NCBI RefSeq assembly: GCF_003097355.1
Contig: NZ_PYUI01000007.1
Span: 1-64,000 of the forward strand
DNA length: 64,000 nt
Reading direction: 5' to 3'
From: Arthrobacter sp. H-02-3
GTDB lineage: Bacteria > Actinomycetota > Actinomycetes > Actinomycetales > Micrococcaceae
The notes beneath the pieces were generated by a model that searched no databases, was not told where the DNA came from, and saw only the letters and a program-made list of their open reading frames with translations. Shown here piece by piece: positions 1-64,000 of the stretch (within the stretch, counting starts at the first letter, position 1; each line of letters opens with the position of its first letter). The position numbers and the translations under genes are program-made.

Positions 1-2
1 CA

Positions 3-272
3 CCGGGGCCGGGGGACGCCGGACGCGGCGACGCGGGACCGGAGGGCCTGGCCGGAATCCTCGACGTCGTGGGCCGAGCCCTGGAGCCGGTCTACGGCTT
101 CCGGTCGCTGGCAACCTTCAAATCGCGCTTCAAACCCGACTACCGCACGCTGTACCTGTATTACCAGGATCCGCTGCAGCTGCCCGCGATGGGCCGGGCC
201 CTGAGCCGGGCGTACCTTCCCGGGCTATCCGTCCGGCAGAGCGCACGCCTGCTGCGGACCCTGGTGCGCTAG
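3..272 (+). CDS. DUF2156 / lysyl-phosphatidylglycerol synthase-like protein, C-terminal fragment
   Basis: The gene enters from the left edge, so only the last 89 residues are visible. The motif YGFRSLATFKSRFKP, followed by YLYYQDPLQLP and a terminal ARAYLP-like stretch (here SRAYLPGLS), is characteristic of the C-terminal GNAT-like fold of DUF2156 proteins, the family that includes the catalytic half of MprF/LysX-type aminoacyl-phosphatidylglycerol synthases. In those proteins this domain transfers an aminoacyl group from tRNA to a membrane lipid at the cytoplasmic face. Whether this protein has the N-terminal flippase part cannot be seen. The tag stop at 270-272 is followed by 200 bp of intergenic sequence. 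Family assignment is fairly sure; the substrate is not. Confidence 0.7.
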   Translation, partial: PGPGDAGRGDAGPEGLAGILDVVGRALEPVYGFRSLATFKSRFKPDYRTLYLYYQDPLQLPAMGRALSRAYLPGLSVRQSARLLRTLVR

Positions 273-356
273 CGCATTTGCGTAGCGGCAATTCGGACCA
301 GCATTGGTTCCGCCGCAGCGGCGCCCGCGCAAAAGCAGTGCGGCCGAAACAGGGAG

Positions 357-402
357 CCCAACAATGCAGGGCGCCTAACAAAGCAGGGCGCCCAACAATG
401 CA
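357..402. repeat. 17-bp tandem repeat, about 2.7 copies
   Basis: Two full 17-bp units (357-373 and 374-390) and a third partial unit (from 391) follow each other directly. The shared pattern is CC(C/T)AACAA(T/A)GCAGGGCG. The third unit runs into the A-rich foot of the cspA terminator. It lies between two convergent genes and has no visible coding function. Confidence 0.6.
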
Positions 403-438
403 AAAAAATGATCCCCGGCACTAATGCCGGGGATCATT
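401..438 (-). terminator. Intrinsic terminator of cspA
   Basis: A perfect 14-bp stem (407-420 paired with 425-438, loop CTAA) followed, on the minus strand, by a run of seven T residues (402-408 read in complement). It stands about 40 bp after the cspA stop codon, so it is a standard rho-independent terminator for that gene. Confidence 0.9.
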
Positions 439-475
439 TATTGCGGGAATTGCCGTAGCAGTTCCCTGCGGGAGA

Positions 476-679
476 CTAGACCAGCGTCACGCCGGTAGCC
501 TGGGGGCCCTTGGCGCCCTGGCCGATCTCGAACTGAACGCGCTGGTTCTCGTCGAGGGTCTTGAAGCCGCCGGTCTGGATCTCGGAGTAGTGAACGAAGA
601 CATCGCCATCGGAGTCATCCGGGGTGATGAAGCCGAAGCCCTTTTCTGCGTTGAACCACTTGACGGTTCCCTGTGCCAT
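476..679 (-). CDS. cspA: Cold-shock protein (CspA family)
   Basis: A 67-residue single-domain nucleic-acid-binding protein. It begins [18 protein letters not shown], containing the RNP1-type motif KGFGFI, and has the RNP2-type motif DVFVHYS around residue 27. Its length is the family's usual one. Members bind single-stranded RNA/DNA as an OB-fold and act as RNA chaperones. The ATG is preceded by AGGAG at good spacing. Upstream on the minus strand about 160 bp of non-coding sequence separates the start from an AT-rich promoter-like region (about 842-885), consistent with the long 5' leader typical of csp mRNAs. Its own terminator follows. Confidence 0.95.
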
Positions 680-969
680 TTGTTTCTCCTCATTGTGGAT
701 CTTGAATAAGTCCGGCGCACTTCACACCGGCCTTGGTCACTCTGCGAGAAGAACCTTGGCTTCGGGCCCGGATCCCGGACCGTGGCGGCAGGAGCTTCAC
801 GCTCGCAACATGTCTTGCGAGCATGAAAAAACACCTACACAAAGACTCGTATAAGAATTTCATGACACTTGCGTCAGGTCAACGGGCGCAAGCGAGAATT
901 GCATAAATTTTGTGCAAAGAATCCCTTAACGCGAATCTGCGCCCGGAAAAGCCTGCCGCGGGGGGGTAC

Positions 970-1665
970 TCAGAACAGCCGGGACTCGCTGTCGTCAACG
1001 CCGCGCATGGCGTCGTAGTCCAGGGTGACGCAGTCAATTCCGCGGTCCTTGGCGAGGACCTTGGCCTGCGGCTTGATCTGCTGGGCCGCGAAGATCCCCC
1101 GGACCGGTGCCAGTAGCGGGTCCCGATTGAGCAGTTCCAGGTAGCGGGTGAGCTGTTCGACGCCGTCGATGTCACCGCGCCGCTTGAGCTCAATGGCTAC
1201 GGTGGCGCCGTCGGCGTCCCGGGCGAGGATGTCCACCGGGCCGATGGCGGTGAAGTATTCGCGGCGGATCAGGGAGAACCCGGTGCCGAGCAGTTCAATC
1301 TGCGCGGCCAGCAGTCGCTGGAGGTCCGCCTCGACGCCGTCCTTGATCAGGCCGGGATCCTGGCCCAGTTCGTGGGAGGTGTCGTGCAGCTGCTCATGGA
1401 TGTTGATGATGAGCCGGTCATCGGTCTTGGCGGACTGGACCGTCCACTGCTCGATGACGCCGACCTCGACGTCGACCTCGTCCGGGGTGGAGACCCGCAG
1501 CGAGGCAGGCGGGCTCATCCAGTTCAGCGGCTTGTAGGACCCGCCGTCGGAATGGACCAGGACCGAGCCGTCGGCCTTGACCAGCAACAGCCGGGTGGCC
1601 AGCGGGAGGTGGGCTTTGAGGCGGCCGACATAATCGACGGAGCAACGGGCTATGACTAAACGCAC
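970..1665 (-). CDS. nucS: Mismatch-specific endonuclease NucS (EndoMS)
   Basis: 231 residues from a GTG start chosen because family members begin [16 protein letters not shown]; longer upstream reading would run into the neighbouring promoter and gene. The C-terminal nuclease domain carries D145, E159 and K161 (VDILARD ... AIELKR), the D-x13-E-x-K signature of the RecB-like fold, plus Q171. The last residues, ESRLF, fit the beta-clamp binding tail known for actinobacterial NucS. In actinobacteria that lack MutS/MutL, NucS cuts both strands at mismatches such as G-T and limits transition mutations. It is divergent from the zinc-ribbon gene at 1731, with only 65 bp between starts. Confidence 0.95.
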
Positions 1666-1730
1666 CCGGTCCACTCTACCGTCTGTGCCGGCGGAGCAGG
1701 GAGGCAGCGGGGCTGGGGCAGAATGGAACC

Positions 1731-2093
1731 ATGCCGCGTTCCAACCGACCCCGTCGCACAGTGTCAGGAAAGACCGTGTCAGGAAAATCAGGCTCCGGCG
1801 CCAAACACGGAGCCAGGAACGGTCCGGCGCCGGAACTTGATCTGGAGCGCGCACGCTCGGGTTTTGCCCGCCGGGAGAGCGCACCGGACGGCGAATGGAT
1901 GGTCCGCTCCATCACCGCAAGCCGTGCCGAGAAGACCTACATCTGCCCCGGCTGCTCCACGGCCGTGCTACCCGGGATCGCCCACCTGGTGGTCTGGTCC
2001 GAGGACCACCTCTTTGGCGCCGCCGCTGGCCTCGCGGAGCGCCGGCACTGGCACAGCAACTGCTGGCGGTCACGGACGTACTGGTACCGCTGA
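1731..2093 (+). CDS. Small conserved actinobacterial protein with Cys/His metal-site-like motifs
   Basis: 120 residues. The N-terminal 35 are basic and low-complexity (repeat of [10 protein letters not shown]), and the C-terminal half holds [15 protein letters not shown] and a final [10 protein letters not shown] segment. The CPGC plus later H and C residues suggest a small zinc-binding site. Similar proteins are common in actinobacteria and are often labelled ATP/GTP-binding without good reason; I cannot assign a function. The ATG is 7 bases after a CAGAAT box (1719-1724), so the transcript is probably leaderless. The gene diverges from nucS, whose start is 65 bp away, so they may share regulatory DNA. 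Confidence 0.7.
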
Positions 2094-2142
2094 CGGGTAG
2101 GGGTAACAGGTATCGCCAAGCGTTATAGCTAAGCTTGTCAGC

Positions 2143-2970
2143 ATGACTTTTGATCCGGCGTCGTACGTCTTCACCCAGCCGTCCGCGCCCACCCCCATCC
2201 GCGCTTCCACCGTCCTGCCGGCCCGCCGCGAGAACGTCGAACTCCGGACCTCGGACGGACACCGGCTGGTGGGCGAACTGGCGGTCCCGGAATCGGGCGA
2301 GATCAAGGCAACGCTCATTACGCTGCACCCGCTGCCGACGCACGGCGGCTTCATGGACTCGCACGTCTACCGAAAGGCGTCCTACCGGCTGCCGGCCCTG
2401 GCGGGGATCGCCGTGCTGCGCTTCAACACCAGGGGCACGTCCTCGCCGCGGGGGACCAGCGGGGGCGCCTTCGAGGAAGGCGTCGGCGAGCGTCTCGACG
2501 TCGAGGCCGCCGTTCGGTTCGCAGTGGACCGCGGCCTGCCGAACCGATGGCTCGTTGGCTGGTCCTTCGGTACCGAGCTCGCCCTCATGTACGGCGCCAC
2601 GGAGCCGGTGGCCTCGGACATCGAGGGGGCTGTCCTGCTCTCACCCCCGCTGCACAGGGCCACGGACGTGCACCTGAAGGAGTGGGCCGAGGCCGGCAAG
2701 CCGCTCAAGGTGCTGGTCCCCGAACACGACGACTACCTGCAGCCCGCGGCGGCGGCGGAGAGGTTCGCCGTCGTCCCGCAGGCCGTGGTGGTAGGCGTCG
2801 AGGGCGCCAAGCACCTGTGGGTGGGGGAAAAGTACGCCGGGCGCGTGCTTAACGAAATCGTGGACGAGGTCCTCCCTGGACGCGCCGCGACCGGCAGCGC
2901 CGGAACCGGAAGCGCTGGAACCGTGCTGCCGCAGGAATGGGACGGGCCGGTGGCCACGGCGCACGCCTGA
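2143..2970 (+). CDS. Alpha/beta hydrolase
   Basis: 275 residues with an alpha/beta-hydrolase core: the strand-turn TLITLHPLPTHGG near residue 50, RFNTRG near 95, the nucleophile elbow GWSFGTE (serine near 142), an acidic residue in VPEHDDYLQP near 200 and a histidine in GAKHLWVG near 226. These form a likely Ser-Asp-His triad. The group resembles small dienelactone-hydrolase/YsgJ-like esterases; the substrate is unknown. The start has a TAAGCT box (2130-2135) 8 bases upstream, favouring a leaderless transcript. The last 20 residues are a low-complexity GTGSAGT stretch. It ends at a shared hairpin terminator. Confidence 0.8.
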   Translation: MTFDPASYVFTQPSAPTPIRASTVLPARRENVELRTSDGHRLVGELAVPESGEIKATLITLHPLPTHGGFMDSHVYRKASYRLPALAGIAVLRFNTRGTSSPRGTSGGAFEEGVGERLDVEAAVRFAVDRGLPNRWLVGWSFGTELALMYGATEPVASDIEGAVLLSPPLHRATDVHLKEWAEAGKPLKVLVPEHDDYLQPAAAAERFAVVPQAVVVGVEGAKHLWVGEKYAGRVLNEIVDEVLPGRAATGSAGTGSAGTVLPQEWDGPVATAHA

Positions 2971-2977
2971 TCAAAAC

Positions 2978-3037
2978 CGCACCGGAAAAGGACAGCCGCA
3001 CCGTGGATCCACGGTGCGGCTGTCCTTTTCCGGTGCG
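2978..3037. terminator. Perfect 60-bp palindrome, bidirectional terminator
   Basis: Two perfectly complementary 30-base arms meet at GGATCC, with no mismatch. The arms contain CCGGAAAAGGACAG, so the transcript ends in CUGUCCUUUUCC in both directions. It sits between two convergent genes (stops at 2970 and 3046) and very probably ends both transcripts. Confidence 0.85.
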
Positions 3038-3045
3038 AAAACGAC

Positions 3046-4347
3046 TTAGCGGTTGTCCTGGCGGGCGATGAAGATCTCCTTGAGCAGCAGTAGGACCGCC
3101 GCCGCAGTGGGGATGGCGATCAAGGCACCGAGCACGCCGAGCAGGCTGCCGCCGGCGATGACCGAGATGACGGCGACGGCACCGGGTACCGCCACGGCTT
3201 TCTGCATGATCCGCGGCGAGATGAAGTAGGCCTCGAACTGGAGGTAGGCGAAATAGCAGATGGCGAACACGAGCGCCGTCTGCCAGCCGGCCGTCAGCGC
3301 AACGAGTGTCACCAGGCAGCCGGCAATCATGCCGCCCACGAGCGGGATGAACGCCAGTAGGGCCACGACGAACGCGAGCAGCGTTCCGAACGGCACTCCG
3401 ATGATCGACATCACGATGAAGGCGAAGGTGGCGTTCAGTACCGCCACAGCGGCCTGGCCGATCACGTAGTTGCCCACCGAGCCGGTGATTTCCTCGGACA
3501 GGGCTTGAACCCGGTGGCGGCGCGAGCGCGGCGCGAGCCGGTAGCCCCATTTCTTCATGGCGGGCAAAGCCGCGAGGAAGTACAGGCTCAGGACCAGCAC
3601 GATCAGCGCGCCGAACAGCCCGTTGGCCACCGTGGAGCCGAAGCCCACAACGCCGCCGAAGATGCCGCCCATGGCATCCGGGTTGTTGACGAACTTCTCA
3701 AGCTCCTGCGTGATGCGGTCCCTGATGCCGAACTGCTGGTCAATGCTCCGGAAGAAGTCCGAGTCAACGAACTCCTGGACCCACTTCGGCGCCTGCTGCA
3801 CGATTTGCGTCACCTGCTGCACGATCGTGGGGATCAGGGTGGCAAAAAACGCCGCGACCGCGAGGGCCAGGGTGGCAACGGCCATAAGGATGCCGGCGGC
3901 CCGGGGGACGTTCTTGCCTTCGAGCCAGCGCACCACCGGATCCAGTCCGAGGGTGATGAACAGCGCCGTGACGATCCACAGGAGCAGCTGCGTGGTATTC
4001 GAGCCGATCCAGTAGACCAGGAGTGCGACGCCTACGCCCACCGTGCCCATGAAGCCCATATATAGGGGATGCTGGGCGGACATCCGGGGGCCGGGACTGC
4101 CGAAGCGTCCGGCGTCACCGGCCTCGGCCGCCCCTTCGTCCTCGGCCTCGTGCTCCGGAGGCATTTCGAAGCGGAGCCGCGGCTGGGCTCCCGGCAGGGG
4201 CTGACGCAACCGCCGGGCCAAGGACAGAAGCACGCCGGCGGCGGCCACCCGGGGGCGGGAGGCAATCGGCTGCGGGGCAGGATTCTGGCTGCCGGATTCC
4301 TGGGCTTCTTCCGGTCCTGCGGAGGACGAATCCGTATCTTCAGTCAC
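3046..4347 (-). CDS. AI-2E family transporter / PerM-like membrane protein
   Basis: 433 residues from a GTG at 4347 (VTEDTDSSS), preceded by AAGGG; reading further upstream would overlap the promoter and start of the divergent gene at 4531, so I reject the longer form. About 100 residues of charged, Pro-rich cytoplasmic tail precede a membrane domain with the family layout: two helices near LLVYWIGS and LLLWIVTALFITLG, then GLDPVVRWLE, an amphipathic loop (QQVTQIVQQAPKWVQEFV), and helices ending in GGSLLGVLGALIAIPTAA. The GxLLAIPT-like motif is diagnostic for this family. Members include TqsA and PerM; actual substrates are mostly unproven, and the AI-2 name should not be taken literally. Confidence 0.85.
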   Translation of the reverse strand: MTEDTDSSSAGPEEAQESGSQNPAPQPIASRPRVAAAGVLLSLARRLRQPLPGAQPRLRFEMPPEHEAEDEGAAEAGDAGRFGSPGPRMSAQHPLYMGFMGTVGVGVALLVYWIGSNTTQLLLWIVTALFITLGLDPVVRWLEGKNVPRAAGILMAVATLALAVAAFFATLIPTIVQQVTQIVQQAPKWVQEFVDSDFFRSIDQQFGIRDRITQELEKFVNNPDAMGGIFGGVVGFGSTVANGLFGALIVLVLSLYFLAALPAMKKWGYRLAPRSRRHRVQALSEEITGSVGNYVIGQAAVAVLNATFAFIVMSIIGVPFGTLLAFVVALLAFIPLVGGMIAGCLVTLVALTAGWQTALVFAICYFAYLQFEAYFISPRIMQKAVAVPGAVAVISVIAGGSLLGVLGALIAIPTAAAVLLLLKEIFIARQDNR

Positions 4348-4530
4348 TGCGGTGAATGCCCTTAATTCTCTGCGGCGCCATGGCGGCTGCGCTGGTGTGA
4401 TGATCACCGCAAACACTATCAGCAGGCTTGTCAGCTCAAGGGCGGGGCGCCGGCGCGGGGTCCCCGGACGGGGGCGGGCCGGGCCGCCGATCTGACTCGC
4501 GGGTAACAAAACGGTTACTATTGAAGCTAC

Positions 4531-6462
4531 GTGTCCGCTGATGATTGGTGTATTTTGCGTTTCAAGACTGCAGTCGCCCTGGTGCTGCTCGGCCTCCTGA
4601 CACTGCTGGCTGGAATTGGCCAGAAGACCTTTTGGGCTCCTCCGGAGACCATCACGGCCACCGCTCCGGCCGGTACTGCGGCGCCGCTGACCGTCTTCGA
4701 CGAGAAGCTGAGGACGCTGCACCCCGGGACCGTGAAGATCAACGTCAAGGGCGAGGGCAGCTTCATGCTGGCCGCAGGACGCCCGGACGACGTCAACGCC
4801 TGGGTGGGCAAGACCGCGCACAACACGGTCGCCGGCGTGTCCGACGACGGCACGGCGCTGCAGCTGACCCATACCGACGGCGAAGCAACCGCGCCGTCGC
4901 CCGCCGGATCGGATCTGTGGGTCACCACCGAAAACGCCAGCGGTGAGATGAACTATTCCTGGAACGCGCCGGCGGACGGCGACTGGTCCCTCCTCCTCGC
5001 AACGGACGGCACCAAGCCCGCCCCGAGCACCATCACGATGACCTTCCCGAACGACACCTCCACGCCCTGGGCCATTCCGTTCATGGTGCTCGGCGGCCTG
5101 CTGATCATCGCCGGCGTGGCCCTGCTGGTCATCAAGCCCAAGGCCGGCAACCGGCGCTCCGGCACCCCGACCGGCGGGGGTGAGGGCAGCCCGTTCGCCC
5201 GCCGCGCGCAGGCCAAGGCCGCGGCACGCCGCGGGAGCCGGGGTTCAACGGGCGGCACGCTGCCGGCCGGCCCTGGAGAGACTGCCCCCGACACCGCGCC
5301 GCAGCCGGCTACGCCTGAAAAGACCGCGCCCGAAAAGACCGTGCGTGAACAAACTGTGCCCGAGCAGAAGCGGGGTGCCCGCACCGCACGCCGAACCGGC
5401 GTCGTGGTTGCTGTGTTGACGGCCGCCGCCGTCACCGGAACCTCCGTGGCAGCCCAGGCCAGCCAGACGCCGGCCCCCTCGCCGAGCGCCAGCGCCCCGG
5501 CATCCAGTGCTCCGGCTGCCAGTGCCCCTGCCTCCGCCAGCGCGACTCCGGGCACCTCCGGCCCGGACCAGGCCGCCGATGCCCCGGTGCTCCTGGACGC
5601 CCAGTTCCGCCGCGTCCTGGAACAGGTTGCCGGTGCCGTCGATGCCGGCGACGCGGCCAAGGACGCCGCCAAGCTGCAGCCGCGAGTGGCACAGTCCGAG
5701 CTCGAGGTGCGTACGCAGAATTACAAGATCCGGTCCCAGGTGGGCTCCTACGAGGCCCGGATGCCGGTCCGCTCCACGAAGCTCCTGACCACCGTGGTCA
5801 CCAACAAGCGCAGCTGGCCCCGGTCCGTCATGGCCGTGACGCAGGGCGAAGGCAACGTTGTCCCGCAGGTGCTGACCCTGACGCAGGCCTCCCCGCGGGA
5901 CAACTACAAGCTCGTCAGCAGCACGCCGCTGCAGCCCGGAGCCACGTTCCCGGCAATCGGGCGGGGCGGCACCGAGACGCTGGCACCCTCGGACAAGTCG
6001 GGCCTGCTGTACAGCGGCGAGGAAGCGCTCGCCGGGCTGGGTGACCGCCTGACCAAGGCCGACTCCGCCTTCAAGGACAAGCTCGTCGAAGGCCAGTCCT
6101 CCCCGTACATCGCCGACACCCTCGCCTACCAGGCCGACGTCGTCACGTCCGGCGTCAACGGCACCTTTGCCTTCACGCACAAGGTAGCCCCCGAGAACAC
6201 TGTCGTGTTCCGTACGGCCGACGGCGGGGCGCTGGTCCTGGGCCGCCTGAACTTCTCCTTCGACGGCACTCCGAAGGCCGAAGGCGACAAGCTCACGATC
6301 GGCGACGACGCGGCCGCGCTGGCCGGCGGCAAGGAGACCAGCACCGGCATGGTGCTCAACTTCGCCGAGTCGGTGGCGGTCTATGTTCCGCCAGCCGGCT
6401 CCAAGGATCCGATGAAGCTCGTGGCCGCCACCCGCGGCCTGGTCGGGGCGGCTTTCAAGTAG
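4531..6462 (+). CDS. Conserved actinobacterial multi-TM envelope protein
   Basis: 643 residues. A TM helix at about 12-28 (TAVALVLLGLLTLLAGIG) is followed by an extracellular beta-rich region to about 170, a second helix (IPFMVLGGLLIIAGVALLV, about 177-196), a cytoplasmic Ala/Pro/Glu linker with repeats of EKT, a third helix near 288-308, an Ala/Pro/Ser-rich linker, and a C-terminal soluble domain of about 290 residues. I recognise no catalytic motif; such proteins are sometimes mislabelled glycosyltransferases. The GTG start lies 10 bases after TACTAT (4516-4521); an alternative is TTG at 4555, giving LRFKTAVA. It is followed by the CnoX-like gene after 56 bp. Confidence 0.65.
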   Translation: MSADDWCILRFKTAVALVLLGLLTLLAGIGQKTFWAPPETITATAPAGTAAPLTVFDEKLRTLHPGTVKINVKGEGSFMLAAGRPDDVNAWVGKTAHNTVAGVSDDGTALQLTHTDGEATAPSPAGSDLWVTTENASGEMNYSWNAPADGDWSLLLATDGTKPAPSTITMTFPNDTSTPWAIPFMVLGGLLIIAGVALLVIKPKAGNRRSGTPTGGGEGSPFARRAQAKAAARRGSRGSTGGTLPAGPGETAPDTAPQPATPEKTAPEKTVREQTVPEQKRGARTARRTGVVVAVLTAAAVTGTSVAAQASQTPAPSPSASAPASSAPAASAPASASATPGTSGPDQAADAPVLLDAQFRRVLEQVAGAVDAGDAAKDAAKLQPRVAQSELEVRTQNYKIRSQVGSYEARMPVRSTKLLTTVVTNKRSWPRSVMAVTQGEGNVVPQVLTLTQASPRDNYKLVSSTPLQPGATFPAIGRGGTETLAPSDKSGLLYSGEEALAGLGDRLTKADSAFKDKLVEGQSSPYIADTLAYQADVVTSGVNGTFAFTHKVAPENTVVFRTADGGALVLGRLNFSFDGTPKAEGDKLTIGDDAAALAGGKETSTGMVLNFAESVAVYVPPAGSKDPMKLVAATRGLVGAAFK

Positions 6463-6518
6463 CCGCCACCGGCCGCGCGGGTGGCGCCGGGCGGGGCTTC
6501 AATGGCTAGAGTGGAGCT

Positions 6519-7523
6519 ATGACAACGCCAGCTTCCCGACCGGTCCCGCCAGTTGCCGCCAACCCGCTGAACCTGCGCGGCGCCGTCGATCTCTCCGCCC
6601 TGAAACAGCGCCCCGCGCCGCCGGCTGCAGGTGCGGGCCGGACAGGCTCCGCCGACGCTCCGCCGGCTCCGGCAGCCGGCGGCGCCGAACACGCCAATCG
6701 TCCGCTGCGGGTAGACGTCACCGAAGGCAACTTCCAGGAACTGGTGGAGCTCTCGGCGCAGGTGCCCGTGGTGATCGCCCTGTGGGCCTCCTATTCGCCG
6801 GACTCCGGGCAACTCGTGGGCGTCCTGGAGGACATCGTCGAAAGCTACGACGGCCGGCTCGTGCTCGGCGCCGCGGACATCGACGCCTTTCCACAACTGG
6901 CCCAGGCCTTCCAGGTCCAGGCCGTGCCGACCGCCGTCGCCGTCGTCAAGGGCCAGCCCGTCCCGCTCTTCCAGGGCGGTGCCGACGAGGAGCAGGTGCG
7001 CAGCCTGTTCGATGAACTCCTCAAGGTCGCCACGGCCAACGGGGTGACCGGACGGATCGGCGCCGGCGGTCCCGGCAGCGGGGAACCGGAGGCTCCGCCG
7101 CTGTCGCCGCTGCACCAGGCCGCTTTCGACGCGATCGAGGCCGGACACTACGACGCGGCCGCCGCCGCCTACCGGCAGGCCCTGAACGAGATGCCCTCCG
7201 ACGCCGAGGCCAAGGCCGGGCTGGCGCAGGTGGAACTCATGGCACGCCTCCAGTCCTTTTCCGGGCCCGACGCCGACGCCCTCCGCCGGCTCGCCGCCGA
7301 TGAGCCGGACAACCTCGACGCCCAGCTCGGCGTCGCAGACCTGGACATCGCCGGCGGCCACATCGAGGACGGCCTCGGCCGGATCGTGACGTTCATCGGC
7401 CGGAACTTCGGCCCGGAACGGGAGACCGCCCGGGTCCGGCTGCTCGAACTCTTCGACGTCGTGGGCACCGGCGACGAGCGCGTCGCAAAGGCTCGTCAGG
7501 GACTGGCCCGGGTGCTGTTCTAG
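6519..7523 (+). CDS. CnoX/YbbN-like co-chaperone with degenerate thioredoxin and TPR domains
   Basis: 334 residues. Residues 1-65 are Pro/Ala-rich. Residues 68-175 form a thioredoxin fold (VTEGNFQELVELSAQVPVVI), but the active-site position reads SPDS instead of CxxC, so it cannot act as a normal dithiol oxidoreductase. Residues 190-334 hold TPR-like helices (AAFDAIEAGHYDAAAAAYRQ). This architecture is that of E. coli CnoX (YbbN), a holdase that protects clients and hands them to GroEL/DnaK. The ATG lies 7 bases after TAGAGT (6507-6512): a clear leaderless start. The stop codon overlaps the start of the following OYE gene by one base. Confidence 0.85.
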   Translation: MTTPASRPVPPVAANPLNLRGAVDLSALKQRPAPPAAGAGRTGSADAPPAPAAGGAEHANRPLRVDVTEGNFQELVELSAQVPVVIALWASYSPDSGQLVGVLEDIVESYDGRLVLGAADIDAFPQLAQAFQVQAVPTAVAVVKGQPVPLFQGGADEEQVRSLFDELLKVATANGVTGRIGAGGPGSGEPEAPPLSPLHQAAFDAIEAGHYDAAAAAYRQALNEMPSDAEAKAGLAQVELMARLQSFSGPDADALRRLAADEPDNLDAQLGVADLDIAGGHIEDGLGRIVTFIGRNFGPERETARVRLLELFDVVGTGDERVAKARQGLARVLF

Positions 7524-8623
7524 TGGGATCCGCACTCTTCACGCCGCTGGAGCTGAGGTCCCTGCGGCTGCAGCACCGCGGCTGGGTTTCCCCGATGTGC
7601 CAGTACAGCTGCGAGCCCGAAACCGGCGAGGGGGTGCCCACCGACTGGCACCTCATGCACCTGGGCTCGTTCGCCACCGGGGGAGCGGCCCTGATCCTCA
7701 CCGAGGCCAACGCCGTGAACGCGGCGGGCCGGATCAGCCCCCGCGACGCCGGCATCTACAACGACCGCCAGGCCGCGGCCTGGGAGCGCATCACCGCCTT
7801 CGTGCACCGGCACGGCACTGCGGAGGCCAGGATCGGCACCCAGCTGGCGCACGCCGGCCGCAAGGCGTCGTCCTACTGGCCGTTCTCCGGAAAATCGGGC
7901 AGCGTACCGGCGGCCGAGGGCGGCTGGGACACCGTGGGCCCCGGCACCGGTGCCTTCGACGGCTACGCGCCGCCGTCGGCCATGACTGACGCGGAGATCG
8001 ACGGCGTGATCGCCGATTTCGCCGCCGCCGCCGTGCGGGCCGTCGCTGCCGGGTTTGACACGATCGAAATCCATGGCGCCCACGGCTACCTGCTCCACCA
8101 GTTCCAGAGCCCGCTCGTCAACGACCGCACGGACCGTTGGGGCGGGGACGAGGCCGGCCGGAACCGGCTGACGCTTGCCGTGGTGGACGCCGTCCGCGGC
8201 GTCATCCCCGACTCCATGCCGCTGCTGCTGCGGATCTCGGCCTCCGACTGGGCGCCGGGCGGGATCGACGCCGAGGCCTCGGTCCGGCTGGCCGGCGCCG
8301 CCGCGGAGCGTGGAGTGGACCTGGTGGACGTTTCTTCCGGCGGCGCCGTGGCGCACCAGCAAATTCCGATCGGTCCCGGCTACCAGACCGGGTTCTCGGC
8401 CCGGATCCGGCGCGAAACCGGGGTCAAGACCGGCACGGTGGGACTCCTGACCTCGGCCGGGCAGGCCGAGCACGCGGTGGCCACCGGCCAGGCCGACGGC
8501 GTCTTCATCGCCCGGGCCGCCCTGCGGGATCCGCACTGGTGGCTGCGGGCAGCGTTCGAGCTCGGCCACGACCTTGCCTGGCCGCCGCAGTACGAGCGCG
8601 CCATACCCCGCCATTCGTTCTAG
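7523..8623 (+). CDS. NADH:flavin oxidoreductase, Old Yellow Enzyme (YqjM class)
   Basis: 366 residues. The N-terminus LFTPLELRSLRLQHRGWVSP MCQYS matches YqjM-type enzymes, including the cysteine after the first strand that tunes the flavin. HLGSFATGG, RIGTQLAHAGRKA, the substrate-binding pair in HGAHGYLLHQF, and the conserved loop NDRTDRWGG are all present. FMN-dependent members reduce activated C=C bonds of enones and nitro compounds with NAD(P)H in the cytosol. GTG start overlaps the TAG stop of the CnoX-like gene by one base, so the two are translationally coupled. The physiological substrate is unknown. Confidence 0.92.
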   Translation: MGSALFTPLELRSLRLQHRGWVSPMCQYSCEPETGEGVPTDWHLMHLGSFATGGAALILTEANAVNAAGRISPRDAGIYNDRQAAAWERITAFVHRHGTAEARIGTQLAHAGRKASSYWPFSGKSGSVPAAEGGWDTVGPGTGAFDGYAPPSAMTDAEIDGVIADFAAAAVRAVAAGFDTIEIHGAHGYLLHQFQSPLVNDRTDRWGGDEAGRNRLTLAVVDAVRGVIPDSMPLLLRISASDWAPGGIDAEASVRLAGAAAERGVDLVDVSSGGAVAHQQIPIGPGYQTGFSARIRRETGVKTGTVGLLTSAGQAEHAVATGQADGVFIARAALRDPHWWLRAAFELGHDLAWPPQYERAIPRHSF

Positions 8624-8736
8624 AACTCTACGGTTGTGGGTGCGGGTTGTTGCTGCGGGGGTGCGGTTGCGAGCGCGGGGGAAGCTACGCCTTGCGGACG
8701 ATCCTTTTCGCGACCGGGGGCGGTTAGTCTAGCGTC

Positions 8737-9533
<797 letters not shown>

Positions 9534-9552
<19 letters not shown>

Positions 9553-11105
9553 GGCTCAAGCTGACCCTCCTGCGCAACAGCGTGAGGCGCAGCCCCTGGC
9601 AGCTGGTGGGCCTCGGCATCGGCACCCTGTACGCCCTGGGAATCGTCGGGCTCCTGGTGGCCGGGCTGCTGCTCCTGCGCGGCCAGGAGATTGAGCTCGC
9701 CCAGACGGTCGTGGTCCTGGGCGGCGCGGCAGCACTCCTGGGCTGGGCCATCATCCCGGTCGCGGTCTCTGCCGCCGACATGACCCTGGATCCGGCCCGC
9801 TTCACCACCTTCGCCGTGCCCATGCCGCAACTGCTGGCGGGGCTGGCGCTGGGCGGCCTGATTGGCATACCGGGCCTTGCCACCTCCATCGTCGCGCTCG
9901 CCACCGTGGGCACCTGGTCCCGCAGCGTGCCCGCCGCGGCCGGCGCGCTCGTGGGCGCGGTGCTGGGCGTGCTGAGCTGCGTCGTGCTGTCGAAGGTCGT
10001 GACCACCGCGACGGCAGGGCTGGCGAGCTCCCGGCGCTTCAAGGACATCAGTGCCGTCGCCTTCCTCATCCCGCTGGTCCTCATGGGCCCCATCGTGGCG
10101 GGCATCGCGAAGGGAATCGCAGGTTCAGGCGACTTCCTGGCCAGCCTGTCCCGGACACTGTCCTGGACACCCGCCGGCGCGGCCTTTTCGCTCGGCGGCG
10201 AGCTCGCCGCCGGCCACTACGGGGCAGCCGCCGTGAAATTCCTCATCGCGGTGGCCACGCTGGCGGGGCTCGCCCTGGCCTGGAAGGTCCTGCTGCAGCG
10301 TGCCCTGGTGACCCCGCCTTACGCGGGAACCTCCAAGCGCCGTTCCGGCGGTCCGGGCCTGTTCGGGGTGCTCCCGGCGACCCCGGCGGCGGCCGTCGCC
10401 GCGAGGTCCCTGTACTACTGGCTGCGCGATCCCCGCTACGCCGGCGCCCTCGTCGTCGTGCCGCTCCTGCCCGTGCTGTTCCTGTTCCAGGGCAGCCAGA
10501 GCGGGTTCTACGGCCCGTTCCAGTTTGTCGGTCCGCTGACGGCTTTCCTCCTGGCCTGGTCCATCTCGACGGACGTGTCCTACGACAGCACCGCGTTCGC
10601 CCTGCACGTGGCCACCGGAGTGCGCGGCGCCGACGACCGGCTCGGCCGGGCTTTGGCGTGCCTGAGCTTTGCGCTGCCCGTCGTGCTCCTGTTCAGCGTG
10701 GGGCCGTTCTTCCTCACGGGTGACTGGGCCAAGCTGCCCGCGGTCCTGGGGCTGTCGCTTGGCGTGCTGTTCAGCGGGCTGGGCCTGTCCTCCGTGGTCT
10801 CGGCGCGCTACACGGTGAGCGTCCCGCTGCCGGGAGACAGCCCGTTCAAGAAACCGCCGGGCAACGTGGCCCAGACCCTTGCCGTGCAGCTCGGCGGCAT
10901 GGCGGTCCTCATGGTCCTCGTGGCGCCCGAAGTGGCGCTCGTGGCCGCACAGTTCATCACTGGCAGCACCGTGCCCGGCTGGATCGCCCTGGTCCTGGGG
11001 CCGGTGCTGGGGCTCGCGCTGTTCGCCACCGGGGTCAGGGTTGGCGGAATCTGGCTCGACCGCCGGGCACCGGAGCTGCTGGCACAACTGGCCGTCAACC
11101 GCTGA
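9534..11105 (+). CDS. ABC transporter permease
   Basis: 523 residues from the ATG at 9534 (MVAHLLRLKLTLLRNSVRR), which lies inside the end of the ATPase gene and is preceded by GGAGGG. At least ten hydrophobic segments are visible, e.g. LYALGIVGLLVAGLLLL near 30, AALLGWAIIPVAVSAADM near 70, and GWIALVLGPVLGLALF near the end. The layout fits the large ABC exporter permeases that pair with a single ATPase. Substrate unknown. Translationally coupled to the ATPase. Confidence 0.85.
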
Positions 11106-11166
11106 CGGGTGCATGCTGGGAGTGCGCAGACCCGAACGCCAGATAAGCCAGGTGAAGGCAGGGATT

Positions 11167-11949
11167 ATGGAAGTTGTCATCCTTCCGGGCAGCAAGCAGA
11201 TCGCATCGCTGGCGGCCGATGCGGTGGAAGCCTTGCTTCGCCGCAAACCCGGGGCCGTCCTGGGCCTGGCGACGGGCTCCACCCCGTTGCCCATCTACAG
11301 CGAGCTGGCGCTGCGGCACGAGCGCGACGGGCTGGACTTCAGCCAGGTCCGGGCTTTCGCCCTGGACGAGTACGTGGGACTCCCGGCGGATCATCCGGAG
11401 TCCTACCGCCAGGTGATCGCCCGCGAATTCACCGCCCGGGTCAACATCAGCCCCGCCAATGTGCACGTGCCCGACGGCGCCGCGGCAGACATCCCCGCGG
11501 CCTGCCAGAGGTATGAAGACGCCATCCGCGATGCCGGGGGAGTGGACCTGCAGCTCCTCGGCGTCGGAACCGACGGCCATATCGGGTTCAACGAGCCAGG
11601 CTCGTCCCTCGCGTCCCGGACCCGGATCAAGACCCTGATCGAGCAGACACGCCGGGACAACTCACGGTTTTTCGGCAGCCTCGCCGAGGTCCCCCACCAC
11701 GTCCTGACGCAGGGTCTGGGCACCATCCTGGACGCCCGCCACGTGATCCTCGTCGCCACCGGCGCGCAGAAGGCCCAGGCCGTCCGGGATCTCGCGGAGG
11801 GCCCGGTCTCCGCCATCTGTGCAGCGTCGGTGCTGCAGCTGCACCCGCACGTCACAGTCCTCGTGGACGAGGCGGCGGCGTCCTCCCTGCGGCTCGCCGA
11901 TTACTACCGCCACAGCTATGACCATAAACCTGCCTGGCAGGGCCTCTAA
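11167..11949 (+). CDS. nagB: Glucosamine-6-phosphate deaminase
   Basis: 260 residues, the normal length. GLATGSTPLPIYSEL near residue 36, FALDEYVGLP near 65 and the catalytic segment GVGTDGHIGFNEPGSS near 130 are diagnostic, with the histidine-containing VPHHVLTQGLGTI later. The enzyme converts glucosamine-6-phosphate to fructose-6-phosphate and ammonium in the cytosol, the last step of amino sugar use. The ATG at 11167 is preceded by GCAGGG. No nagA or PTS gene is next to it here; it stands downstream of the ABC pair and may be separately transcribed. Confidence 0.95.
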   Translation: MEVVILPGSKQIASLAADAVEALLRRKPGAVLGLATGSTPLPIYSELALRHERDGLDFSQVRAFALDEYVGLPADHPESYRQVIAREFTARVNISPANVHVPDGAAADIPAACQRYEDAIRDAGGVDLQLLGVGTDGHIGFNEPGSSLASRTRIKTLIEQTRRDNSRFFGSLAEVPHHVLTQGLGTILDARHVILVATGAQKAQAVRDLAEGPVSAICAASVLQLHPHVTVLVDEAAASSLRLADYYRHSYDHKPAWQGL

Positions 11950-12031
11950 GCCCGGCCGCCGGCATCGCGCAGCCCCGCCGCGGGCGGCGCGCGGGTCCGG
12001 CCGCGCGCTTCCAACGGCTAAGATGGGTGTC

Positions 12032-12349
12032 ATGACTAGCATGACCGATCCTCTCGAAAACGACCCGATGCGCGAGCTCTCCGGAGCCGGGACGTCAACG
12101 GCCACGATCGAGCGCGAGGAACTGCGCCAGGAAGTGGAGCCCGGTGACCGGGAGCGCTTCTCGCACTACGTGCGCAAGGAAAAGATCATGGAATCCGCGC
12201 TGACCGGCGAGCCCGTGATCGCGCTCTGCGGCAAGGTCTGGACGCCCGGCCGCGACCCCCAGAAGTTCCCGGTGTGCCCCGAATGCAAGGAAGTTTACGA
12301 GGGCCTTCGCCCCGGGAACGACGGCGGCAAGGGCTCCGGCGATAAATAG
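12032..12349 (+). CDS. DUF3039 protein, putative zinc ribbon
   Basis: 105 residues. MTSMTDPLENDPMREL, then DRERFSHYVRKEKIMESALTG (split here in two: DRERFSHYVRKE and KIMESALTG) and the metal-site-like ALCGKVW ... FPVCPECKEVYEGL identify the small actinobacterial DUF3039 family. Two Cys in CPEC plus Cys near residue 71 suggest a zinc ribbon. Function is unknown. I chose ATG 12032 over 12023 because TAAGAT (12019-12024) places the transcript start at the codon itself, 8 bases on; the upstream ATG overlaps the -10 box. Confidence 0.85.
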   Translation: MTSMTDPLENDPMRELSGAGTSTATIEREELRQEVEPGDRERFSHYVRKEKIMESALTGEPVIALCGKVWTPGRDPQKFPVCPECKEVYEGLRPGNDGGKGSGDK

Positions 12350-12400
12350 CGGCACGTGAGGGCTGGCGGATCGCACAGGATCCGTTAGGCGTCACGGTGC

Positions 12401-12427
12401 GGCGCTTCTGTAGTCCCCGGAAGCGCC
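12401..12427. terminator. Possible hairpin terminator after DUF3039 gene
   Basis: GGCGCTTC (12401-12408) pairs with GAAGCGCC (12420-12427) around an 11-base loop. No T run follows, so this is a weak call. The rest of the 230-bp gap to the helicase gene holds an AT-richer stretch (12508-12540) that may carry its promoter. Confidence 0.3.
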
Positions 12428-12580
12428 CTGTAGTGCCCGTGCAATGTTCCTCTACGGCAGCGCGCCGCTGCGCCGCCGCGCATTTGTACTGCCCACGGTC
12501 CATCCGAAAAAGATTGGTGTTTTTGTGCTTAATTGCGTTTCTCCGTCGGCTGCAGCCATGCGCGGATGGGGGGCGCCCCA

Positions 12581-14371
12581 GTGACAGAGACACTCTTCGG
12601 CGGACCCACGCTTCCCCCCGCCTATCCCGAGCGGGCCGCCTGGGGCACCGCCCCGAAGCTGCGCGCCTGGCAGCAGGAGGCGCTGGACAGCTACTTCAGC
12701 ACCCATCCCAAGGATTTCCTTGCCGTCGCCACCCCCGGCGCCGGCAAGACCACGTTCGCCCTGCGCGTGGCGTCCATGCTCATCGAGTCCGGCGTCGTGA
12801 ACCGCGTGACAATCGTGGCGCCCACCGACCACCTGAAGCGCCAGTGGGCCGACGCTGCCGCCAAAGTGGGCATCGCGATCGACCCGAACTTCAAGAACGC
12901 CGACGGCCAGCACGGCCGCGGGTTCATCGGCGTCGCCGTCACGTACGCTCAGGTGGCCAGCAAGCCCATGCTCCACCGGGCCAAGACCGAGGCCGCCCGC
13001 ACGCTGGTGATCCTGGACGAAATCCACCACGGCGGCGAGGCGCTGTCCTGGGGAGACGGCCTCCGCGAGGCGTTCGACCCCGCGGCCCGCCGGCTGTCCC
13101 TGACCGGTACCCCGTTCCGCTCCGACACCTCGCCCATCCCGTTCGTGGAGTACGCCGAGGACCGGGACGGGATCCGCCGCTCCAAGGCCGACTACACCTA
13201 CGGCTACGGCAAGGCGCTCCGGGACCACGTTGTCCGCCCCGTCATGTTCATGGCCTACTCCGGCCAGATGCGCTGGCGCACGAGCGCGGGCGATGAAATG
13301 GCCGCCTCCCTGGGCGAGTCGGCCGTCACCAAGGACATCACCTCGCAGGCCTGGCGCACCGCGCTGAACCCCGCCGGCGAATGGATCCCCGCCGTCCTGG
13401 CCGGAGCGGACAAGCGCCTGAGCGAAGTGCGGCGGAGCGTCCCTGATGCCGGCGGCCTGGTCATCGCCACCGACCACGAGGACGCCCGGGCCTATGCCGG
13501 CCAGCTGAAGAAGATCACTGGCGAATCGCCCACGATCATCCTTTCCGACGACGCCAAGGCCTCCAACAAGATCGAGGAATTCTCCGCCGGCGACAAACGC
13601 TGGATGGTGGCCGTGCGGATGGTGTCCGAAGGCGTCGACGTGCCGCGGCTGTCCGTCGGCGTCTATGCGACCTCGACCTCCACCCCGCTGTTCTTCGCCC
13701 AGGCCGTGGGCCGCTTCGTGCGTGCCCGCAAGCGCGGAGAAACGGCGTCGGTGTTCCTGCCCTCGGTGCCGCAGCTGATGGCGCTGGCCAACTCCATGGA
13801 GGCCGAGCGTGACCACGCCCTGGACCGCCCGGAGAAGGACGACGGCGACGGTCTGTTCAATCCCGAGGACTCGCTCATGGACGAGGCCAACCGTGAGGAG
13901 AAGGCCTCCGACACACTGATGAAGGGCAAGTTCGAGGCCCTCGACTCGCAGGCGTCCTTTGACCGCGTGCTCTTCGACGGCGGCGAGTTCGGCACCGGCG
14001 GCGAGGTGGGCTCGGAGGACGAGCTCGATTTCCTCGGAATCCCCGGACTGCTCGACGCCGAACAGGTCGGCACGCTGTTGCGCCAGCGCCAGCACGAGCA
14101 GCTGAACCGCAAGAACATGCGCGCCCCGCAGGCCGGTGCCGCGCCCGAGGCGGCAGTGCCGGCCGTGCCCGACCACCGGATGCTCATGGACCTGCGCACC
14201 GAGCTGGCCAAGAACGTGGCGGCGTGGTCTGCCCGGACCGGGACCCCGCACGGCGTCATCCACACCAAACTCCGGACCGTCTGCGGCGGCCCCGCCGTCG
14301 CCCAGGCCAACGAGGAACAGTTGCAGACCCGATTGCGGAAGCTTCAGGACTGGTTCATCGGGCGGAAGTAG
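12581..14371 (+). CDS. Superfamily 2 DEAD/DEAH-box helicase
   Basis: 596 residues from GTG 12581 (VTETLFGGP), preceded by a G-rich Shine-Dalgarno-like stretch; an in-frame ATG at 12566 is an alternative. Q-like motif LRAWQQEALDSY, Walker A ATPGAGKTTFALRVA near residue 47, DEIH box VILDEIHHGG, SLTGTPFRSD, and the motif VI QAVGRFVRARKRGE are in order, so both RecA-like lobes are present and complete. Such helicases act on nucleic acids using ATP; this actinobacterial subgroup has no assigned pathway. The C-terminal 170 residues are charged and not recognised. It ends at a strong hairpin. Confidence 0.88.
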   Translation: MTETLFGGPTLPPAYPERAAWGTAPKLRAWQQEALDSYFSTHPKDFLAVATPGAGKTTFALRVASMLIESGVVNRVTIVAPTDHLKRQWADAAAKVGIAIDPNFKNADGQHGRGFIGVAVTYAQVASKPMLHRAKTEAARTLVILDEIHHGGEALSWGDGLREAFDPAARRLSLTGTPFRSDTSPIPFVEYAEDRDGIRRSKADYTYGYGKALRDHVVRPVMFMAYSGQMRWRTSAGDEMAASLGESAVTKDITSQAWRTALNPAGEWIPAVLAGADKRLSEVRRSVPDAGGLVIATDHEDARAYAGQLKKITGESPTIILSDDAKASNKIEEFSAGDKRWMVAVRMVSEGVDVPRLSVGVYATSTSTPLFFAQAVGRFVRARKRGETASVFLPSVPQLMALANSMEAERDHALDRPEKDDGDGLFNPEDSLMDEANREEKASDTLMKGKFEALDSQASFDRVLFDGGEFGTGGEVGSEDELDFLGIPGLLDAEQVGTLLRQRQHEQLNRKNMRAPQAGAAPEAAVPAVPDHRMLMDLRTELAKNVAAWSARTGTPHGVIHTKLRTVCGGPAVAQANEEQLQTRLRKLQDWFIGRK

Positions 14372-14400
14372 CCGCCCGCGCCGCTCAGCATGGCAGCAAA

Positions 14401-14437
14401 AGCGAAGGGACCAGGCCGATGGCCTGGTCCCTTCGCT
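14401..14437. terminator. Bidirectional hairpin terminator
   Basis: A perfect 17-bp stem (14401-14417 with 14421-14437, loop GAT) lies between the convergent helicase and lipoprotein genes. T content after the stem is modest in either direction. Confidence 0.75.
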
Positions 14438-14463
14438 GTGTGAAACAGTCTCTTGCGCTCCGG

Positions 14464-14811
14464 TTACTGGCCGTTGCCGCAGATCTTGCCGTAAGTCTGG
14501 CCGGCCGCGGTGTAATCGGCCTTCATGGTTTCGAGCCTGGCGGCGTCCGGGTTGGGCTTGGCGGACTCGTCGAAGTATTCGATGATGGTCTGCAGCGGGG
14601 CCCGGAGGTCATCCGATGCCGCAGCCTTGATGGGCCGCAGCTGGTTGGCGACCCTGTTCATGCCGGCTTTGTCAGACGTCGCCGACGGGGCGGAGACCAC
14701 GGTCTTGACCCGGGCGCAGGTTTCCTCGTTGGTCAGCTGCGGGGAAGCCGAGCAGCCGGCGGCGGCGAGCAACGCTCCGGCGGCAATCAGGACGGTCAGG
14801 GTCTTCTTCAT
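14464..14811 (-). CDS. Small secreted lipoprotein
   Basis: 115 residues. MKKTLTVLIAAGALLAAAGC is a signal peptide with a lipobox (LAAAGC), so the mature protein is lipid-anchored at residue 20 on the outer face of the membrane. The remaining 95 residues contain two further cysteines (ETCAR and KICGNG) that could form a disulfide. No named domain is recognised. It is expressed alone between a shared terminator and the pnc operon. Confidence 0.8.
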   Translation of the reverse strand: MKKTLTVLIAAGALLAAAGCSASPQLTNEETCARVKTVVSAPSATSDKAGMNRVANQLRPIKAAASDDLRAPLQTIIEYFDESAKPNPDAARLETMKADYTAAGQTYGKICGNGQ

Positions 14812-14895
14812 GGTGTACTCCGGGGTTCTACGGGACGGTCAAAATAGCAAGACTGGCGACTTGGCAAGGATTTCGAGTCTACTGCGACGGCGGGC

Positions 14896-15564
14896 TCAGA
14901 GGACATCGACGCCGCCGAACTCCATCTCGGCCACAGCGTCGTCGAGGTCTTCGGCGATTCCGGCCGTCAAGCCGCGCAGCACCGTGACGGAGTAGCCCGC
15001 CTGGACGGCATCCAGGGCGGTGGCTTTCACGCAGTAGTCCGTGGCGATGCCCACCACGACGATATCCTCGACGTCGTGGCTTTGCAGCCAGTCGTCCAGT
15101 CCGATGGCATCATCGCCGGCGGCGAAGGCACTCACCGAGTCTTCGGCGTCTTCGGCGCCGGGGCCGGTTTCGGCAACGGGCATGGCGCCGGGCTTCCGGT
15201 CCCCGGTGGGGACGTCGTCCTCGGGGGCCAGGAGTCCTTCAAAACCGGAGTACGCCGCGGCGAACTGGCCCTTGCGGAAGTATGCCTGGATGTACTCGGG
15301 GTCCAGGTCCGGGTGGAGTTCGGCCCCCCGGGTGCCCGCCACGCAGTGCCTCGGCCAGCTGTCGACAAAGTCGGGTTCCTCCGAGAAATGCGCCCCCGGA
15401 TCGATGTGCCAGTCTTGGGTGGCCACGATGTGGTCGAACTGGCTGTGGTGGGCGTCGACGTACTCGCTGATCTCGCCGGCGAGGGCGGCCCCGCCGGCGA
15501 CGGCGAGGGAACCCCCTTCGCAGAAATCGTTTTGGACGTCAACAATGATCAGGGCGCGGGACAT
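14896..15564 (-). CDS. pncA: Nicotinamidase
   Basis: 222 residues, isochorismatase fold. ALIIVDVQNDFCEGGSLAV carries the catalytic Asp (near 9) and metal region, VATQDWHIDPGAHF follows, and VVGIATDYCVKATALDA holds the catalytic Cys (near 181). A lysine expected between them is in YFRKGQF. Compared with a 186-residue mycobacterial PncA it carries about 35 extra, acidic, low-complexity residues (PEDDVPTGDRKPGA to FAAGDDAIG) before the catalytic Cys. The enzyme converts nicotinamide to nicotinate in NAD salvage. Its ATG follows the pncB stop directly and AGGAGGA lies inside the end of pncB, so both form one operon. Confidence 0.93.
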   Translation of the reverse strand: MSRALIIVDVQNDFCEGGSLAVAGGAALAGEISEYVDAHHSQFDHIVATQDWHIDPGAHFSEEPDFVDSWPRHCVAGTRGAELHPDLDPEYIQAYFRKGQFAAAYSGFEGLLAPEDDVPTGDRKPGAMPVAETGPGAEDAEDSVSAFAAGDDAIGLDDWLQSHDVEDIVVVGIATDYCVKATALDAVQAGYSVTVLRGLTAGIAEDLDDAVAEMEFGGVDVL

Positions 15565-16893
15565 TCAGTCCTCCTCGTAGATGGTGGGGATTGCCGCCTC
15601 GCCGCGTTGCAGCCGGTTGACGACGGCGGGGAGTTCCCTCATGGTCTCCGCGTGGCGCCGCCGGGCGCGCTGGACCCCCTCGGGGCCGGTCCACCCGGGC
15701 AGGAGCTCGCCGTTCTTGACGAACTGCTGCAGGAGCGGACGGTCATTGCCGTCATCCTCCGGGTGGTGGCCGACGCCGACGATTTCCTGGGTGGCGGTTC
15801 CGCGCTCGTTGAGCTTGCGCAGCGCGTACTTGCGGCCGCCCTTGCTGGCTTTGTTCTTGGCGGCCTTCGCGACGGAAATGAAGTCCCCGGCGTCGTCGGT
15901 GCGGCTGACGAGCTTGTAGACCATGCTCGCCGTCGGTGCCCCGGACCCGGTCACCAGCGACGTCCCCACGCCGTAGGAGTCCACGGGTGCGGACTGCAGC
16001 GCCGCGATGGCGAATTCGTCGAGGTCGGAGGTCACCACGATCTTGGTGTGGTCATTGCCGAGCTCGTCGAGGAGCTGGCGGACCCACTGGGCCTGGGCCA
16101 CGAGGTCCCCGGAGTCCAGCCGGACCGCGCCGAGTTTGTCCCCGGCGAGGTCGACTGCCGTGCGGACCGCCGTTTCGACGTCGTACGTGTCCACCAGGAG
16201 CGAGGTTTCCGGGCCGAAAGCGGCAATCTGGGCCTCGAAGGCCTCACGTTCCGTGTCATGCAGGAGCGTGAAGGAATGGGCGGCCGTGCCCACGGTCTTC
16301 AGCCCGTAGCGCAATCCGGCCTCCAGGTTGGAGGTGCTGTCGAACCCGGCAATGACCGCGGCACGGGCAGCGGCGGCGGCCGCCTCCTCATGTGTCCGGC
16401 GCGACCCCATTTCGATGCACGGACGGTTTCCCGCCGCCGTGATCATCCGGGACGCGGCGGAGGCGATCGCGCAGTCGTGGTTGAGCACGGAGAGCAGGTA
16501 GGTCTCCAGGATGCAGGCCTCGGCGAACGTGGATTCCACAATCAGGACGGGGGAGTTCGGGAAGTACGCCTCACCCTCCGGGTACCCCCAGATGTCGCCG
16601 GAGAAGCTGTAGCCGGCCAGGTACTCCAGCGTCTGGTCGTTGACCACCTTCGTCCGGCGCAGGTAGTCCAGTTCCGGCTCGCCGAAGCGGAAGTTCGCGA
16701 TACCCTCCAGCAGGCGTCCGGTGCCGGCGACGATCCCGTAGCGGCGACCGTCCGGCAGCCTCCGGGCGAAGGCCTCGAAGACGGATTTCCGGTGGGCCGC
16801 ACCGGACTGCAGAGCACCCTGCAGCATGGTCAGCTCGTAATGATCGGTGTACAGGGACGTGCGGGGACGGTCCCAGCCAGCTGATGAACTCAC
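15565..16893 (-). CDS. pncB: Nicotinate phosphoribosyltransferase
   Basis: 442 residues. TSLYTDHYELTMLQGAL near residue 12, the segment RRTHEEAAAAAARAA, DSTSNLEAG, and the PRPP-binding-type AVRLDSGDLVAQ and YGVGTSLVTG are typical. It makes nicotinate mononucleotide from nicotinate, PRPP and ATP (Preiss-Handler salvage). GTG start at 16893 lies 7 bases after TAGAGT (16900-16905 in complement), so the operon mRNA is likely leaderless. Divergent from clpS, with only 37 bp between start codons. Followed immediately by pncA. Confidence 0.94.
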   Translation of the reverse strand: MSSSAGWDRPRTSLYTDHYELTMLQGALQSGAAHRKSVFEAFARRLPDGRRYGIVAGTGRLLEGIANFRFGEPELDYLRRTKVVNDQTLEYLAGYSFSGDIWGYPEGEAYFPNSPVLIVESTFAEACILETYLLSVLNHDCAIASAASRMITAAGNRPCIEMGSRRTHEEAAAAAARAAVIAGFDSTSNLEAGLRYGLKTVGTAAHSFTLLHDTEREAFEAQIAAFGPETSLLVDTYDVETAVRTAVDLAGDKLGAVRLDSGDLVAQAQWVRQLLDELGNDHTKIVVTSDLDEFAIAALQSAPVDSYGVGTSLVTGSGAPTASMVYKLVSRTDDAGDFISVAKAAKNKASKGGRKYALRKLNERGTATQEIVGVGHHPEDDGNDRPLLQQFVKNGELLPGWTGPEGVQRARRRHAETMRELPAVVNRLQRGEAAIPTIYEED

Positions 16894-16899
16894 AAATTC

Positions 16900-16924
16900 A
16901 CTCTAGTGTGCATCCCCATAGAAT
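16900..16924. promoter_or_regulatory. Back-to-back leaderless promoters of pncB and clpS
   Basis: Two -10 boxes face away from each other: TAGAGT on the minus strand (16900-16905) and TAGAAT on the plus strand (16919-16924). Each is exactly 7 bases from its start codon (16893 and 16931). The -35 regions must overlap the opposite gene's -10, so the two promoters probably compete. Confidence 0.7.
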
Positions 16925-16930
16925 GGACAG

Positions 16931-17296
16931 ATGACCCTCAGCGTTGCGCTTGGCCCCGACACACGGGAGAGCACCCAGACCGGAACGGTGACGTCCACCG
17001 ACGTCCTGACCGCCCCGGACATCCCCTGGAACCTCGTGATCTGGAATGATCCCGTGAATCTGATGAGCTACGTGAGTTACGTGTTCCGCAGCTATTTCGG
17101 ATACTCGGAGGCCAAGGCCAACAAGCTCATGATGGAGGTCCACAAGAAGGGCCGCTCGATCGTGGCGCACGGCAGCAAGGAACAGGTGGAGCAGCACGCG
17201 GTCGCCATGCATGGCTACGGCCTCTGGGCGACAGTGGAAAAAGCCACCGGCGGCACCGGGAGCGGCTCAGGCAAAGGCAAGGGAAAACGTGGCTAA
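16931..17296 (+). CDS. clpS: ATP-dependent Clp protease adaptor ClpS
   Basis: 121 residues. The core PWNLVIWNDPVNLMSYVSYV contains the N-end-rule pocket motif (NDP near residue 42), followed by KANKLMMEVHKKGRSIV and HGYGLWATVEKA, all typical. ClpS delivers N-degron substrates to ClpA/ClpC-ClpP. About 30 extra residues precede the core, as in other actinobacteria, and a Gly/Lys tail follows. The ATG is 7 bases after TAGAAT, a clear leaderless start. It overlaps the next gene by 8 bp. Confidence 0.95.
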   Translation: MTLSVALGPDTRESTQTGTVTSTDVLTAPDIPWNLVIWNDPVNLMSYVSYVFRSYFGYSEAKANKLMMEVHKKGRSIVAHGSKEQVEQHAVAMHGYGLWATVEKATGGTGSGSGKGKGKRG

Positions 17297-17855
17297 GGCA
17301 TTCAAGTACGGGCTCAAGGGCATCAAGGGCTACCTGGAGCCGGCCGAACGGGAACTGCTGCGGAGCCTTTTTGCCGACGTCATCTCCATGCTCGAGCCGG
17401 CCGAGCGGGCCAACGAGGACCCGCTGGCCGCCCTGGTGGGACTGGACGCCGACGCCCGCGAGCCCTCGGACCGGGCCCTGCGCCGGCTGCTGCCGAACGT
17501 GATGAAGAACGACGACGACGCCTCCCTCGAGTTCCGCCGGTACACCGAGCGCTCGCTGCGCGAAAGCAAGATCGGCGCGTTGAAGGCGGCCGCCCTGAGC
17601 CTGGACAGGGAGGACCTTGTCCTGACCCCGGCCGACGCCCGGCACTGGGCCACGGCCCTCAACGATGTCCGGCTGGTCCTGGCCGAACGACTCGACATCC
17701 GCGACGACGCCGACGCGGACAACGTCCACCTCATGCAGGACTGGTCCCAGGCCGAGGACGTGGAAAGCTACCTGGCGCTTGTTTACAACTTCACCACGTG
17801 GCTGCAGGAGTCTCTGGTCCAGGCGATGGTGCACTCGCTCGATGCCCGGCGCTGA
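17289..17855 (+). CDS. DUF2017 family protein
   Basis: 188 residues from the GTG at 17289 ([16 protein letters not shown]), preceded by AAGGG and overlapping the clpS stop by 8 bp. [35 protein letters not shown] and [18 protein letters not shown] are typical of DUF2017, which follows clpS in most actinobacteria. It is all-helical, soluble, and has no known function; constant pairing with clpS suggests a link to regulated proteolysis (inference). Confidence 0.85.
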
Positions 17856-17940
17856 GCGCGGACGTGTGACACATGAGACACGAGTTGCACGCCACAATGT
17901 GATGGCCGCCCCGCAGGCGTTGTCCTATCCTCGAATAATC

Positions 17941-18981
17941 ATGACTTCAGCATCGAGTATGGACCCGGCCGCAGCTGTTGCCGCGGACACCCCAACGAGC
18001 AATACCGCCACAGGCCCCTCGGGCCCCGAACCGGCATCGGAGCTGGGATCGCGTCCCATCGGGGTCTTCGATTCCGGCGTCGGCGGGCTCACGGTGGCCC
18101 GGTCGATCATCGACCAACTGCCCAACGAATCCATCCTGTACGTCGGCGACACCGCCAACGGCCCCTACGGTCCCCTTCCCATCGCCGAAGTCCGCGCCAA
18201 CGCCCTCGGCGTCATGGACGAGCTCGTGGACTCCGGCGTGAAGCTGCTGACCATTGCCTGCAACTCTGCCTCGGCCGCCGTGCTGCGCGATGCCCGGGAG
18301 CGCTACACCGCCCGGTACGGGATTCCGGTGATCGAAGTGATCCAGCCGGCGGTGCGTCGCGCCGTCGCGGCGACCCGTACGGGACGGGTGGGCGTGATCG
18401 GGACCTCGGCCACCGTCGGGTCGCGCGCCTACGAGGACACCTTCGCGGCCGCCCCGGACCTGGAGATCACGTCCGTGGCCTGCCCGGCGTTCGTGCCTTA
18501 CGTGGAGGCCGGGATCACCACGGGGCCGGAACTGCTCGCCGTCGCCCGCGACTATCTGGCACCGCTCATAGCCGCCGGCGTGGACACCGTGGTGCTCGGC
18601 TGCACGCACTACCCGCTGCTCACGGGCGTGATCTCCTTCGTCCTGGGCGGGGACGTCACGCTGGTCTCCAGCGCCGAGGAAACGGCCAAGGATGTCTACC
18701 GTGCCCTCGCCTCCAGCGGGCTCGAGCGCATGGACGCCGCGGCCCCCGAGCACAATTTCATTGCCACCGGGGATGCCGCCCAGTTCGAACACCTCGCCCG
18801 GCGCTTTCTCGGCCCCGAGGTCCTCAGCGTCCGCCACGTGGACCACGTCGCGGCGCAGTACCCCACCGGCAGCCTCGCCCGGATCACCCCGGAGATGATT
18901 GCCGCCGCCCAGGCCGGCACGGGCCGGCCGCGGATCTCCAACTTCGTGGGCGGATCCGCGGGCGGGGGAACACTCCTGTGA
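17941..18981 (+). CDS. murI: Glutamate racemase
   Basis: 346 residues. The core starts [17 protein letters not shown] near residue 40; [14 protein letters not shown], the first catalytic cysteine in [11 protein letters not shown] and the second in [13 protein letters not shown] are all in place. It makes D-glutamate for peptidoglycan in the cytosol. The N-terminal 37 residues are low-complexity and unusual for the family (normally about 270 residues); I kept the ATG at 17941 because TATCCT (17926-17931) lies 10 bases upstream. About 35 extra residues also follow the second cysteine domain. It overlaps the MBL gene by 4 bp. Confidence 0.93.
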
Positions 18982-19775
18982 AGCTGACCATCGTGGGCTG
19001 CACCGGATCCTTTCCGGGACCGGGCTCGCCGGCGTCGTGCTATCTGCTGACCGCCAGCGACGGCGAGCGGAACTGGAAGATCGTCCTGGACATCGGCAGC
19101 GGCGCGCTGGGCGCGATCCAGCGCTACACGGACCTGGAGGACATTGACGCGATCTTCCTGAGCCACCTGCACCCGGACCACTGCATGGACCTGTGCGGCC
19201 TCCATGTTGCCGTGCGCTGGAAGCCGGGCGGCTGGGGCAAGGGCCGGATTCCGGTGTGGGGACCGGCCGCCACCGCCGACCGCATGGCCACCGCCTACGG
19301 CCTGGACCTGGATCCCGGGATGCACGAGGAATTCGACTTCAGCAACTGGTCCGAGCGCAAGCCGGTGACCATGGGCCCGTTCACCGTCACCCCCTACGCC
19401 GTCAACCACCCGGTGGAAGAGGCGTACGCGCTCCGCGTGGAGGTCACCGAACCGGACAAGGTCGGCGACCCCGTCACGCGCGTCCTGAGCTACTCCGGGG
19501 ACACCGACTCCTGCAGCGGACTCGAGGATGCGGCCCGCGACGCCGACCTCTTCCTGTGCGAGGCGGCCTTCGAGGAAGGCCGCGACGACGCCATCAAGGA
19601 CGTGCATCTGACCGGCAAGCGCGCGGGGGAGGCCGCCGTCGCCGCCGGTGCCCGGCGGCTGCTGCTGACGCACATCCCCGTCTGGACATCCCCGACCACC
19701 GTCATGGCCGAGGCCAAGGAGGTCTTCGGCAAGGACGTGGCCGTCGCCGTCGCGGGTGTGCACTACACCGTCTAG
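18978..19775 (+). CDS. MBL-fold metallo-hydrolase (RNase Z-like)
   Basis: 265 residues with the metallo-beta-lactamase signature [11 protein letters not shown] near residue 59, further metal ligands in [18 protein letters not shown] and LLTHIP. Shape and motifs are those of small RNase Z/phosphodiesterase-like hydrolases; in M. tuberculosis and relatives the equivalent gene sits next to murI and rph and is likened to a cyclic nucleotide phosphodiesterase (Rv1339), so such an activity is possible. GTG start overlaps the murI stop (GTGA). Confidence 0.85.
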
Positions 19776-19793
19776 ACGCCGGCACTGTTTCGA

Positions 19794-19810
19794 CCCCGGC
19801 ACAGCCGGGG
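19794..19810. terminator. Small hairpin, possible attenuating terminator
   Basis: CCCCGGC (19794-19800), loop ACA, GCCGGGG (19804-19810). No T run follows, and the rph -10 box begins 14 bases on, so it may separate the two transcripts only weakly. Confidence 0.35.
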
Positions 19811-19835
19811 CCGGGCAAGTCGATAAGCTAAAGAC

Positions 19836-20594
19836 ATGACTTCCCAAGCTCCTACTGTCCCCGTCATCCGCGCCGACGGCCGCACCGCCGATCAGCTGCG
19901 CCCGATCAGCATCACGCGCGGCTGGTCCAAGCAAGCCGAGGGATCGGCCCTGATCGAGTTTGGCAACACGCGCGTGCTGTGCACGGCTTCCCTGACGGAG
20001 GGCGTCCCGCGCTGGCTCAAGGGCGAGGGCCGCGGCTGGGTCACCGCCGAATACGCCATGCTTCCCCGGGCCACGAACACCCGATCCGACCGCGAATCGG
20101 TCAAGGGGAAAATCGGCGGCCGCACGCACGAGATCTCCCGGCTGATCGGCCGCTCACTGCGCTCCATCATCGACACCAAGGCCCTCGGCGAGATCACGAT
20201 CGTGCTGGACTGCGACGTCCTGCAGGCCGACGGCGGTACCCGCACCGCGGCCATCACCGGCGCCTACGTGGCCCTCGCGGACGCCATCCGCTTTGCGCGC
20301 GAGAAGAAGATGATCGCCAAGAACGCCGAGCCCCTGATCGACACCATCGCCGCGGTGTCCGTCGGCATCATCGACGGCGTGCCGATGCTCGATCTGCCCT
20401 ACGTCGAAGACGTGCGCGCCGAGACGGACATGAACGTCGTGGTGACCGGCTCCGGAAAATTCGTGGAAGTCCAGGGCACCGCCGAGGGCGCGCCCTTCGA
20501 CCGCGACGAGCTGAACAAGCTCCTGGATCTGGCGCTGCTGGGCACGGAGCAGCTCGCCGCCATCCAGCGCGACACCCTGGCGGAAGCCCCGTGA
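19836..20594 (+). CDS. rph: Ribonuclease PH
   Basis: 252 residues. [33 protein letters not shown], the strongly conserved [25 protein letters not shown], and [19 protein letters not shown] are diagnostic. The enzyme is a phosphorolytic 3'-5' exoribonuclease that trims tRNA precursors; it works as a hexamer. The ATG is 7 bases after TAAGCT (19824-19829), a leaderless start. It overlaps rdgB by 4 bp, a pairing conserved in actinobacteria. Confidence 0.96.
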
Positions 20595-21268
20595 CGGAGG
20601 CGCCCTCCACGGACCTGCGGGATGCCGGCAGCACGGCGCCCCGGCTGGTCCTCGCCACCCATAACAAAGGCAAGCTGCGGGAACTCCGCGAGCTGCTGCG
20701 CGGCAAGGTGCCCGGACTCGACGTTGACACGCAGGTCGTGGATGCCGGCGCCGTCGGAGCCCCCGACGTCGCCGAGACCGGGGTGACCTTCGCCGAAAAC
20801 TCGCTCCTGAAGGCGCGGGCCGTGGCGGCGGCCACCGGGCTCGTGGCAATCGCCGACGACTCCGGACTGTCCGTTGACGTGCTGGGCGGTGCGCCGGGGA
20901 TCTTCTCGGCGCGCTGGTCCGGCCGGCACGGAGATGACGCCGCGAACCTGGAGTTGCTCCTGGCCCAGCTGGCCGACGTGCCGGATGAGTACCGCGGGGC
21001 CGCGTTCGTCTGTGCCGCGGCCCTGGCGGTGCCCGGGTCCGCGGCCGAGGGCTGCCGGGAAGTCGTGGAGTACGGACAGCTGGAAGGGATGCTCCTGCGC
21101 GAGCCGCGCGGAGAAGGCGGCTTCGGCTACGACCCCGTCCTGCAGCCGAGCGGATTGGACCGCAGCTGCGCCGAGCTCAGTTCCGAGGAGAAGAACGCCA
21201 TCAGCCACCGGGGCCATGCGTTCCGTGCACTCCTGCCGGCCATCGTCGAGGCCCTGGCCGGGACGTAG
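20591..21268 (+). CDS. rdgB: XTP/dITP diphosphatase (RdgB/HAM1)
   Basis: 225 residues. [18 protein letters not shown] near residue 18, [22 protein letters not shown] near 88 (shown in parts: [11 protein letters not shown] and [11 protein letters not shown]), GEGGFGYDP and [12 protein letters not shown] are the substrate- and metal-binding motifs. It hydrolyses non-canonical purine triphosphates and keeps them out of DNA and RNA. GTG start overlaps the rph stop. The first 17 residues are a short, poorly conserved extension. Confidence 0.95.
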
Positions 21269-21327
21269 GCCGCCGCGGCAGGTGCCGTGTGATGCCCGCT
21301 GAGGGCGTTATGAGTGCTTAAAGCAAG

Positions 21328-21356
21328 AGAGGCGCCCCACACTGTGGGGCGCCTCT
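21328..21356. terminator. Bidirectional hairpin terminator
   Basis: A perfect 13-bp stem (21328-21340 with 21344-21356, loop ACT) between the convergent rdgB and DedA-family genes. Only two T residues follow on each side. Confidence 0.75.
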
Positions 21357-21369
21357 TACGTGCGGTGTG

Positions 21370-22152
21370 TCAGGGGGTCCTGCGCTCTTCTTCGGGCTCG
21401 TGCTCCTCGATGAACTCCTCCACGACGTCCGTGCCGTACTTCTCGGCCTGCCGCCTGGCGATGGCGCCGCGGATGACTTCGATGGCGATCGGGATCACGG
21501 AAACCAGGACGATGGCGATGAAGATGATGTCGAGGTTGTCCTTGACCCACGGCACCTTGTCTCCGAGCAGGTAGCCGAGGAGGGTGACGCCGCCGCCCCA
21601 CAGCACCGCGCCGATCACGTTGTAGGTGAAGAATTTGCGCTTGCTCATCTGCGCGACGCCTACGATCACCGGGACGAAGGTGCGGATGATCGGGACGAAA
21701 CGAGCCAGAATCAGGGCCTTGCCGCCGTGCTTTTCGAAGAAGGCGTGCGCGTTTTCCACGTTTTCACGCTTGAACAGCTTGGAATTGGGCTTGTTGAACA
21801 GGGAGGGTCCCGCAGTGGCCCCGATCAGGTAGCCCACCTGGTTGCCGATGATCGCGGCGACGATGATGAGCGCCGTCAGGACCCAGATGTTGACCTGGAT
21901 GGTGCCGGTGGCCACCAGCAGCCCGGCCGTGAACAGCATGGAGTCGCCGGGCAGGAAGAAACCGATCAGCAACCCGGTTTCGGCAAAGATGATGCCGCAG
22001 ACCAGCAGGACCACCCACGGTGCAAAGGCCGGATTCGCCAGGAAGACCTGCGGGTTGAGCCAGTCGGGGAGGAAGGAGGCCAGATGTGGCTGCACCGGGC
22101 CGGCGCCGCCAAGGGCGGACACGGCAAAGTCGCTCATAGCTAAAAGGTTCAC
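21370..22152 (-). CDS. DedA family membrane protein
   Basis: 260 residues. The hallmark loop FLPGDSMLFTAGLL near residue 70, preceded by FAETGLLIGF, and ARFVPIIRTFVPVIVGV near 150 with GAVLWGGGVTLLGYLLG identify a DedA/SNARE-associated (PF09335) protein. Five or so helices are visible. Members are needed for lipid (undecaprenyl-phosphate or phospholipid) flipping and membrane homeostasis; which lipid is used here is unknown. The GTG at 22152 lies exactly 7 bases after TACCCT on the minus strand, which decides it over the ATG five codons later. The C-terminus is acidic (EEFIEEHEPEEERRT). Confidence 0.9.
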   Translation of the reverse strand: MNLLAMSDFAVSALGGAGPVQPHLASFLPDWLNPQVFLANPAFAPWVVLLVCGIIFAETGLLIGFFLPGDSMLFTAGLLVATGTIQVNIWVLTALIIVAAIIGNQVGYLIGATAGPSLFNKPNSKLFKRENVENAHAFFEKHGGKALILARFVPIIRTFVPVIVGVAQMSKRKFFTYNVIGAVLWGGGVTLLGYLLGDKVPWVKDNLDIIFIAIVLVSVIPIAIEVIRGAIARRQAEKYGTDVVEEFIEEHEPEEERRTP

Positions 22153-22252
22153 CCGTTAAGGGTACTTGACGGCCGCCGGCCGGCCCCGGCAGTGCTGCGG
22201 GGACCGGCCGCGCCGGTGCGGAGGTCCCGCCGTCGGGCGGTAAAGTTGAGCC

Positions 22253-23281
22253 GTGGGTTTGGACTTTACGGCGATCGACTTTGAGACCGCGAACGGCTTC
22301 CGCGGTTCACCGTGCGCCGTTGGCCTGAGCAAGGTCCGCGACGGCGTCGTTGTTGACGAAGCCTCCTGGCTTATGCGGCCGCCGGAAAACCACGACACCT
22401 TCGACCACCACAACGTCCGGATCCACGGCATCCGCCCGGACCAGGTGGCCGGCCTGCCGCGCTTCGGGGAGCTGTTCCCCGAGATCGGGGCGTTCATCGG
22501 CGGCGATGTGCTGGCGGCCCACAACGCGGCGTTCGACCTCGGCGTGATCCGCTCTGGCCTGGAGGTGTCCGGACTGCCCGGTCCCGCCTACGACTACGTC
22601 TGCACGGTGGTGCTGTCCCGGCGCTGTTACTCACTGGTGTCCAATTCGCTGCCGTACGCGGCCGAGGAAGCCGGCGTGCCGCTGGTCAACCACCATGATG
22701 CGGCCGAGGACGCCCGCGCGTGTGCGGGGATCCTGATCGACATCGCCGCCCGCAACGGGGCGGCGAGCATTGCCGAACTGTATCTGTCCCTGGGCATGGC
22801 AGTCTCGCACCAGCCGGCCTTCGACCCCCGGCTCGACCCTTTGTCCAAGGCCACGCTGGCCGCACTGGAAGCGCTCGCCGGGGGAAACGCCGGGAGAAAT
22901 GTTGGGGCGCCGTCGGGCCGCCGGTTCGTTGCCGGCTGGCCGGAAGAAGGTCCCAACCCGGAACCCAATGCCGGGGCCAGCCCCGACCACCCGTTGTTCG
23001 GCCAGACCGTCGTGTTCACCGGCGAGCTGGCGATTCCCCGGCCCGAAGCCAAAATCCGCTCCGCCGAGCTCGGCGCCCGGCCCGAAAGCCGGGTCACGGC
23101 CCGCACCACCGTCCTGGTGGTGGGCGACGGCTTCGTGGCCGCGGACCTGCGCTCCGGCCGGATCACCGGCAAAGCCCGTCGCGTCCTGGAACTGCACGAA
23201 CGCGGGCAGCGGATCGAAGTCCTGTCCGAGGGGGAATTCCTCCAGATGGTCGGCGGACACGTGGCCGCCGCCACCGCCTGA
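22253..23281 (+). CDS. DnaQ-like DEDDh exonuclease with C-terminal BRCT domain
   Basis: 342 residues. The 3'-5' exonuclease core shows D9 and E11 (AIDFETAN), D95 (AAHNAAFDLGV) and H148/D153 (HHDAAEDARA), the complete DEDDh set. A linker from about 195 leads to a BRCT-like domain (LFGQTVVFTGELAIPRPEA, about 245-335), as in DNA ligase and PARP. This epsilon-subunit-like protein with a BRCT domain is widespread in actinobacteria; a role in DNA repair is inferred. The GTG start is 7 bases after TAAAGT (22241-22246): leaderless. Confidence 0.88.
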   Translation: MGLDFTAIDFETANGFRGSPCAVGLSKVRDGVVVDEASWLMRPPENHDTFDHHNVRIHGIRPDQVAGLPRFGELFPEIGAFIGGDVLAAHNAAFDLGVIRSGLEVSGLPGPAYDYVCTVVLSRRCYSLVSNSLPYAAEEAGVPLVNHHDAAEDARACAGILIDIAARNGAASIAELYLSLGMAVSHQPAFDPRLDPLSKATLAALEALAGGNAGRNVGAPSGRRFVAGWPEEGPNPEPNAGASPDHPLFGQTVVFTGELAIPRPEAKIRSAELGARPESRVTARTTVLVVGDGFVAADLRSGRITGKARRVLELHERGQRIEVLSEGEFLQMVGGHVAAATA

Positions 23282-23397
23282 ACCGGACAGCCCGGGGCCC
23301 GGATAACCCCGCCGGCCTGGGCCGGCATAAACCTGCCGGCAGTCACATGGCGCAACAATCATTCCCCCTGTGGCGCGCACGCTCGTAGCCTTGGCGG

Positions 23398-23949
23398 ATG
23401 AGCAAACTGATGGATGCACAGACTCCCGCCGCTCGGTCGAAATCAGTGGCGTCGAAGCGCGGAATTGACTGGGGCAAGGTGTTCGCGTTCCCGAACCCGG
23501 TGAACGAGTACTCCGCCCGCATCACCGCGGCACTGGTCGTGGTGCTGTCCGCAGCGACCCTGCTGACCGGTTTCGGCTGGGGGCTCGCCATCATCGCGGC
23601 GGGATTCTGGCTGCGCGTGCTGTTCGGTCCGCGGATCTCGCCGCTGGCGCAGCTCTCGGTCAAGGTCATCACGCCCTGGCTCGGCCGCACGCGGCTTGTT
23701 GCCGGCCCGCCCAAGCGGTTCGCGCAGGGCATCGGCGCCGCCGTGTCGACGGCCGCCGCGCTGCTGCTGGCCGCCGGCCTCGCGCCGGCCGCATGGGTCC
23801 TGCTGGCTGTGCTGATCGCCGCGGCGTCCCTCGAAGCATTCGCCGGGTTCTGCCTCGGCTGCACCATTTTCGGATTCCTGCAGCGCCGCGGGGTCATCCC
23901 CGAGGACGTCTGCGAGGCCTGCAACAACATTTCGCTCCGGCGCGCCTAA
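23398..23949 (+). CDS. DUF4395 membrane protein
   Basis: 183 residues. After a 25-residue polar start come FPNPVNEYSARITAALVVVL, FGPRISPLAQL, and the family hallmark GFCLGCTIFGFLQRRGVIP, whose CxxC pair lies at the end of the last helix. Four helices are visible. DUF4395 proteins often sit next to thioredoxin- or rhodanese-like genes and a redox role is suspected, though unproven. The ATG is 7 bases after TAGCCT (23386-23391). A second CxxC-like pair, DVCEACNN, ends the protein. Confidence 0.85.
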   Translation: MSKLMDAQTPAARSKSVASKRGIDWGKVFAFPNPVNEYSARITAALVVVLSAATLLTGFGWGLAIIAAGFWLRVLFGPRISPLAQLSVKVITPWLGRTRLVAGPPKRFAQGIGAAVSTAAALLLAAGLAPAAWVLLAVLIAAASLEAFAGFCLGCTIFGFLQRRGVIPEDVCEACNNISLRRA

Positions 23950-24040
23950 GGCCCTCCGCCAGAGATCCGGCGCGCCAATGATCCGACGAGTCTGTTTCGG
24001 ACATGTTCTCGGCAGGCTCTGACTATTGGACATAGAGGCA

Positions 24041-24260
24041 ATATGTCCAGTCCTCGCCACCGCGAATGCGCATGTCACGAGCTGCTGCGGCCAGGGATGG
24101 ACATGTCGCTCGCGGTGGGACGCGACTGGGCATGTCCTGGGCACACAGCAGTGGCGGATGGACATGCCGTTCGCGGTGATGCACGACCGGGCATGTCCGG
24201 AGGGATGCGGCAACCCGGAATGGACATGCCCGTTGCGGCGAGGCAAAACTGGGCATGTCC
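24041..24260. repeat. Array of four 37-39 bp repeats with inverted ends
   Basis: Three direct units of exactly 39 bp lie at 24099-24137, 24160-24198 and 24222-24260, separated by 22 and 23 bp of unrelated sequence. Each starts GGACATG and ends GGGCATGTCC or TGGGCATGTCC, so its ends are inverted repeats; the middle shares (T/C)CGCGGTG or close variants and CGAC(T/C)GGGCATG. A fourth, more degenerate copy (24041-24077) lies upstream in the opposite orientation. Additional GGACAT(G/A) half-sites occur at 23999 and 24028. Unit spacing (61 and 62 bp) is not a multiple of three, so it is not a repeated peptide. It fills the gap between a DUF4395 gene and a convergent gene. I do not recognise the element. 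Confidence 0.8.
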
Positions 24261-24354
24261 CGCGGAAAAGCCGGCCCAGGTGACGGCAGATGGACGGTCC
24301 CGCGCTGCACGAATACCGAAGACCTGACGCCAAGCGCACAGGTTCGCGGCGACG

Positions 24355-25524
24355 TTACGAGCCGGTGACGGCCGCCAGCCGTGACGCCATGCCCCGGATG
24401 ACCTCCGGTGCCTCCAGGGCCGCCAGCCAGCCGGCCGGCAGGCACTGCTCGCCGTAGTACGCCCCCAGGATGTTCCCCGCGATCGACGCCGTCGAGTCGC
24501 TGTCCCCGCTGTGGTTCACCGCGACGGCGATGGCCGCGCGGAAGTGGGCCTCGGCGCGCTCCTCGGCGGCACCGGCCGCCGTCGCTGTTTCTGTCCCGAT
24601 TCCCGGGGCGGTGGCCAACACGGCGTAGAGCGCGACGGCGAGGGCTTCCTCTGCCACCCAGCCCTCGCCGAGTTCGCGGACCAGGTCCTCGGGGCTGAGC
24701 CTGTCCCCGGGCCCCGGCCTGTCCCCGGCCAGCCGCAGGGCCGCCTCCAGCCGGGACACCACATCGGCGTCCGGGTCCTCGCCCTTCCGCAGGATGCCGC
24801 CGCACAGCTGCGCGAGGGCCGATTCCGCGGCTTCGCGCAGTCCGCGTCCGGTAGCCAGGGCATGGATGACCAGGCTGAACACCCCGGCGCTCTGCCGTGC
24901 CGCGGGGTGTCCGTGGGTCAGCGACGCGGCGTCAGAGCTGAGCTTGTAGACCGTCTCGGGCTCGAGGTGGGGGATCAGGCCGAACGGCGCCGAACGCATC
25001 ACGGTGCCGCAGCCCTTCGACTCGGGGTTGACCGGCCGCTGCACGGTCCCCATCTCGCCCGTGGCGAGTCCGCTCAGGCACGCGTTGCCGGGCGCCCGGC
25101 GGTTCTTCAGAACGTCCTGGCCGTCGATCCAGCGCGGCGGCTGGACCGGGGCCGACGCCGGCACGGCGACCCCCTGGGTGCCCAGCCAGCGCAGGTACGC
25201 GAGCCACAGGCACGCGTTGATGTCGGCCGACACGCCGTCGTTCGCCCATTCGAGCGCCTCGAGGAGGCCGTCCGCCGTGTACAGCGTCATTTGCGTGTCG
25301 TCCGAAAACGGGCTGGCGGCGTCGAGAGCGGAAAAGTCCTGCAGGCCCGCGGGGCCGAACCGGGCGCGGATCGCGGAAATGCTGTCGAACTCGACGGCGT
25401 AGCCCAGCGAATCGCCGAGCGCGCCGCCCAGCAGGCAGCCGTGAATGCGCGAACCGTGGGCAGGGGAGTGTGACGGGCCGGGTGCTGGGGCTGGTGCGGG
25501 CGTGGTCCCGGGCTCGGTGCTCAT
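24355..25524 (-). CDS. ADP-ribosylglycohydrolase family protein
   Basis: 389 residues from ATG 25524, which lies 8 bases after TAAATT on the minus strand. The fold's motifs are clear: GCLLGGALGDSLGYAVEF near residue 28, the Mg-binding FSDDTQMTLYTADGLLEA near 75 and the second metal cluster NHSGDSDSTASIAGNILGA near 345. Family members (DraG, ARH3-like, crystallins) remove ADP-ribose from proteins or nucleic acids using two magnesium ions. The N-terminal 20 residues are Pro/Ala low-complexity. No ADP-ribosyltransferase partner is seen nearby. Confidence 0.9.
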   Translation of the reverse strand: MSTEPGTTPAPAPAPGPSHSPAHGSRIHGCLLGGALGDSLGYAVEFDSISAIRARFGPAGLQDFSALDAASPFSDDTQMTLYTADGLLEALEWANDGVSADINACLWLAYLRWLGTQGVAVPASAPVQPPRWIDGQDVLKNRRAPGNACLSGLATGEMGTVQRPVNPESKGCGTVMRSAPFGLIPHLEPETVYKLSSDAASLTHGHPAARQSAGVFSLVIHALATGRGLREAAESALAQLCGGILRKGEDPDADVVSRLEAALRLAGDRPGPGDRLSPEDLVRELGEGWVAEEALAVALYAVLATAPGIGTETATAAGAAEERAEAHFRAAIAVAVNHSGDSDSTASIAGNILGAYYGEQCLPAGWLAALEAPEVIRGMASRLAAVTGS

Positions 25525-25696
25525 GTCTTCAAATTTACCCGCCGCCGCGCGCACTACCCAATGAACGCCGGTAGGGTGCTGTTAGGACCCGTCCAGCGGT
25601 CGGGCGAAGCAACCGCCGGTGGTGCCGTCGCCAGGCCAGGCAAGACAATCAGGCCACAAAGACAACCAGGCCAAACAGGACGACCAGAGGACACGA

Positions 25697-26053
25697 ATGC
25701 GCGAACCGACGTGGCGGAAGACCGGAACGACGCCCGATTACAGATTCTCCCTGGCCAACGAACGGACGTTCCTGGCCTGGATTCGCACGTCCCTGGCCCT
25801 GATTGCCGGGGCCCTGGCGATTGACCAACTGGCCCCGGAAATTGCTCCCGCACCCATTCGGATTATTCTGTGCGTCATCCTCGCGTTCCTGGGCGCCGGC
25901 CTGGCCGCCCTGTCCTACCAGCGGTGGGGACTCATGGAGGCGGCCATGCGGAACAACCGCGAGCTGCCGTTCTCCGGGCTGATGCTGGTGATGACCATCG
26001 GCGTCGCGGCCGCGGCCCTGGTGTTTGCCGCCCTGATCCTGCTGGCGCGGTGA
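25697..26053 (+). CDS. DUF202 (YidH-type) membrane protein
   Basis: 118 residues from ATG 25697, preceded by AGAGGA. RFSLANERTFLAWIRTSLALIAGALA is the DUF202 signature (here RFSLANERTFLAW and IRTSLALIAGALA), followed by two more helices. Three TM segments in all. Function unknown. It overlaps the next DUF202 gene by 4 bp. A leader of about 120 bp with CAGGCCA-type short repeats (25629-25680) precedes it. Confidence 0.88.
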   Translation: MREPTWRKTGTTPDYRFSLANERTFLAWIRTSLALIAGALAIDQLAPEIAPAPIRIILCVILAFLGAGLAALSYQRWGLMEAAMRNNRELPFSGLMLVMTIGVAAAALVFAALILLAR

Positions 26054-26391
26054 ACCCCGAAGACGCCCGGGATCCCGGGCTGCAGCCCGAGCGGACGTCT
26101 CTGGCCTGGCGCCGGACCCTGCTGGCCCTGATAGTGGCGGACCTGCTGATCTGGCGCAGCTGGGCGCTCGCGGCGTCCCGGGGCGGTCCTTCGGGGCGTG
26201 TTGATTACCTGGGCGTCTGCGCATTCGTCGCCATGGCCGCCACCCTGATTCTGGGCGTGTGCGTGCTGGTCCGCGGGCACGAACTCCGGAGGTCCACGAC
26301 CGCGCCTTCGGCAACGCTGCTGCGCTGGGCCGCAGCCGCCGTCATGGCCCTTGCCTCCAGCGCCGTGGCCGCGGTAGCGCTGGGGCGCTAA
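26050..26391 (+). CDS. DUF202 membrane protein, second of a pair
   Basis: 113 residues. LQPERTSLAWRRTLLALIVA is the DUF202 signature in its shorter form; two further helices follow (YLGVCAFVAMAATLILGVCV and AAAAVMALASSAVAAVAL). GTG start overlaps the stop of the first DUF202 gene (GTGA). The two probably form a hetero-oligomer, but nothing is known of the role. Confidence 0.87.
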   Translation: MNPEDARDPGLQPERTSLAWRRTLLALIVADLLIWRSWALAASRGGPSGRVDYLGVCAFVAMAATLILGVCVLVRGHELRRSTTAPSATLLRWAAAAVMALASSAVAAVALGR

Positions 26392-26551
26392 GCCGCAACC
26401 CAGCGAACATCCAGATTCCGCTGGCAGACTGCTGGCGAAGCTATTCTCCGGGCGGCTCGATGCCGTACCCGGTCCATGACCCGGCGGCGGGCCAGCGACG
26501 GCGCACTTGCAGCCCCAGGGCGCGCCGCCACCAGCGAAGGAAGTCCTGACC

Positions 26552-27568
26552 ATGACCCTGCCTGTGCCAGCCCACGACACCGTCGGCGTCCAGCCGCCGG
26601 CCGCCAGCGACGATGCGCCCCGGCCGGCACTCCTGGCCCGGCTGTCCGCCGAGGTGTTCGGGACCCTGATCGTCGTGGTCGCAGGTCTGGGCGTGCCGCT
26701 GTTCACCATTCCGCAGTCGAACCCGCTGCCCGCCGCACTTGCCGCCGGCGTGGCCCTGACGGCGGCGATGCTGGCCGTCGGCTACATCTCGGGCGGCCAT
26801 TTCAACCCCGCTGTGACCCTCGGCAACGTCATCGCGGGCCGGATTGGGCTGGCCGACGCCGCCGCGTACATCGGCGCCCAGCTCGTGGGTGCCGTGCTCG
26901 GCGCCGTCGCCCTGTTCGGCGTCCTGCGTACGGTGCCGAAGATTGACGACAGCCAGGCCGCGTTTGCCACGGTGACGGCCGGTTTCGGCGAGCACTCGAT
27001 CATCCAGGTCCCCATGGCCGGCGTCTTGCTCGTTGAGGTCCTCGGCACGGCCCTGCTCGTGGCCGTCTTCCTGGCCACGACGGCCGGCCGGAACCCCGCC
27101 AAGGCGGCTGCCCCGTTTGCGGTCGGCCTGACGATGGCGATGCTGTTGCAGTTTGGGCAGGCGATCGGCAATGTTCCGTTTAACCCGGCCCGCGCCACGG
27201 CCTCGGCCATCTTCAGCGGTCCGGATGCGCTGGGGCAGCTGTGGCTGTTCTGGGTAGCGCCCGTGGTGGGTGCGGCCATCGCCGGACTCGTCTTCCGCGG
27301 CTTTGCCCAGTCGACGGCCCCGGCAGCTCCCCGGCCGGACGCCCGTCCCGCGCGGCCCGCGCGCGGCAAGTCCGCCGGCAAGGCCCCCGCTGGCCGGGCC
27401 ACCGCCGACAAGGCTGACCCGGAGCTCGCGAATGCAGAGCTGGATGAGGCGGAGCCGGCGAATGCTGAGATGGACAACGCAGAGCTGGCCGACGCACGGC
27501 TGGCCGGCGCCGTCCGCGCCGGGGACGACGAGGCCCGCAGCTTCTTCGACCGCAAGGGCCGCGAGTAA
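26552..27568 (+). CDS. MIP-family channel (aquaporin/glycerol facilitator) with pentapeptide-like tail
   Basis: 338 residues. Six helices and two NPA half-helices are visible: GGHFNPAVTLGNVIAGR near residue 88 and NVPFNPARATASAIF near 212. The arginine after the second NPA, part of the selectivity filter, is present. Water or small solutes pass through such channels. After the last helix, residues 255-338 form a Lys/Arg/Pro-rich linker and then a run of five-residue units of the ANAEL/DNAEL/ADARL type (about 290-320), reminiscent of pentapeptide repeats. ATG 26552 is preceded by AAGGAAG. Confidence 0.9.
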   Translation: MTLPVPAHDTVGVQPPAASDDAPRPALLARLSAEVFGTLIVVVAGLGVPLFTIPQSNPLPAALAAGVALTAAMLAVGYISGGHFNPAVTLGNVIAGRIGLADAAAYIGAQLVGAVLGAVALFGVLRTVPKIDDSQAAFATVTAGFGEHSIIQVPMAGVLLVEVLGTALLVAVFLATTAGRNPAKAAAPFAVGLTMAMLLQFGQAIGNVPFNPARATASAIFSGPDALGQLWLFWVAPVVGAAIAGLVFRGFAQSTAPAAPRPDARPARPARGKSAGKAPAGRATADKADPELANAELDEAEPANAEMDNAELADARLAGAVRAGDDEARSFFDRKGRE

Positions 27569-27630
27569 CCCCCGTCACCCCTGCGGGGTGGTGGCGCAAG
27601 AGTGTCGGCCCCAGCCGATACCGTAGGAAT

Positions 27631-28851
27631 ATGCGGTTACTGCACACCTCCGACTGGCACTTGGGCCGGTCCTTCCACGGCGTCGGCATGCTGGATGCCC
27701 AGCGCGACTTCATCGACCAGCTTGTCACCTTTGTCCGGGACGAGGCAGTGGATGTCGTCCTCATCGCCGGGGATGTCTACGACCGCGCGCTGCCGGGTGT
27801 CGACGTCGTCGGCCTGCTCGATGACGCCCTGGTGCGTCTCACGGGAGCCGGCGCCCAAGTTGTCCTGACGAGCGGCAACCACGACTCCGCCATCCGGCTG
27901 GGATTCGCCTCACGGCTGCTTGAGCGCGGGGGAGTGCACCTGCGCACGCGGCTGAACGAACTGGACCAGCCCGTGCTCTTTCCTCTCGGCGATGCCGCAG
28001 CGGACGACGCCGCAGATGGGGATGCCGGTGGGGATACAGGGGACCAAACAGGGCCGGTGCTGGCGATTTACGGAATCCCGTGGCTTGAGCCCCGGCTCGT
28101 AGCTGAACAGCTGGGCGTCGAGACCGCGAGCCATTTTGAGGTCACACGCGCCGCCACCGAACGGATCCGGGCAGACGTGAGCCGCCGGAGCGAGACCCGG
28201 ACCGTCCATTCGGTGGTCCTGGCGCACACCTTTGCCAGCGGAGGCATCAGCTCTGACAGCGAACGGGATCTGAGCATCGGCGGCGTGGGCGCCGTCCCGC
28301 TGGATCTCTTCGACGGCTTTGGCTACACGGCACTGGGCCACCTGCACGGCCGGCAGGAACTCTCGACGGCGGTGCGCTACTCCGGCTCGCCACTGGCTTA
28401 CTCCTTCTCCGAAGCGAAGCACAAGAAGGGCGGCTGGCTCGTGGAGGTCGACGCCGATGGAATCGGCGAGGTGCGCGAAGTGCTGTGGGACGCACCCCGG
28501 GCCCTTGCCGTGCTGCGCGGGAAGATCGAGGACCTCCTGGCGTCGGAGGAATTCGCGTGGGCGGAGGGCGCCTATTGCCAGATCACGCTGACGGACGCCG
28601 CGCGCCCCGCGCAGGCGATGGACCGGCTGCGGGCACGGTTCCCCGACACCCTGGTGCTCGGGTTCGATCCCGACGGCCCCGGCGCGGCGCCGAAGGCCAG
28701 CTACAGCAGCCGGCTGGCCGAGGCCGACGACGACCTCTCCGTCTGCTGCGGATTCCTCGACCACGTCCGCGGCAGGCCCGCGTCCGACGCCGAAGCAAAG
28801 GTTCTCGCCGAGGCCCTCGAAGCCGTGCGCCTGGAAGGGGTGTCCCTGTGA
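27631..28851 (+). CDS. sbcD: Exonuclease SbcD (Mre11-like)
   Basis: 406 residues. All phosphoesterase motifs appear: LLHTSDWHLGRSFHG at the start, IAGDVYDRALPG near 50, LTSGNHDSAIRLG near 82, LAHTFASGG near 198 and LGHLHGRQEL near 235. With SbcC it forms the Mn-dependent nuclease that cuts DNA hairpins and ends. The ATG is 7 bases after TACCGT (27619-27624). A 20-residue Asp/Ala/Gly insertion near 128 is atypical. Overlaps sbcC by 4 bp. Confidence 0.95.
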   Translation: MRLLHTSDWHLGRSFHGVGMLDAQRDFIDQLVTFVRDEAVDVVLIAGDVYDRALPGVDVVGLLDDALVRLTGAGAQVVLTSGNHDSAIRLGFASRLLERGGVHLRTRLNELDQPVLFPLGDAAADDAADGDAGGDTGDQTGPVLAIYGIPWLEPRLVAEQLGVETASHFEVTRAATERIRADVSRRSETRTVHSVVLAHTFASGGISSDSERDLSIGGVGAVPLDLFDGFGYTALGHLHGRQELSTAVRYSGSPLAYSFSEAKHKKGGWLVEVDADGIGEVREVLWDAPRALAVLRGKIEDLLASEEFAWAEGAYCQITLTDAARPAQAMDRLRARFPDTLVLGFDPDGPGAAPKASYSSRLAEADDDLSVCCGFLDHVRGRPASDAEAKVLAEALEAVRLEGVSL

Positions 28852-31800
28852 GGATCCACCGCCTTGAGATTTCCGCCTTCGGCCCGTTCGCCGGCACGGA
28901 GCGGATCGATTTCGACCGTCTCAGCGCACACGGGCTGTTCCTGCTCAACGGCGCCACCGGCGCGGGAAAAACCAGCGTCCTGGACGCCATCTGCTTCGCC
29001 TTATACGGCGCGGTTCCCGGTGCCCGGCAGGACGGTAAGCGGCTGCGCAGCGACCACGCGGAAGCCGCCGCCGAGCCCCGCGTCACCTGCGAGTTCTCGG
29101 CCAAGGGCCGGCACTTCGAAGTTTCCCGCTCGCCTGCCTGGGACAAGCCGAGCGCCCGGGGCAAGAACGGCTTTACGGTCCAGCAGGCCAACACGCTGCT
29201 GCGCGAACGCATCGACGGCGTGTGGGTGGAGAAATCCGGCCGGAATGACGAGGCCGGAGCCGAGATCGCCGACGTCCTGGGCATGAACCGGGAGCAGTTC
29301 ACCCGCGTGGTCATGCTGCCGCAGGGCGACTTCGCCGCCTTCCTGCGGTCCAAGGCGTCCGACCGGCTGGAGCTGCTACAGAGCCTCTTCGGGACCCAGC
29401 GCTTCGAGGCGGTGGAGCAGGAACTGTCCCGGCAGGCGCAGACCGCGAAGGCGGAGGTGGCAAACCTCACCACCAGGCTCGACCTGCTGCTGGCCCAGGC
29501 CGAGTCCGAAACCGCGGCACTCGACCTCGACCCGGCCGATGCCCCCGGCAGGGACGCCCCCGATGCCCTCCTGGCCTGGCTGGACGATGCGGCGGCAGCC
29601 GTCGCGACCGGGCGCCGGACCGCGGCCGCGGCAGCCGGGCAACACGCCGCGGATCAGGCGTCACTGCTGGAAGCTGCCACCGCGCGGGCCAGCCGCCACG
29701 CCAAACTTGCCGCCGCGGAACAGCGCCGGAATGATGCCGACGCCGCGGCAACCGCCCTGGCGGAACAAGCCATCACGCTGGGCCTGCATCGGAAAGCCGA
29801 AGTGCTCGGCGGTCAGCTGCGGGCCGTCGAAAGTGCCCGGGCCGCCGAGGACCTGGCGGGAACGGCCCTGCTGGAGGCCGCCCGGCAGTTGAGGTCCGCG
29901 GCCGTCACCGACCCCGAGCTCGCCGGGCTGGACCTCGTCGATGCCGGGGCGGACACCGGCCGCGAGCCCGAAGCCTTCGACAGCGCAGCCCTCCGGAACG
30001 GCCTCGGACGGCTGCGGTCACTGCGCGCCGTGCTCACCGAGCGCCTGCCCGACGAATCCCGGCTTATGGAGCTCACGGACCGCAGCAGCCGGCTGCGCCT
30101 GCAACTGACGGCCCTGGAATCACGGCAGCGGACCGGCGCCGCGGCCCTGGACGCCTTGCGCACTGAATCGGAGGCGCTGCTCACCGGAATCGTCCCCCTT
30201 GAGGAGCTCGCCGCCGAAGCCCAGCTCCGCACCAAGGAGGCCACGGCGGCGGACGAACTCGTGGCGATTGTTGGCCGCTACCTCACTGCGGAGGCCGGGT
30301 CCTCGGCAATCGCGGAACGTCACGCAGCGGTCCGGAACGACCACCAGGATCTGAGGCAGCACTGGCTCGACCTCCGCGAACAACGGCTCACCAACGCCGC
30401 CGCCGAGCTCGCCGCCCAACTCCTCGCCGGAGTGCCGTGCCCGGTCTGCGGCAGCCCGGAGCACCCGGAGCCGGCTCCGGCCGCGGCCTCTGCACTGGCC
30501 GTCGCGGAGGCCGAGAAGGCCGCACAGCAAGCCAGCGACGATGCAGAAGCGGCGCTGGCCGCCCTCGGGCGTGAACTCGCCGAGGCCCGGCAGGATGTCG
30601 CCGTGCTGGCGGCCCAGGGCGGCAGCACGCCTCCCGAGGAAGCCCGTGCCGATGCAGCACTTGCCCGTGAACGGGCCGACGATGCCGCCCGCGCTGCCAC
30701 GGACCTTGCTGCCGGCCGGGCCCGGCTGGCAGAACTTGAGACGGCAATCGCCTCGGCAGAGCGGGCGAAGGCCGAGGCCGCCTCCGGCATCGCCCAAACG
30801 CAGTCCACGATCGCCGAAGTCGACGAACAGGCAAAAGTTCTCGAGCATGCCCTGGACAAGTTGCGCGCCGGCCACGCCAGCCTTGAGGAGCGGATCGCCG
30901 CCCTCACCGGAACAACAGCGGTCCTGGAGCGGGCAGACGCCGCCCAGTCGGCCCTGGAACAGGCCGGGGCCCGCACCGCGGAGGCTCGCCGACAGCTGGA
31001 CCAGGCGCTCCCCGCCACAGGTTTCAGCACCGAAGCCGCGGCACGGGCCGCCCTGCTGCCGGCTCCGGAGGCGACAGGGCTCGAAGCCGCCATCCGGGCG
31101 GGACAGGACGAGGCCGCGAGGATCCAGGAGCTGTTCGCCGGAGAGGAGCTCGCCCTGGCCGCCGCCGAGCGGGCCGCCGGGGAGCTGGTCAGCGAGGCCG
31201 CCCTCGAAGAACTCCACGCCGCGTCGGCGGCTGCGGAACGCCAATCCCGGGACGCCGAGCTCGCGGCGGGCCTGGCAGAAAATTCCGTCCGGACCCTCGG
31301 GCGCATCGCCGGCGAGTATGTAGAACTTGCCGCGGCCGGCCGGGCGCCGCGGGACCGTGCCGCGCTGCTTGGCGCCGTGGCAGAAGCGGCCAGGGGCGGA
31401 GGCGACAACACCTACCGCATGAGCCTGAACAGCTATGTCCTCGCCGCCCGGCTGGAGCAGGTGGCCGTCGCCGCCTCGGAACGACTGATCGGCATGAGCG
31501 ACGGCCGCTACACCCTGCAGCACACCGATGCCAAGGCCGCGCGCGGCGCCAAGTCCGGCCTCGGCCTGGAAGTGGTGGACGAGTGGACCGGCCAGCGCCG
31601 GGACACCGCCACACTTTCCGGCGGCGAGTCCTTCATGGCTTCGCTGGCCCTGGCCCTGGGGCTCGCAGACGTCGTGCAGCACGAGTCCGGCGGCGTGGAC
31701 ATCGAAACCCTCTTCGTGGACGAAGGGTTCGGCAGCCTCGACGACCAGGCGCTGGAACAGGTCATGGACGCCCTCGAAGGCCTCCGGGACGGCGGCAGGG

Positions 31801-31916
31801 TAGTGGGGCTCGTGAGCCATGTGGCAGAAATGAAGCAGCGCATCGGCACCCAGCTCCAGGTGGTCAAGGCCCGCAACGGTTCCACCCTGCACATCAGCGA
31901 CGACGCCCGGGCCTGA
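28848..31916 (+). CDS. sbcC: Exonuclease SbcC (Rad50-like SMC ATPase)
   Basis: 1022 residues from the GTG at 28848, inside the sbcD stop. Walker A LLNGATGAGKTSVLDAICFA near residue 33, a long coiled coil rich in Ala/Glu/Leu broken by the zinc-hook motif PCPVCGSPEHPEP near 530, then the signature TLSGGESFMASLALALGL and Walker B IETLFVDEGFGSLDDQA near 955. Complete in length and motifs. It tethers DNA ends and controls the SbcD nuclease. Confidence 0.95.
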   Translation: MRIHRLEISAFGPFAGTERIDFDRLSAHGLFLLNGATGAGKTSVLDAICFALYGAVPGARQDGKRLRSDHAEAAAEPRVTCEFSAKGRHFEVSRSPAWDKPSARGKNGFTVQQANTLLRERIDGVWVEKSGRNDEAGAEIADVLGMNREQFTRVVMLPQGDFAAFLRSKASDRLELLQSLFGTQRFEAVEQELSRQAQTAKAEVANLTTRLDLLLAQAESETAALDLDPADAPGRDAPDALLAWLDDAAAAVATGRRTAAAAAGQHAADQASLLEAATARASRHAKLAAAEQRRNDADAAATALAEQAITLGLHRKAEVLGGQLRAVESARAAEDLAGTALLEAARQLRSAAVTDPELAGLDLVDAGADTGREPEAFDSAALRNGLGRLRSLRAVLTERLPDESRLMELTDRSSRLRLQLTALESRQRTGAAALDALRTESEALLTGIVPLEELAAEAQLRTKEATAADELVAIVGRYLTAEAGSSAIAERHAAVRNDHQDLRQHWLDLREQRLTNAAAELAAQLLAGVPCPVCGSPEHPEPAPAAASALAVAEAEKAAQQASDDAEAALAALGRELAEARQDVAVLAAQGGSTPPEEARADAALARERADDAARAATDLAAGRARLAELETAIASAERAKAEAASGIAQTQSTIAEVDEQAKVLEHALDKLRAGHASLEERIAALTGTTAVLERADAAQSALEQAGARTAEARRQLDQALPATGFSTEAAARAALLPAPEATGLEAAIRAGQDEAARIQELFAGEELALAAAERAAGELVSEAALEELHAASAAAERQSRDAELAAGLAENSVRTLGRIAGEYVELAAAGRAPRDRAALLGAVAEAARGGGDNTYRMSLNSYVLAARLEQVAVAASERLIGMSDGRYTLQHTDAKAARGAKSGLGLEVVDEWTGQRRDTATLSGGESFMASLALALGLADVVQHESGGVDIETLFVDEGFGSLDDQALEQVMDALEGLRDGGRVVGLVSHVAEMKQRIGTQLQVVKARNGSTLHISDDARA

Positions 31917-32021
31917 CTAGGACCTGCCGTCGCGGCGCCGGGTCAGCTACCATGGACTCGTTACCGGGTCGCGCGCATCGGGAGGAGGGACGATGCGCAC
32001 CATTGAACGAACCCGGAAACC

Positions 32022-33449
32022 ATGTCCCCTTCACCGTCTTCATTGGCGTCTGCTCTTGACGCGATCCCCTCGGCCGGCCAAACCACCTCTGCCGACCCCA
32101 TGCCCGTACCGGCCGTTCAGGCCCCCGCGCTGCCCGCCCCCGCGCCCGGGAAGGGCGGCCGCTTCGCCCGCCTGCCGCTGCTGGCCGGGCGGACTTTCAT
32201 CCCGCTGGGGCTCTTCGCGCGACTGCCGCTGGCCATGCTCACCGTCGGCGCCCTCACCCTTGTCACCGCCGTCACCGGATCCTATGCCGTGGGCGGCGCC
32301 GCAGCCGGTGCGGTCGGCATCGGTTCCGCGCTGGGTGCTCCCGTCCTGGGCGTCCTCGCGGACCGGCTCGGCCAGCGCGGAGTCCTGCTGGTGTCCGCCA
32401 TCGCCAATACCGCGGCCATTGTCGCCCTGATCCTCGCGGCGTACCTGATTTCCGGTGTGCAGGACCTTGCCGCTGGCGCCCCCGCGCTCGCCGCGGCCTT
32501 CGTGGCCGGGGCCAGTTGCCCGCAGGTCGGCCCGCTCGCCCGGGTCCGCTGGATGGCACTGACATCCCGGACGTCCGGTGCCGGCCGCGCGGCCGGCGCA
32601 ACCTCCGCGGACCTGGACACCGCCCTGTCCTATGAGAGCACAGCGGACGAACTCACGTTCGTGCTTGGTCCCGCACTGGTCGGTGTCCTCGCCAGCCTGC
32701 TCGCGCCGTGGCTGCCGCTGGCCCTCGCTGCGGCACTGACCGTTGTCCTCGTACCCGCCTTCGCCGTCCACCCCACGCACCATGCCGTGATCCGCACCCC
32801 CCGGCGGCCGGCTGCCGGTTCCGTCGCCGGGACGGCAGGGGAGCGGGACCGGGACGCCCCGACGCCACGGCGCCTCCGGACCCTGGCCGCCGTCGCCCTT
32901 CCCGCGCTCGCGATGGTGTGCATGGGCACGTTCTTCGGCTCCACCCAGACAGCGCTGAGCTCCTTCTCCGCCAGCTTCGCCACGTCCGAGCTCGCGGGCC
33001 TGCTCTACGCCGCCATGGGACTCAGCTCTGCCGCGGCCGCCCTCTCGGTCGCGTACTGGCCCCGTCGCCTCACGGTCAACGCCCGCTGGATCGCCTGCGC
33101 GGCACTCATGGCCGGCCTTGCTCCGCTGTTGCTGCTGCCCGCGACGGCACTGCCCATGGTTCTCGTGCTGCTCGTCCTGGGCCTGCCCGTCGGCCCGCTC
33201 ATGGTCACCGTCTTCGCGATCGGCGGCCTCGTGGCTCCGGCCGGAAAGCTCGGCACGGTCATGACGGCCCTGGCCAGCGGCATCGTCGCAGGCACAGCGC
33301 TCGGATCCTCCATCGCCGGACAGCTCGCCCAGAACTTCGGGTTTTCAACGGCGTTCCTCGTGCCGGTGTGCGCCGCGACGGCGCTGTTCCTCCTGGGGAC
33401 CGCCGCCGCCGTCGTCCTCCGGCAACGCGGGAAGAACACCCCCAACTGA
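32022..33449 (+). CDS. MFS transporter
   Basis: 475 residues with about 12 helices. A 40-residue Pro/Ala-rich cytoplasmic start precedes the first helix; VLGVLADRLGQRGVLLVSA near residue 108 is the loop 2-3 motif A (variant). A central loop (RTPRRPAAGSVAGTAGERDR) divides two six-helix halves. Best read as a drug/metabolite exporter of the major facilitator superfamily; substrate unknown. Its stop codon lies inside the left arm of the inverted repeat at 33441. Confidence 0.85.
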   Translation: MSPSPSSLASALDAIPSAGQTTSADPMPVPAVQAPALPAPAPGKGGRFARLPLLAGRTFIPLGLFARLPLAMLTVGALTLVTAVTGSYAVGGAAAGAVGIGSALGAPVLGVLADRLGQRGVLLVSAIANTAAIVALILAAYLISGVQDLAAGAPALAAAFVAGASCPQVGPLARVRWMALTSRTSGAGRAAGATSADLDTALSYESTADELTFVLGPALVGVLASLLAPWLPLALAAALTVVLVPAFAVHPTHHAVIRTPRRPAAGSVAGTAGERDRDAPTPRRLRTLAAVALPALAMVCMGTFFGSTQTALSSFSASFATSELAGLLYAAMGLSSAAAALSVAYWPRRLTVNARWIACAALMAGLAPLLLLPATALPMVLVLLVLGLPVGPLMVTVFAIGGLVAPAGKLGTVMTALASGIVAGTALGSSIAGQLAQNFGFSTAFLVPVCAATALFLLGTAAAVVLRQRGKNTPN

Positions 33450-33513
33450 CTAGCAGCTATGGTCGTTTTGAGCGCTGAAAGCGGCCCTAGGCCCTAGCTG
33501 CGAGTCAGTTGGG
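33441..33513. repeat. 73-bp inverted-repeat element at a convergent gene junction
   Basis: Arms of 19 bp (33441-33459 and 33495-33513) match at 18 of 19 positions; the left arm reads CCCAACTGACTAGCAGCTA. The 35-bp core holds smaller self-complementary parts (AGCGCT, GGCCCTAGGCC). The left arm includes the stop codon of the MFS gene; the IclR gene stop is at 33542. Sequence differs from the elements at 38092 and 39709. It could act as a terminator or be a dispersed REP-like repeat. Confidence 0.7.
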
Positions 33514-33541
33514 ACAGGACGACGGGCCAGGGCGCGGGCGT

Positions 33542-34258
33542 TTAGCCCAACTGTGCCTCGATGCGCCGGGCCGCCTCCGTGAGGGCGCCGGCGACCTCGT
33601 CCGGATCCTGTGCCGCGCGGATGTAGACCACCGCGAGGGCAGCCGGCCGGCCTCCGGGCACGCGCAGCGGCACCGCAAGGGAGGACACGCCGGTAATGAC
33701 CTCGTCGTGGCTCGCCGCGAAGCCGCGTCGCCGGGCCTCGGCCGCTTCGGCCCGGTACGGGATGCCCGGGGCCAGGGACTGCCACTCCTGTTCCGTGAAG
33801 GCGGACTGGATGGCGATGCCCGGCGCGCCGGCGCTGATGGGATGCCGCGATCCCGGGTGCTGCACGACGGCGGGGCCGCTGTGCCGCGGATCAACGGTCA
33901 CCAGCGTCACGCACTCCTCCCGGTCCCAGACGGCCACGAAGGCGCTCATCGTCAGGGTGTTGGCCAGTTGGGTCAGCTCCGGCAGGGCCGCGGACTGCAG
34001 GTTGCGCGAGACGCCCCGCGCCAGGACGGCCAGGCCCGGGCCCGGCTGGACACGGCCGCCGTCGTCGCGCACCAGCAGCGAATGGTCCTCGAGCGTGCGC
34101 AGGATGCGGTAGGCCACGGAGCGGTGGACACCCATGGCGTCGGCGAGTTCGGCGATGGTGAGCGGCTGCTGTGCTTCGGCGAGGATCTCCAGGGCCCTGA
34201 TGCCGCGGGAGAGCGTCTGGGATGGGGAGGCCTGGGCGCTGCCGGCGTTCGGGGTCAT
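33542..34258 (-). CDS. IclR-family transcriptional regulator
   Basis: 238 residues from ATG 34258 (MTPNAGSAQASPSQT), which lies 8 bases after TAGGAT on the minus strand; an upstream ATG at 34267 would add three residues but overlaps the -10 box. N-terminal winged helix: LEILAEAQQPLTIAELADAM and HRSVAYRILRTLEDH (about 25-70). The C-terminal effector domain of IclR type follows (SALPELTQLANTL, SVLSAGAPGIAIQSAF-like region). It is divergent from the flavin reductase/HpaB genes and probably controls them in response to an aromatic effector, acting at the two GTTC-N7-GAAC palindromes between. Confidence 0.9.
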   Translation of the reverse strand: MTPNAGSAQASPSQTLSRGIRALEILAEAQQPLTIAELADAMGVHRSVAYRILRTLEDHSLLVRDDGGRVQPGPGLAVLARGVSRNLQSAALPELTQLANTLTMSAFVAVWDREECVTLVTVDPRHSGPAVVQHPGSRHPISAGAPGIAIQSAFTEQEWQSLAPGIPYRAEAAEARRRGFAASHDEVITGVSSLAVPLRVPGGRPAALAVVYIRAAQDPDEVAGALTEAARRIEAQLG

Positions 34259-34336
34259 GGGATCCATCCTAGGGGCGGGGTCGCGGTAAGCCGGCTTCGC
34301 CGGAGGCTCTTGTGTTCCGGCTCACGGTCCGCTAGC

Positions 34337-34373
34337 GTTCTATATGGGAACTATTTGTTCGATTATAGAACAA
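34337..34373. promoter_or_regulatory. Two spaced palindromes, candidate IclR operators
   Basis: GTTC-TATATGG-GAAC (34337-34351) and TTGTTC-GATTATA-GAACAA (34355-34373) share the form GTTC-N7-GAAC and are centred 20 bp apart, about two turns of helix. They lie between the divergent regulator (start 34258) and flavin reductase (start 34501). Confidence 0.65.
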
Positions 34374-34500
34374 CAGCGTATAAAAAGCCCGAGCATAAAA
34401 AGCCCAAGAGAAAATACAGCGCCAGGACAACTACAGCCCGTGAGAGCACGCGCTGAAAGCGCAGCCTGGGAAGACCGCCACCGAACCCAAGGGATCATCG

Positions 34501-35052
34501 ATGATTGCCGAGCCTCGCGACCATGCCGGGGATGCCCCGGGCGCCGGGCGTGTCCACGGCCGGGCGGCCGACCCGCGGGCCAACCATTTCCGGGGCAGCC
34601 TCGGCAGGTACGCCACCGGCGTCGCGATCGTCACCTTCGACGGGGTGACGAAGCGCCACGGCATCACCGTCAACTCCTTCACGTCCGTCTCGATGGACCC
34701 GCCGCTGGTGCTGGTGAGCATCGCCCGCACCGCCAAGGCGCACGATGAACTCGCCGGCCGGCCCTTCACGGTGAACATTCTCGGCGCCGAGCAGCGGCAG
34801 CTGGCCATGCACTTCGCCGGCCGCCCCGGGCCCGAGCCGCTGTGGGTGGAAGGGGAGACCGCACCGCGGCTGTCCAATGTGCTCGCCTACTTCGCGTGCA
34901 GGCCCTGGGCGGCCTACGACGGCGGCGACCACACCCTGTACATCGGCGAGGTCGCGGACTTCAACTACCGCAACGGCGATGCCCTGGCGTTCGCCAACGG
35001 ATCGTTCACCACCATCCCGGAAAGCCAGCTGGGCATGGAAGACCTGCTCTAG
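34501..35052 (+). CDS. Flavin reductase, likely HpaC-type partner of the oxygenase
   Basis: 183 residues. HFRGSLGRYATGVAIVTF, HGITVNSFTSVSMDPPLVL, and TVNILGAEQRQLAMHFAG are the FMN-binding split-barrel signatures of the flavin reductase-like family (HpaC/DszD type). A C-terminal GDHTLYIGEV contains the typical DHTLFIG-like motif. It supplies reduced FAD or FMN to the two-component monooxygenase that follows 53 bp downstream. AAGGGATC precedes the ATG. Confidence 0.9.
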   Translation: MIAEPRDHAGDAPGAGRVHGRAADPRANHFRGSLGRYATGVAIVTFDGVTKRHGITVNSFTSVSMDPPLVLVSIARTAKAHDELAGRPFTVNILGAEQRQLAMHFAGRPGPEPLWVEGETAPRLSNVLAYFACRPWAAYDGGDHTLYIGEVADFNYRNGDALAFANGSFTTIPESQLGMEDLL

Positions 35053-35105
35053 CCCCCGCACCCCCTTCAAGACCGCTCAGCTCAACGACGACTGGAGAAA
35101 GACCA

Positions 35106-36560
35106 ATGGGTATCCGCACCGGACGGCAGTATCTGGACAAGCTCAACGCCATGACCCCGCATGTGGTGATCGACGGCGAGGTGGTCAGCGAGAAGATCGC
35201 CGAGCACCCCGCCTTCCGCAATGTGGCCCGCTCCTACGCCAGGCTCTTCGACATGCAGCATGATCCGAAGTACCAGGACGCGCTGACCTACACCTCGCCG
35301 AGCACCGGCGACCTCGTCAACGCGTCCTTCCTGGTGCCGAGGACCATTGAGGACCTCCAGCGCCGGCGCCGGGCCATCTCCACGTGGGCCGAGTCCTCCA
35401 ACGGCTTCCTTGGCCGCTCCGGGGACTACATGAACTCCTCGCTCACCGCGCTCAGCACTGCCGAGAAGTGGTTCTCTCAGGCGGATCCGAAGTTCGGTGA
35501 GAACATCCGCAACTACTACGAGTGGGCCCGGGAGAACGACGTCCTCGCCACGCACACCCTCATCCCGCCGCAAGTGAACCGCTCGGTCTCCGGTTCGGAG
35601 CAGCTCGGCGGCCAGCTGTCGGCCCGGATCATCGAGGAGCGCGAGGACGGGATCGTCATCCACGGTGCGCGCATGCTTGCCACCATCGCCCCGATCGCCG
35701 ACGAGCTCCTCGTCTTCCCGTCCACGGTGCTCCGCGGCACCCCGGAAGACGCCCCCTACTCCTACGCCTTCGCCATCCCCAACGATGCTCCGGGCCTGCG
35801 CTACCTCTGCCGCACCTCGCTCTACAACGGCGGCAGCACCCACGACGAGCCGCTCGCCTCCCGCTACGAGGAAATGGACGCCGTCGCGGTCTTCGACCAC
35901 GTCTTCGTGCCCAACGAGCGCATCTTCATGCTCGGCAACCCGCAACTGTGCAACAGCTTCTACTCCGAAACCGGCGCCGGCGCGCTCATGACCCACCAGG
36001 TGGTCACCCGCACCATCGCCAAGAGCGAGTTCTTCCTGGGCCTGGCATCCGAGCTGGCCGAATCGATCGGCATCGACGGCTTCCAGCACATCCAGGAGGA
36101 CATCGCGGAGCTGATTATCGACGTCGAAATCGGCCGGGCGCTGGTCCGCGCCTCCGAAGCCGACGCCGAGCTCAACGACGCCGGCGTCATGCTGCCCAAG
36201 TGGTCCACCCTGAACGCCGCCCGCAACTGGTACCCGAAGATCGCCCAGCGCTTCCCGCAGATCATCCGCAAGTTCTCTGCGTCGGGCCTCATGGCGCTGC
36301 CGGGCGAGGCGGACGTGAACAGCGAGGCCCGCGCGGACATCGAGCTGTACCTGCAGGGCAAAACCCTGACCGGTCCCGAGCGCGTCCGGCTCTTCAAGCT
36401 GGCTTTCGACGCCTCGATTTCCGGGTTCTCCGGCCGGCAGTCGCTCTACGAGTACTTCTTCTTCGGGGACCCCGTCCGCATGGCCGGCGCCCTCGTGAAC
36501 AGCTACGACCGTGAGCCGGTCCGCGCCCGGATCCGCGACTTCCTGGCCCGCACCGACTGA
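35106..36560 (+). CDS. hpaB: 4-hydroxyphenylacetate 3-monooxygenase oxygenase component (HpaB type)
   Basis: 484 residues, typical for bacterial HpaB. It begins GIRTGRQYLDKLN, with NASFLVPRTIEDLQRRR, FLGRSGDYMNSSLTAL, YYEWARENDVLATHTLIPPQ, the flavin-region GARMLATIAPIADELLVFP and the C-terminal SGFSGRQSLYEYFFFGDPVR, all diagnostic of the family (acyl-CoA dehydrogenase fold, FADH2-dependent). The reaction is ortho-hydroxylation of 4-hydroxyphenylacetate or a similar phenol to a catechol. GGAGAAAG precedes the ATG. Later pathway genes (ring cleavage) are not in the window, so the exact substrate is unproven. Confidence 0.9.
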   Translation: MGIRTGRQYLDKLNAMTPHVVIDGEVVSEKIAEHPAFRNVARSYARLFDMQHDPKYQDALTYTSPSTGDLVNASFLVPRTIEDLQRRRRAISTWAESSNGFLGRSGDYMNSSLTALSTAEKWFSQADPKFGENIRNYYEWARENDVLATHTLIPPQVNRSVSGSEQLGGQLSARIIEEREDGIVIHGARMLATIAPIADELLVFPSTVLRGTPEDAPYSYAFAIPNDAPGLRYLCRTSLYNGGSTHDEPLASRYEEMDAVAVFDHVFVPNERIFMLGNPQLCNSFYSETGAGALMTHQVVTRTIAKSEFFLGLASELAESIGIDGFQHIQEDIAELIIDVEIGRALVRASEADAELNDAGVMLPKWSTLNAARNWYPKIAQRFPQIIRKFSASGLMALPGEADVNSEARADIELYLQGKTLTGPERVRLFKLAFDASISGFSGRQSLYEYFFFGDPVRMAGALVNSYDREPVRARIRDFLARTD

Positions 36561-36610
36561 GGCGCGCAAGACGCACCCCGGAAATGTGTGCGGGATATCA
36601 CATTTTCATA

Positions 36611-36646
36611 GTAGTATCCTACATACCAACTGACCGTTCGATCAGT
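36611..36646. promoter_or_regulatory. Palindromes upstream of the MHS permease
   Basis: GTAG-TATC-CTAC (36611-36622) and ACTGACCGT/TCGATCAGT (36629-36646, 7 of 9 pairs match) lie in an AT-rich stretch between hpaB and the permease. The second resembles a TetR-family operator. No TetR gene is adjacent. Confidence 0.4.
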
Positions 36647-36751
36647 AATTAGAGTGATCCGCAGCTCCTGCGGCACGAGTTCCACGAGGCACCAGCTAGT
36701 CACTTCGCACCCACCCCGGGCAGTACCTCTGCCCCCAGCAACGGAGTTCCA

Positions 36752-38083
36752 ATGACCGTAACTTCTTCCGTAGATTCAGTAGCGGGTCCCAGCAACAAAC
36801 ATGAGGAACGCAAGGTCCTCGCCGGGACGCTGGTCGGCACCACCATCGAGTGGTACGACTTCTTTATTTTTGCCCAGCTGACGGCAACGCTGCTGTCACC
36901 GTTGTTCCTGGCCCCGCTGAACGCATCCAACCCCGGCCTGGCACAGATCCTGTCCTTTGCCCTCATCGGCATCAGCTTCCTGTTCCGCCCGCTCGGCGCG
37001 ATCGTTGCCGGCCACCTGGGCGACCGCCTCGGCCGCAAAGCCATGCTCGTCTTTACGCTGGTCATGATGGGTGCCGCTACGGCCCTGATCGGCATGCTGC
37101 CCACCTACGCGCAGATCGGCGTCTGGGCCCCCATCCTGCTCATCACGCTCCGCGTCATCCAGGGCTTCTCCGCCGGCGGTGAATGGGGCGGCGCCGCGCT
37201 GATGGCCGTGGAGCATGCTCCGCTGAGCAAGCGAGGCCTCTTCGGCGCCTACCCGCAGATCGGTGTACCGGTGGGCATGATCCTCGCCACGGGCCTGCTG
37301 TACTTCCTGAACACCAGCATGTCCAAGGAAGACTTCGCCTCCTGGGGCTGGCGTGTGCCGTTCCTGCTCTCCATCGTGCTGATCGTCGTCGGCTACCTGA
37401 TCCGCCGCGCCGTGTCCGAAAGCCCTGTCTTCAAGGAGATGCAAGACCGCAAGGAGGAGAGCAAGGCTCCCCTCGGCGAGCTGATCCGCAAGCACAAGAA
37501 GGCCGTCCTTTACTCCACGATGATCTTCATCGGCAACAACGCCGCCGGCTACCTGCTGATCGCCTTCTTCATCTCCTACGCCACCAAGACACTGAAGATG
37601 CAGACCCCGCAGATCCTGCTGGCCACCACGCTGGCTTCCTTCGGCTGGCTGATCTTCACGCTGGTTGGCGGCTGGCTCTCGGACAAGATCGGCCGCGTCA
37701 AGACGTTCCTGCTCGGCTACGCGATCGTCTTCGCCTGGATGATCCCGATGTTCGCGCTCATCGACACCAAGGACATCGTGCTCTACGGCGTGGCGCTGTT
37801 CGTCCTCACGATCGGCCTGGGCCTGTCCTACGGCCCCATGTCCGCCATGTACGCCGAGATGTTCCCGGCCAAGGTCCGCTACTCCGGCATCTCGATCGGC
37901 TACGCGTTCGGCGCCATCCTCGGCGGCGCCTTCGCGGCCATGATCGCCGAAGCGCTCCTGCAGGGCACGCACTGGACGGGCTCCATCGGCATCTACATCA
38001 TGATCCTGTGCGTCATTTCCGCCGTCGGCGTCCTGCTGGCCGGTGAAACCCGCGGCCGCCCGCTGGGCCTCAGCAAGCACTAG
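36752..38083 (+). CDS. MFS permease of the metabolite:H+ symporter (MHS) family
   Basis: 443 residues with 12 helices. GTLVGTTIEWYDFFIFAQLT at the start, FRPLGAIVAGHLGDRLGRKA (motif A), VIQGFSAGGEWGGAALMAVEH and SWGWRVPFLLSIVLIVVGY are hallmarks of the MHS family (shikimate, citrate, proline/betaine or aromatic acid permeases). Its position after the flavin reductase and HpaB genes suggests uptake of 4-hydroxyphenylacetate or a related acid (inference). It has its own AT-rich upstream region of 190 bp. Confidence 0.9.
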   Translation: MTVTSSVDSVAGPSNKHEERKVLAGTLVGTTIEWYDFFIFAQLTATLLSPLFLAPLNASNPGLAQILSFALIGISFLFRPLGAIVAGHLGDRLGRKAMLVFTLVMMGAATALIGMLPTYAQIGVWAPILLITLRVIQGFSAGGEWGGAALMAVEHAPLSKRGLFGAYPQIGVPVGMILATGLLYFLNTSMSKEDFASWGWRVPFLLSIVLIVVGYLIRRAVSESPVFKEMQDRKEESKAPLGELIRKHKKAVLYSTMIFIGNNAAGYLLIAFFISYATKTLKMQTPQILLATTLASFGWLIFTLVGGWLSDKIGRVKTFLLGYAIVFAWMIPMFALIDTKDIVLYGVALFVLTIGLGLSYGPMSAMYAEMFPAKVRYSGISIGYAFGAILGGAFAAMIAEALLQGTHWTGSIGIYIMILCVISAVGVLLAGETRGRPLGLSKH

Positions 38084-38091
38084 AACCGCAC

Positions 38092-38164
38092 AACAGCGAC
38101 GCGGGGTCACCTGCGGGCCATCCGAACCATTCGGACGGGCCGCAAGTGGCCCCGCGTTGCTGTT
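38092..38164. repeat. Long imperfect inverted repeat, copy 1 (GCAACGCGGGG family)
   Basis: Arms of 28 bp, AACAGCGACGCGGGGTCACC-... and ...-GTGGCCCCGCGTTGCTGTT, pair with few mismatches and enclose a smaller hairpin TCCGAA-CCA-TTCGGA. The element starts 9 bp after the MHS permease stop and ends on the base before the stop codon of the minus-strand gene at 38165, so it probably terminates both transcripts. A second, related copy is at 39709-39782. Confidence 0.8.
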
Positions 38165-39469
38165 CTAGTACCCGGGGGCGCTGCCCTTGAACTGGGACCA
38201 TTTCCCGGCCACCCTGCCGTCGTTTGAGGCGACGATGAGGTCTCCGCGCAAGGTCGGGCCCAGGACGTTCCGGATACCTTGGCCGGCAGGCCGGGCATCC
38301 TTGTCCCGCCAGACTTCGGTCACCGTGTAGCCGTCGAACGTTGCGATGACAAAGGAGTACCCGGAGGCAACATCGGGACAGAAGCCAAAAAAGGCCGGCG
38401 CGTCATCCCCCACGCGCCTGATCCGGCTGATGCCCTGGCATAGATGCATACCCAGACTTGCCGGCGCGTCATAGGCGAGATCCAGCGTGTAGTGCCCTGT
38501 GTGAATTTTGCCCTCGGTGCGATTGATCCGGTGCAGTCCGGAAGGATTGACATCCCCCGCCAGGAGGACGCAGCGGGGCAGGGGCAGAATGCCCACAGTC
38601 TGCGTTCCGTTCGTACCCGAGAAGTAGTGGGCTTCCTGCCATGTTGCCCCGAGGTTGTCGGAGTAGAGGACGCCGTTGGAGCCGGCTCCGGACATGTTGT
38701 CCCCAAAATTGAGCCAGATACGGTCCCAGTAGGGATCCCAGGCCACTCCGTGAAGGTGATGCCCCTTCGTGCTGCGGCCCTTTGCCGTCAGCCATGCATT
38801 CAGGTCAAAGATTGTCGTCCACGTCCTGCCGTAGTCCAGGGACAGATACGTGTAACGCGCGTTCTTGCCCTCGGCGATAATTTCCGTGCCACCGGACCAC
38901 GTGTAGCCGGATTTCGGTCCGTATTCGTTGGCCAGGACAATGTTGTCGTGGACGGCGAGCCCCCAAGCGGAAGCAAACTTGACCTGGGGATTGGACCCGT
39001 TCAGGACCACCGTCCACGAGGCCGAGCCGGACCCGTAGCCGCTGGACACATATGCGCGCCGCATGTTGGTGGCCGTAATCAGGACGAACACCAGCAGCTC
39101 GCCGTTGTCCAGGGGAACGACGGCTTCGACGAACTCCCCGGCAAACGTCCTGACAGTTGTCCAGGTCAGCCCTTCGTCCCGGGTTTCCTTCAAAGTGCCG
39201 CTGTAGCAGTTCCATCCCCGGACCCGGTTCCTGTCCATGGCCACCATGATCTCCGACTGCAGCCGGGACGTTCCCGTGAGGGTCGTGGCGGTCAGGGGTG
39301 CCCGGTCCGGGACCGCGTAGGCGACCGGGGCCAGCAGTGCTTCGGGCGCGGTCACGGCGGCGGCAGCTGGTGGAGCGCCCAGGACCGGGAGAACGGCCGG
39401 CAGCGATGTCGCTGCGACTAAACCCAACATTGAGCGGCGTCCGATCTTCAACTGCTCCAGGGGTGACAT
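38165..39469 (-). CDS. Tat-secreted protein with BNR/Asp-box propeller repeats
   Basis: 434 residues from ATG 39469, with GGAG seven bases upstream; a TTG at 39481 is less likely. The start SPLEQLKIGRRSMLGLVAAT, with hydrophobic core and Ala-rich end (PPAAAA), is a twin-arginine signal peptide. The mature part has Asp-box-like motifs TRDEGLTWT, SLDYGRTWT and SDNLGATWQ, as in sialidases and other beta-propellers. No sialidase catalytic arginine set could be confirmed. Function unknown. Base composition looks less GC-rich than its neighbours, and inverted-repeat elements lie on both sides, which suggests recent acquisition. Confidence 0.75.
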   Translation of the reverse strand: MSPLEQLKIGRRSMLGLVAATSLPAVLPVLGAPPAAAAVTAPEALLAPVAYAVPDRAPLTATTLTGTSRLQSEIMVAMDRNRVRGWNCYSGTLKETRDEGLTWTTVRTFAGEFVEAVVPLDNGELLVFVLITATNMRRAYVSSGYGSGSASWTVVLNGSNPQVKFASAWGLAVHDNIVLANEYGPKSGYTWSGGTEIIAEGKNARYTYLSLDYGRTWTTIFDLNAWLTAKGRSTKGHHLHGVAWDPYWDRIWLNFGDNMSGAGSNGVLYSDNLGATWQEAHYFSGTNGTQTVGILPLPRCVLLAGDVNPSGLHRINRTEGKIHTGHYTLDLAYDAPASLGMHLCQGISRIRRVGDDAPAFFGFCPDVASGYSFVIATFDGYTVTEVWRDKDARPAGQGIRNVLGPTLRGDLIVASNDGRVAGKWSQFKGSAPGY

Positions 39470-39708
39470 ATTGATCTCCAATGTTCAGGCGATCGGTCAA
39501 AACACTTGGAATCACGCCGATTCCTACAGCTCCCCATTCCTCCGACGCTTGTGGATCCGCTCAGTGACCGGGCCTTGCTGATCCTCCAAATACAGGCCCC
39601 CCCTTTGGGCAGGATAGGAAGTGCAACTTTGAAAAAGGTTGGGCCGAGGGACGGGACGCACCTGCCATGCCGGAAACCGGGCCGTCAGCAGCCATCAGTA
39701 GTCCGCGC
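39470..39708. other. Intergenic stretch upstream of the Tat-secreted protein gene
   Basis: About 240 bp between the start of the Tat-secreted protein gene and the second inverted-repeat element. It is AT-richer than average and must hold that gene's promoter, but I see no clear -10/-35 pair, no operator-like palindrome and no coding frame that looks real. Confidence 0.4.
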
Positions 39709-39782
39709 AAAAGCAACGCGGGGTTACTTGGCGCCCATCCTGTCGAATCGGACCGGCGCTAAGTGACCCCGCGTTGCTGTTT
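39709..39782. repeat. Long imperfect inverted repeat, copy 2 (GCAACGCGGGG family)
   Basis: Arms AAAAGCAACGCGGGGTTACT-TGGCGCC (39709-39735) and GGCGCTAAGTGACCCCGCGT-TGCTGTTT (39755-39782) are near-complementary. The outer arm and the GTGACCCCGCGTTGCTGTT-type right end match copy 1 at 38092-38164; the inner loops differ. It ends 11 bp before the stop of the alpha/beta hydrolase gene, again at a 3' end. Confidence 0.8.
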
Positions 39783-39792
39783 GAGGGAGGCC

Positions 39793-40620
39793 CTAGACGG
39801 CCAGGAAGCTGATGGCCCCCTGCTTGAAGGCGCGGCTGGTGACGGCGTTGGTGTGGTTACGGCCGGGCAGGGTGAGCTGCTCCACCATGGCGCCGGACTT
39901 GGCCCCCAGGGCGGCGAGGTCCGGCATGGAAGCAGCGCGGTCGTCCTTCTCCCCGGCCACCAGCAGCATCGGCATGGGCGGGATTGCCTCGGCAGGATCG
40001 AACGGCTCGCCCTTGATGGCCTCCACGAGCGAGAGCAGCGCGAAAATGTTGTTGCTGGGCAGCAACTGGGCCATCTTCAGCAGTTCGGCGGTCGATGCGT
40101 CGGCGATCGGGGTGCCGTCGGCCAGGTACCGCTGCGCGGCCACGAGGTCAAAGTCCGCCAGCGGATCCGCGGTGTTCGGCCCGCCCAGCACCAGGCGGTG
40201 CACGAGCTCATGCTGGGTGGCGCCAAACTCCCAGGCCAGCCGGGACCCCAGCGAATAGCCGATCACGTCGAGCCCGCTGGACGGGTCGCCGTCGCGCAGG
40301 GGACGCGCGCCGGCGTCGAACGCGATCTGGAGCAGGTCCGCACGGATCCGGCTGGGGGAGTAGGAGTCCATATCTTCGGGGGCGCCACTGCGGCCGTGAC
40401 CTGGCAGGTCCACGGTGATGACGCGACGGCCGGCGTCCAGGAGTGCGGTGAGCCAGCCGGTGTCCTCCCAGTTGAGCTTGGAGGAGGAGGAAAACCCGTG
40501 CAGCAGCAGGATCGGACGGAGCCCGGCGTCGTTCTGGGGCTCATGCACCTCCACATACAGCTGGGGGTCGGTGCCCTCCACGGTGTGGGAATGCTGTTCG
40601 CCGGTGTGTCTGCCGCTCAT
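39793..40620 (-). CDS. Alpha/beta hydrolase linked to the 2-oxoacid dehydrogenase operon
   Basis: 275 residues from ATG 40620, with GAGGA nine bases upstream (inside the end of the lipoyl gene). Core motifs: PILLLHGFSSSSKLNWED (oxyanion region) near 42, VDLPGHGRSG near 75, nucleophile elbow VIGYSLGSRLA near 130, late histidine in PGRNHTN near 258. In acetoin dehydrogenase E2 (AcoC) a lipoyl domain is fused to an alpha/beta-hydrolase fold instead of a CoA acyltransferase; here the equivalent parts are two adjacent genes. Whether it works as an acyl-releasing enzyme is inference. Confidence 0.82.
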   Translation of the reverse strand: MSGRHTGEQHSHTVEGTDPQLYVEVHEPQNDAGLRPILLLHGFSSSSKLNWEDTGWLTALLDAGRRVITVDLPGHGRSGAPEDMDSYSPSRIRADLLQIAFDAGARPLRDGDPSSGLDVIGYSLGSRLAWEFGATQHELVHRLVLGGPNTADPLADFDLVAAQRYLADGTPIADASTAELLKMAQLLPSNNIFALLSLVEAIKGEPFDPAEAIPPMPMLLVAGEKDDRAASMPDLAALGAKSGAMVEQLTLPGRNHTNAVTSRAFKQGAISFLAV

Positions 40621-40624
40621 GGTG

Positions 40625-40954
40625 TCAGTCCTCATCAAGTACGGCGCTCAGGCGGACCCGGCGCTTCGGTGCCTCTTCCTTCGGGACCGTGCCCACGATG
40701 CCGGCGGTATTGTCCGGGACCTCGAACACAATCAGGGGCTCGCCGACATTGATCTTGTCACCGGGCCCGCCGTGGATACGCACCACTTTACCTGCCTGCG
40801 GGCTGGGCAATTCAACGGCCGATTTGGTGGTTTCGACCTCCACGAGCGGCTGGTTGCGCTCCACCTGGTCTCCCGGGGAAACGAGCCATTCCAGCACGGT
40901 CGCTTCGATCAGGCCCTCGCCGAGATCCGGCAGCGGGAAGGAAATTTCAGCCAC
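40625..40954 (-). CDS. Stand-alone lipoyl-domain protein (E2-like, no acyltransferase domain)
   Basis: 109 residues from the GTG at 40954 (VAEISFPLPDLGEG), preceded by GGAG and overlapping the E1beta gene by 8 bp. The lipoyl attachment motif EVETTKSAVELPSP has the target lysine near residue 43. After the 80-residue lipoyl domain there are only about 30 more residues; the E1/E3-binding and catalytic acyltransferase domains of ordinary E2 proteins are absent. It should carry the acyl group from E1. No E3 (dihydrolipoamide dehydrogenase) gene is in this operon. Confidence 0.88.
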   Translation of the reverse strand: MAEISFPLPDLGEGLIEATVLEWLVSPGDQVERNQPLVEVETTKSAVELPSPQAGKVVRIHGGPGDKINVGEPLIVFEVPDNTAGIVGTVPKEEAPKRRVRLSAVLDED

Positions 40955-41990
40955 GTTTGTACTCCAATACTCGCTGGATCCCGAAGAGGATCCGGTCAAT
41001 GTTCGGGATGTATTCGTCTTCCAGATCGCCGGAGGGATGCGGGACGTCGAAGCCGGTGACGCGCTCCACCGGCGCCTTGAGCGTGCCGAAGCAGCTCTGT
41101 GTGATCAGCTGCGCCACTTCGGCGCCGAGGCCCGAGGTGAGCGGCGCTTCATGGACGACGACGGCGCGGCGCGTCTTGCGCACGGAGGCGGCCAGCGCCT
41201 CGGCGTCGATCGGCTTGAGCCAGCGCAGGTCCAGGACCTCGATGTCGATCCCGTCTTCCGCGGCGAGCTCGGCCACCTGCAGGCAGCGGGCCACCATGGC
41301 GCCCCACGCGACGAGCGTCAGGTGGCGGCCCTCGCGCATGACCTTGGCCCCGGTGGGGGAGACCCCGGCCGCATCGTGCCGGGCGAGGTCGACCTCGCCC
41401 TTCTGCCAGTAGCGGGACTTCGGTTCCATGAAGATGACCGGGTCCGGCCGCGTCGCGGCGTACTTGAGCAGGTGGTAGGCCTCGTGCGGGTTCGACGGCG
41501 AGACGACCTTCAGGCCCGGGACGTGGGCAAAGAGCGCCTCGAGGCTTTCGCCGTGGTGTTCGGGCGCCCGGATGCCGCCGAAGCTGGGCACGCGCAGCGT
41601 GATCGGCATGGGCATGGTGCCCCGGCTGCGGTAGTTCATCCGGGCGATCTGGCACACGATCTGGTTGATGGCCGGGTAGGCGAAGCCGTCGAACTGGACC
41701 TCGGGGATGGGGTGGAAGCCGGCCATCGCCAGGCCCACGGACATGCCGAGAATGCCGGATTCCGCCAGCGGGGTGTCAAAGACCCGCTGCGGGCCGTGCT
41801 TGGCCTGCAGGCCGTCCGTAATCCGGAAGACGCCGCCGAGCCGGCCGCAGTCCTCGCCGAAAATCAGGGTTCTCGGGTTGTCCGCCAGGACCTCGTCGAG
41901 GGCGCGGTTGAGCGCCTGCTGCATGGACATCACGGTGGCTGATGCGGGACTTTCCACCACAGCCTCGCTTTCAAGCATCGAGTTAGACAT
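40947..41990 (-). CDS. 2-oxoacid dehydrogenase E1 component, beta subunit
   Basis: 347 residues. SMQQALNRALDEVLADNP, FGEDCGRLGGVFRITDGL, FDTPLAESGILGMSVGLAMAG (here in parts) and VPSFGGIRAPEHHGESLEALFAHVPGLKV-type sequence are typical for E1beta of pyruvate, branched-chain or acetoin dehydrogenases, and the C-terminal transketolase-C domain is complete. Overlaps the E1alpha stop by 8 bp and the lipoyl gene by 8 bp: a tight operon. Substrate cannot be decided from sequence; branched-chain 2-oxoacids are likely by family, acetoin by the E2 layout. Confidence 0.92.
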   Translation of the reverse strand: MSNSMLESEAVVESPASATVMSMQQALNRALDEVLADNPRTLIFGEDCGRLGGVFRITDGLQAKHGPQRVFDTPLAESGILGMSVGLAMAGFHPIPEVQFDGFAYPAINQIVCQIARMNYRSRGTMPMPITLRVPSFGGIRAPEHHGESLEALFAHVPGLKVVSPSNPHEAYHLLKYAATRPDPVIFMEPKSRYWQKGEVDLARHDAAGVSPTGAKVMREGRHLTLVAWGAMVARCLQVAELAAEDGIDIEVLDLRWLKPIDAEALAASVRKTRRAVVVHEAPLTSGLGAEVAQLITQSCFGTLKAPVERVTGFDVPHPSGDLEDEYIPNIDRILFGIQRVLEYKRG

Positions 41991-43020
41991 GTTCGGACTC
42001 CTCGCGCCAGCTGGCGGCCTGGGCCTGCAGGGCAGGGGTGGTTTCCTGGAAGACCAGGTCAAACATTTCAGTGCCGGGCCGGGATCCGAGCGCCTGGACG
42101 CCGGTACGGATCTGTTCCTCTTCGGCCTTGGCCGCTGCGAGGGCCTCCGCAAAGAAGGCCTCGTCGGCGATGCCGTCGGCGAGCAGCCGCTGGCGGAGCC
42201 GTTCGAGCGGATCGATGCCGGCGCCGTCGCGCTCCTCGTCGAGGGAGCGGTAGCGGCCCGGATCATCGGAGGTGGAGTGCGGTCCGCGGCGGTAGGTCAT
42301 CGCCTCGATCACAACGGGTCCGTTGCCGGCCCGGGCGTGCGCGAAGGCGCGGCGGGTTGCCTCGACGACGGCGGCGACGTCGTCGCCGTCGATGTGCAGT
42401 GCCGGGATGCCGTACCCGGCGGCGCGGGCGGCGACGGAACCACCGGCTACCTGATGTTCGGTGGGCACGGAGATGGCCCACCCGTTGTTCTGGATGAAGA
42501 ACACCACGGGCGCCTTCATCACGGCGGCGAAGTTCATGGCCTCATGGACATCGCCCTGGGACGACGCGCCGTCGCCGAAATACGTCAGGGCGACGCCGTC
42601 CTTCCCGTCCAGCGTCTGGCCGTGGGCCCAGCCGACGGCGTGCAGCACGGAACCTGCGACGACCGCCTGGATCGGGGCCAGCCGGGATTCCACCGGGTTG
42701 TACAGCCCGCCATGCCACGTGGCTTTGTGGGTGGACATGTAGGCCACCATGTCCACGCCCATGGTGCGGGCGACGCCCATCTCACGGTAGGTGGGGAAGA
42801 CGAAGTCGCGGGTGGTGTCCACGGCGTAGCCGCTGCCCACCTGGGCCGCTTCCTGGCCGAGTTCGGGCGCGTAGCCGGGGATGATGCCCTGCCGCTGCCA
42901 GGCGATGGCCGAGGTGTCGAGGTGCCGGACGGCCACCATCAGCGAATAGAGCTCGCGGAGCTCATCGGCAGTAAGGGCCCCGGCATGGGCGCCGGAAGCC
43001 ACGGGGAGAAGTGTGTCCAT
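41983..43020 (-). CDS. 2-oxoacid dehydrogenase E1 component, alpha subunit
   Basis: 345 residues from ATG 43020, 8 bases after TAGGGT on the minus strand (leaderless). The ThDP motif is complete: YFGDGASSQGDVHEAMNFAA to FFIQNN (about 165-200). YAPELGQEAAQVGSGYAV and the regulatory-loop-like YRRGPHSTSDDPGRYR are typical of branched-chain/pyruvate E1alpha. First gene of the operon E1alpha-E1beta-lipoyl-hydrolase. The Lrp regulator and amino acid permease just upstream hint at amino acid breakdown. Confidence 0.93.
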   Translation of the reverse strand: MDTLLPVASGAHAGALTADELRELYSLMVAVRHLDTSAIAWQRQGIIPGYAPELGQEAAQVGSGYAVDTTRDFVFPTYREMGVARTMGVDMVAYMSTHKATWHGGLYNPVESRLAPIQAVVAGSVLHAVGWAHGQTLDGKDGVALTYFGDGASSQGDVHEAMNFAAVMKAPVVFFIQNNGWAISVPTEHQVAGGSVAARAAGYGIPALHIDGDDVAAVVEATRRAFAHARAGNGPVVIEAMTYRRGPHSTSDDPGRYRSLDEERDGAGIDPLERLRQRLLADGIADEAFFAEALAAAKAEEEQIRTGVQALGSRPGTEMFDLVFQETTPALQAQAASWREESEHV

Positions 43021-43204
43021 GCCTGTGACCCTAGTCACCGGCGGCAGGGTGGGCAATCAGCCTAGGTATTGCTGGCCAGACTGCATAATTCTGCGTCACC
43101 CTAAGCCTAAACATGTGGCAATTTGTCCAGCGTCCCGGTGAATCCGGCCTGCCATGGCCGTGCCCCGCCTCCGGGGTGCCGCGCGGGCGTAACGGCCGTG
43201 CCGG

Positions 43205-43240
43205 GGGAGTGCCGCTGCGCGGAAGCGAAGCGGCACTCCC
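43205..43240 (-). terminator. Hairpin terminator of the APC permease gene
   Basis: GGGAGTGCCGCT (43205-43216) pairs with AGCGGCACTCCC (43229-43240), 12 bp, with a 12-base loop. It ends the minus-strand transcript whose stop codon is at 43247. The next 180 bp towards the E1alpha gene hold its promoter and nothing else recognised. Confidence 0.7.
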
Positions 43241-43246
43241 TCCAGG

Positions 43247-44647
43247 CTATTCCGACTGCCGGGCGGTGGCCCGGTTGCGGGTGACGCGGGCGCCGATCCA
43301 GCATGCCGCCGCGATGCCGGCGACGAGGGCCAGGGTGCTGAAGAGCTGTTTGCTGCTCTCGGGGCTGCTGAAGCCGACGGCGAAGATCAGCGCCAGGAGC
43401 GCCAGGCCGAAGATCGTCAGCCCGGGGAAGCCCTTCATTCGCAGCGGCAGCGGGGTGCCGTCCCGGTCCGCGCGGCGGCGCAGGATCAGCTGCGACACGA
43501 GGGCTGAGCCCCACACCACGAGGCACGTGGACCCGACAAGCTGGAACAGGGCCGGCAGGATCCGGTCCGGGAAGAGCAACTCCAGGACGGCGGCCAGGAA
43601 GCCGAAGGCGACAGAGACGCTGACGGCCAGCACGGGGACCCGGGCCGTGTTGAGCCTTGAGAGGAACCGCGGGGCCTCCCCGCGCTCGGCGAGCGAGTAC
43701 ACCATGCGCGATGCGCCGTAGAGGTTGGCGTTCAGGGCGGACAGCAGTGCGACGACGGCGACCAGAGTGATCGCGGCGCCGGCGCCGGGGATCCGGGCGG
43801 CGTCGAGCACGCCGGCGAAGGGGGATTTCAAGGCCGCCGAGGTCGAGGGCAGGACGGCGGCGATGACGAATACCGAGCCGATGTAGAACACGAGGATCCG
43901 CCAGACCACGGTGCGGATCGCCTGTGCCACGCTGTGCTGCGGGTTCTCCGTCTCGGCCGCGGCGACGCTGACGATCTCCGTGCCGCCGAAGGCGAAGATC
44001 ACCACGAAGAGCGCGGTGGCGATGCCGCCCAGGCCCGCCGGGGCGAAATTGGAGGTGAAGTTGCTCAGTCCCGGGGACGGGACGTTCGGCAGCCAGCCCA
44101 GCAGCAGGGCTGCGCCGATGCCGAGGAACAGCAGGATGGCAGCCACCTTGAGGATGGCGAACCAGAACTCGAACTCGCCGAAGTTCTTCACGCCGGCGAG
44201 GTTGACCGCCGTGAACAGGGCCATGAAGATCAGGGACAGCGCCCAGACGGGGATCACCGGCCATACGGTGAACAGGAGGGCGGCCGCACCCAGCGCCTCA
44301 GCGGCGATGACCACCACGAGCTGCAGCCACCAGAGCCAGCCGACGGTGGCGCCGGCGGTCTTGCCCATGGCCTTCTGCGCGTAGACGGAGAACGCGCCGC
44401 TGTTGGGGTTGGCAGCGGCCATCTCGCCAAGCGCCCACATGACCAAAATGATCAGGGTTCCTGCGACGAGGTAGGAGATCAGTACGGCCGGCCCCGCCGC
44501 CTGGATTCCGGCACCTGAGCCGAGGAACAGGCCGGCGCCGATCGCGCTGCCGAGTCCCATCATGGTCAGCTGCCGCGGCTTCATGCTGTGCCCCAGGGTC
44601 GGGGCCGGACGGGCGGCGGGTAACTTCGCGGTGGACTTCGTTGTCAT
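43247..44647 (-). CDS. APC-family amino acid permease
   Basis: 466 residues from ATG 44647, preceded by GAAGG. PRQLTMMGLGSAIGAGLFLGSG at the start (in parts) is the GxGxGxG-like substrate site of the amino acid permease subfamily (AAT/GabP type), followed by 12 helices including AFGGTEIVSVAAAETENP near 220. It takes up amino acids or amines by cation symport. A long intergenic region separates it from the divergent Lrp regulator at 44834, which is a common regulator-transporter pair. Confidence 0.92.
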   Translation of the reverse strand: MTTKSTAKLPAARPAPTLGHSMKPRQLTMMGLGSAIGAGLFLGSGAGIQAAGPAVLISYLVAGTLIILVMWALGEMAAANPNSGAFSVYAQKAMGKTAGATVGWLWWLQLVVVIAAEALGAAALLFTVWPVIPVWALSLIFMALFTAVNLAGVKNFGEFEFWFAILKVAAILLFLGIGAALLLGWLPNVPSPGLSNFTSNFAPAGLGGIATALFVVIFAFGGTEIVSVAAAETENPQHSVAQAIRTVVWRILVFYIGSVFVIAAVLPSTSAALKSPFAGVLDAARIPGAGAAITLVAVVALLSALNANLYGASRMVYSLAERGEAPRFLSRLNTARVPVLAVSVSVAFGFLAAVLELLFPDRILPALFQLVGSTCLVVWGSALVSQLILRRRADRDGTPLPLRMKGFPGLTIFGLALLALIFAVGFSSPESSKQLFSTLALVAGIAAACWIGARVTRNRATARQSE

Positions 44648-44833
44648 GTGGCGAACCTTCGTGTGGTTTTTGATCTGCGCGTCCTTATGGGACCTATTGA
44701 ATTTACCGTCTTTCGCCCGGCCTTTCCGGCTGCCGTAGTGCCAAGGCCGTGAGACCATGGTGGCAGTTTGCTCACTGAATCGGGAATTCGGCAACGGTTT
44801 GTCCGGCCCGGGCTGCTTGGGAGGGAAGAATTC

Positions 44834-45307
44834 ATGGACGTCGATCCGCTGGATGCAAAGATTGTCCGATTTTTCACGGATTCACCGAGGGCCTCTGTCC
44901 TGGAAGCCTCGCGGGTCCTGAAGGTGGCCCGCGCCACAGTGCAGTCGCGGCTGGACCGGATGCAGGGCGGCGGCGTGATCGGCTCCTGGGTGCCGCAGCC
45001 CGATCCGGCGCACTTCGGCTTCCCTGTGGTGGCGTTCTGTTCCCTCACGATCAACCAGGACCTCGGGCACGACGCCGTCGTGGAGGCCCTGGCGCAGATC
45101 CCCGAGCTGATTGAAATCCACACAGTCTCCGGGAGTTCGGACCTCATGGCCCGCATAGCCGCGCGCTCCAATTCAGACCTCCAGCGCGTCCTCGATGCCA
45201 TGATCGGCACCAGGACTGTCCTGCGCTCCTCCTCCGTGATCGTCCTCAACACCCACTTCCAGGGGCGCACCCTGCCGCTGCTGGAGGCTGCGGCCGGACG
45301 CCGGTGA
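44834..45307 (+). CDS. Lrp/AsnC family transcriptional regulator
   Basis: 157 residues from ATG 44834 with GGGAAG upstream. DPLDAKIVRFFTDSPRAS, then a helix-turn-helix (ASRVLKVARATVQSRLDRM), a RAM-type ligand domain from about 65 (VVAFCSLTINQDLGHDAVVE) with the GSSDLMARIAA motif. Such proteins sense amino acids and control nearby uptake and breakdown genes; the divergent permease and the 2-oxoacid dehydrogenase operon are natural targets (inference). Confidence 0.9.
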   Translation: MDVDPLDAKIVRFFTDSPRASVLEASRVLKVARATVQSRLDRMQGGGVIGSWVPQPDPAHFGFPVVAFCSLTINQDLGHDAVVEALAQIPELIEIHTVSGSSDLMARIAARSNSDLQRVLDAMIGTRTVLRSSSVIVLNTHFQGRTLPLLEAAAGRR

Positions 45308-45320
45308 ATCCACGGCGGCC

Positions 45321-45935
45321 CTACACGACGCTGAGGTTCCCGGGCAGTCCGGAGCGCCCCGTGAGCAGGAGCAGCAGGTCCGGGGCCGAGGGCAGCCGCG
45401 CGCCGATGGCCCCGGCGAGTTCCAGGGACGCGGCGATAGCGGGGGAGAGCGTATCGGGCGGCGGGAGGCCGATGGCGCGGGCCAGGTCCAGGCCGTGCAC
45501 GGCGAGTTCGAAGCTGCGGGTCGGCAGGTAGTCGATGAGGGTCATTGCCCCGGCGGCGGTGGCGACGGGCGCGTCGTCCGGGGTCTTCGCGACGAGTTCC
45601 GTGACCCGGTCCACGAGCTTGCTGACGGCGGCGGCCGGGTCGTGCCCGAGGGCTTCGCCGGCCTCCCGGCCGCGCGCGGCGATGGCCTCGGGCGGCACGC
45701 CGCCGCGGATCGCCAGGAAATAGGCTACCGGGCCGTCGAGCCTGTCTCCGCTGGCGGGGGTGGAGAGGTACGTCTCGACGGTGCTCAGCGCACGGCTCGT
45801 GTGGCCGGTCAGTGCGCGGACGTCCCACTCGCCCAGCGCCGGCCTGGTCCAGGCGGCTTCGGGCACGTGTTCCACAAGGTCCAGGAACGCACGCGCCGCT
45901 CCGAGGTAGCAGTATCTAATCTCCGCAGCATCCAT
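45321..45935 (-). CDS. Maleylpyruvate isomerase/DinB-like family protein (mycothiol-type)
   Basis: 204 residues. The helical bundle shows AWTRPALGEWDVRALTGHTSRALSTVETYL-type sequence around 38-68, with the metal-ligand histidine in LTGHTSRA and the later ELAVHGLDLARAIGLP (second His near 165). These fit the TIGR03083/mycothiol-dependent maleylpyruvate isomerase N-terminal domain family. True substrate unknown. AATAAT on the minus strand lies 8 bases before the ATG at 45935. It converges with the Lrp gene. Confidence 0.8.
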   Translation of the reverse strand: MDAAEIRYCYLGAARAFLDLVEHVPEAAWTRPALGEWDVRALTGHTSRALSTVETYLSTPASGDRLDGPVAYFLAIRGGVPPEAIAARGREAGEALGHDPAAAVSKLVDRVTELVAKTPDDAPVATAAGAMTLIDYLPTRSFELAVHGLDLARAIGLPPPDTLSPAIAASLELAGAIGARLPSAPDLLLLLTGRSGLPGNLSVV

Positions 45936-46033
45936 ACCGCCGATTATTGTCCCGCCGGCGTGAGCTTCCAACCGCGGCGGCAGTGACGGCGGGGCCCGCA
46001 ACATTTCGCTTCAGGAGCCAGTGGTCGTAGAAT

Positions 46034-46060
46034 TAGTTCTAGTCACATTGACTATAACTA
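46034..46060. promoter_or_regulatory. 27-bp palindrome, candidate NrtR operator
   Basis: TAGTTCTAGTCA-CAT-TGACTATAACTA: the 12-bp arms match at 11 of 12 positions. It overlaps TATAAC (46054-46059), a plausible -10 box for the NAD operon that follows, so a bound repressor would block transcription. Confidence 0.75.
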
Positions 46061-46120
46061 GTCCGGCGGTCGGGCCGGCACCTTCCGGGGGTCCCCACGG
46101 GGACCGCCCAGAAGTCTGGA

Positions 46121-46848
46121 ATGCGGGGTGAATCGCCGTTTACACGACAGCTGCCAACGTCTCGGAGCGCCAGCTCGCCCCGCCGTCGCTGGCCATCTCC
46201 ACCGTGATCTTTGCGCTGCGTCCCAGCGAGCGGTCCGGACGGCCCACCCTTTGGATCCCGCTGGTGCGCCGGATCCGGGAACCGTTCAAGGACCTCTGGG
46301 CACTGCCCGGCGGCCCGCTCACGCACTCCGAGTCCCTCCAGGATGCCGCGTCCCGGAACCTGCGCGAGACCACCGGACTGGCCCCGAACTTCCTCGAGCA
46401 GCTCTACGCCTTCGGCGGCCTGCACCGCTCACCCACCCAGCGAGTCGTCTCGATCGTGTACTGGGCGCTGGTCCAGCCCACGGAGGCCGCGCTCGCGGAC
46501 GAGTCGGAGAACGTGCGCTGGTTCCGCGCCGACCGGCTCGGCGAGCTCGCCTTCGACCACAACGCGATCATCGACTACGCCCTGTGGCGGCTGCGCAACA
46601 AGATGGCCTACGGATCCATCGCGTACCACCTGCTGGGCGAGTACTTCACCCTCGCCCAGGTCCGGGAAGTCTACGAGGCCGTCCTGGACCGCGAGCTCGA
46701 TCCGGCCAACTTCCGCCGGCAGGTCAAGGCCACGCCGGAAATCGAAGAAACCGACCAATACCTGCAGGGCGGCAAGCACCGCCCGCCCCGCCTCTACCGC
46801 TTTACCGGCCGCCCCGGCCTTGACCCAGACAACAGGAGCACACCATGA
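46121..46848 (+). CDS. nrtR: NrtR-type Nudix-related regulator of NAD synthesis, with probable start-region frameshift
   Basis: The recognisable protein is in the frame ending at 46848. From GTG 46204 it gives 214 residues: a Nudix-like domain (WALPGGPLTHSESLQDAASRNLRETTGL, in parts, about 38-65) with a degenerate Nudix box, then a C-terminal winged-helix segment (MAYGSIAYHLLGEYFTLAQ). Family-like sequence (VSERQLAPPSLAISTV) continues upstream in the same frame to a TGA at 46130-46132, with no ATG/GTG. An ATG at 46121 sits in another frame; a single inserted base near 46133-46136 would join it to the body. So the start is either broken or mis-read. NrtR represses NAD genes and senses ADP-ribose. 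It overlaps nadA by 4 bp. Confidence 0.8.
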
Positions 46849-48152
46849 GCAGCGTCAACACGGCAATCCAGCTGATCACGCGCGAGCAGGCCACCACCAT
46901 GGCAGGCGGCGCGGCGGCCAACACCTGCAGCCCCGCCCTGGCGCGCGGGCCGTGGGACTTCGACCTCGCCGAGGCCCTCGCCGGGGTGCCCGCGTACGGT
47001 CCCGGCGCCTCATCCGCCGACGCCGCCCCGGCGTCGACCCCGCGGCAGGGGCAGCTGCCGGAGGAGTACAAGCTCGCCAGCGACGCCGAACTCGACGCCC
47101 GCATCCGCGCCGCGAAAGCGGCACTGGGGGAACGCGCCGTCGTGCTGGGGCACTTCTACCAGCGCGACGAAGTGGTCGAATACGCCGACTTCGTGGGCGA
47201 TTCTTTCCAGCTCGCCAACGCGGCACTGACCCGCCCGGAAGCCGAAGCCATCATCTTCTGCGGCGTCCACTTCATGGCCGAAACTGCGGACATCCTGTCC
47301 CGGCCCGAGCAGGCCGTCATCCTGCCCAACCTTGCCGCGGGCTGCTCCATGGCGGACATGGCGGACATCGACTCGGTCACCGAGTGCTGGGAACAGCTCG
47401 AGGAGCTTTTCGGCACGGAACCCGACGCCGACGGCCGGGTTCCGGTCATTCCGGTCACCTACATGAACTCCTCGGCCGCCCTCAAGGGCTTCTGCGGCGA
47501 GCATGGCGGCATTGTCTGCACCTCCTCGAACGCCGCCACCGTGCTCGAATGGGCGTTCGAGCGCGGCCAGCGCGTGCTCTTCTTCCCGGACCAGCACCTG
47601 GGCCGCAACACCGCCAAGGCCATGGGCGTCCCGCTGGACAGGATGCCCATGTGGAACCCGCGCAAGGACCTCGGCGGCAACGATGAACAGGCGCTGCAGG
47701 ACTCCCGCGTGATCCTCTGGCACGGTTTCTGCTCCGTCCACAAGCGCTTCAACGTCGGCCAGATCGACAAGGCCCGGGCCGAGTTCCCCGGCGTGCAGGT
47801 CATCGTGCACCCGGAATGCCCCATGGAGGTGGTCGACGCCGCCGACGCCGCCGGCTCCACCGACTTCATCCGCAAGGCGATCGCCGCCGCCACGGAGCCC
47901 ACCACCTTCGCCGTCGGCACGGAGATCAACCTCGTCAACCGGCTGGCCGCGGAGTACCCGCAGCACACCATCTTCTGCCTGGACCCGGTGATCTGCCCCT
48001 GCTCCACGATGTACCGCATCCACCCCGGCTACCTTGCCTGGGTCCTGGAAGCGCTCGTCCGGGGCGAAGTGGTCAACCGCATCACGGTGGAGGACGACGT
48101 CGCGGCCCCGGCAAAGGTGGCGCTGGAACGCATGCTGGCGGCGCGGCCGTGA
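46845..48152 (+). CDS. nadA: Quinolinate synthase
   Basis: 435 residues. The three cluster cysteines appear in ALKGFCGEHGGIVCTSS, VHPECPMEVVD and DPVICPCSTMYRIHP. HFYQRDEVVEYADFVGDSF and WHGFCSVHKRFNV are also typical. It condenses iminoaspartate with dihydroxyacetone phosphate and needs a [4Fe-4S] cluster. An N-terminal extension of about 80 residues is usual for actinobacterial NadA. ATG overlaps the nrtR stop. The clustered cysteine desulfurase may serve this enzyme. Confidence 0.95.
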   Translation: MSSVNTAIQLITREQATTMAGGAAANTCSPALARGPWDFDLAEALAGVPAYGPGASSADAAPASTPRQGQLPEEYKLASDAELDARIRAAKAALGERAVVLGHFYQRDEVVEYADFVGDSFQLANAALTRPEAEAIIFCGVHFMAETADILSRPEQAVILPNLAAGCSMADMADIDSVTECWEQLEELFGTEPDADGRVPVIPVTYMNSSAALKGFCGEHGGIVCTSSNAATVLEWAFERGQRVLFFPDQHLGRNTAKAMGVPLDRMPMWNPRKDLGGNDEQALQDSRVILWHGFCSVHKRFNVGQIDKARAEFPGVQVIVHPECPMEVVDAADAAGSTDFIRKAIAAATEPTTFAVGTEINLVNRLAAEYPQHTIFCLDPVICPCSTMYRIHPGYLAWVLEALVRGEVVNRITVEDDVAAPAKVALERMLAARP

Positions 48153-49960
48153 CCAGGCGGCTGGTGATCGTCGGCAGCGGCGTTGCCGGGCTCTACGCCG
48201 CGCTGCTCGCTTCCGACGCGGCTGCCGGCAGCGGCCGTGACATCGAGGTGGTCCTCCTGAGCAAGGGGACGCTGGAGCAAAGCAATACCTTCTACGCCCA
48301 GGGCGGTGTCTCTGCCGTCCTGGCGGCCGAGGACGCCGCCCCCGGGGACTCCGTAGCCGCGCACATCGCCGACACCCTCGCCGCCGGCGCCGGGCTCAAC
48401 GACGCCGAGGCCGTCCGGGTCCTCTGCACGGAGGCCGTCCGGGACATCGCCGGCCTGGGCCGCTACGGCGTGCACTTTGACGCCCGTCCCGACGGCGGCC
48501 CGGCCCTGGGCCTCGAAGCCGCGCATTCCGCGCCGCGCATCCTGCACGCCGGCGGGGACGCGACGGGCGCCTGCATCGCCCGCGGGCTGGTCGCCGCTGT
48601 CCTGGAACGGGCCGTCCAGGGCCTGCTCCGGGTGGAGACCAGTGCGTTCGTCACGGACCTCCTGACCGACGCCGGGCCCGACTGCCAGCCCGGATCACCC
48701 TCGCGGCCCGGCAGCACGACGCCGCCCCGGGTCACCGGCGTGGAATATCTGGCCGGCGGCCGGACCCACCAGCTGGCCGCCGACGGCGTCCTCCTCGCCA
48801 CCGGGGGTGCCGGCCGGCTGTTTGCCCGCACGAGCAACCCCTCCGTCGCCACCGCCGACGGCCTCGCCCTGGCCTGGCGTGCCGGCGCCGCGGTGCGGGA
48901 CCTCGAGTTCTTCCAGTTCCACCCCACCACCCTTGCCGCCGAGGAGGTCCCCGGCGGGCCGCCGGCCCTGCTCATCTCCGAAGCGGTCCGCGGCGAGGGG
49001 GCGGTGCTGCTGGACTCCGCGGGCTACCGCTTCATGCCGGACTACCACCCGGACGCCGAGCTCGCCCCGCGCGACGTCGTCTCCCGCAGCATCGCCCTAC
49101 ACCTGGCCGCCACGGGCGCCGCACCGGACAGCCCGGTCTACCTGGACGCGCGCGGCATCGAGTCCGCCCGCGGCACCGGATTCCTCGCCCGGCGGTTCCC
49201 GACCATCACGGCCGCCACCCGGGGCGCCGGGTATGACTGGACCGCCGAGCCGGTACCCGTGTCCCCGGCCGCCCACTACTGGATGGGTGGCGTCTGCACC
49301 GATCTGTGGGGCCGCACGTCCGTTCCGGGCCTTTATGCCGCCGGCGAGGTCGCCCGCACCGGCGCCCAGGGGGCCAACCGGCTGGCGAGCAACTCGCTGC
49401 TGGAGGGTCTCGTGTTCGGCCGCCGCGCCGTCGAAGACTTCCTGCGTGCCCCCGCGCCGGAGACGACATGGTTCTCACCGGCGCGAGGGGACGTCCACGC
49501 CGGTAGCCTCGACCTGTCCGCGGCCGCTGTTCCTCCACGCACCGGCGCCGCCGGGGTTCCCTTCAGCCGTGCAGCCCTCGGCCGGCTCATGACCGCGGCT
49601 GCCGGAGTGACGCGCACCGGCGCCGAGCTCGCCGCCGCCGCGCTCCAGCTGGGGCAGTGGGCGGCGGGGCTTGCCGCCGGGGACAGTGCCGGCCTGGACC
49701 AGGGCGCCCGCGAGGACCGGAACCTGCTCCTCGCGGCCCGCTTGCTTGTGGCGGCTGCCCTGAACCGCACGCAGTCCGTCGGAGCCCACTACCGGGCGGA
49801 CACCGCCCGGGCGGACACCTCCCGCCTGGCAGACGCCGCCCGCTCGAACGACACTGCACCCACGGAAGACCATGCCGAGGCTGCCGTGCAGTCCGGTCCC
49901 GCCTCACTGACCTCCAGCGGCCGGCATCATGCCGCTGCCCGCTCCATGCAAAGGATCTAG
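48149..49960 (+). CDS. nadB: L-aspartate oxidase
   Basis: 603 residues from the GTG at 48149 overlapping the nadA stop. FAD-binding LVIVGSGVAGLYAALLAS at the start, SNTFYAQGGVSAVLA, EAAHSAPRILHAGGDATG, the catalytic-region FQFHPTTL, HYWMGGVCTDLWGRTSVPGLYAAGEVARTGAQGANRLASNSLLEGLVFG-type sequence (in parts), and a C-terminal helical domain are all present. It oxidises aspartate to iminoaspartate. The last 60 residues are low-complexity and variable. Confidence 0.95.
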   Translation: MTRRLVIVGSGVAGLYAALLASDAAAGSGRDIEVVLLSKGTLEQSNTFYAQGGVSAVLAAEDAAPGDSVAAHIADTLAAGAGLNDAEAVRVLCTEAVRDIAGLGRYGVHFDARPDGGPALGLEAAHSAPRILHAGGDATGACIARGLVAAVLERAVQGLLRVETSAFVTDLLTDAGPDCQPGSPSRPGSTTPPRVTGVEYLAGGRTHQLAADGVLLATGGAGRLFARTSNPSVATADGLALAWRAGAAVRDLEFFQFHPTTLAAEEVPGGPPALLISEAVRGEGAVLLDSAGYRFMPDYHPDAELAPRDVVSRSIALHLAATGAAPDSPVYLDARGIESARGTGFLARRFPTITAATRGAGYDWTAEPVPVSPAAHYWMGGVCTDLWGRTSVPGLYAAGEVARTGAQGANRLASNSLLEGLVFGRRAVEDFLRAPAPETTWFSPARGDVHAGSLDLSAAAVPPRTGAAGVPFSRAALGRLMTAAAGVTRTGAELAAAALQLGQWAAGLAAGDSAGLDQGAREDRNLLLAARLLVAAALNRTQSVGAHYRADTARADTSRLADAARSNDTAPTEDHAEAAVQSGPASLTSSGRHHAAARSMQRI

Positions 49961-49962
49961 CC

Positions 49963-50904
49963 ATGACAGCAACCGCCGCCCCGGAAACCCTGCCCTCCCG
50001 CACCGCGGCGCTCGCCGGGAGCCTGCCCCGGGCCGCCGTCCTGGCCGTCCTGCACACGGCGCTCCAGGAGGACGCCCCGTACGGCGACATCACCTCGCAG
50101 ACGCTCATCCCCGCGCAGGCGCGCGCGAGGGCGGTATTGAACGCCCGCGTTCCCGGCGTGCTGAGCGGCGGCGAGGTGTTCGCCGCGGCGATGACGCTGA
50201 CCGACCCTGACGCCGTCGTCGAACTCCTCGTCAACGACGGCGAGTCCTTTGCTGCCGGAACTGCACTGGCCCGGGTGACCGGGAACGCCCGCGCCGTGCT
50301 GCTGGCCGAACGCGTCGGGCTGAACCTGGTGCAGCGGATGAGCGCCATCGCCACCAGGACCGCCGAGTTCGTGGCGCTCGTGGACGGTACCGGCGCGCGG
50401 ATCACCGACACCCGCAAGACAACGCCGGGGCTCCGGGTCCTGGAACGCTACGCCGTGCGCTGCGGCGGCGGCGCCAACCACCGCTTCAGCCTCTCGGACG
50501 CCGTCCTGGCCAAGGACAACCACCTGGCGGTCCTCACCGGGGGCGATCCGGCGAAGCTCACCGAGGTGCTGCGGCGCGCCAAGGCCCAGCTCGGCCACAC
50601 GACTCACTTCGAGGTGGAAGTGGACACCATGGAGCAGATCGAGCCGGTCCTGGCCGCCGGGGTGGACACCATCATGTTGGACAACTTCTCCCTGTCCGAT
50701 CTGGCGGCCGGCGTCCGGCTGGTGGGCGGCAGGGCCCGGGTCGAAGCCAGCGGCAACGTCAACCTCGCCACCGTGGCGGACATCGCGGCCACCGGGGTGG
50801 ACGTCATCTCGATCGGCGGCCTGACCCACAGCGTCACGGCCCTGGACCTCGGCCTCGATATCGAGCTGGCTGTCGCCCCCGCCGTCGACCCGGCAGCGGG
50901 CTGA
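49963..50904 (+). CDS. nadC: Nicotinate-nucleotide pyrophosphorylase (quinolinate phosphoribosyltransferase)
   Basis: 313 residues. EDAPYGDITSQTL, the catalytic DTRKTTPGLRVLERYAVRCGGGANHRFSLSD-type block (about 145-175, in parts), DNHLAV, VEVDTMEQ, IMLDNFS and VEASGNVNL are diagnostic. It converts quinolinate and PRPP to nicotinate mononucleotide. Starts 2 bp after the nadB stop, with AAAGGATC upstream. Confidence 0.96.
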   Translation: MTATAAPETLPSRTAALAGSLPRAAVLAVLHTALQEDAPYGDITSQTLIPAQARARAVLNARVPGVLSGGEVFAAAMTLTDPDAVVELLVNDGESFAAGTALARVTGNARAVLLAERVGLNLVQRMSAIATRTAEFVALVDGTGARITDTRKTTPGLRVLERYAVRCGGGANHRFSLSDAVLAKDNHLAVLTGGDPAKLTEVLRRAKAQLGHTTHFEVEVDTMEQIEPVLAAGVDTIMLDNFSLSDLAAGVRLVGGRARVEASGNVNLATVADIAATGVDVISIGGLTHSVTALDLGLDIELAVAPAVDPAAG

Positions 50905-50912
50905 GGCCCGCC

Positions 50913-52127
50913 GTGATCTTCCTCGACGCCGCGGCCACCACCCCGGTCCGCCGCGAGGTGCTGGAAGCCATGTGGCCGTACCTTACGGGCGAGTTCGGCA
51001 ACCCGTCGAGCCACCACTCCCTGGGGGACACGGCTGCCACGGCGCTCGCCGGGGCCCGGGCCGCGACGGCCAAGGCCCTGGGCTGCCGGTCCGGGGAGAT
51101 CATCTTCACGTCCGGCGGCACGGAGGCGGACAACCTCGCCGTCAAGGGCATCGCCCTGGCCCGGCGCGCCGCCGACCCGGGCTTGGACCGGGTGGCCATC
51201 AGCGCCGTCGAACATCCTGCGGTGGAAGAATCCGCCCGGTACCTCGAACGCGTCCATGGCTTCATCGTCGACGTGATTCCCGTGGACCGCTACGGGCAGG
51301 TCACGGAAGAGGCGCTGGCTGCCGTGCTGGGGCCCCGGACCGCGCTGGTCAGCGTGATGTACGCCAACAACGAGGTCGGGACGGTGCAGCCCATCGCCCG
51401 GCTCGCGGCGCTGGCCCGGGGCCGCGGAATCCCGTTCCACACCGACGCCGTCCAGGCCGCCGGCTGGCTGCCGCTGGACACGGGCGCGCTGGGCGTGGAT
51501 GCGCTGAGCATTTCAGGCCACAAGCTGGGCGCGCCCAAAGGCAGCGGCGCGTTGTTCGTGCGCGGCCGGATCCGGCTGGAACCGCTGGTCCACGGCGGCG
51601 GCCAGGAACGCGGGCGCCGCTCCGGCACGGAAAACGTCGCCGGAGCCGTGGCGCTGGCGACGGCACTGACTCTTGCCGGGGCCGCACAGCCGGGACCGGC
51701 GGGACAAACGGCCGAGGGCGTTGTTTCCGACGTGGCGGCAGAACCGGCTCAGGACCCGGCCCGGCGCGTCGCGGACCTCCGCGAGGACTTCATTGCAGCT
51801 GTGCTGGCCGGTGTTCCCGGGGCCATCCTCACCGGGCATCCCACCGAGCGGCTGCCCTCCGTGGCTTCCTTCTGCTTCCCGGGCACCAGCGGCGAGTCAG
51901 TGCTGCTGGAACTCGAACGCCAGGGCGTGATCTGCTCCAGCGGGTCGGCGTGCGCGGCGGGCTCGGACGCGCCGTCGCCCGTGCTGCTGGCCATGGGCAT
52001 CGAACCCGAGGTCGCCCAAACGGCCGTGCGGTTCAGCTTCGATGCGACCGTGACCGCGGAGGAGCTCCGTCAGGCCGCCGCTGCCGTGGGCATCGCCGTC
52101 GCCGGGGTCCAGGCCCTCGGCACCTGA
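50913..52127 (+). CDS. Cysteine desulfurase (NifS/IscS-like), probably dedicated to NadA
   Basis: 404 residues, PLP enzyme. FLDAAATTPVRREVLEAM, FTSGGTEADNLAV, HTDAVQAAGW, the PLP lysine in ISGHKLGAPKGSGAL (near 207) and the reactive cysteine in GVICSSGSACAAGSDAP (near 343) mark a class I IscS/NifS enzyme. GTG start 8 bp after nadC, so it is the last gene of the operon. In several bacteria a desulfurase next to nad genes builds the NadA cluster (NadS); that role is inferred from position. A Pro/Ala-rich insert of about 30 residues near 255 is unusual. Confidence 0.9.
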   Translation: MIFLDAAATTPVRREVLEAMWPYLTGEFGNPSSHHSLGDTAATALAGARAATAKALGCRSGEIIFTSGGTEADNLAVKGIALARRAADPGLDRVAISAVEHPAVEESARYLERVHGFIVDVIPVDRYGQVTEEALAAVLGPRTALVSVMYANNEVGTVQPIARLAALARGRGIPFHTDAVQAAGWLPLDTGALGVDALSISGHKLGAPKGSGALFVRGRIRLEPLVHGGGQERGRRSGTENVAGAVALATALTLAGAAQPGPAGQTAEGVVSDVAAEPAQDPARRVADLREDFIAAVLAGVPGAILTGHPTERLPSVASFCFPGTSGESVLLELERQGVICSSGSACAAGSDAPSPVLLAMGIEPEVAQTAVRFSFDATVTAEELRQAAAAVGIAVAGVQALGT

Positions 52128-52131
52128 ATCG

Positions 52132-52190
52132 TTGCTCTATCATTTATGGCTGTTCCGGGGCGCCCGGAGCAGCCATAAGTGATAGCGCAA
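52132..52190. terminator. Long bidirectional hairpin terminator of the NAD operon
   Basis: A near-perfect hairpin: arms 52132-52159 and 52162-52190, with TATGGCTG and CAGCCATA in the middle of the stem and CCGGG/CCCGG at the tip. It lies 5 bp after the desulfurase stop and 25 bp before the convergent GtrA stop. Confidence 0.75.
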
Positions 52191-52214
52191 CCGGGGTATT
52201 CAGCGGGGGTGACG

Positions 52215-52700
52215 CTAGCGGTGGCGGGCGCGGCGGAAGATCCAGTGCCGCAGCATCGTGAACCGCACCGCGGTGGCGGCGAAGCCGGAGAGGGTAGTGG
52301 TCCAGAGCTCTTCGGCCACCGTGGCCTCGGGACGGACCCAGTGCAGGACGGCCAGGCTGCCGCCGGTGATCAGCAGTGCCACAAGGATCACGATCAGGCC
52401 GTTGAGGTGGTCGCGCTTCATCCGGCGGCGTTCGGTGATCTTGAATGTCAGGCGCCGGTTGAGTGCGGTGTTCATGAAGGAGGTCAGGACCAGGGCCGTC
52501 GCGTTGGCCGGCTGGGCACCGAACCAGGGCCGGGACAGGGCGTACAAGGCCAGGGACGTCAGCGTGCAGACAACGCCGACGCCCGTGAACCGGAGGAGCT
52601 GCCGGACCACGGGGTAACGCAGGATTCCGCGGTGGCGCCGGGTGTTCGGCCCGCGGACGACGCCGGGTGCGGGGGACTGCTGTTCGAGCTGGGACTCCAT
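52215..52700 (-). CDS. GtrA-like membrane protein
   Basis: 161 residues from ATG 52700. After a 30-residue polar start come four helices, with the GtrA hallmarks QLLRFTGVGVVCTLTSLALY near 38, then SFMNTALNRRLTFKI and the final TAVRFTMLRHWIFRRA. GtrA proteins move or position polyprenyl-linked sugars for cell-wall or O-antigen glycosylation. It starts 4 bp after the DUF1684 gene stop, so they share a transcript. Confidence 0.88.
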   Translation of the reverse strand: MESQLEQQSPAPGVVRGPNTRRHRGILRYPVVRQLLRFTGVGVVCTLTSLALYALSRPWFGAQPANATALVLTSFMNTALNRRLTFKITERRRMKRDHLNGLIVILVALLITGGSLAVLHWVRPEATVAEELWTTTLSGFAATAVRFTMLRHWIFRRARHR

Positions 52701-52704
52701 CCGC

Positions 52705-53379
52705 TCAGTACAGTTCGCCCACGGGGATGTCCACGGCCAGCCGGTTGGCCGGACCCGCAAGGGGACAGGCCCACGCTTCGTTGTAGGCGCACGAGGGGTT
52801 GTAGGCGAAATTGAAGTCCAGGATGAATTCGGCGTCGGGCCCGGAGCCCCGCACACCGTGGAAAGCGCCCTTGATGGTATCCAGCAGGTAGCGTCCGGCC
52901 CCGTAGCTGCCGCCCGGCTGACCGGCCGTGGCATCACGGAACGGCACGAAGATGCCGCCCCCGTAGCCCCTGAGCTTCCAGACCGCGAGCTGTCCCATCT
53001 CGGGAAGATCGAACGTACCCAGCCGGACAAACCGCACCAGGCCGTCGGTCCCGGTCTCCACGTTCATTTCCCGGCCTGCGCCTTCCAAGGTCAGGGGAAC
53101 ATAGAACCGGTAGATCGGATCGTAGTCCGCCGTCTTCAATCCGCCGAAGCTCGCCTTGGCCTCGGCGGTCAGCGCGGACGCAGGGTGCGTGCCGAACATG
53201 CGGTCCCGCTCCTGGCGCCAGTAGGAATGGGCCTCCGCCGGGCTGTCGGCCGCGATCTTGCGCGTGGTGGCGTACAGGGCAAAGGTGCGCAGCCGCCAGT
53301 CCGCGATATCGAGCGCTGACATGCCTGCAGCATCACCGTGCTCCCCAAAATGCGTTCCGTCAAAGTGCTGTTCGGCCAT
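52705..53379 (-). CDS. DUF1684 family protein
   Basis: 224 residues from ATG 53379, 7 bases after TACGCT on the minus strand (leaderless). DIADWRLRTFALYATTRKI near residue 24, WRQERDRMFGTHPASAL near 54, GGIFVPFRDATAGQ near 150 and the strongly conserved DFNFAYNPSCAYNEAWACPLAGPANRL near 190 (in parts) identify DUF1684. Soluble, mostly beta. Function unknown. Divergent from the lipoprotein gene at 53463 (83 bp between starts). Confidence 0.88.
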   Translation of the reverse strand: MAEQHFDGTHFGEHGDAAGMSALDIADWRLRTFALYATTRKIAADSPAEAHSYWRQERDRMFGTHPASALTAEAKASFGGLKTADYDPIYRFYVPLTLEGAGREMNVETGTDGLVRFVRLGTFDLPEMGQLAVWKLRGYGGGIFVPFRDATAGQPGGSYGAGRYLLDTIKGAFHGVRGSGPDAEFILDFNFAYNPSCAYNEAWACPLAGPANRLAVDIPVGELY

Positions 53380-53462
53380 GCCCCCAGCGTATCCGCTTTC
53401 CCTGTGCCGTATTTCTGCCCCGGATCCCGGCGCTGGACCAGGACCCAAGCTACGCTGACTCC

Positions 53463-54290
53463 ATGACTGGGAGGGACCTCGCTCAAGGATCAGGCACCGC
53501 CAAAGGATCAGGCACCACCGGGACTCGGAACGCCGCGCTGCGCGCCGGCGTCGCGCTCGCGGTCGCGGCGGTGGCGCTCTCGGGCTGCAGCAGCGACGGC
53601 AAAGGGGCGCCCGTGTGGACGGCCGGCAGCAGCGCAACGGAAAGTACGACGTCGGCTCCCGCCCAGAGCCCGACGCCGTCCGCCAGCGTTTCCACCACCC
53701 CGGGCTCCACGGCGTCGGCCTGGAAACTCTTCACCGATCCGGCAAAGACCGTCAGTTTTGAGGTGCCGCAGGACTGGATTGTCCAGTCCGTTGCCCCCGA
53801 CGCCGGCACGCTCCCGGGCGCACTGAAAATCGAGGTCAAAGACGCCAAGGGCGCCTATCTGGCCACCCTCCAGACGGGGCTCGCGCCGCAGCCCGTCCCC
53901 GCCTGCTCGGACGGCGACGCGCGGAACTACGTCGTGGTCAGCAGCGTGCCCGTCGACCTGCCGCACCGGGGCGGCGAGGGGACCATCGATCCGCACGTGG
54001 TGTTCCGGGTCATCCAGGGCTACAAGTACTTCGGCTCCTACGGCATCACGAACGTGGTGGGCGGGGCCGGCGGCAAGAGCTGCGCGCTGCCGAACGTGGT
54101 CCGCGGCCCGGACGGCAAGGGCGACTATTCCTTTGCCGACCTGACGGTGCTCAAGCCGTTGGCTCCGGACCAGAAGGTCGCTCCGGCAAAGGCGTTCGAC
54201 ACCCTTGACCAGGCCGCCAAGTACGTTAACGACGGGTCCGAATTTGCCAACGTCCAGCGGATGCTAATGTCTCTGAAGATCAAAAACTAG
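53463..54290 (+). CDS. Secreted lipoprotein
   Basis: 275 residues. A signal peptide with basic start and core ALRAGVALAVAAVALSGC carries the lipobox ALSGC (Cys near 42); a Ser/Thr/Pro-rich linker follows to about 80, then a globular domain (FTDPAKTVSFEVPQDWIVQ) of PsbP/LpqN-like look. The ATG lies exactly 7 bases after TACGCT (53451-53456). No specific function can be given. It is followed 73 bp on by the transglutaminase gene. Confidence 0.78.
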   Translation: MTGRDLAQGSGTAKGSGTTGTRNAALRAGVALAVAAVALSGCSSDGKGAPVWTAGSSATESTTSAPAQSPTPSASVSTTPGSTASAWKLFTDPAKTVSFEVPQDWIVQSVAPDAGTLPGALKIEVKDAKGAYLATLQTGLAPQPVPACSDGDARNYVVVSSVPVDLPHRGGEGTIDPHVVFRVIQGYKYFGSYGITNVVGGAGGKSCALPNVVRGPDGKGDYSFADLTVLKPLAPDQKVAPAKAFDTLDQAAKYVNDGSEFANVQRMLMSLKIKN

Positions 54291-54363
54291 TCCCGCACAC
54301 CCGCACATCCCCGGGCCGTCGACGGCGACTTCACCTTGCCCTCACCTCACATCCCGGAGATAC

Positions 54364-55167
54364 ATGGAACGCACTGTAGCCGCCCGCCTGGCCTTCAAAA
54401 CCGTCGCCGAGACCAAGGTGGCGCTCGCCGTGGCCGTGGCCCGGAACGCCGGGTACGACTCCCTGGAAGAGTCGCTGTCGGTGACCGCGGGCGGCGGGCA
54501 GGTGCCGCTGACGGAGCTCTCGGACCACCACGGCGGGCGGTTCCACTACATGGAATTCGCCGAACCCGCAGAAGTCCTGGTGGAGTACTCGGCCACGGTC
54601 ACCGGTGTAGCTCTGCCCGAAGAACCGGGCCTCATGGAACTGATCCGGTATGTCCGGCCCAGCCGCTACGCGGAGTCTGACCGGCTGCTGCCCACAGCGT
54701 ATGCCGAATTCGGCGGCCTTCAGGGCGAAGAGCTGCTCCACGCTGTCCGCAACTGGGTCTTCAGCGAACTGCGCTATGTCAGCGGTTCCTCGCGGGGGAC
54801 CGACGGCGCCGTCGAAACGCTCCTGCACCGTCGTGGTGTCTGCAGGGACTTCGCCCACCTCGCCATTGCCCTGCTGCGGTCCAAGAACGTCCCGGCCCGG
54901 CTGGCGGCCGTGTATGCGCCGGGCTTGACCCCGATGGACTTCCACGCTGTGGCCGAAGCACACATCAACGGAGCCTGGCACATCATCGACCCCACCGGCC
55001 TGGCACCGCGGGAAAGCATGCTGAGAATCACGGCCGGGCGCGATTCCTCGGACACAGCTTTCCTCTCGACGGTGGGCGGAAGCCTGTCCCTGCAGGACAT
55101 CAAAGTCACCGCGATCGTGGATGTGCTGCCGGTGGAAGACCCGGCGAAGCTCGTCGCCATCCGGTAG
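54364..55167 (+). CDS. Transglutaminase-like protein
   Basis: 267 residues. An N-terminal beta domain (about 1-95) precedes the transglutaminase core with the triad cysteine in HRRGVCRDFAHLAIALLR (near 160), histidine in MDFHAVAEAHI (near 196) and aspartate in HIIDPTGLAPRES (near 212). These bacterial proteins are cysteine proteases or isopeptidases as often as cross-linkers. CGGAGA precedes the ATG. Confidence 0.9.
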   Translation: MERTVAARLAFKTVAETKVALAVAVARNAGYDSLEESLSVTAGGGQVPLTELSDHHGGRFHYMEFAEPAEVLVEYSATVTGVALPEEPGLMELIRYVRPSRYAESDRLLPTAYAEFGGLQGEELLHAVRNWVFSELRYVSGSSRGTDGAVETLLHRRGVCRDFAHLAIALLRSKNVPARLAAVYAPGLTPMDFHAVAEAHINGAWHIIDPTGLAPRESMLRITAGRDSSDTAFLSTVGGSLSLQDIKVTAIVDVLPVEDPAKLVAIR

Positions 55168-55176
55168 GCACCATAT

Positions 55177-55220
55177 GCAAAGGCGCCCCTTCCGGACGTT
55201 TCCGGAAGGGGCGCCTTTGC
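55177..55220. terminator. Perfect 20-bp-stem bidirectional terminator
   Basis: Arms 55177-55196 and 55201-55220, loop CGTT, no mismatch; the arm ends contain CCTTTGC and GCAAAGG. It stands between the convergent transglutaminase and MarR genes. Confidence 0.85.
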
Positions 55221-55248
55221 GAGCCGGCAGCCGGCCGGCCGGCCACCG

Positions 55249-55710
55249 TCAGCGCGCGGCGACCGAGGCGCGGAGCTTCTCGGTCAGCCGCAGCAGTTCC
55301 TGCTGTTCGGCGGCCGAGAGAGCCGGCCCCACCAGGGCGGCGATGTCCCGGACGTGCTCCCGGCCGATCTGCTTCTGCAGGTCTCTTCCGGCATCTGTGA
55401 GCCGGATCAGGATGCCCCGGCCGTCGTCGGGGGCCGGCGTCCGTTCCACGAGGCCGCGCTTTTCGAGCCGCTCCACCAGCCGGCTCAGGCTCGACTGGCT
55501 CAGCAGGACGTTGTCGTTGAGCTCGTTCAGGCGCAGCCATCCGGAGGGGCAGCGGGAGAGCGTGAACAGGACGTCGTATTCATTGAGGGCCAGGGCTTTG
55601 AACGCCGGTGCCGCCTGTAGCTTGCGCATCACCGCCACCTGGGCGCGGAACAGTGATTCCCAGGTTTCCGCGGCGAGGCGCACCGGCGATTCTGTGGTCT
55701 TGGCGTGCAT
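55249..55710 (-). CDS. MarR-family transcriptional regulator
   Basis: 153 residues from ATG 55710 (a GTG three bases earlier is possible). The winged helix ALNEYDVLFTLSRCPSGWLRLNELNDNVLLSQSSLSRLVERLEKRGLVER (in parts, about 45-95) and the wing DGRGILIRLTDAGRDLQ are typical MarR. It overlaps the stop of the upstream LLM gene (TGATG), so both are in one transcript. The palindrome at 56900 in front of the operon is its likely site: autoregulation with derepression by a small molecule (inference). Confidence 0.9.
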   Translation of the reverse strand: MHAKTTESPVRLAAETWESLFRAQVAVMRKLQAAPAFKALALNEYDVLFTLSRCPSGWLRLNELNDNVLLSQSSLSRLVERLEKRGLVERTPAPDDGRGILIRLTDAGRDLQKQIGREHVRDIAALVGPALSAAEQQELLRLTEKLRASVAAR

Positions 55711-56846
55711 CACGCGTCCTGGCTGGTGGTCTCTGTCGCTGTCTCTGCCGCTGCGCCGTCGCCGGTGCCCGCGGCCAGCGCGGCGGCTACCCGGCCGGCG
55801 TGCGTGGGAGGCTCGGGGACATGCGCGGGCTTGAGTGCGGCGTATTCCCGGCGGAGCACCGGCAGGACCTCTTCGCCGAACAGGTCCAGCTGCTCCAGGA
55901 CCGTCTTCAGCGGCAGGCCGGCGTGGTCGATCAGGAAGAGTTGGCGCTGGTAGTCGCCAAAGTATTCCCGGAACGTGAGGGTCTTCTCGATGACTTCCTG
56001 CGGGCTGCCGACCGTCAGCGGGGTCTGGGAGGTGAAGTCTTCCAGCGACGGGCCGTGGCCGTACACCGGGGCGTTGTCGAAGTAGGGGCGGAACTCCTTG
56101 ACGGCGTCCTGGGAGTTCTTCCGCATGAAGAACTGGCCGCCGAGGCCCACGATGGCCTGGTCCGCCTTGCCGTGGCCGTAGTGCTCGTAGCGCTCGCGGT
56201 AGAGGCCGATCAGCTGCTGGTAGTGCTCCTTGGGCCAGAAGATGTTGTTGGCGAAGAAGCCGTCACCGTAGTAGGCGGCCACTTCGGCGATCTGCGGCGT
56301 GCGGATGGAGCCGTGCCACACGAAGGGGGCGACGCCGTCGAGCGGGCGGGGCGTGGACGTGAAGTTCTGCAGCGGGGTGCGGTGTTTGCCGGACCAGTTG
56401 ACGGTGTCCTCATCCCAGAGGCGGCGCAGCAGGCTGTAGTTCTCGATCGCAAGTTCGATCCCGTCCTGGATGTTCTTGCCGAACCAGGGGTAGACGGGTG
56501 CCGTGTTGCCGCGGCCCAGCACCAGGTCCACGCGGCCGTCCGCGAGGTGCTGGAGCATCGCGAAGTCTTCCGCGATCTTGACCGGGTCATTGGTGGTGAT
56601 CAGCGTGGTGGCCGTGGACAAGATGATGCGCTCTGTCTGGGCAGCGATGTAGGCCAGCGTGGTGGTGGGGGAGGAGGAGAAGAACGGGCGGTTGTGGTGC
56701 TCGCCGATGGCATAGACATCCATGCCGATCTCTTCGACCTTCTTGGCGATCGCCACAGACGCCTTGATGCGCTCGTGCTCGGTGGGGGTGCGGCCCGTGG
56801 TGGGGTCGGTGGTGATGTCGCTGACGCTGAAGACGCCGATCTGCAT
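55710..56846 (-). CDS. LLM-class flavin-dependent monooxygenase
   Basis: 378 residues from ATG 56846, with GGAAAGG six bases upstream. Bacterial luciferase-like TIM barrel: YAIGEHHNRPFFSSSPTT near 45, LSTATTLITTNDPVKIAEDFAMLQHLADGRVDLVLGRGN-type block (in parts, about 75-115), WHGSIRTPQIAEVAAYYGDGFF near 185. FMNH2- or F420-dependent oxidation is possible. Substrate unknown. About 30 low-complexity residues end the protein. Cotranscribed with the MarR gene. Confidence 0.9.
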   Translation of the reverse strand: MQIGVFSVSDITTDPTTGRTPTEHERIKASVAIAKKVEEIGMDVYAIGEHHNRPFFSSSPTTTLAYIAAQTERIILSTATTLITTNDPVKIAEDFAMLQHLADGRVDLVLGRGNTAPVYPWFGKNIQDGIELAIENYSLLRRLWDEDTVNWSGKHRTPLQNFTSTPRPLDGVAPFVWHGSIRTPQIAEVAAYYGDGFFANNIFWPKEHYQQLIGLYRERYEHYGHGKADQAIVGLGGQFFMRKNSQDAVKEFRPYFDNAPVYGHGPSLEDFTSQTPLTVGSPQEVIEKTLTFREYFGDYQRQLFLIDHAGLPLKTVLEQLDLFGEEVLPVLRREYAALKPAHVPEPPTHAGRVAAALAAGTGDGAAAETATETTSQDA

Positions 56847-56899
56847 GATGTGCCTTTCCATGGCCGGTGATCCGGGAACTGTTTCCACTATAACCGAGT

Positions 56900-56917
56900 T
56901 ACATGCATTTGCATGTA
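56900..56917. promoter_or_regulatory. Perfect palindrome, candidate MarR operator
   Basis: TACATGCA-TT-TGCATGTA: 8-bp perfect arms around a TT centre, 54 bp upstream of the LLM start codon. Form and spacing match MarR-family sites. Confidence 0.75.
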
Positions 56918-57471
56918 TCGGTGGGTACAACGCCCGGAGCGGCCGGATATTCCCTTACCTTGCGGCTGCGGCCATCCTGGCTGCTGACACCCTGCTGCCA
57001 CGAAGCCTGCGGCACCCTCGCCAACACCAACCCGGACCTGCTCAAGGAAATGTCCGGTGGGCCTGACGTCCGCGACCGTGTCAGACGCCAATGTCCGGAA
57101 GGGTTGATGCAACAACGCAAGGGCCGGACGTCCTTATTCGACATTGCCAGGCGCTGGCAGAATTGTTGGATCTCCACCGAATCGGGTAGTCCACCAGCCG
57201 TTTGGGTGGAAAAAACAAGTACCTAATACTCAGGTGCTGAGAGCTGCCTGAGACTAGCCTAGGCATAGCAACACATTCGGGCAGGCATTAGCTGCCACGT
57301 TCACGTATGGAAATACTCCATTGGTGAAAAAAATACGGGCTCCGTGGGAGCAGTGATCAGCACGCCGCAGATGTCGTGCTGCATCCTTCCGTTGCCCGTC
57401 ATCCGGGAGCCTGAGCTGAATCCACGCTCGGGACACTTCGCTAGTCGCAGAAGTACGGGGGACATCGAAAG
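56918..57471. other. Long non-coding region upstream of the diaminobutyrate/NRPS cluster
   Basis: About 550 bp without a convincing gene; short frames on both strands lack family resemblance and a proper start. It is AT-richer than the window average. On the plus strand TTGGGT (57202-57207), 16 bp, then TAATAC (57224-57229) form a plausible promoter, directly followed by CTCAGG-N12-CCTGAG (57229-57252), a candidate operator or RNA stem. That would leave a leader of about 235 nt before the aminotransferase ATG. I recognise no known riboswitch in it. Confidence 0.45.
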
Positions 57472-58743
57472 ATGGACATCTTTGAAACTTTGGAATCTGA
57501 AGTCCGCTGCTATTGCCGCAGCTGGGACACCGTGTTTGAGCGGGCCGCCGGCAGCACCCTCTACGGTGAGGATGGCAGGGAATATCTGGACTTCTTTTCC
57601 GGGGCCGGAGCACTGAACTACGGCCACAACAACCCGGTACTGCTCCGGCCGCTCGTGGATTACCTACTTTCCGGCGCCATCGTTCATTCGCTCGACATGA
57701 AAACGCCTGCCAAGCGGCGCTTCCTGGAATCATTCCAGGAGCTCATCCTCAAGCCCCGGCATTTGGACTACAAAGTAATGTTCCCCGGTCCCACCGGAAC
57801 AAACTCAGTGGAAGCGGCCCTGAAGCTGGCGCGTAAAGTCACCGGCCGGCAACATATCCTCAGCTTCACCAACGCATTCCACGGGATGACCCTGGGCTCA
57901 TTGTCGGTGACCGGCAATTCCATGAAACGGCAGGGCGCCGGTGTGCCGCTGACGAATGCATCGAGCATGCCCTATGACGGATTCTTCGACGGTCAGACGC
58001 CGGACTTCCTGTGGCTCCGGCACGCGCTGGAGGACAGCGGATCCGGACTCGACAAACCCGCCGCCGTGATCGTGGAAACGGTCCAGGGCGAGGGCGGGCT
58101 CAGGGCCGCCCGGGCATCGTGGCTCCAGGGCCTCGCGGAGCTATGCCACCAGCATGACATCTTGCTCATTGTTGACGATGTACAGGCCGGTTGCGGACGC
58201 ACCGGAACATTCTTCAGTTTCGAGGATGCGGCTATAACCCCGGATATCGTCTGCCTGTCAAAATCCATTTCCGGCTTCGGGCTGCCCATGGCACTGACAC
58301 TGTTCAAGCCCGAGCTGGACATCTGGAAACCCGGCGAGCATAACGGAACATTCCGGGGCCACAACCCCGCCTTCGTCACCGGAGCCGCTGCCCTGGAGCA
58401 CTACTGGCAGGACGGCAGGTTCGAGTCGCATGTCGCGGGGCTCATTACGCAACTGCACGAGGGGCTTTCGCAGATCGCGACCGGCATCGACGGCGCCACC
58501 GTCCGTGGCCGGGGCCTGCTCGCCGGTGTCTACTACCCCCACCCGGGGACTGCGGAAAAGATCGCGGCTGAGTCGTTCGCCCGTGGGCTGCTCGTGGAAA
58601 CGTCGGGTCCGCAGGGTGAGGTCATCAAGGCAATGCCCGCGCTGACCATGAGCCACGAGAACCTGCGGAAGGGACTCGATATTCTCGCCGGGGCCGCAGA
58701 GGCCGTCACCGGCGTTCCTGTCGCCTTGGCATCCACTGTTTGA
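57472..58743 (+). CDS. L-2,4-diaminobutyrate:2-oxoglutarate aminotransferase (EctB type)
   Basis: 423 residues, class III PLP aminotransferase. It begins [17 protein letters not shown], a start typical of Ect[62 protein letters not shown] and the PLP lysine (K264) in [18 protein letters not shown] follow. The family makes L-2,4-diaminobutyrate from aspartate semialdehyde, using glutamate. In ectoine clusters it is followed by ectA and ectC, but neither is here; instead an aspartokinase and a Pls-like synthetase follow. So the diaminobutyrate is probably a building block. Codon use looks less GC-biased than the housekeeping genes. Confidence 0.92.
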
Positions 58744-58814
58744 TCATCCGCACGGACGCCCCGACAGTGGGGCAAGGACCGCTCGCAAGAATCGAAGTAG
58801 ATTTCGGGGGAGAA

Positions 58815-60281
58815 ATGGGTACCCGCAAAGCCACAGCGGCTAACGATGGCGATCCAGCGGAAACAGCACGGGGCATCCCCCCGGGAAGTGTCCCCCCGGG
58901 AAGCGTCATCGTGCAAAAGTTCGGTGGTTCGTCGCTGGCCGATGCCGCAGGCATCATCCGTGCCGCCGAGCGGATCGCCAAGACGCGTGAGGAGGGATTC
59001 CGGGTAGTTGCGGTGGTGTCCGCCATGGGCGACACCACGGATGATCTCTGCGACCTGGCGGCCGAAGTTTCCACCCGGCCGCTTCCCGGCGACCTCGATG
59101 CCCTCCTGAGCGTCGGCGAACTCGTATCCTCGGCACTCCTGGCGATCGCACTGGCAGATCTGGGCCAGGTGCCGCGGACGTTCACCGGCAGCGCGGCCGG
59201 CTTCATCACCGACAACATTCACGGCAAGGCGCACATCACTGATGTCAGGCCGGGCCGTGTCCGCACGAGTCTGGCCCGCGGCGAAGTGCCGATCGTTGCT
59301 GGATTCCAGGGCAGAACCAAGAAGCGGCGGAAAATCACCACCCTCGGGCGCGGTGGTTCGGATCTCACCGCGGTGGCGCTTGCCGCGGCACTGGGCGCCG
59401 GTATTTGCGAGATCTACACGGATGTTGACGGTGTCTATACCGCGGACCCGCGTGTTGTCCCGACAGCGCGCAAGCTGGACGTCCTCTCAAGCGAAGAGAT
59501 GCTTGAATTCGCGGCCTCCGGGTGCAAGGTACTTCACCTGCGGTGCGTGGAATATGCCCGCCGGTTCGGTATTCCGATCCATGTCAGGTCCTCTTTCGTG
59601 CCGGAAGCAGGAACCTTGATTCTGCCTGGCCTTGACCGCGGTGCGCTGCGCCCGCCCGCGGGCGAGCAACCCGTGGTGACTGCGGTAGCCGGGGTCAACT
59701 CGGCGTCGAAAATTATCGTCGTTGGCATTCCGGACGAACCGGACAGCATTTCGCGCATCTTCCAAGTGCTCTCGCGGTCCGGGGCCAACGTCCAGACGGT
59801 CGTCCAGACACCGGCCGGCACGGGGTCGCGGCGCTCGGACGTTGCCCTGATCCTTCCGGCAGCCCAGGCGGCGCAAGCCCTTTCCGTGTTGAACGCGGCC
59901 AAGGGAGCCATCGGATTTCAGGGTCTGCAGCACGACAGCGAGATGGGCAGAGTGTCCGTCACCGGCCTGGGCATGAGGTCCTCGCCGGAAATCTTCTGCA
60001 CATTCCTGAAGGCCCTTTCCGACGCCGATGTGGGCCTCGATCTGGTCGATATGTCGGAGACCTGCCTGGGGGCCGCGACGCCCACCGACCGGCTCGCGGA
60101 TGCCGAACGGGCCGTTCGCCTGGCGTTTGGCATGGCGACGGCGGACGGGGCGGCGGCGACGGGTCGCATGGGCACTCTCGTGCCCGCCGGCGGCCGCCCG
60201 GTCGGCACCTGGATTGCGATATCCGGCAAAGACAGGACGGCTGTCGCGCGAGGCGACAGAGCCGTGGCACGTCACTTCTAG
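58815..60281 (+). CDS. Aspartate kinase, cluster-associated, probably altered feedback control
   Basis: 488 residues from ATG 58815, preceded by GGGGGAG (a TTG at 58740 overlapping the previous stop is less likely). Kinase motifs VIVQKFGGSSLADA (near residue 35), TTLGRGGSDLTAVALA and EIYTDVDGVYTADPR are complete. Two C-terminal ACT-type domains follow (IPDEPDSISRIFQVLSRSG near 310, VSVTGLGMRSSPEIFCTF near 380). At the positions that bind lysine/threonine in Corynebacterium LysC the sequence differs: IPDEPDSIS for ISDKPGEAA and VVQTPAG for VLQNVSS. That suggests changed feedback, as expected for a precursor-feeding paralog (inference). An 80-residue tail or so is longer than usual. It carries a tandem PPGSV repeat near its start. 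Confidence 0.88.
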   Translation: MGTRKATAANDGDPAETARGIPPGSVPPGSVIVQKFGGSSLADAAGIIRAAERIAKTREEGFRVVAVVSAMGDTTDDLCDLAAEVSTRPLPGDLDALLSVGELVSSALLAIALADLGQVPRTFTGSAAGFITDNIHGKAHITDVRPGRVRTSLARGEVPIVAGFQGRTKKRRKITTLGRGGSDLTAVALAAALGAGICEIYTDVDGVYTADPRVVPTARKLDVLSSEEMLEFAASGCKVLHLRCVEYARRFGIPIHVRSSFVPEAGTLILPGLDRGALRPPAGEQPVVTAVAGVNSASKIIVVGIPDEPDSISRIFQVLSRSGANVQTVVQTPAGTGSRRSDVALILPAAQAAQALSVLNAAKGAIGFQGLQHDSEMGRVSVTGLGMRSSPEIFCTFLKALSDADVGLDLVDMSETCLGAATPTDRLADAERAVRLAFGMATADGAAATGRMGTLVPAGGRPVGTWIAISGKDRTAVARGDRAVARHF

Positions 60282-60296
60282 CGAAGGAGCTAAAGG

Positions 60297-63200
60297 ATGG
60301 GCAAGACCGCGAGGATCGGCAACGGCCTCACCCGGCCCCCTGAGTTGCGCGGAAAGATGTCGGTGAACGGCGGTTCTGAGGGGGGAACGATCCTCACATC
60401 GGCCGCACCGGATCAAACCGCCCGCTGGCAGCGGGGGGAGCGGCTGGACCAGCTGTTTGAGGATCGCTGCGACCGCCTGCGGGAACAGGGGCTGGAGGAT
60501 CAGGTCGCCGTGGATTCAGGGGACATCGTCCTGACGTATCTGCAACTGGATGAACGCGCGAACCAGCTGGCGCGGCATCTCCTGGTGTGTGGTGCCCGCC
60601 CGGGTGACCGCATTGCGTTGCTGTTCGACCAGCCGTGGCGTGCCTACGTGGCGATGCTCGCCGTCCTGAAGATCCACGCGGCCTATGTTCCCCTGGACGC
60701 CGGATTTCCCCCCGACCGTCTCCAGTACATTGTGGAAGACGCCAATGTGGCGATGATCCTGTCACTGTCGCACCTGAAGGACTTGATGCCCGAAGTGGCC
60801 GCTGTGACGGTGTGTCTCGACGATGTACAGGCCCAGGTCGACGCCAAGGACCCCTCGCGCCTGAACGGTGCGGCCAAGGGCGGAACCAAGGATGAGCTGG
60901 CGTACATCATCTACACGTCCGGCTCGACGGGCCGGCCGAAGGGTGTGGCGGTGGACCAGGCCAGCATCTGCAATTTTGTCCGGGTGGCCGCTGACGTCTA
61001 CGGCATGGAGCCCACGGACCGCGTGTATCAGGGCATGACGATCGCCTTTGATTTTTCGGTGGAGGAAATCTGGGTTGCCTGGATGGTGGGAGCGACCCTG
61101 GTACCTAAACCCGGACGCTCCAGCATGCTGGGCGCCGAGCTCGCGGAGTACTTGCAGGCGAAACGGATCACAGCCCTTTGCTGTGTTCCAACCCTGCTGG
61201 CCACCCTTGAGGATGATCTGCCCGGTCTCCGGTTTCTCCTGGTCTCCGGGGAGGCCTGCCCGCGGGATCTCGTCCAGCGCTGGCACCGCCCGGGTCGTCG
61301 ATTCCTGAATGTCTACGGCCCGACCGAAGCGACGGTGACTGCCACCTGGTCCCTCCTTGACCCGGACACGCCCGTGTCCCTCGGCGTGCCCCTGCCCACC
61401 TACACGGCCGTCATTGTTGATCCCGTGGAGCCCCGGGCCCTGCCGGCGGGCGAAACCGGGGAAATCGGCTTGGCAGGAGTGGGGCTGGCACGGGGCTACG
61501 TCAACCGGCCGGACCTGACGGAGCGGGCCTTCATCCCGGACTTCCTGGGCATCAAGAACAACCCCTCCGGCCGGATCTACCGCACCGGGGATCTCGGACG
61601 GATCAACGACGACGGAGACCTCGAGTACTTCGGACGGATCGACACGCAGGTCAAGATACGCGGCTACCGCATCGAGCTGAGCGAAATAGAATCCGTCCTC
61701 CTGCAACTGCCCGGAATTGCGCAGGCAGTCGTTCAAACCTATGAACCGGAACCCGGAACGGTGGAACTGGCCGCCTACTACACCCTCCGCCATGACATCA
61801 CGGGCGTTGATGCCCATGACCTCCACCGGATGCTGCGCACCAGGCTTCCCGGGTACATGGTTCCGGCCTATTTTGAACAACTGGATGCCCTGCCCATGAT
61901 GGCCAGTGACAAGGTGGACAGGAAGCGGCTGCCCCGGCCGGAGCACAGGATCAGTCAGGCGGCCGCCGGTTCCTACACCGCCCCGACGACTCCTGCCGAA
62001 GAGGCCCTGGCGAAGCAGCTGGGCGCAGTGCTGGGCCTTGACAAGGTGTCCACAGACGCCCACTTCTTCAACGACCTGGGGGCTGACTCCTTGCTGATGG
62101 CGCGCTATTGCGCCCGCATCAGAAAAGAAACCGCCCTGCCGCCGGCAGCAATGCAGGACATCTACGAGAACCCCACGGTCCGGCAGCTCGCCACGTGCCT
62201 GGAAGCCAGGCACAGCGCATCGGTTCTCAGCGCGGCCGTGCCGGACACCGGCACTGCGGTCCCGGCACCGATGCCCCAGGCCAGCTCGTTCAGCTACTTC
62301 ATGTGCGGGGTTATCCAGCTGCTGATTTTCCTCGGCTACACCACGTACGCGGCTTTCCTGTTGGTTATCGGCTTCCAGTGGACGTCCGGGGGAAGCAACC
62401 TGTTGGACATGTGGGTGCGGTCGATCGGTTTTGGCGCCGCCATGTTCGTGATCCTTTCCGTAACCCCGATCCTCGCAAAGTGGATTCTGGTGGGGCGGTG
62501 GAAGCCGGGGCACATCCGACTATGGAGCCTGGCCTACCTGCGGTTCTGGACCGCGAAGACCCTTACCCGCGCAAACCCCCTTGTGCTTTTCGTGGGCTCG
62601 CCGCTCTACGTGCTCTACCTGCGGCTCCTGGGGGCCAAGATCGGCAAGGGCGTGGTGATCTTCTCCCGGAAGGTGCCCGCCTGCCCGGACCTGCTCACTA
62701 TCGGTGACAATACGGTAATCCACAAGAACTCTTCGTTGCTCTGCTTCCGGGCGCGTTCAGGCATGATTGATATCGGTCCAGTGACCTTGGGGAGAAATGT
62801 CCTGGTGTCGGAGAAGACCACCTTGGACATCGGCACGTCAATGGGGGACGACACCCAGCTGGGCCACAGCTCGTCGTTGCAGACGCCGCAGGCCGTGCCC
62901 GACGGGCAAGTCTGGCACGGTTCACCGGCGGCGCGCACCACCACCGAATACCGGCGGGTCCCGCCCATGCGGTGCAGCACGCGCCGGAGGGTGATTTTCA
63001 GTCTGCTCCAGCTATTCAACCGGCTCGTCCTGGTGGCTCCGGCCGTCATCCTCGCGCTGGCGGCGCTCCTGCCGCCCTATCTGAGCACCGGGCACCTGCA
63101 GCTGGGCGCCATGAGCTTCTTTGCCGACGTCTTTGCCGTCACGCTGGTGCTCTTTGTTGTCGGATTGATCACCGGGCTGATCACGGTCTTCACCGTCCCG

Positions 63201-64000
63201 CGTTTGCTTAACCGCTTCATCAAGCCGGACAAGGTCTATCCCTTGTACGGGGTGCACTTCACCATCCAACGGATGATCTCCCGTCTCTCGAACGTCAGGC
63301 TGTACAAAGACGTCTTCGGCGACAGTTCCTACATCGTGCACTATCTGAAGGCCCTGGGTTACAACCTTGGGAAGGTGGAACAAACAGGATCGAATTTCGG
63401 CCCCACGCTGGCCCATGAGTCCCCGTTCCTGAACTCCGTGGGGACCGGAACGATGGTCGCGGACGGCCTGAATATGATGAACGCCGACTTCTCCAACACC
63501 TCGTTCCGCCTGTCGACCGTCCGCCTCGCCGGCCACAACTTCCTCGGCAACGCCATCACCGTTCCGATTGGATCCCGGGTCGGGGAGAACTGCCTGCTGG
63601 CCACGAAAGTGATGATTCCGATCGACGGTCCGGTTCGGTCGGGTGTGGGGCTGCTGGGGTCGCCTCCGTTCGAGATTCCGCGGTCGGTTCAGCGTGACGC
63701 CCAATTTGATGACCAAAAGATCGAGGAGGCGAGGAACCGGGCCTTACCGGCAAAAAACCGGCACAACATCGTGAGCATGGTGCTGTTCCTGGCCGTGCGC
63801 TGGGTCCTGCTATTTGTCGCCACGCTCTGCAGCGCCGTTGCCGTGTCGGCTTTCAGTCTTGTCGGCGTGCCGGCGATCGCCGCCATGATGCTCGCCCTGC
63901 TGGTGTTCCGCGTATTGGTTGCCGTGCTTGCCGAGCGTTCGGTCATGGGCTTCCGCCGCCTGAAGCCGCAATACTGCTCCATCTACGATCCTTACTTCTG
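60297..64000 (+). CDS. Pls/PosA-family single-module NRPS (isopeptide homopolymer synthetase), 3' end missing
   Basis: 1234 residues are visible; the gene runs off the window. ATG 60297 follows AAGGAG at seven bases. In order: adenylation domain (about 45-545; YIIYTSGSTGRPKG from 203, NVYGPTE, YRTGDLGR, SDKVDRK), carrier domain with phosphopantetheine serine 598 (DLGADSLLMA), two helices (about 665-730), a left-handed-beta-helix-like C1 domain (about 745-890), two helices (898-966), C2 domain (about 975-1150), two helices (1157-1210). This is the topology of epsilon-poly-lysine synthetase, whose third C domain would follow. No condensation domain HHxxxDG or thioesterase is seen. By eye the substrate code is D252-F253-E256 then C, L, S, V, V, T, K; the acid at the third place fits a basic amino acid. 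With the two genes upstream, diaminobutyrate is the best guess. Confidence 0.92.
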   Translation, partial: MGKTARIGNGLTRPPELRGKMSVNGGSEGGTILTSAAPDQTARWQRGERLDQLFEDRCDRLREQGLEDQVAVDSGDIVLTYLQLDERANQLARHLLVCGARPGDRIALLFDQPWRAYVAMLAVLKIHAAYVPLDAGFPPDRLQYIVEDANVAMILSLSHLKDLMPEVAAVTVCLDDVQAQVDAKDPSRLNGAAKGGTKDELAYIIYTSGSTGRPKGVAVDQASICNFVRVAADVYGMEPTDRVYQGMTIAFDFSVEEIWVAWMVGATLVPKPGRSSMLGAELAEYLQAKRITALCCVPTLLATLEDDLPGLRFLLVSGEACPRDLVQRWHRPGRRFLNVYGPTEATVTATWSLLDPDTPVSLGVPLPTYTAVIVDPVEPRALPAGETGEIGLAGVGLARGYVNRPDLTERAFIPDFLGIKNNPSGRIYRTGDLGRINDDGDLEYFGRIDTQVKIRGYRIELSEIESVLLQLPGIAQAVVQTYEPEPGTVELAAYYTLRHDITGVDAHDLHRMLRTRLPGYMVPAYFEQLDALPMMASDKVDRKRLPRPEHRISQAAAGSYTAPTTPAEEALAKQLGAVLGLDKVSTDAHFFNDLGADSLLMARYCARIRKETALPPAAMQDIYENPTVRQLATCLEARHSASVLSAAVPDTGTAVPAPMPQASSFSYFMCGVIQLLIFLGYTTYAAFLLVIGFQWTSGGSNLLDMWVRSIGFGAAMFVILSVTPILAKWILVGRWKPGHIRLWSLAYLRFWTAKTLTRANPLVLFVGSPLYVLYLRLLGAKIGKGVVIFSRKVPACPDLLTIGDNTVIHKNSSLLCFRARSGMIDIGPVTLGRNVLVSEKTTLDIGTSMGDDTQLGHSSSLQTPQAVPDGQVWHGSPAARTTTEYRRVPPMRCSTRRRVIFSLLQLFNRLVLVAPAVILALAALLPPYLSTGHLQLGAMSFFADVFAVTLVLFVVGLITGLITVFTVPRLLNRFIKPDKVYPLYGVHFTIQRMISRLSNVRLYKDVFGDSSYIVHYLKALGYNLGKVEQTGSNFGPTLAHESPFLNSVGTGTMVADGLNMMNADFSNTSFRLSTVRLAGHNFLGNAITVPIGSRVGENCLLATKVMIPIDGPVRSGVGLLGSPPFEIPRSVQRDAQFDDQKIEEARNRALPAKNRHNIVSMVLFLAVRWVLLFVATLCSAVAVSAFSLVGVPAIAAMMLALLVFRVLVAVLAERSVMGFRRLKPQYCSIYDPYF

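Follow-up and report, generated by a model that had tools for sequence, protein, structure and literature searches.

The usual explanation of dispersed palindromes outside genes is that they are RNA hairpins or REPs driven by a transposase. CRISPR repeats are about 21–50 bp long and come with a leader and Cas genes, while parS, matS and others form families of chromosome-organising sites. By the definition given in excerpts of two papers, REPs carry a conserved GTAG/GTGG (or CGTC) tetranucleotide beside the palindrome (PMC3686654, PMC3733652). The REP/BIME elements of the GTAG and CGTC super-families are described in an excerpt of the latter as short palindromic extragenic repeats, dispersed and often clustered, which are found mainly downstream of genes, between convergent or tandem genes (PMC3733652).

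The family of GGACAT arrays described here is similar to REP/BIME in these respects, but differs in lacking a GTAG/CGTC tag, a compensatory stem and a Y1 transposase in its own genome, and in having as its unit a 10-bp dyad, placed at 29/32-bp steps around a 21-bp core. With MITEs and other miniature elements derived from insertion sequences it shares a multi-copy, non-coding and intergenic character and inverted symmetry; unlike MITEs, the arrays generally have no flanking direct repeat, their positions are shared across species, and the number of units within an array is variable. As in CRISPR arrays, short repeats alternate with spacers of fixed length and diverse sequence, but here the repeat is no longer than 10 bp, spacers of two or three different lengths alternate, there are many separate arrays per genome, the orientation reverses at the core, and no called gene lies inside any of 17 arrays of the genome of origin. 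An analogy can also be drawn with parS/matS-type families, which are symmetric protein sites scattered over the chromosome, although the present sites are iterated in arrays, are not confined to one region in the relative G289 (among the matches listed), and have no known cognate protein. The family has a REP-like address without RNA-hairpin or RAYT hallmarks. No description of it was found in the open-licence literature; in an excerpt of PMC12306157 a row of the RepRanger table names an Arthrobacter species, and the RepRanger lists may include the GGACAT repeat.

The array lies in the window, i.e. the whole stretch of 64,000 nucleotides of Arthrobacter sp. H-02-3 DNA that was analysed. There, the 262-bp stretch 23999–24260 forms one array in a single register, composed of a 21-bp palindromic core and 10-bp dyads:

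23398..23949, + strand: upstream flanking gene, DUF4395 protein (PF14340, E 9e-37); its stop lies 49 bp before the array
23999..24008, no strand: 10-bp dyad GGACATGTTC, forming the left outer site of the central element and preceding the core by 29 bp, the distance typical of the family
24028..24048, no strand: central 21-bp palindrome GGACATAGAGGCAATATGTCC; family core GGACATAnTGsCAnTATGTCC, from 62 non-redundant cores
24068..24077, no strand: 10-bp dyad GCGCATGTCA, decayed; it forms the right outer site of the central element and starts exactly 69 bp after 23999, as is usual in the family for dyads on either side of a core
24099..24108, no strand: 10-bp dyad GGACATGTCG, left end of the first 39-bp unit
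24128..24137, no strand: 10-bp dyad GGGCATGTCC, right end of the first unit
24160..24169, no strand: 10-bp dyad GGACATGCCG, left end of the second unit
24189..24198, no strand: 10-bp dyad GGGCATGTCC, right end of the second unit
24222..24231, no strand: 10-bp dyad GGACATGCCC, left end of the third unit
24251..24260, no strand: 10-bp dyad GGGCATGTCC, right end of the third unit and of the whole array
24355..25554, - strand: downstream flanking gene, convergent, ADP-ribosylglycohydrolase (PF03747, E 2.6e-61)

The successive steps are 29, 40 (over the core), 31, 29, 32, 29, 33 and 29 bp. The register runs from the dyad at 23999 over the core at 24028–24048 to the decayed dyad at 24068, both of these dyads lying 19 bp from the core, and continues with six further dyads that start at 24099, 24128, 24160, 24189, 24222 and 24251 (steps 31, 29, 32, 29, 33 and 29 bp). 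The first-pass annotation had recognised three 39-bp units, which are real (24099–24137, 24160–24198 and 24222–24260, with gaps of 22 and 23 bp), each of them consisting of two dyads 29 bp apart. Its fourth, "inverted decayed copy" is not a copy of the unit, but the 21-bp palindrome 24028–24048 with its own dyads at 23999 and, decayed, at 24068; the distances of 29 and 69 bp around it are those of the whole array family. The conserved unit middle CGCGGTG holds for two of the three units, the third having TGCGGCG, and is no feature of the family, in which the spacers vary in sequence and keep their length. No gene was called across the array stretch by the custom-made gene caller, and the open reading frames listed there are mechanical.

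When the window was shuffled 100 times with its dinucleotide composition preserved, the 39-bp unit pattern did not occur. The 405-bp intergenic stretch contains seven dyads (at most one mismatch) and four pairs at 29/31/32 bp, compared to a maximum of three dyads and no pair at these distances in 2000 shuffles of the same stretch. Three lone dyads elsewhere in the window (30843, 37211 and 57963) are about what is expected by chance.

In the family as a whole, the basic unit is the 10-bp dyad GRRCATGYYC with half-site GGACAT, and the core corresponds to this dyad expanded at its centre by 11 bp, or roughly one turn of the helix. From 62 cores the central element could be derived as GGACATGCCC, 19 bp, the core, 19 bp and GGGCATGTCC; a dyad with at most two mismatches was present on both sides in 59 of these 62 non-redundant cores, each of which had been selected for a dyad on one side or both. 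Some of the sequences used (loci L001–L086 and L120–L186) were fetched with motif patterns, so that their base frequencies lean to the bait; this applies to the core column frequencies, to the core/arm pairing test and to the last part of the masked-dyad comparison given below. Loci L088–L116 and L189–L221 were fetched by their flanking genes without motif bait, and 39 of these (the 33 of L189–L221 and the six array-bearing ones of L088–L096) serve as the unbaited set.

Distances between dyads are quantised, with peaks at 29, 31, 32, 61, 62 and 69 bp in the set from the H-02-3 genome and nothing in the reversed control. At the 39 flank-fetched loci, 329 pair distances of up to 75 bp included 29 bp (49 times), 32 bp (57), 61 bp (39) and 69 bp (46), the reversed control giving 0. 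Spacers of equal length differ in sequence. At dyad positions 3/8 the unbaited loci have 81 A/T, 71 G/T, 63 A/C and 10 G/C forms, the doubly weak G/C dyad GGGCATGCCC being rare (10 observed, 26 expected). Near cores the intact GGACAT half points outward, with 21 A/C against 5 G/T forms on the left and 36 G/T against 5 A/C on the right, as counted over the 39 flank-fetched loci and 20 motif-fetched stretches of the H-02-3 genome (L037–L056). Tandem copies of whole blocks were seen inside the arrays L038 (114 bp), L045 (61 bp) and L046 (about 160 bp, by eye), indicating local growth. The dyad GRRCATGYYC fits the consensus for half-sites of p53, an animal protein, and GGACATGTCC occurs in p53 papers (by title); this resemblance is taken as coincidence.

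The search for many dispersed intergenic copies that the first-pass annotation had proposed gave a positive outcome. In the H-02-3 genome the pattern GGACAT-N12..36-ATGTCC was found 32 times (reversed control 1), GRACATGTYC 145 times, in part inside genes (reversed control 9), and the spaced pair CATGYCC-N19..22-GGRCATG 79 times (reversed pattern 0). Twenty stretches around such matches contained 17 arrays of at least three dyads, none with a called gene inside. Among 206 genomes of the genus, tallied by hand from a table, 50 have at least 7 spaced pairs, 30 of them at least 20, and the rest 0 to 5; in one of the 50, with 13 spaced pairs, the control pattern matched 4 times as well, and counts in the low double digits therefore call for caution. 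Of the 29 relatives compared at the DUF4395 locus, 25 have at least 13 spaced pairs and the others 0, 0, 0 and 5, while 114 genomes of other genera have 0 to 3 each. A more demanding pattern of the core plus one dyad, with 28 fixed or two-way positions, was run against a collection of 84,980 species and matched 67 stretches, each with Arthrobacter or Pseudarthrobacter in its title. The family seems to be confined to some Arthrobacter-type bacteria.

Spaced pairs were counted in place of exact 10-mers, since coding sequence can presumably make GGACATGTCC in GC-rich genomes, and exact counts are then not clean evidence outside the genus. In genus g14 of the bacterial family, GGACATGTCC occurs 12–25 times in each of eleven genomes of 2.3–2.7 Mb, where the reversed control gives 0, and the five of them that were also searched for spaced pairs have 0–2 each; codon use may explain this abundance. 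Among the matches listed, at least five genomes (G086:C11:931267, G197:C2:47051, G198:C12:212441, G203:C10:31036 and G204:C4:143723) share a match in which two CATG ends enclose a 19-nt spacer that is an almost perfect palindrome; this may be a different conserved sequence, perhaps a coding one, outside the GGACAT array family. A plasmid or phage origin of the array was rejected: 291 bases of the window had no match among 72,556 plasmid and 50,697 phage records, from which records very near the H-02-3 genome may have been left out. Two stretches found in a scan of viral contigs, each with one spaced pair and no array, are most likely due to chance.

Dyads occur predominantly outside called genes (506 of 556), even though 83% of the same DNA was called coding. 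Seventy gaps with arrays, drawn from the window, the stretches of the H-02-3 genome and the named loci, comprise 24 convergent, 38 tandem and 8 divergent gene pairs, as against 36, 144 and 82 for the other gaps of at least 80 bp in the same DNA (n = 262, P = 3e-5), and 77, 329 and 95 for all other gene pairs (n = 501, P = 4e-4); some of the 70 loci may be orthologous, which makes these tests approximate. In 33 of the 38 tandem pairs the array is closer to the upstream stop. The REP trait of being extragenic with a preference for gene 3' ends is thus found in the pooled 70 arrays, whereas the 17 arrays of the H-02-3 genome alone (3 convergent, 11 tandem, 3 divergent) show no convergent bias.

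These data bear on the nature of the sites. The first-pass annotation had offered three options, i.e. a regulator-binding array, a MITE-like remnant or a family of small-RNA hairpins, and the first is the best supported in its general form, as a DNA-level array of symmetric sites. In the stricter form of a classical transcription-factor regulon with iterated operators, it would agree with the symmetric 10-bp and 21-bp sites and the conserved half-site; against this, the pooled set is poor in divergent gaps, in which promoters lie, and the flanking proteins searched (19 of the 34 at the 17 H-02-3 arrays) are of diverse kinds, so that such a regulon is very improbable.

The distribution along a chromosome could be followed in G289, a relative with a complete genome and dnaA at 1.436 Mb. 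Its 34 array clusters, delimited by eye among the first 100 of 133 matches, lie along the listed 3.70 of 4.35 Mb in a manner compatible with a uniform spread (P = 0.29). Neighbouring clusters are partly paired, 8 of 33 gaps being shorter than 10 kb where 2.9 were expected (among the matches listed). Macrodomain-type clustering near the origin or terminus is not supported by this spread, again among the matches listed.

At the window locus the flanking gene pair is conserved in relatives. The array is present in six of 29 (G289, G374, G351, G220, G373 and G258) and absent in 23, including G326, G234 and G383 among the nine closest, which implies that it is dispensable there. In 16 of the array-free relatives the aligned protein ends are 1 to 114 bp apart, and the empty site of G383 consists of 17 bp, stop codons included, with letters that resemble the filled sites at both of their edges. 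In G373 the array at this DUF4395 locus is flanked by an exact direct repeat of 37 bp (L095, 2011 and 2864), which includes the end of the neighbouring gene and may mark a local duplication; recombination between its copies would yield an empty site similar to that of G383.

Ten other arrays of the H-02-3 genome, picked from the clear ones among the 17, were followed by means of flanking pieces in four relatives picked as array-rich. This recovered 33 of 40 locus-by-genome cases, in the other seven of which the flanks lay on separate contigs or at a great distance from each other, or could not be located. All 33 orthologous regions contain dyads (at least four in 32, two in one), from which it follows that, over these mutually non-independent loci, array positions are old and unit numbers are changing; the number of units per array indeed varies between species. 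Five orthologous regions, L088 (G289), L190, L191, L194 and L195, have 1.1–2.5 kb between the flanks, much more than in H-02-3, with masked stretches in L088 and L195, as if arrays were targets of insertion. According to the title of PMC1525189, REPs serve as such targets for insertion sequences.

The pattern of presence and absence has to be weighed against a selfish or neutral origin, in which a MITE-like extragenic repeat was once spread by an enzyme recognising GGACAT ends and now grows by tandem duplication, the apparent selection being due to shared descent and alignment effects. The dispersed copies within one lineage, with copy numbers very different between species, confirm the part of the MITE-like proposal that concerns a dispersed family; the filled sites of G374, G351, G220, G373 and G258 next to the 17-bp empty site of G383, the 37-bp repeat around the G373 array and the local duplications inside L038, L045 and L046 point in the same direction. 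However, flanking direct repeats with a score of at least 14 were found at none of 80 arrays (control also 0), a test that duplications shorter than about 10 bp would escape. Matches to Y1_Tnp at E <= 0.001 occur in 2 of 204 genomes of the genus, array-bearing G197 over the cut-off and G205 weakly, and not in the H-02-3 genome, whereas 5 of 14 control genomes were positive. Together with the positions common to several species (33 of 33 recovered regions) and with dyads that are better kept than spacers overall, even when masked from the aligner, this leaves a selfish repeat rather doubtful, though it is a serious contender. Membership of the RAYT/REP group was rejected, as there is no Y1 transposase in the H-02-3 genome, no tag (neither GTAG/GTGG nor CGTC appears in the column frequencies of 62 cores and flanks) and no compensatory stem.

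Over 30 comparisons at the ten H-02-3 arrays, identity was 0.867 in dyads and 0.634 in spacers, compared to 0.885 in 150-base flanking pieces and 0.76 in the remaining DNA; three of the 33 regions were left out because they were much longer or masked (G374 and G383 at L038, G374 at L043). Within dyads, identity is 0.93–0.97 at positions fixed in the consensus and 0.73–0.79 at degenerate ones. The spacers being less alike than the remaining flanking DNA, the arrays may be partly misaligned, and since aligners anchor on repeats, the H-02-3 dyads were also hidden from the aligner. With this masking, dyads still exceed spacers overall (0.734 versus 0.635) and where neighbours align well (0.855 versus 0.700), and 58 of 78 well-aligned dyads still fit GRRCATGYYC. 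Dyads are kept worse than spacers in eight of the 30 masked comparisons, namely all three at L048, G289 and G383 at L055, G289 at L038 and L045, and G374 at L054. Dyads are thus better conserved than spacers overall. The clearest locus is L054: across five species no change is seen at 19 of the 21 positions of the core while the spacers vary, and the dyad steps are kept in all five except for one inserted base in G374; some dyads carry single changes. The arrays therefore combine a symmetric site, a fixed spacing and conservation above that of the spacers, as would an array of protein-binding sites.

Another reading is that the arrays act in RNA: transcribed in 3' untranslated regions, they would form a series of hairpins by which messages are stabilised or terminated, a role that has been proposed for REPs. 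The window array does fold strongly as RNA (-143.3 kcal/mol, z -5.4, none of 200 shuffles as good), and arrays lie close behind stops in tandem pairs, with convergent pairs favoured in the pooled set. Strong folding would, however, be expected of any array of palindromes, and changes across the symmetry are not compensatory, arms being paired at 0.458 versus 0.502 when shuffled (z -3.0) and core halves at 0.875 versus 0.890 (z -2.4), in a test that leans to the bait; the symmetry consequently looks like that of a DNA site and not of a stem, and a hairpin across the core was rejected. Self-pairing of spacers, suggested by single examples, proved no better than with shuffled partners in non-redundant spacer pairs (42 at 29 bp, 12 at 31 bp and 34 at 32 bp). 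Moreover, there is no terminator-like site in 23900–24420 and no Rfam match above the gathering score in the window, and eight of the 70 arrays lie in divergent gaps. A role as RNA element is therefore unlikely.

The explanation that we favour, and to which we give an even chance of being correct, is that of a lineage-specific extragenic array of putative protein-binding sites acting as a boundary at gene ends. Two GGACAT half-sites would be read in two geometries, back to back in the 10-bp dyad and 11 bp (one helical turn) further apart in the 21-bp core. A putative symmetric DNA-binding protein of these Arthrobacter lineages may dock on the core and on successive dyads, the first of which lie 19 bp to either side of the core and are followed by others at steps of about 29 or 32 bp. 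Binding would presumably be cooperative, although the distance from dyad to dyad does not amount to a whole number of helical turns (29 bp corresponds to 2.76 and 61 bp to 5.81 turns of 10.5 bp) and is a poor fit to simple same-face cooperativity. The bound array would most likely form a boundary at gene ends, either as a roadblock to transcription or as a nucleoid or supercoil anchor; we propose this role because most arrays closely follow the end of a gene and few are found in divergent gaps, a gene context that the choice of gap alone, through avoidance of promoters, could also give. A more speculative and rather improbable extension is a chromosome-wide boundary system, in which the predicted protein reads GGACAT in both geometries, docks on the core, extends along the 29/32-bp dyads and so sets boundaries to transcription or supercoiling at the ends of genes.

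The array family shows signs of constraint at the DNA level on both site and spacing. If the cognate protein is found, the family would provide a clean, countable system for gene-end marking or nucleoid organisation in bacteria, in which the presence or absence of arrays at known loci, such as the window locus, supplies natural controls.
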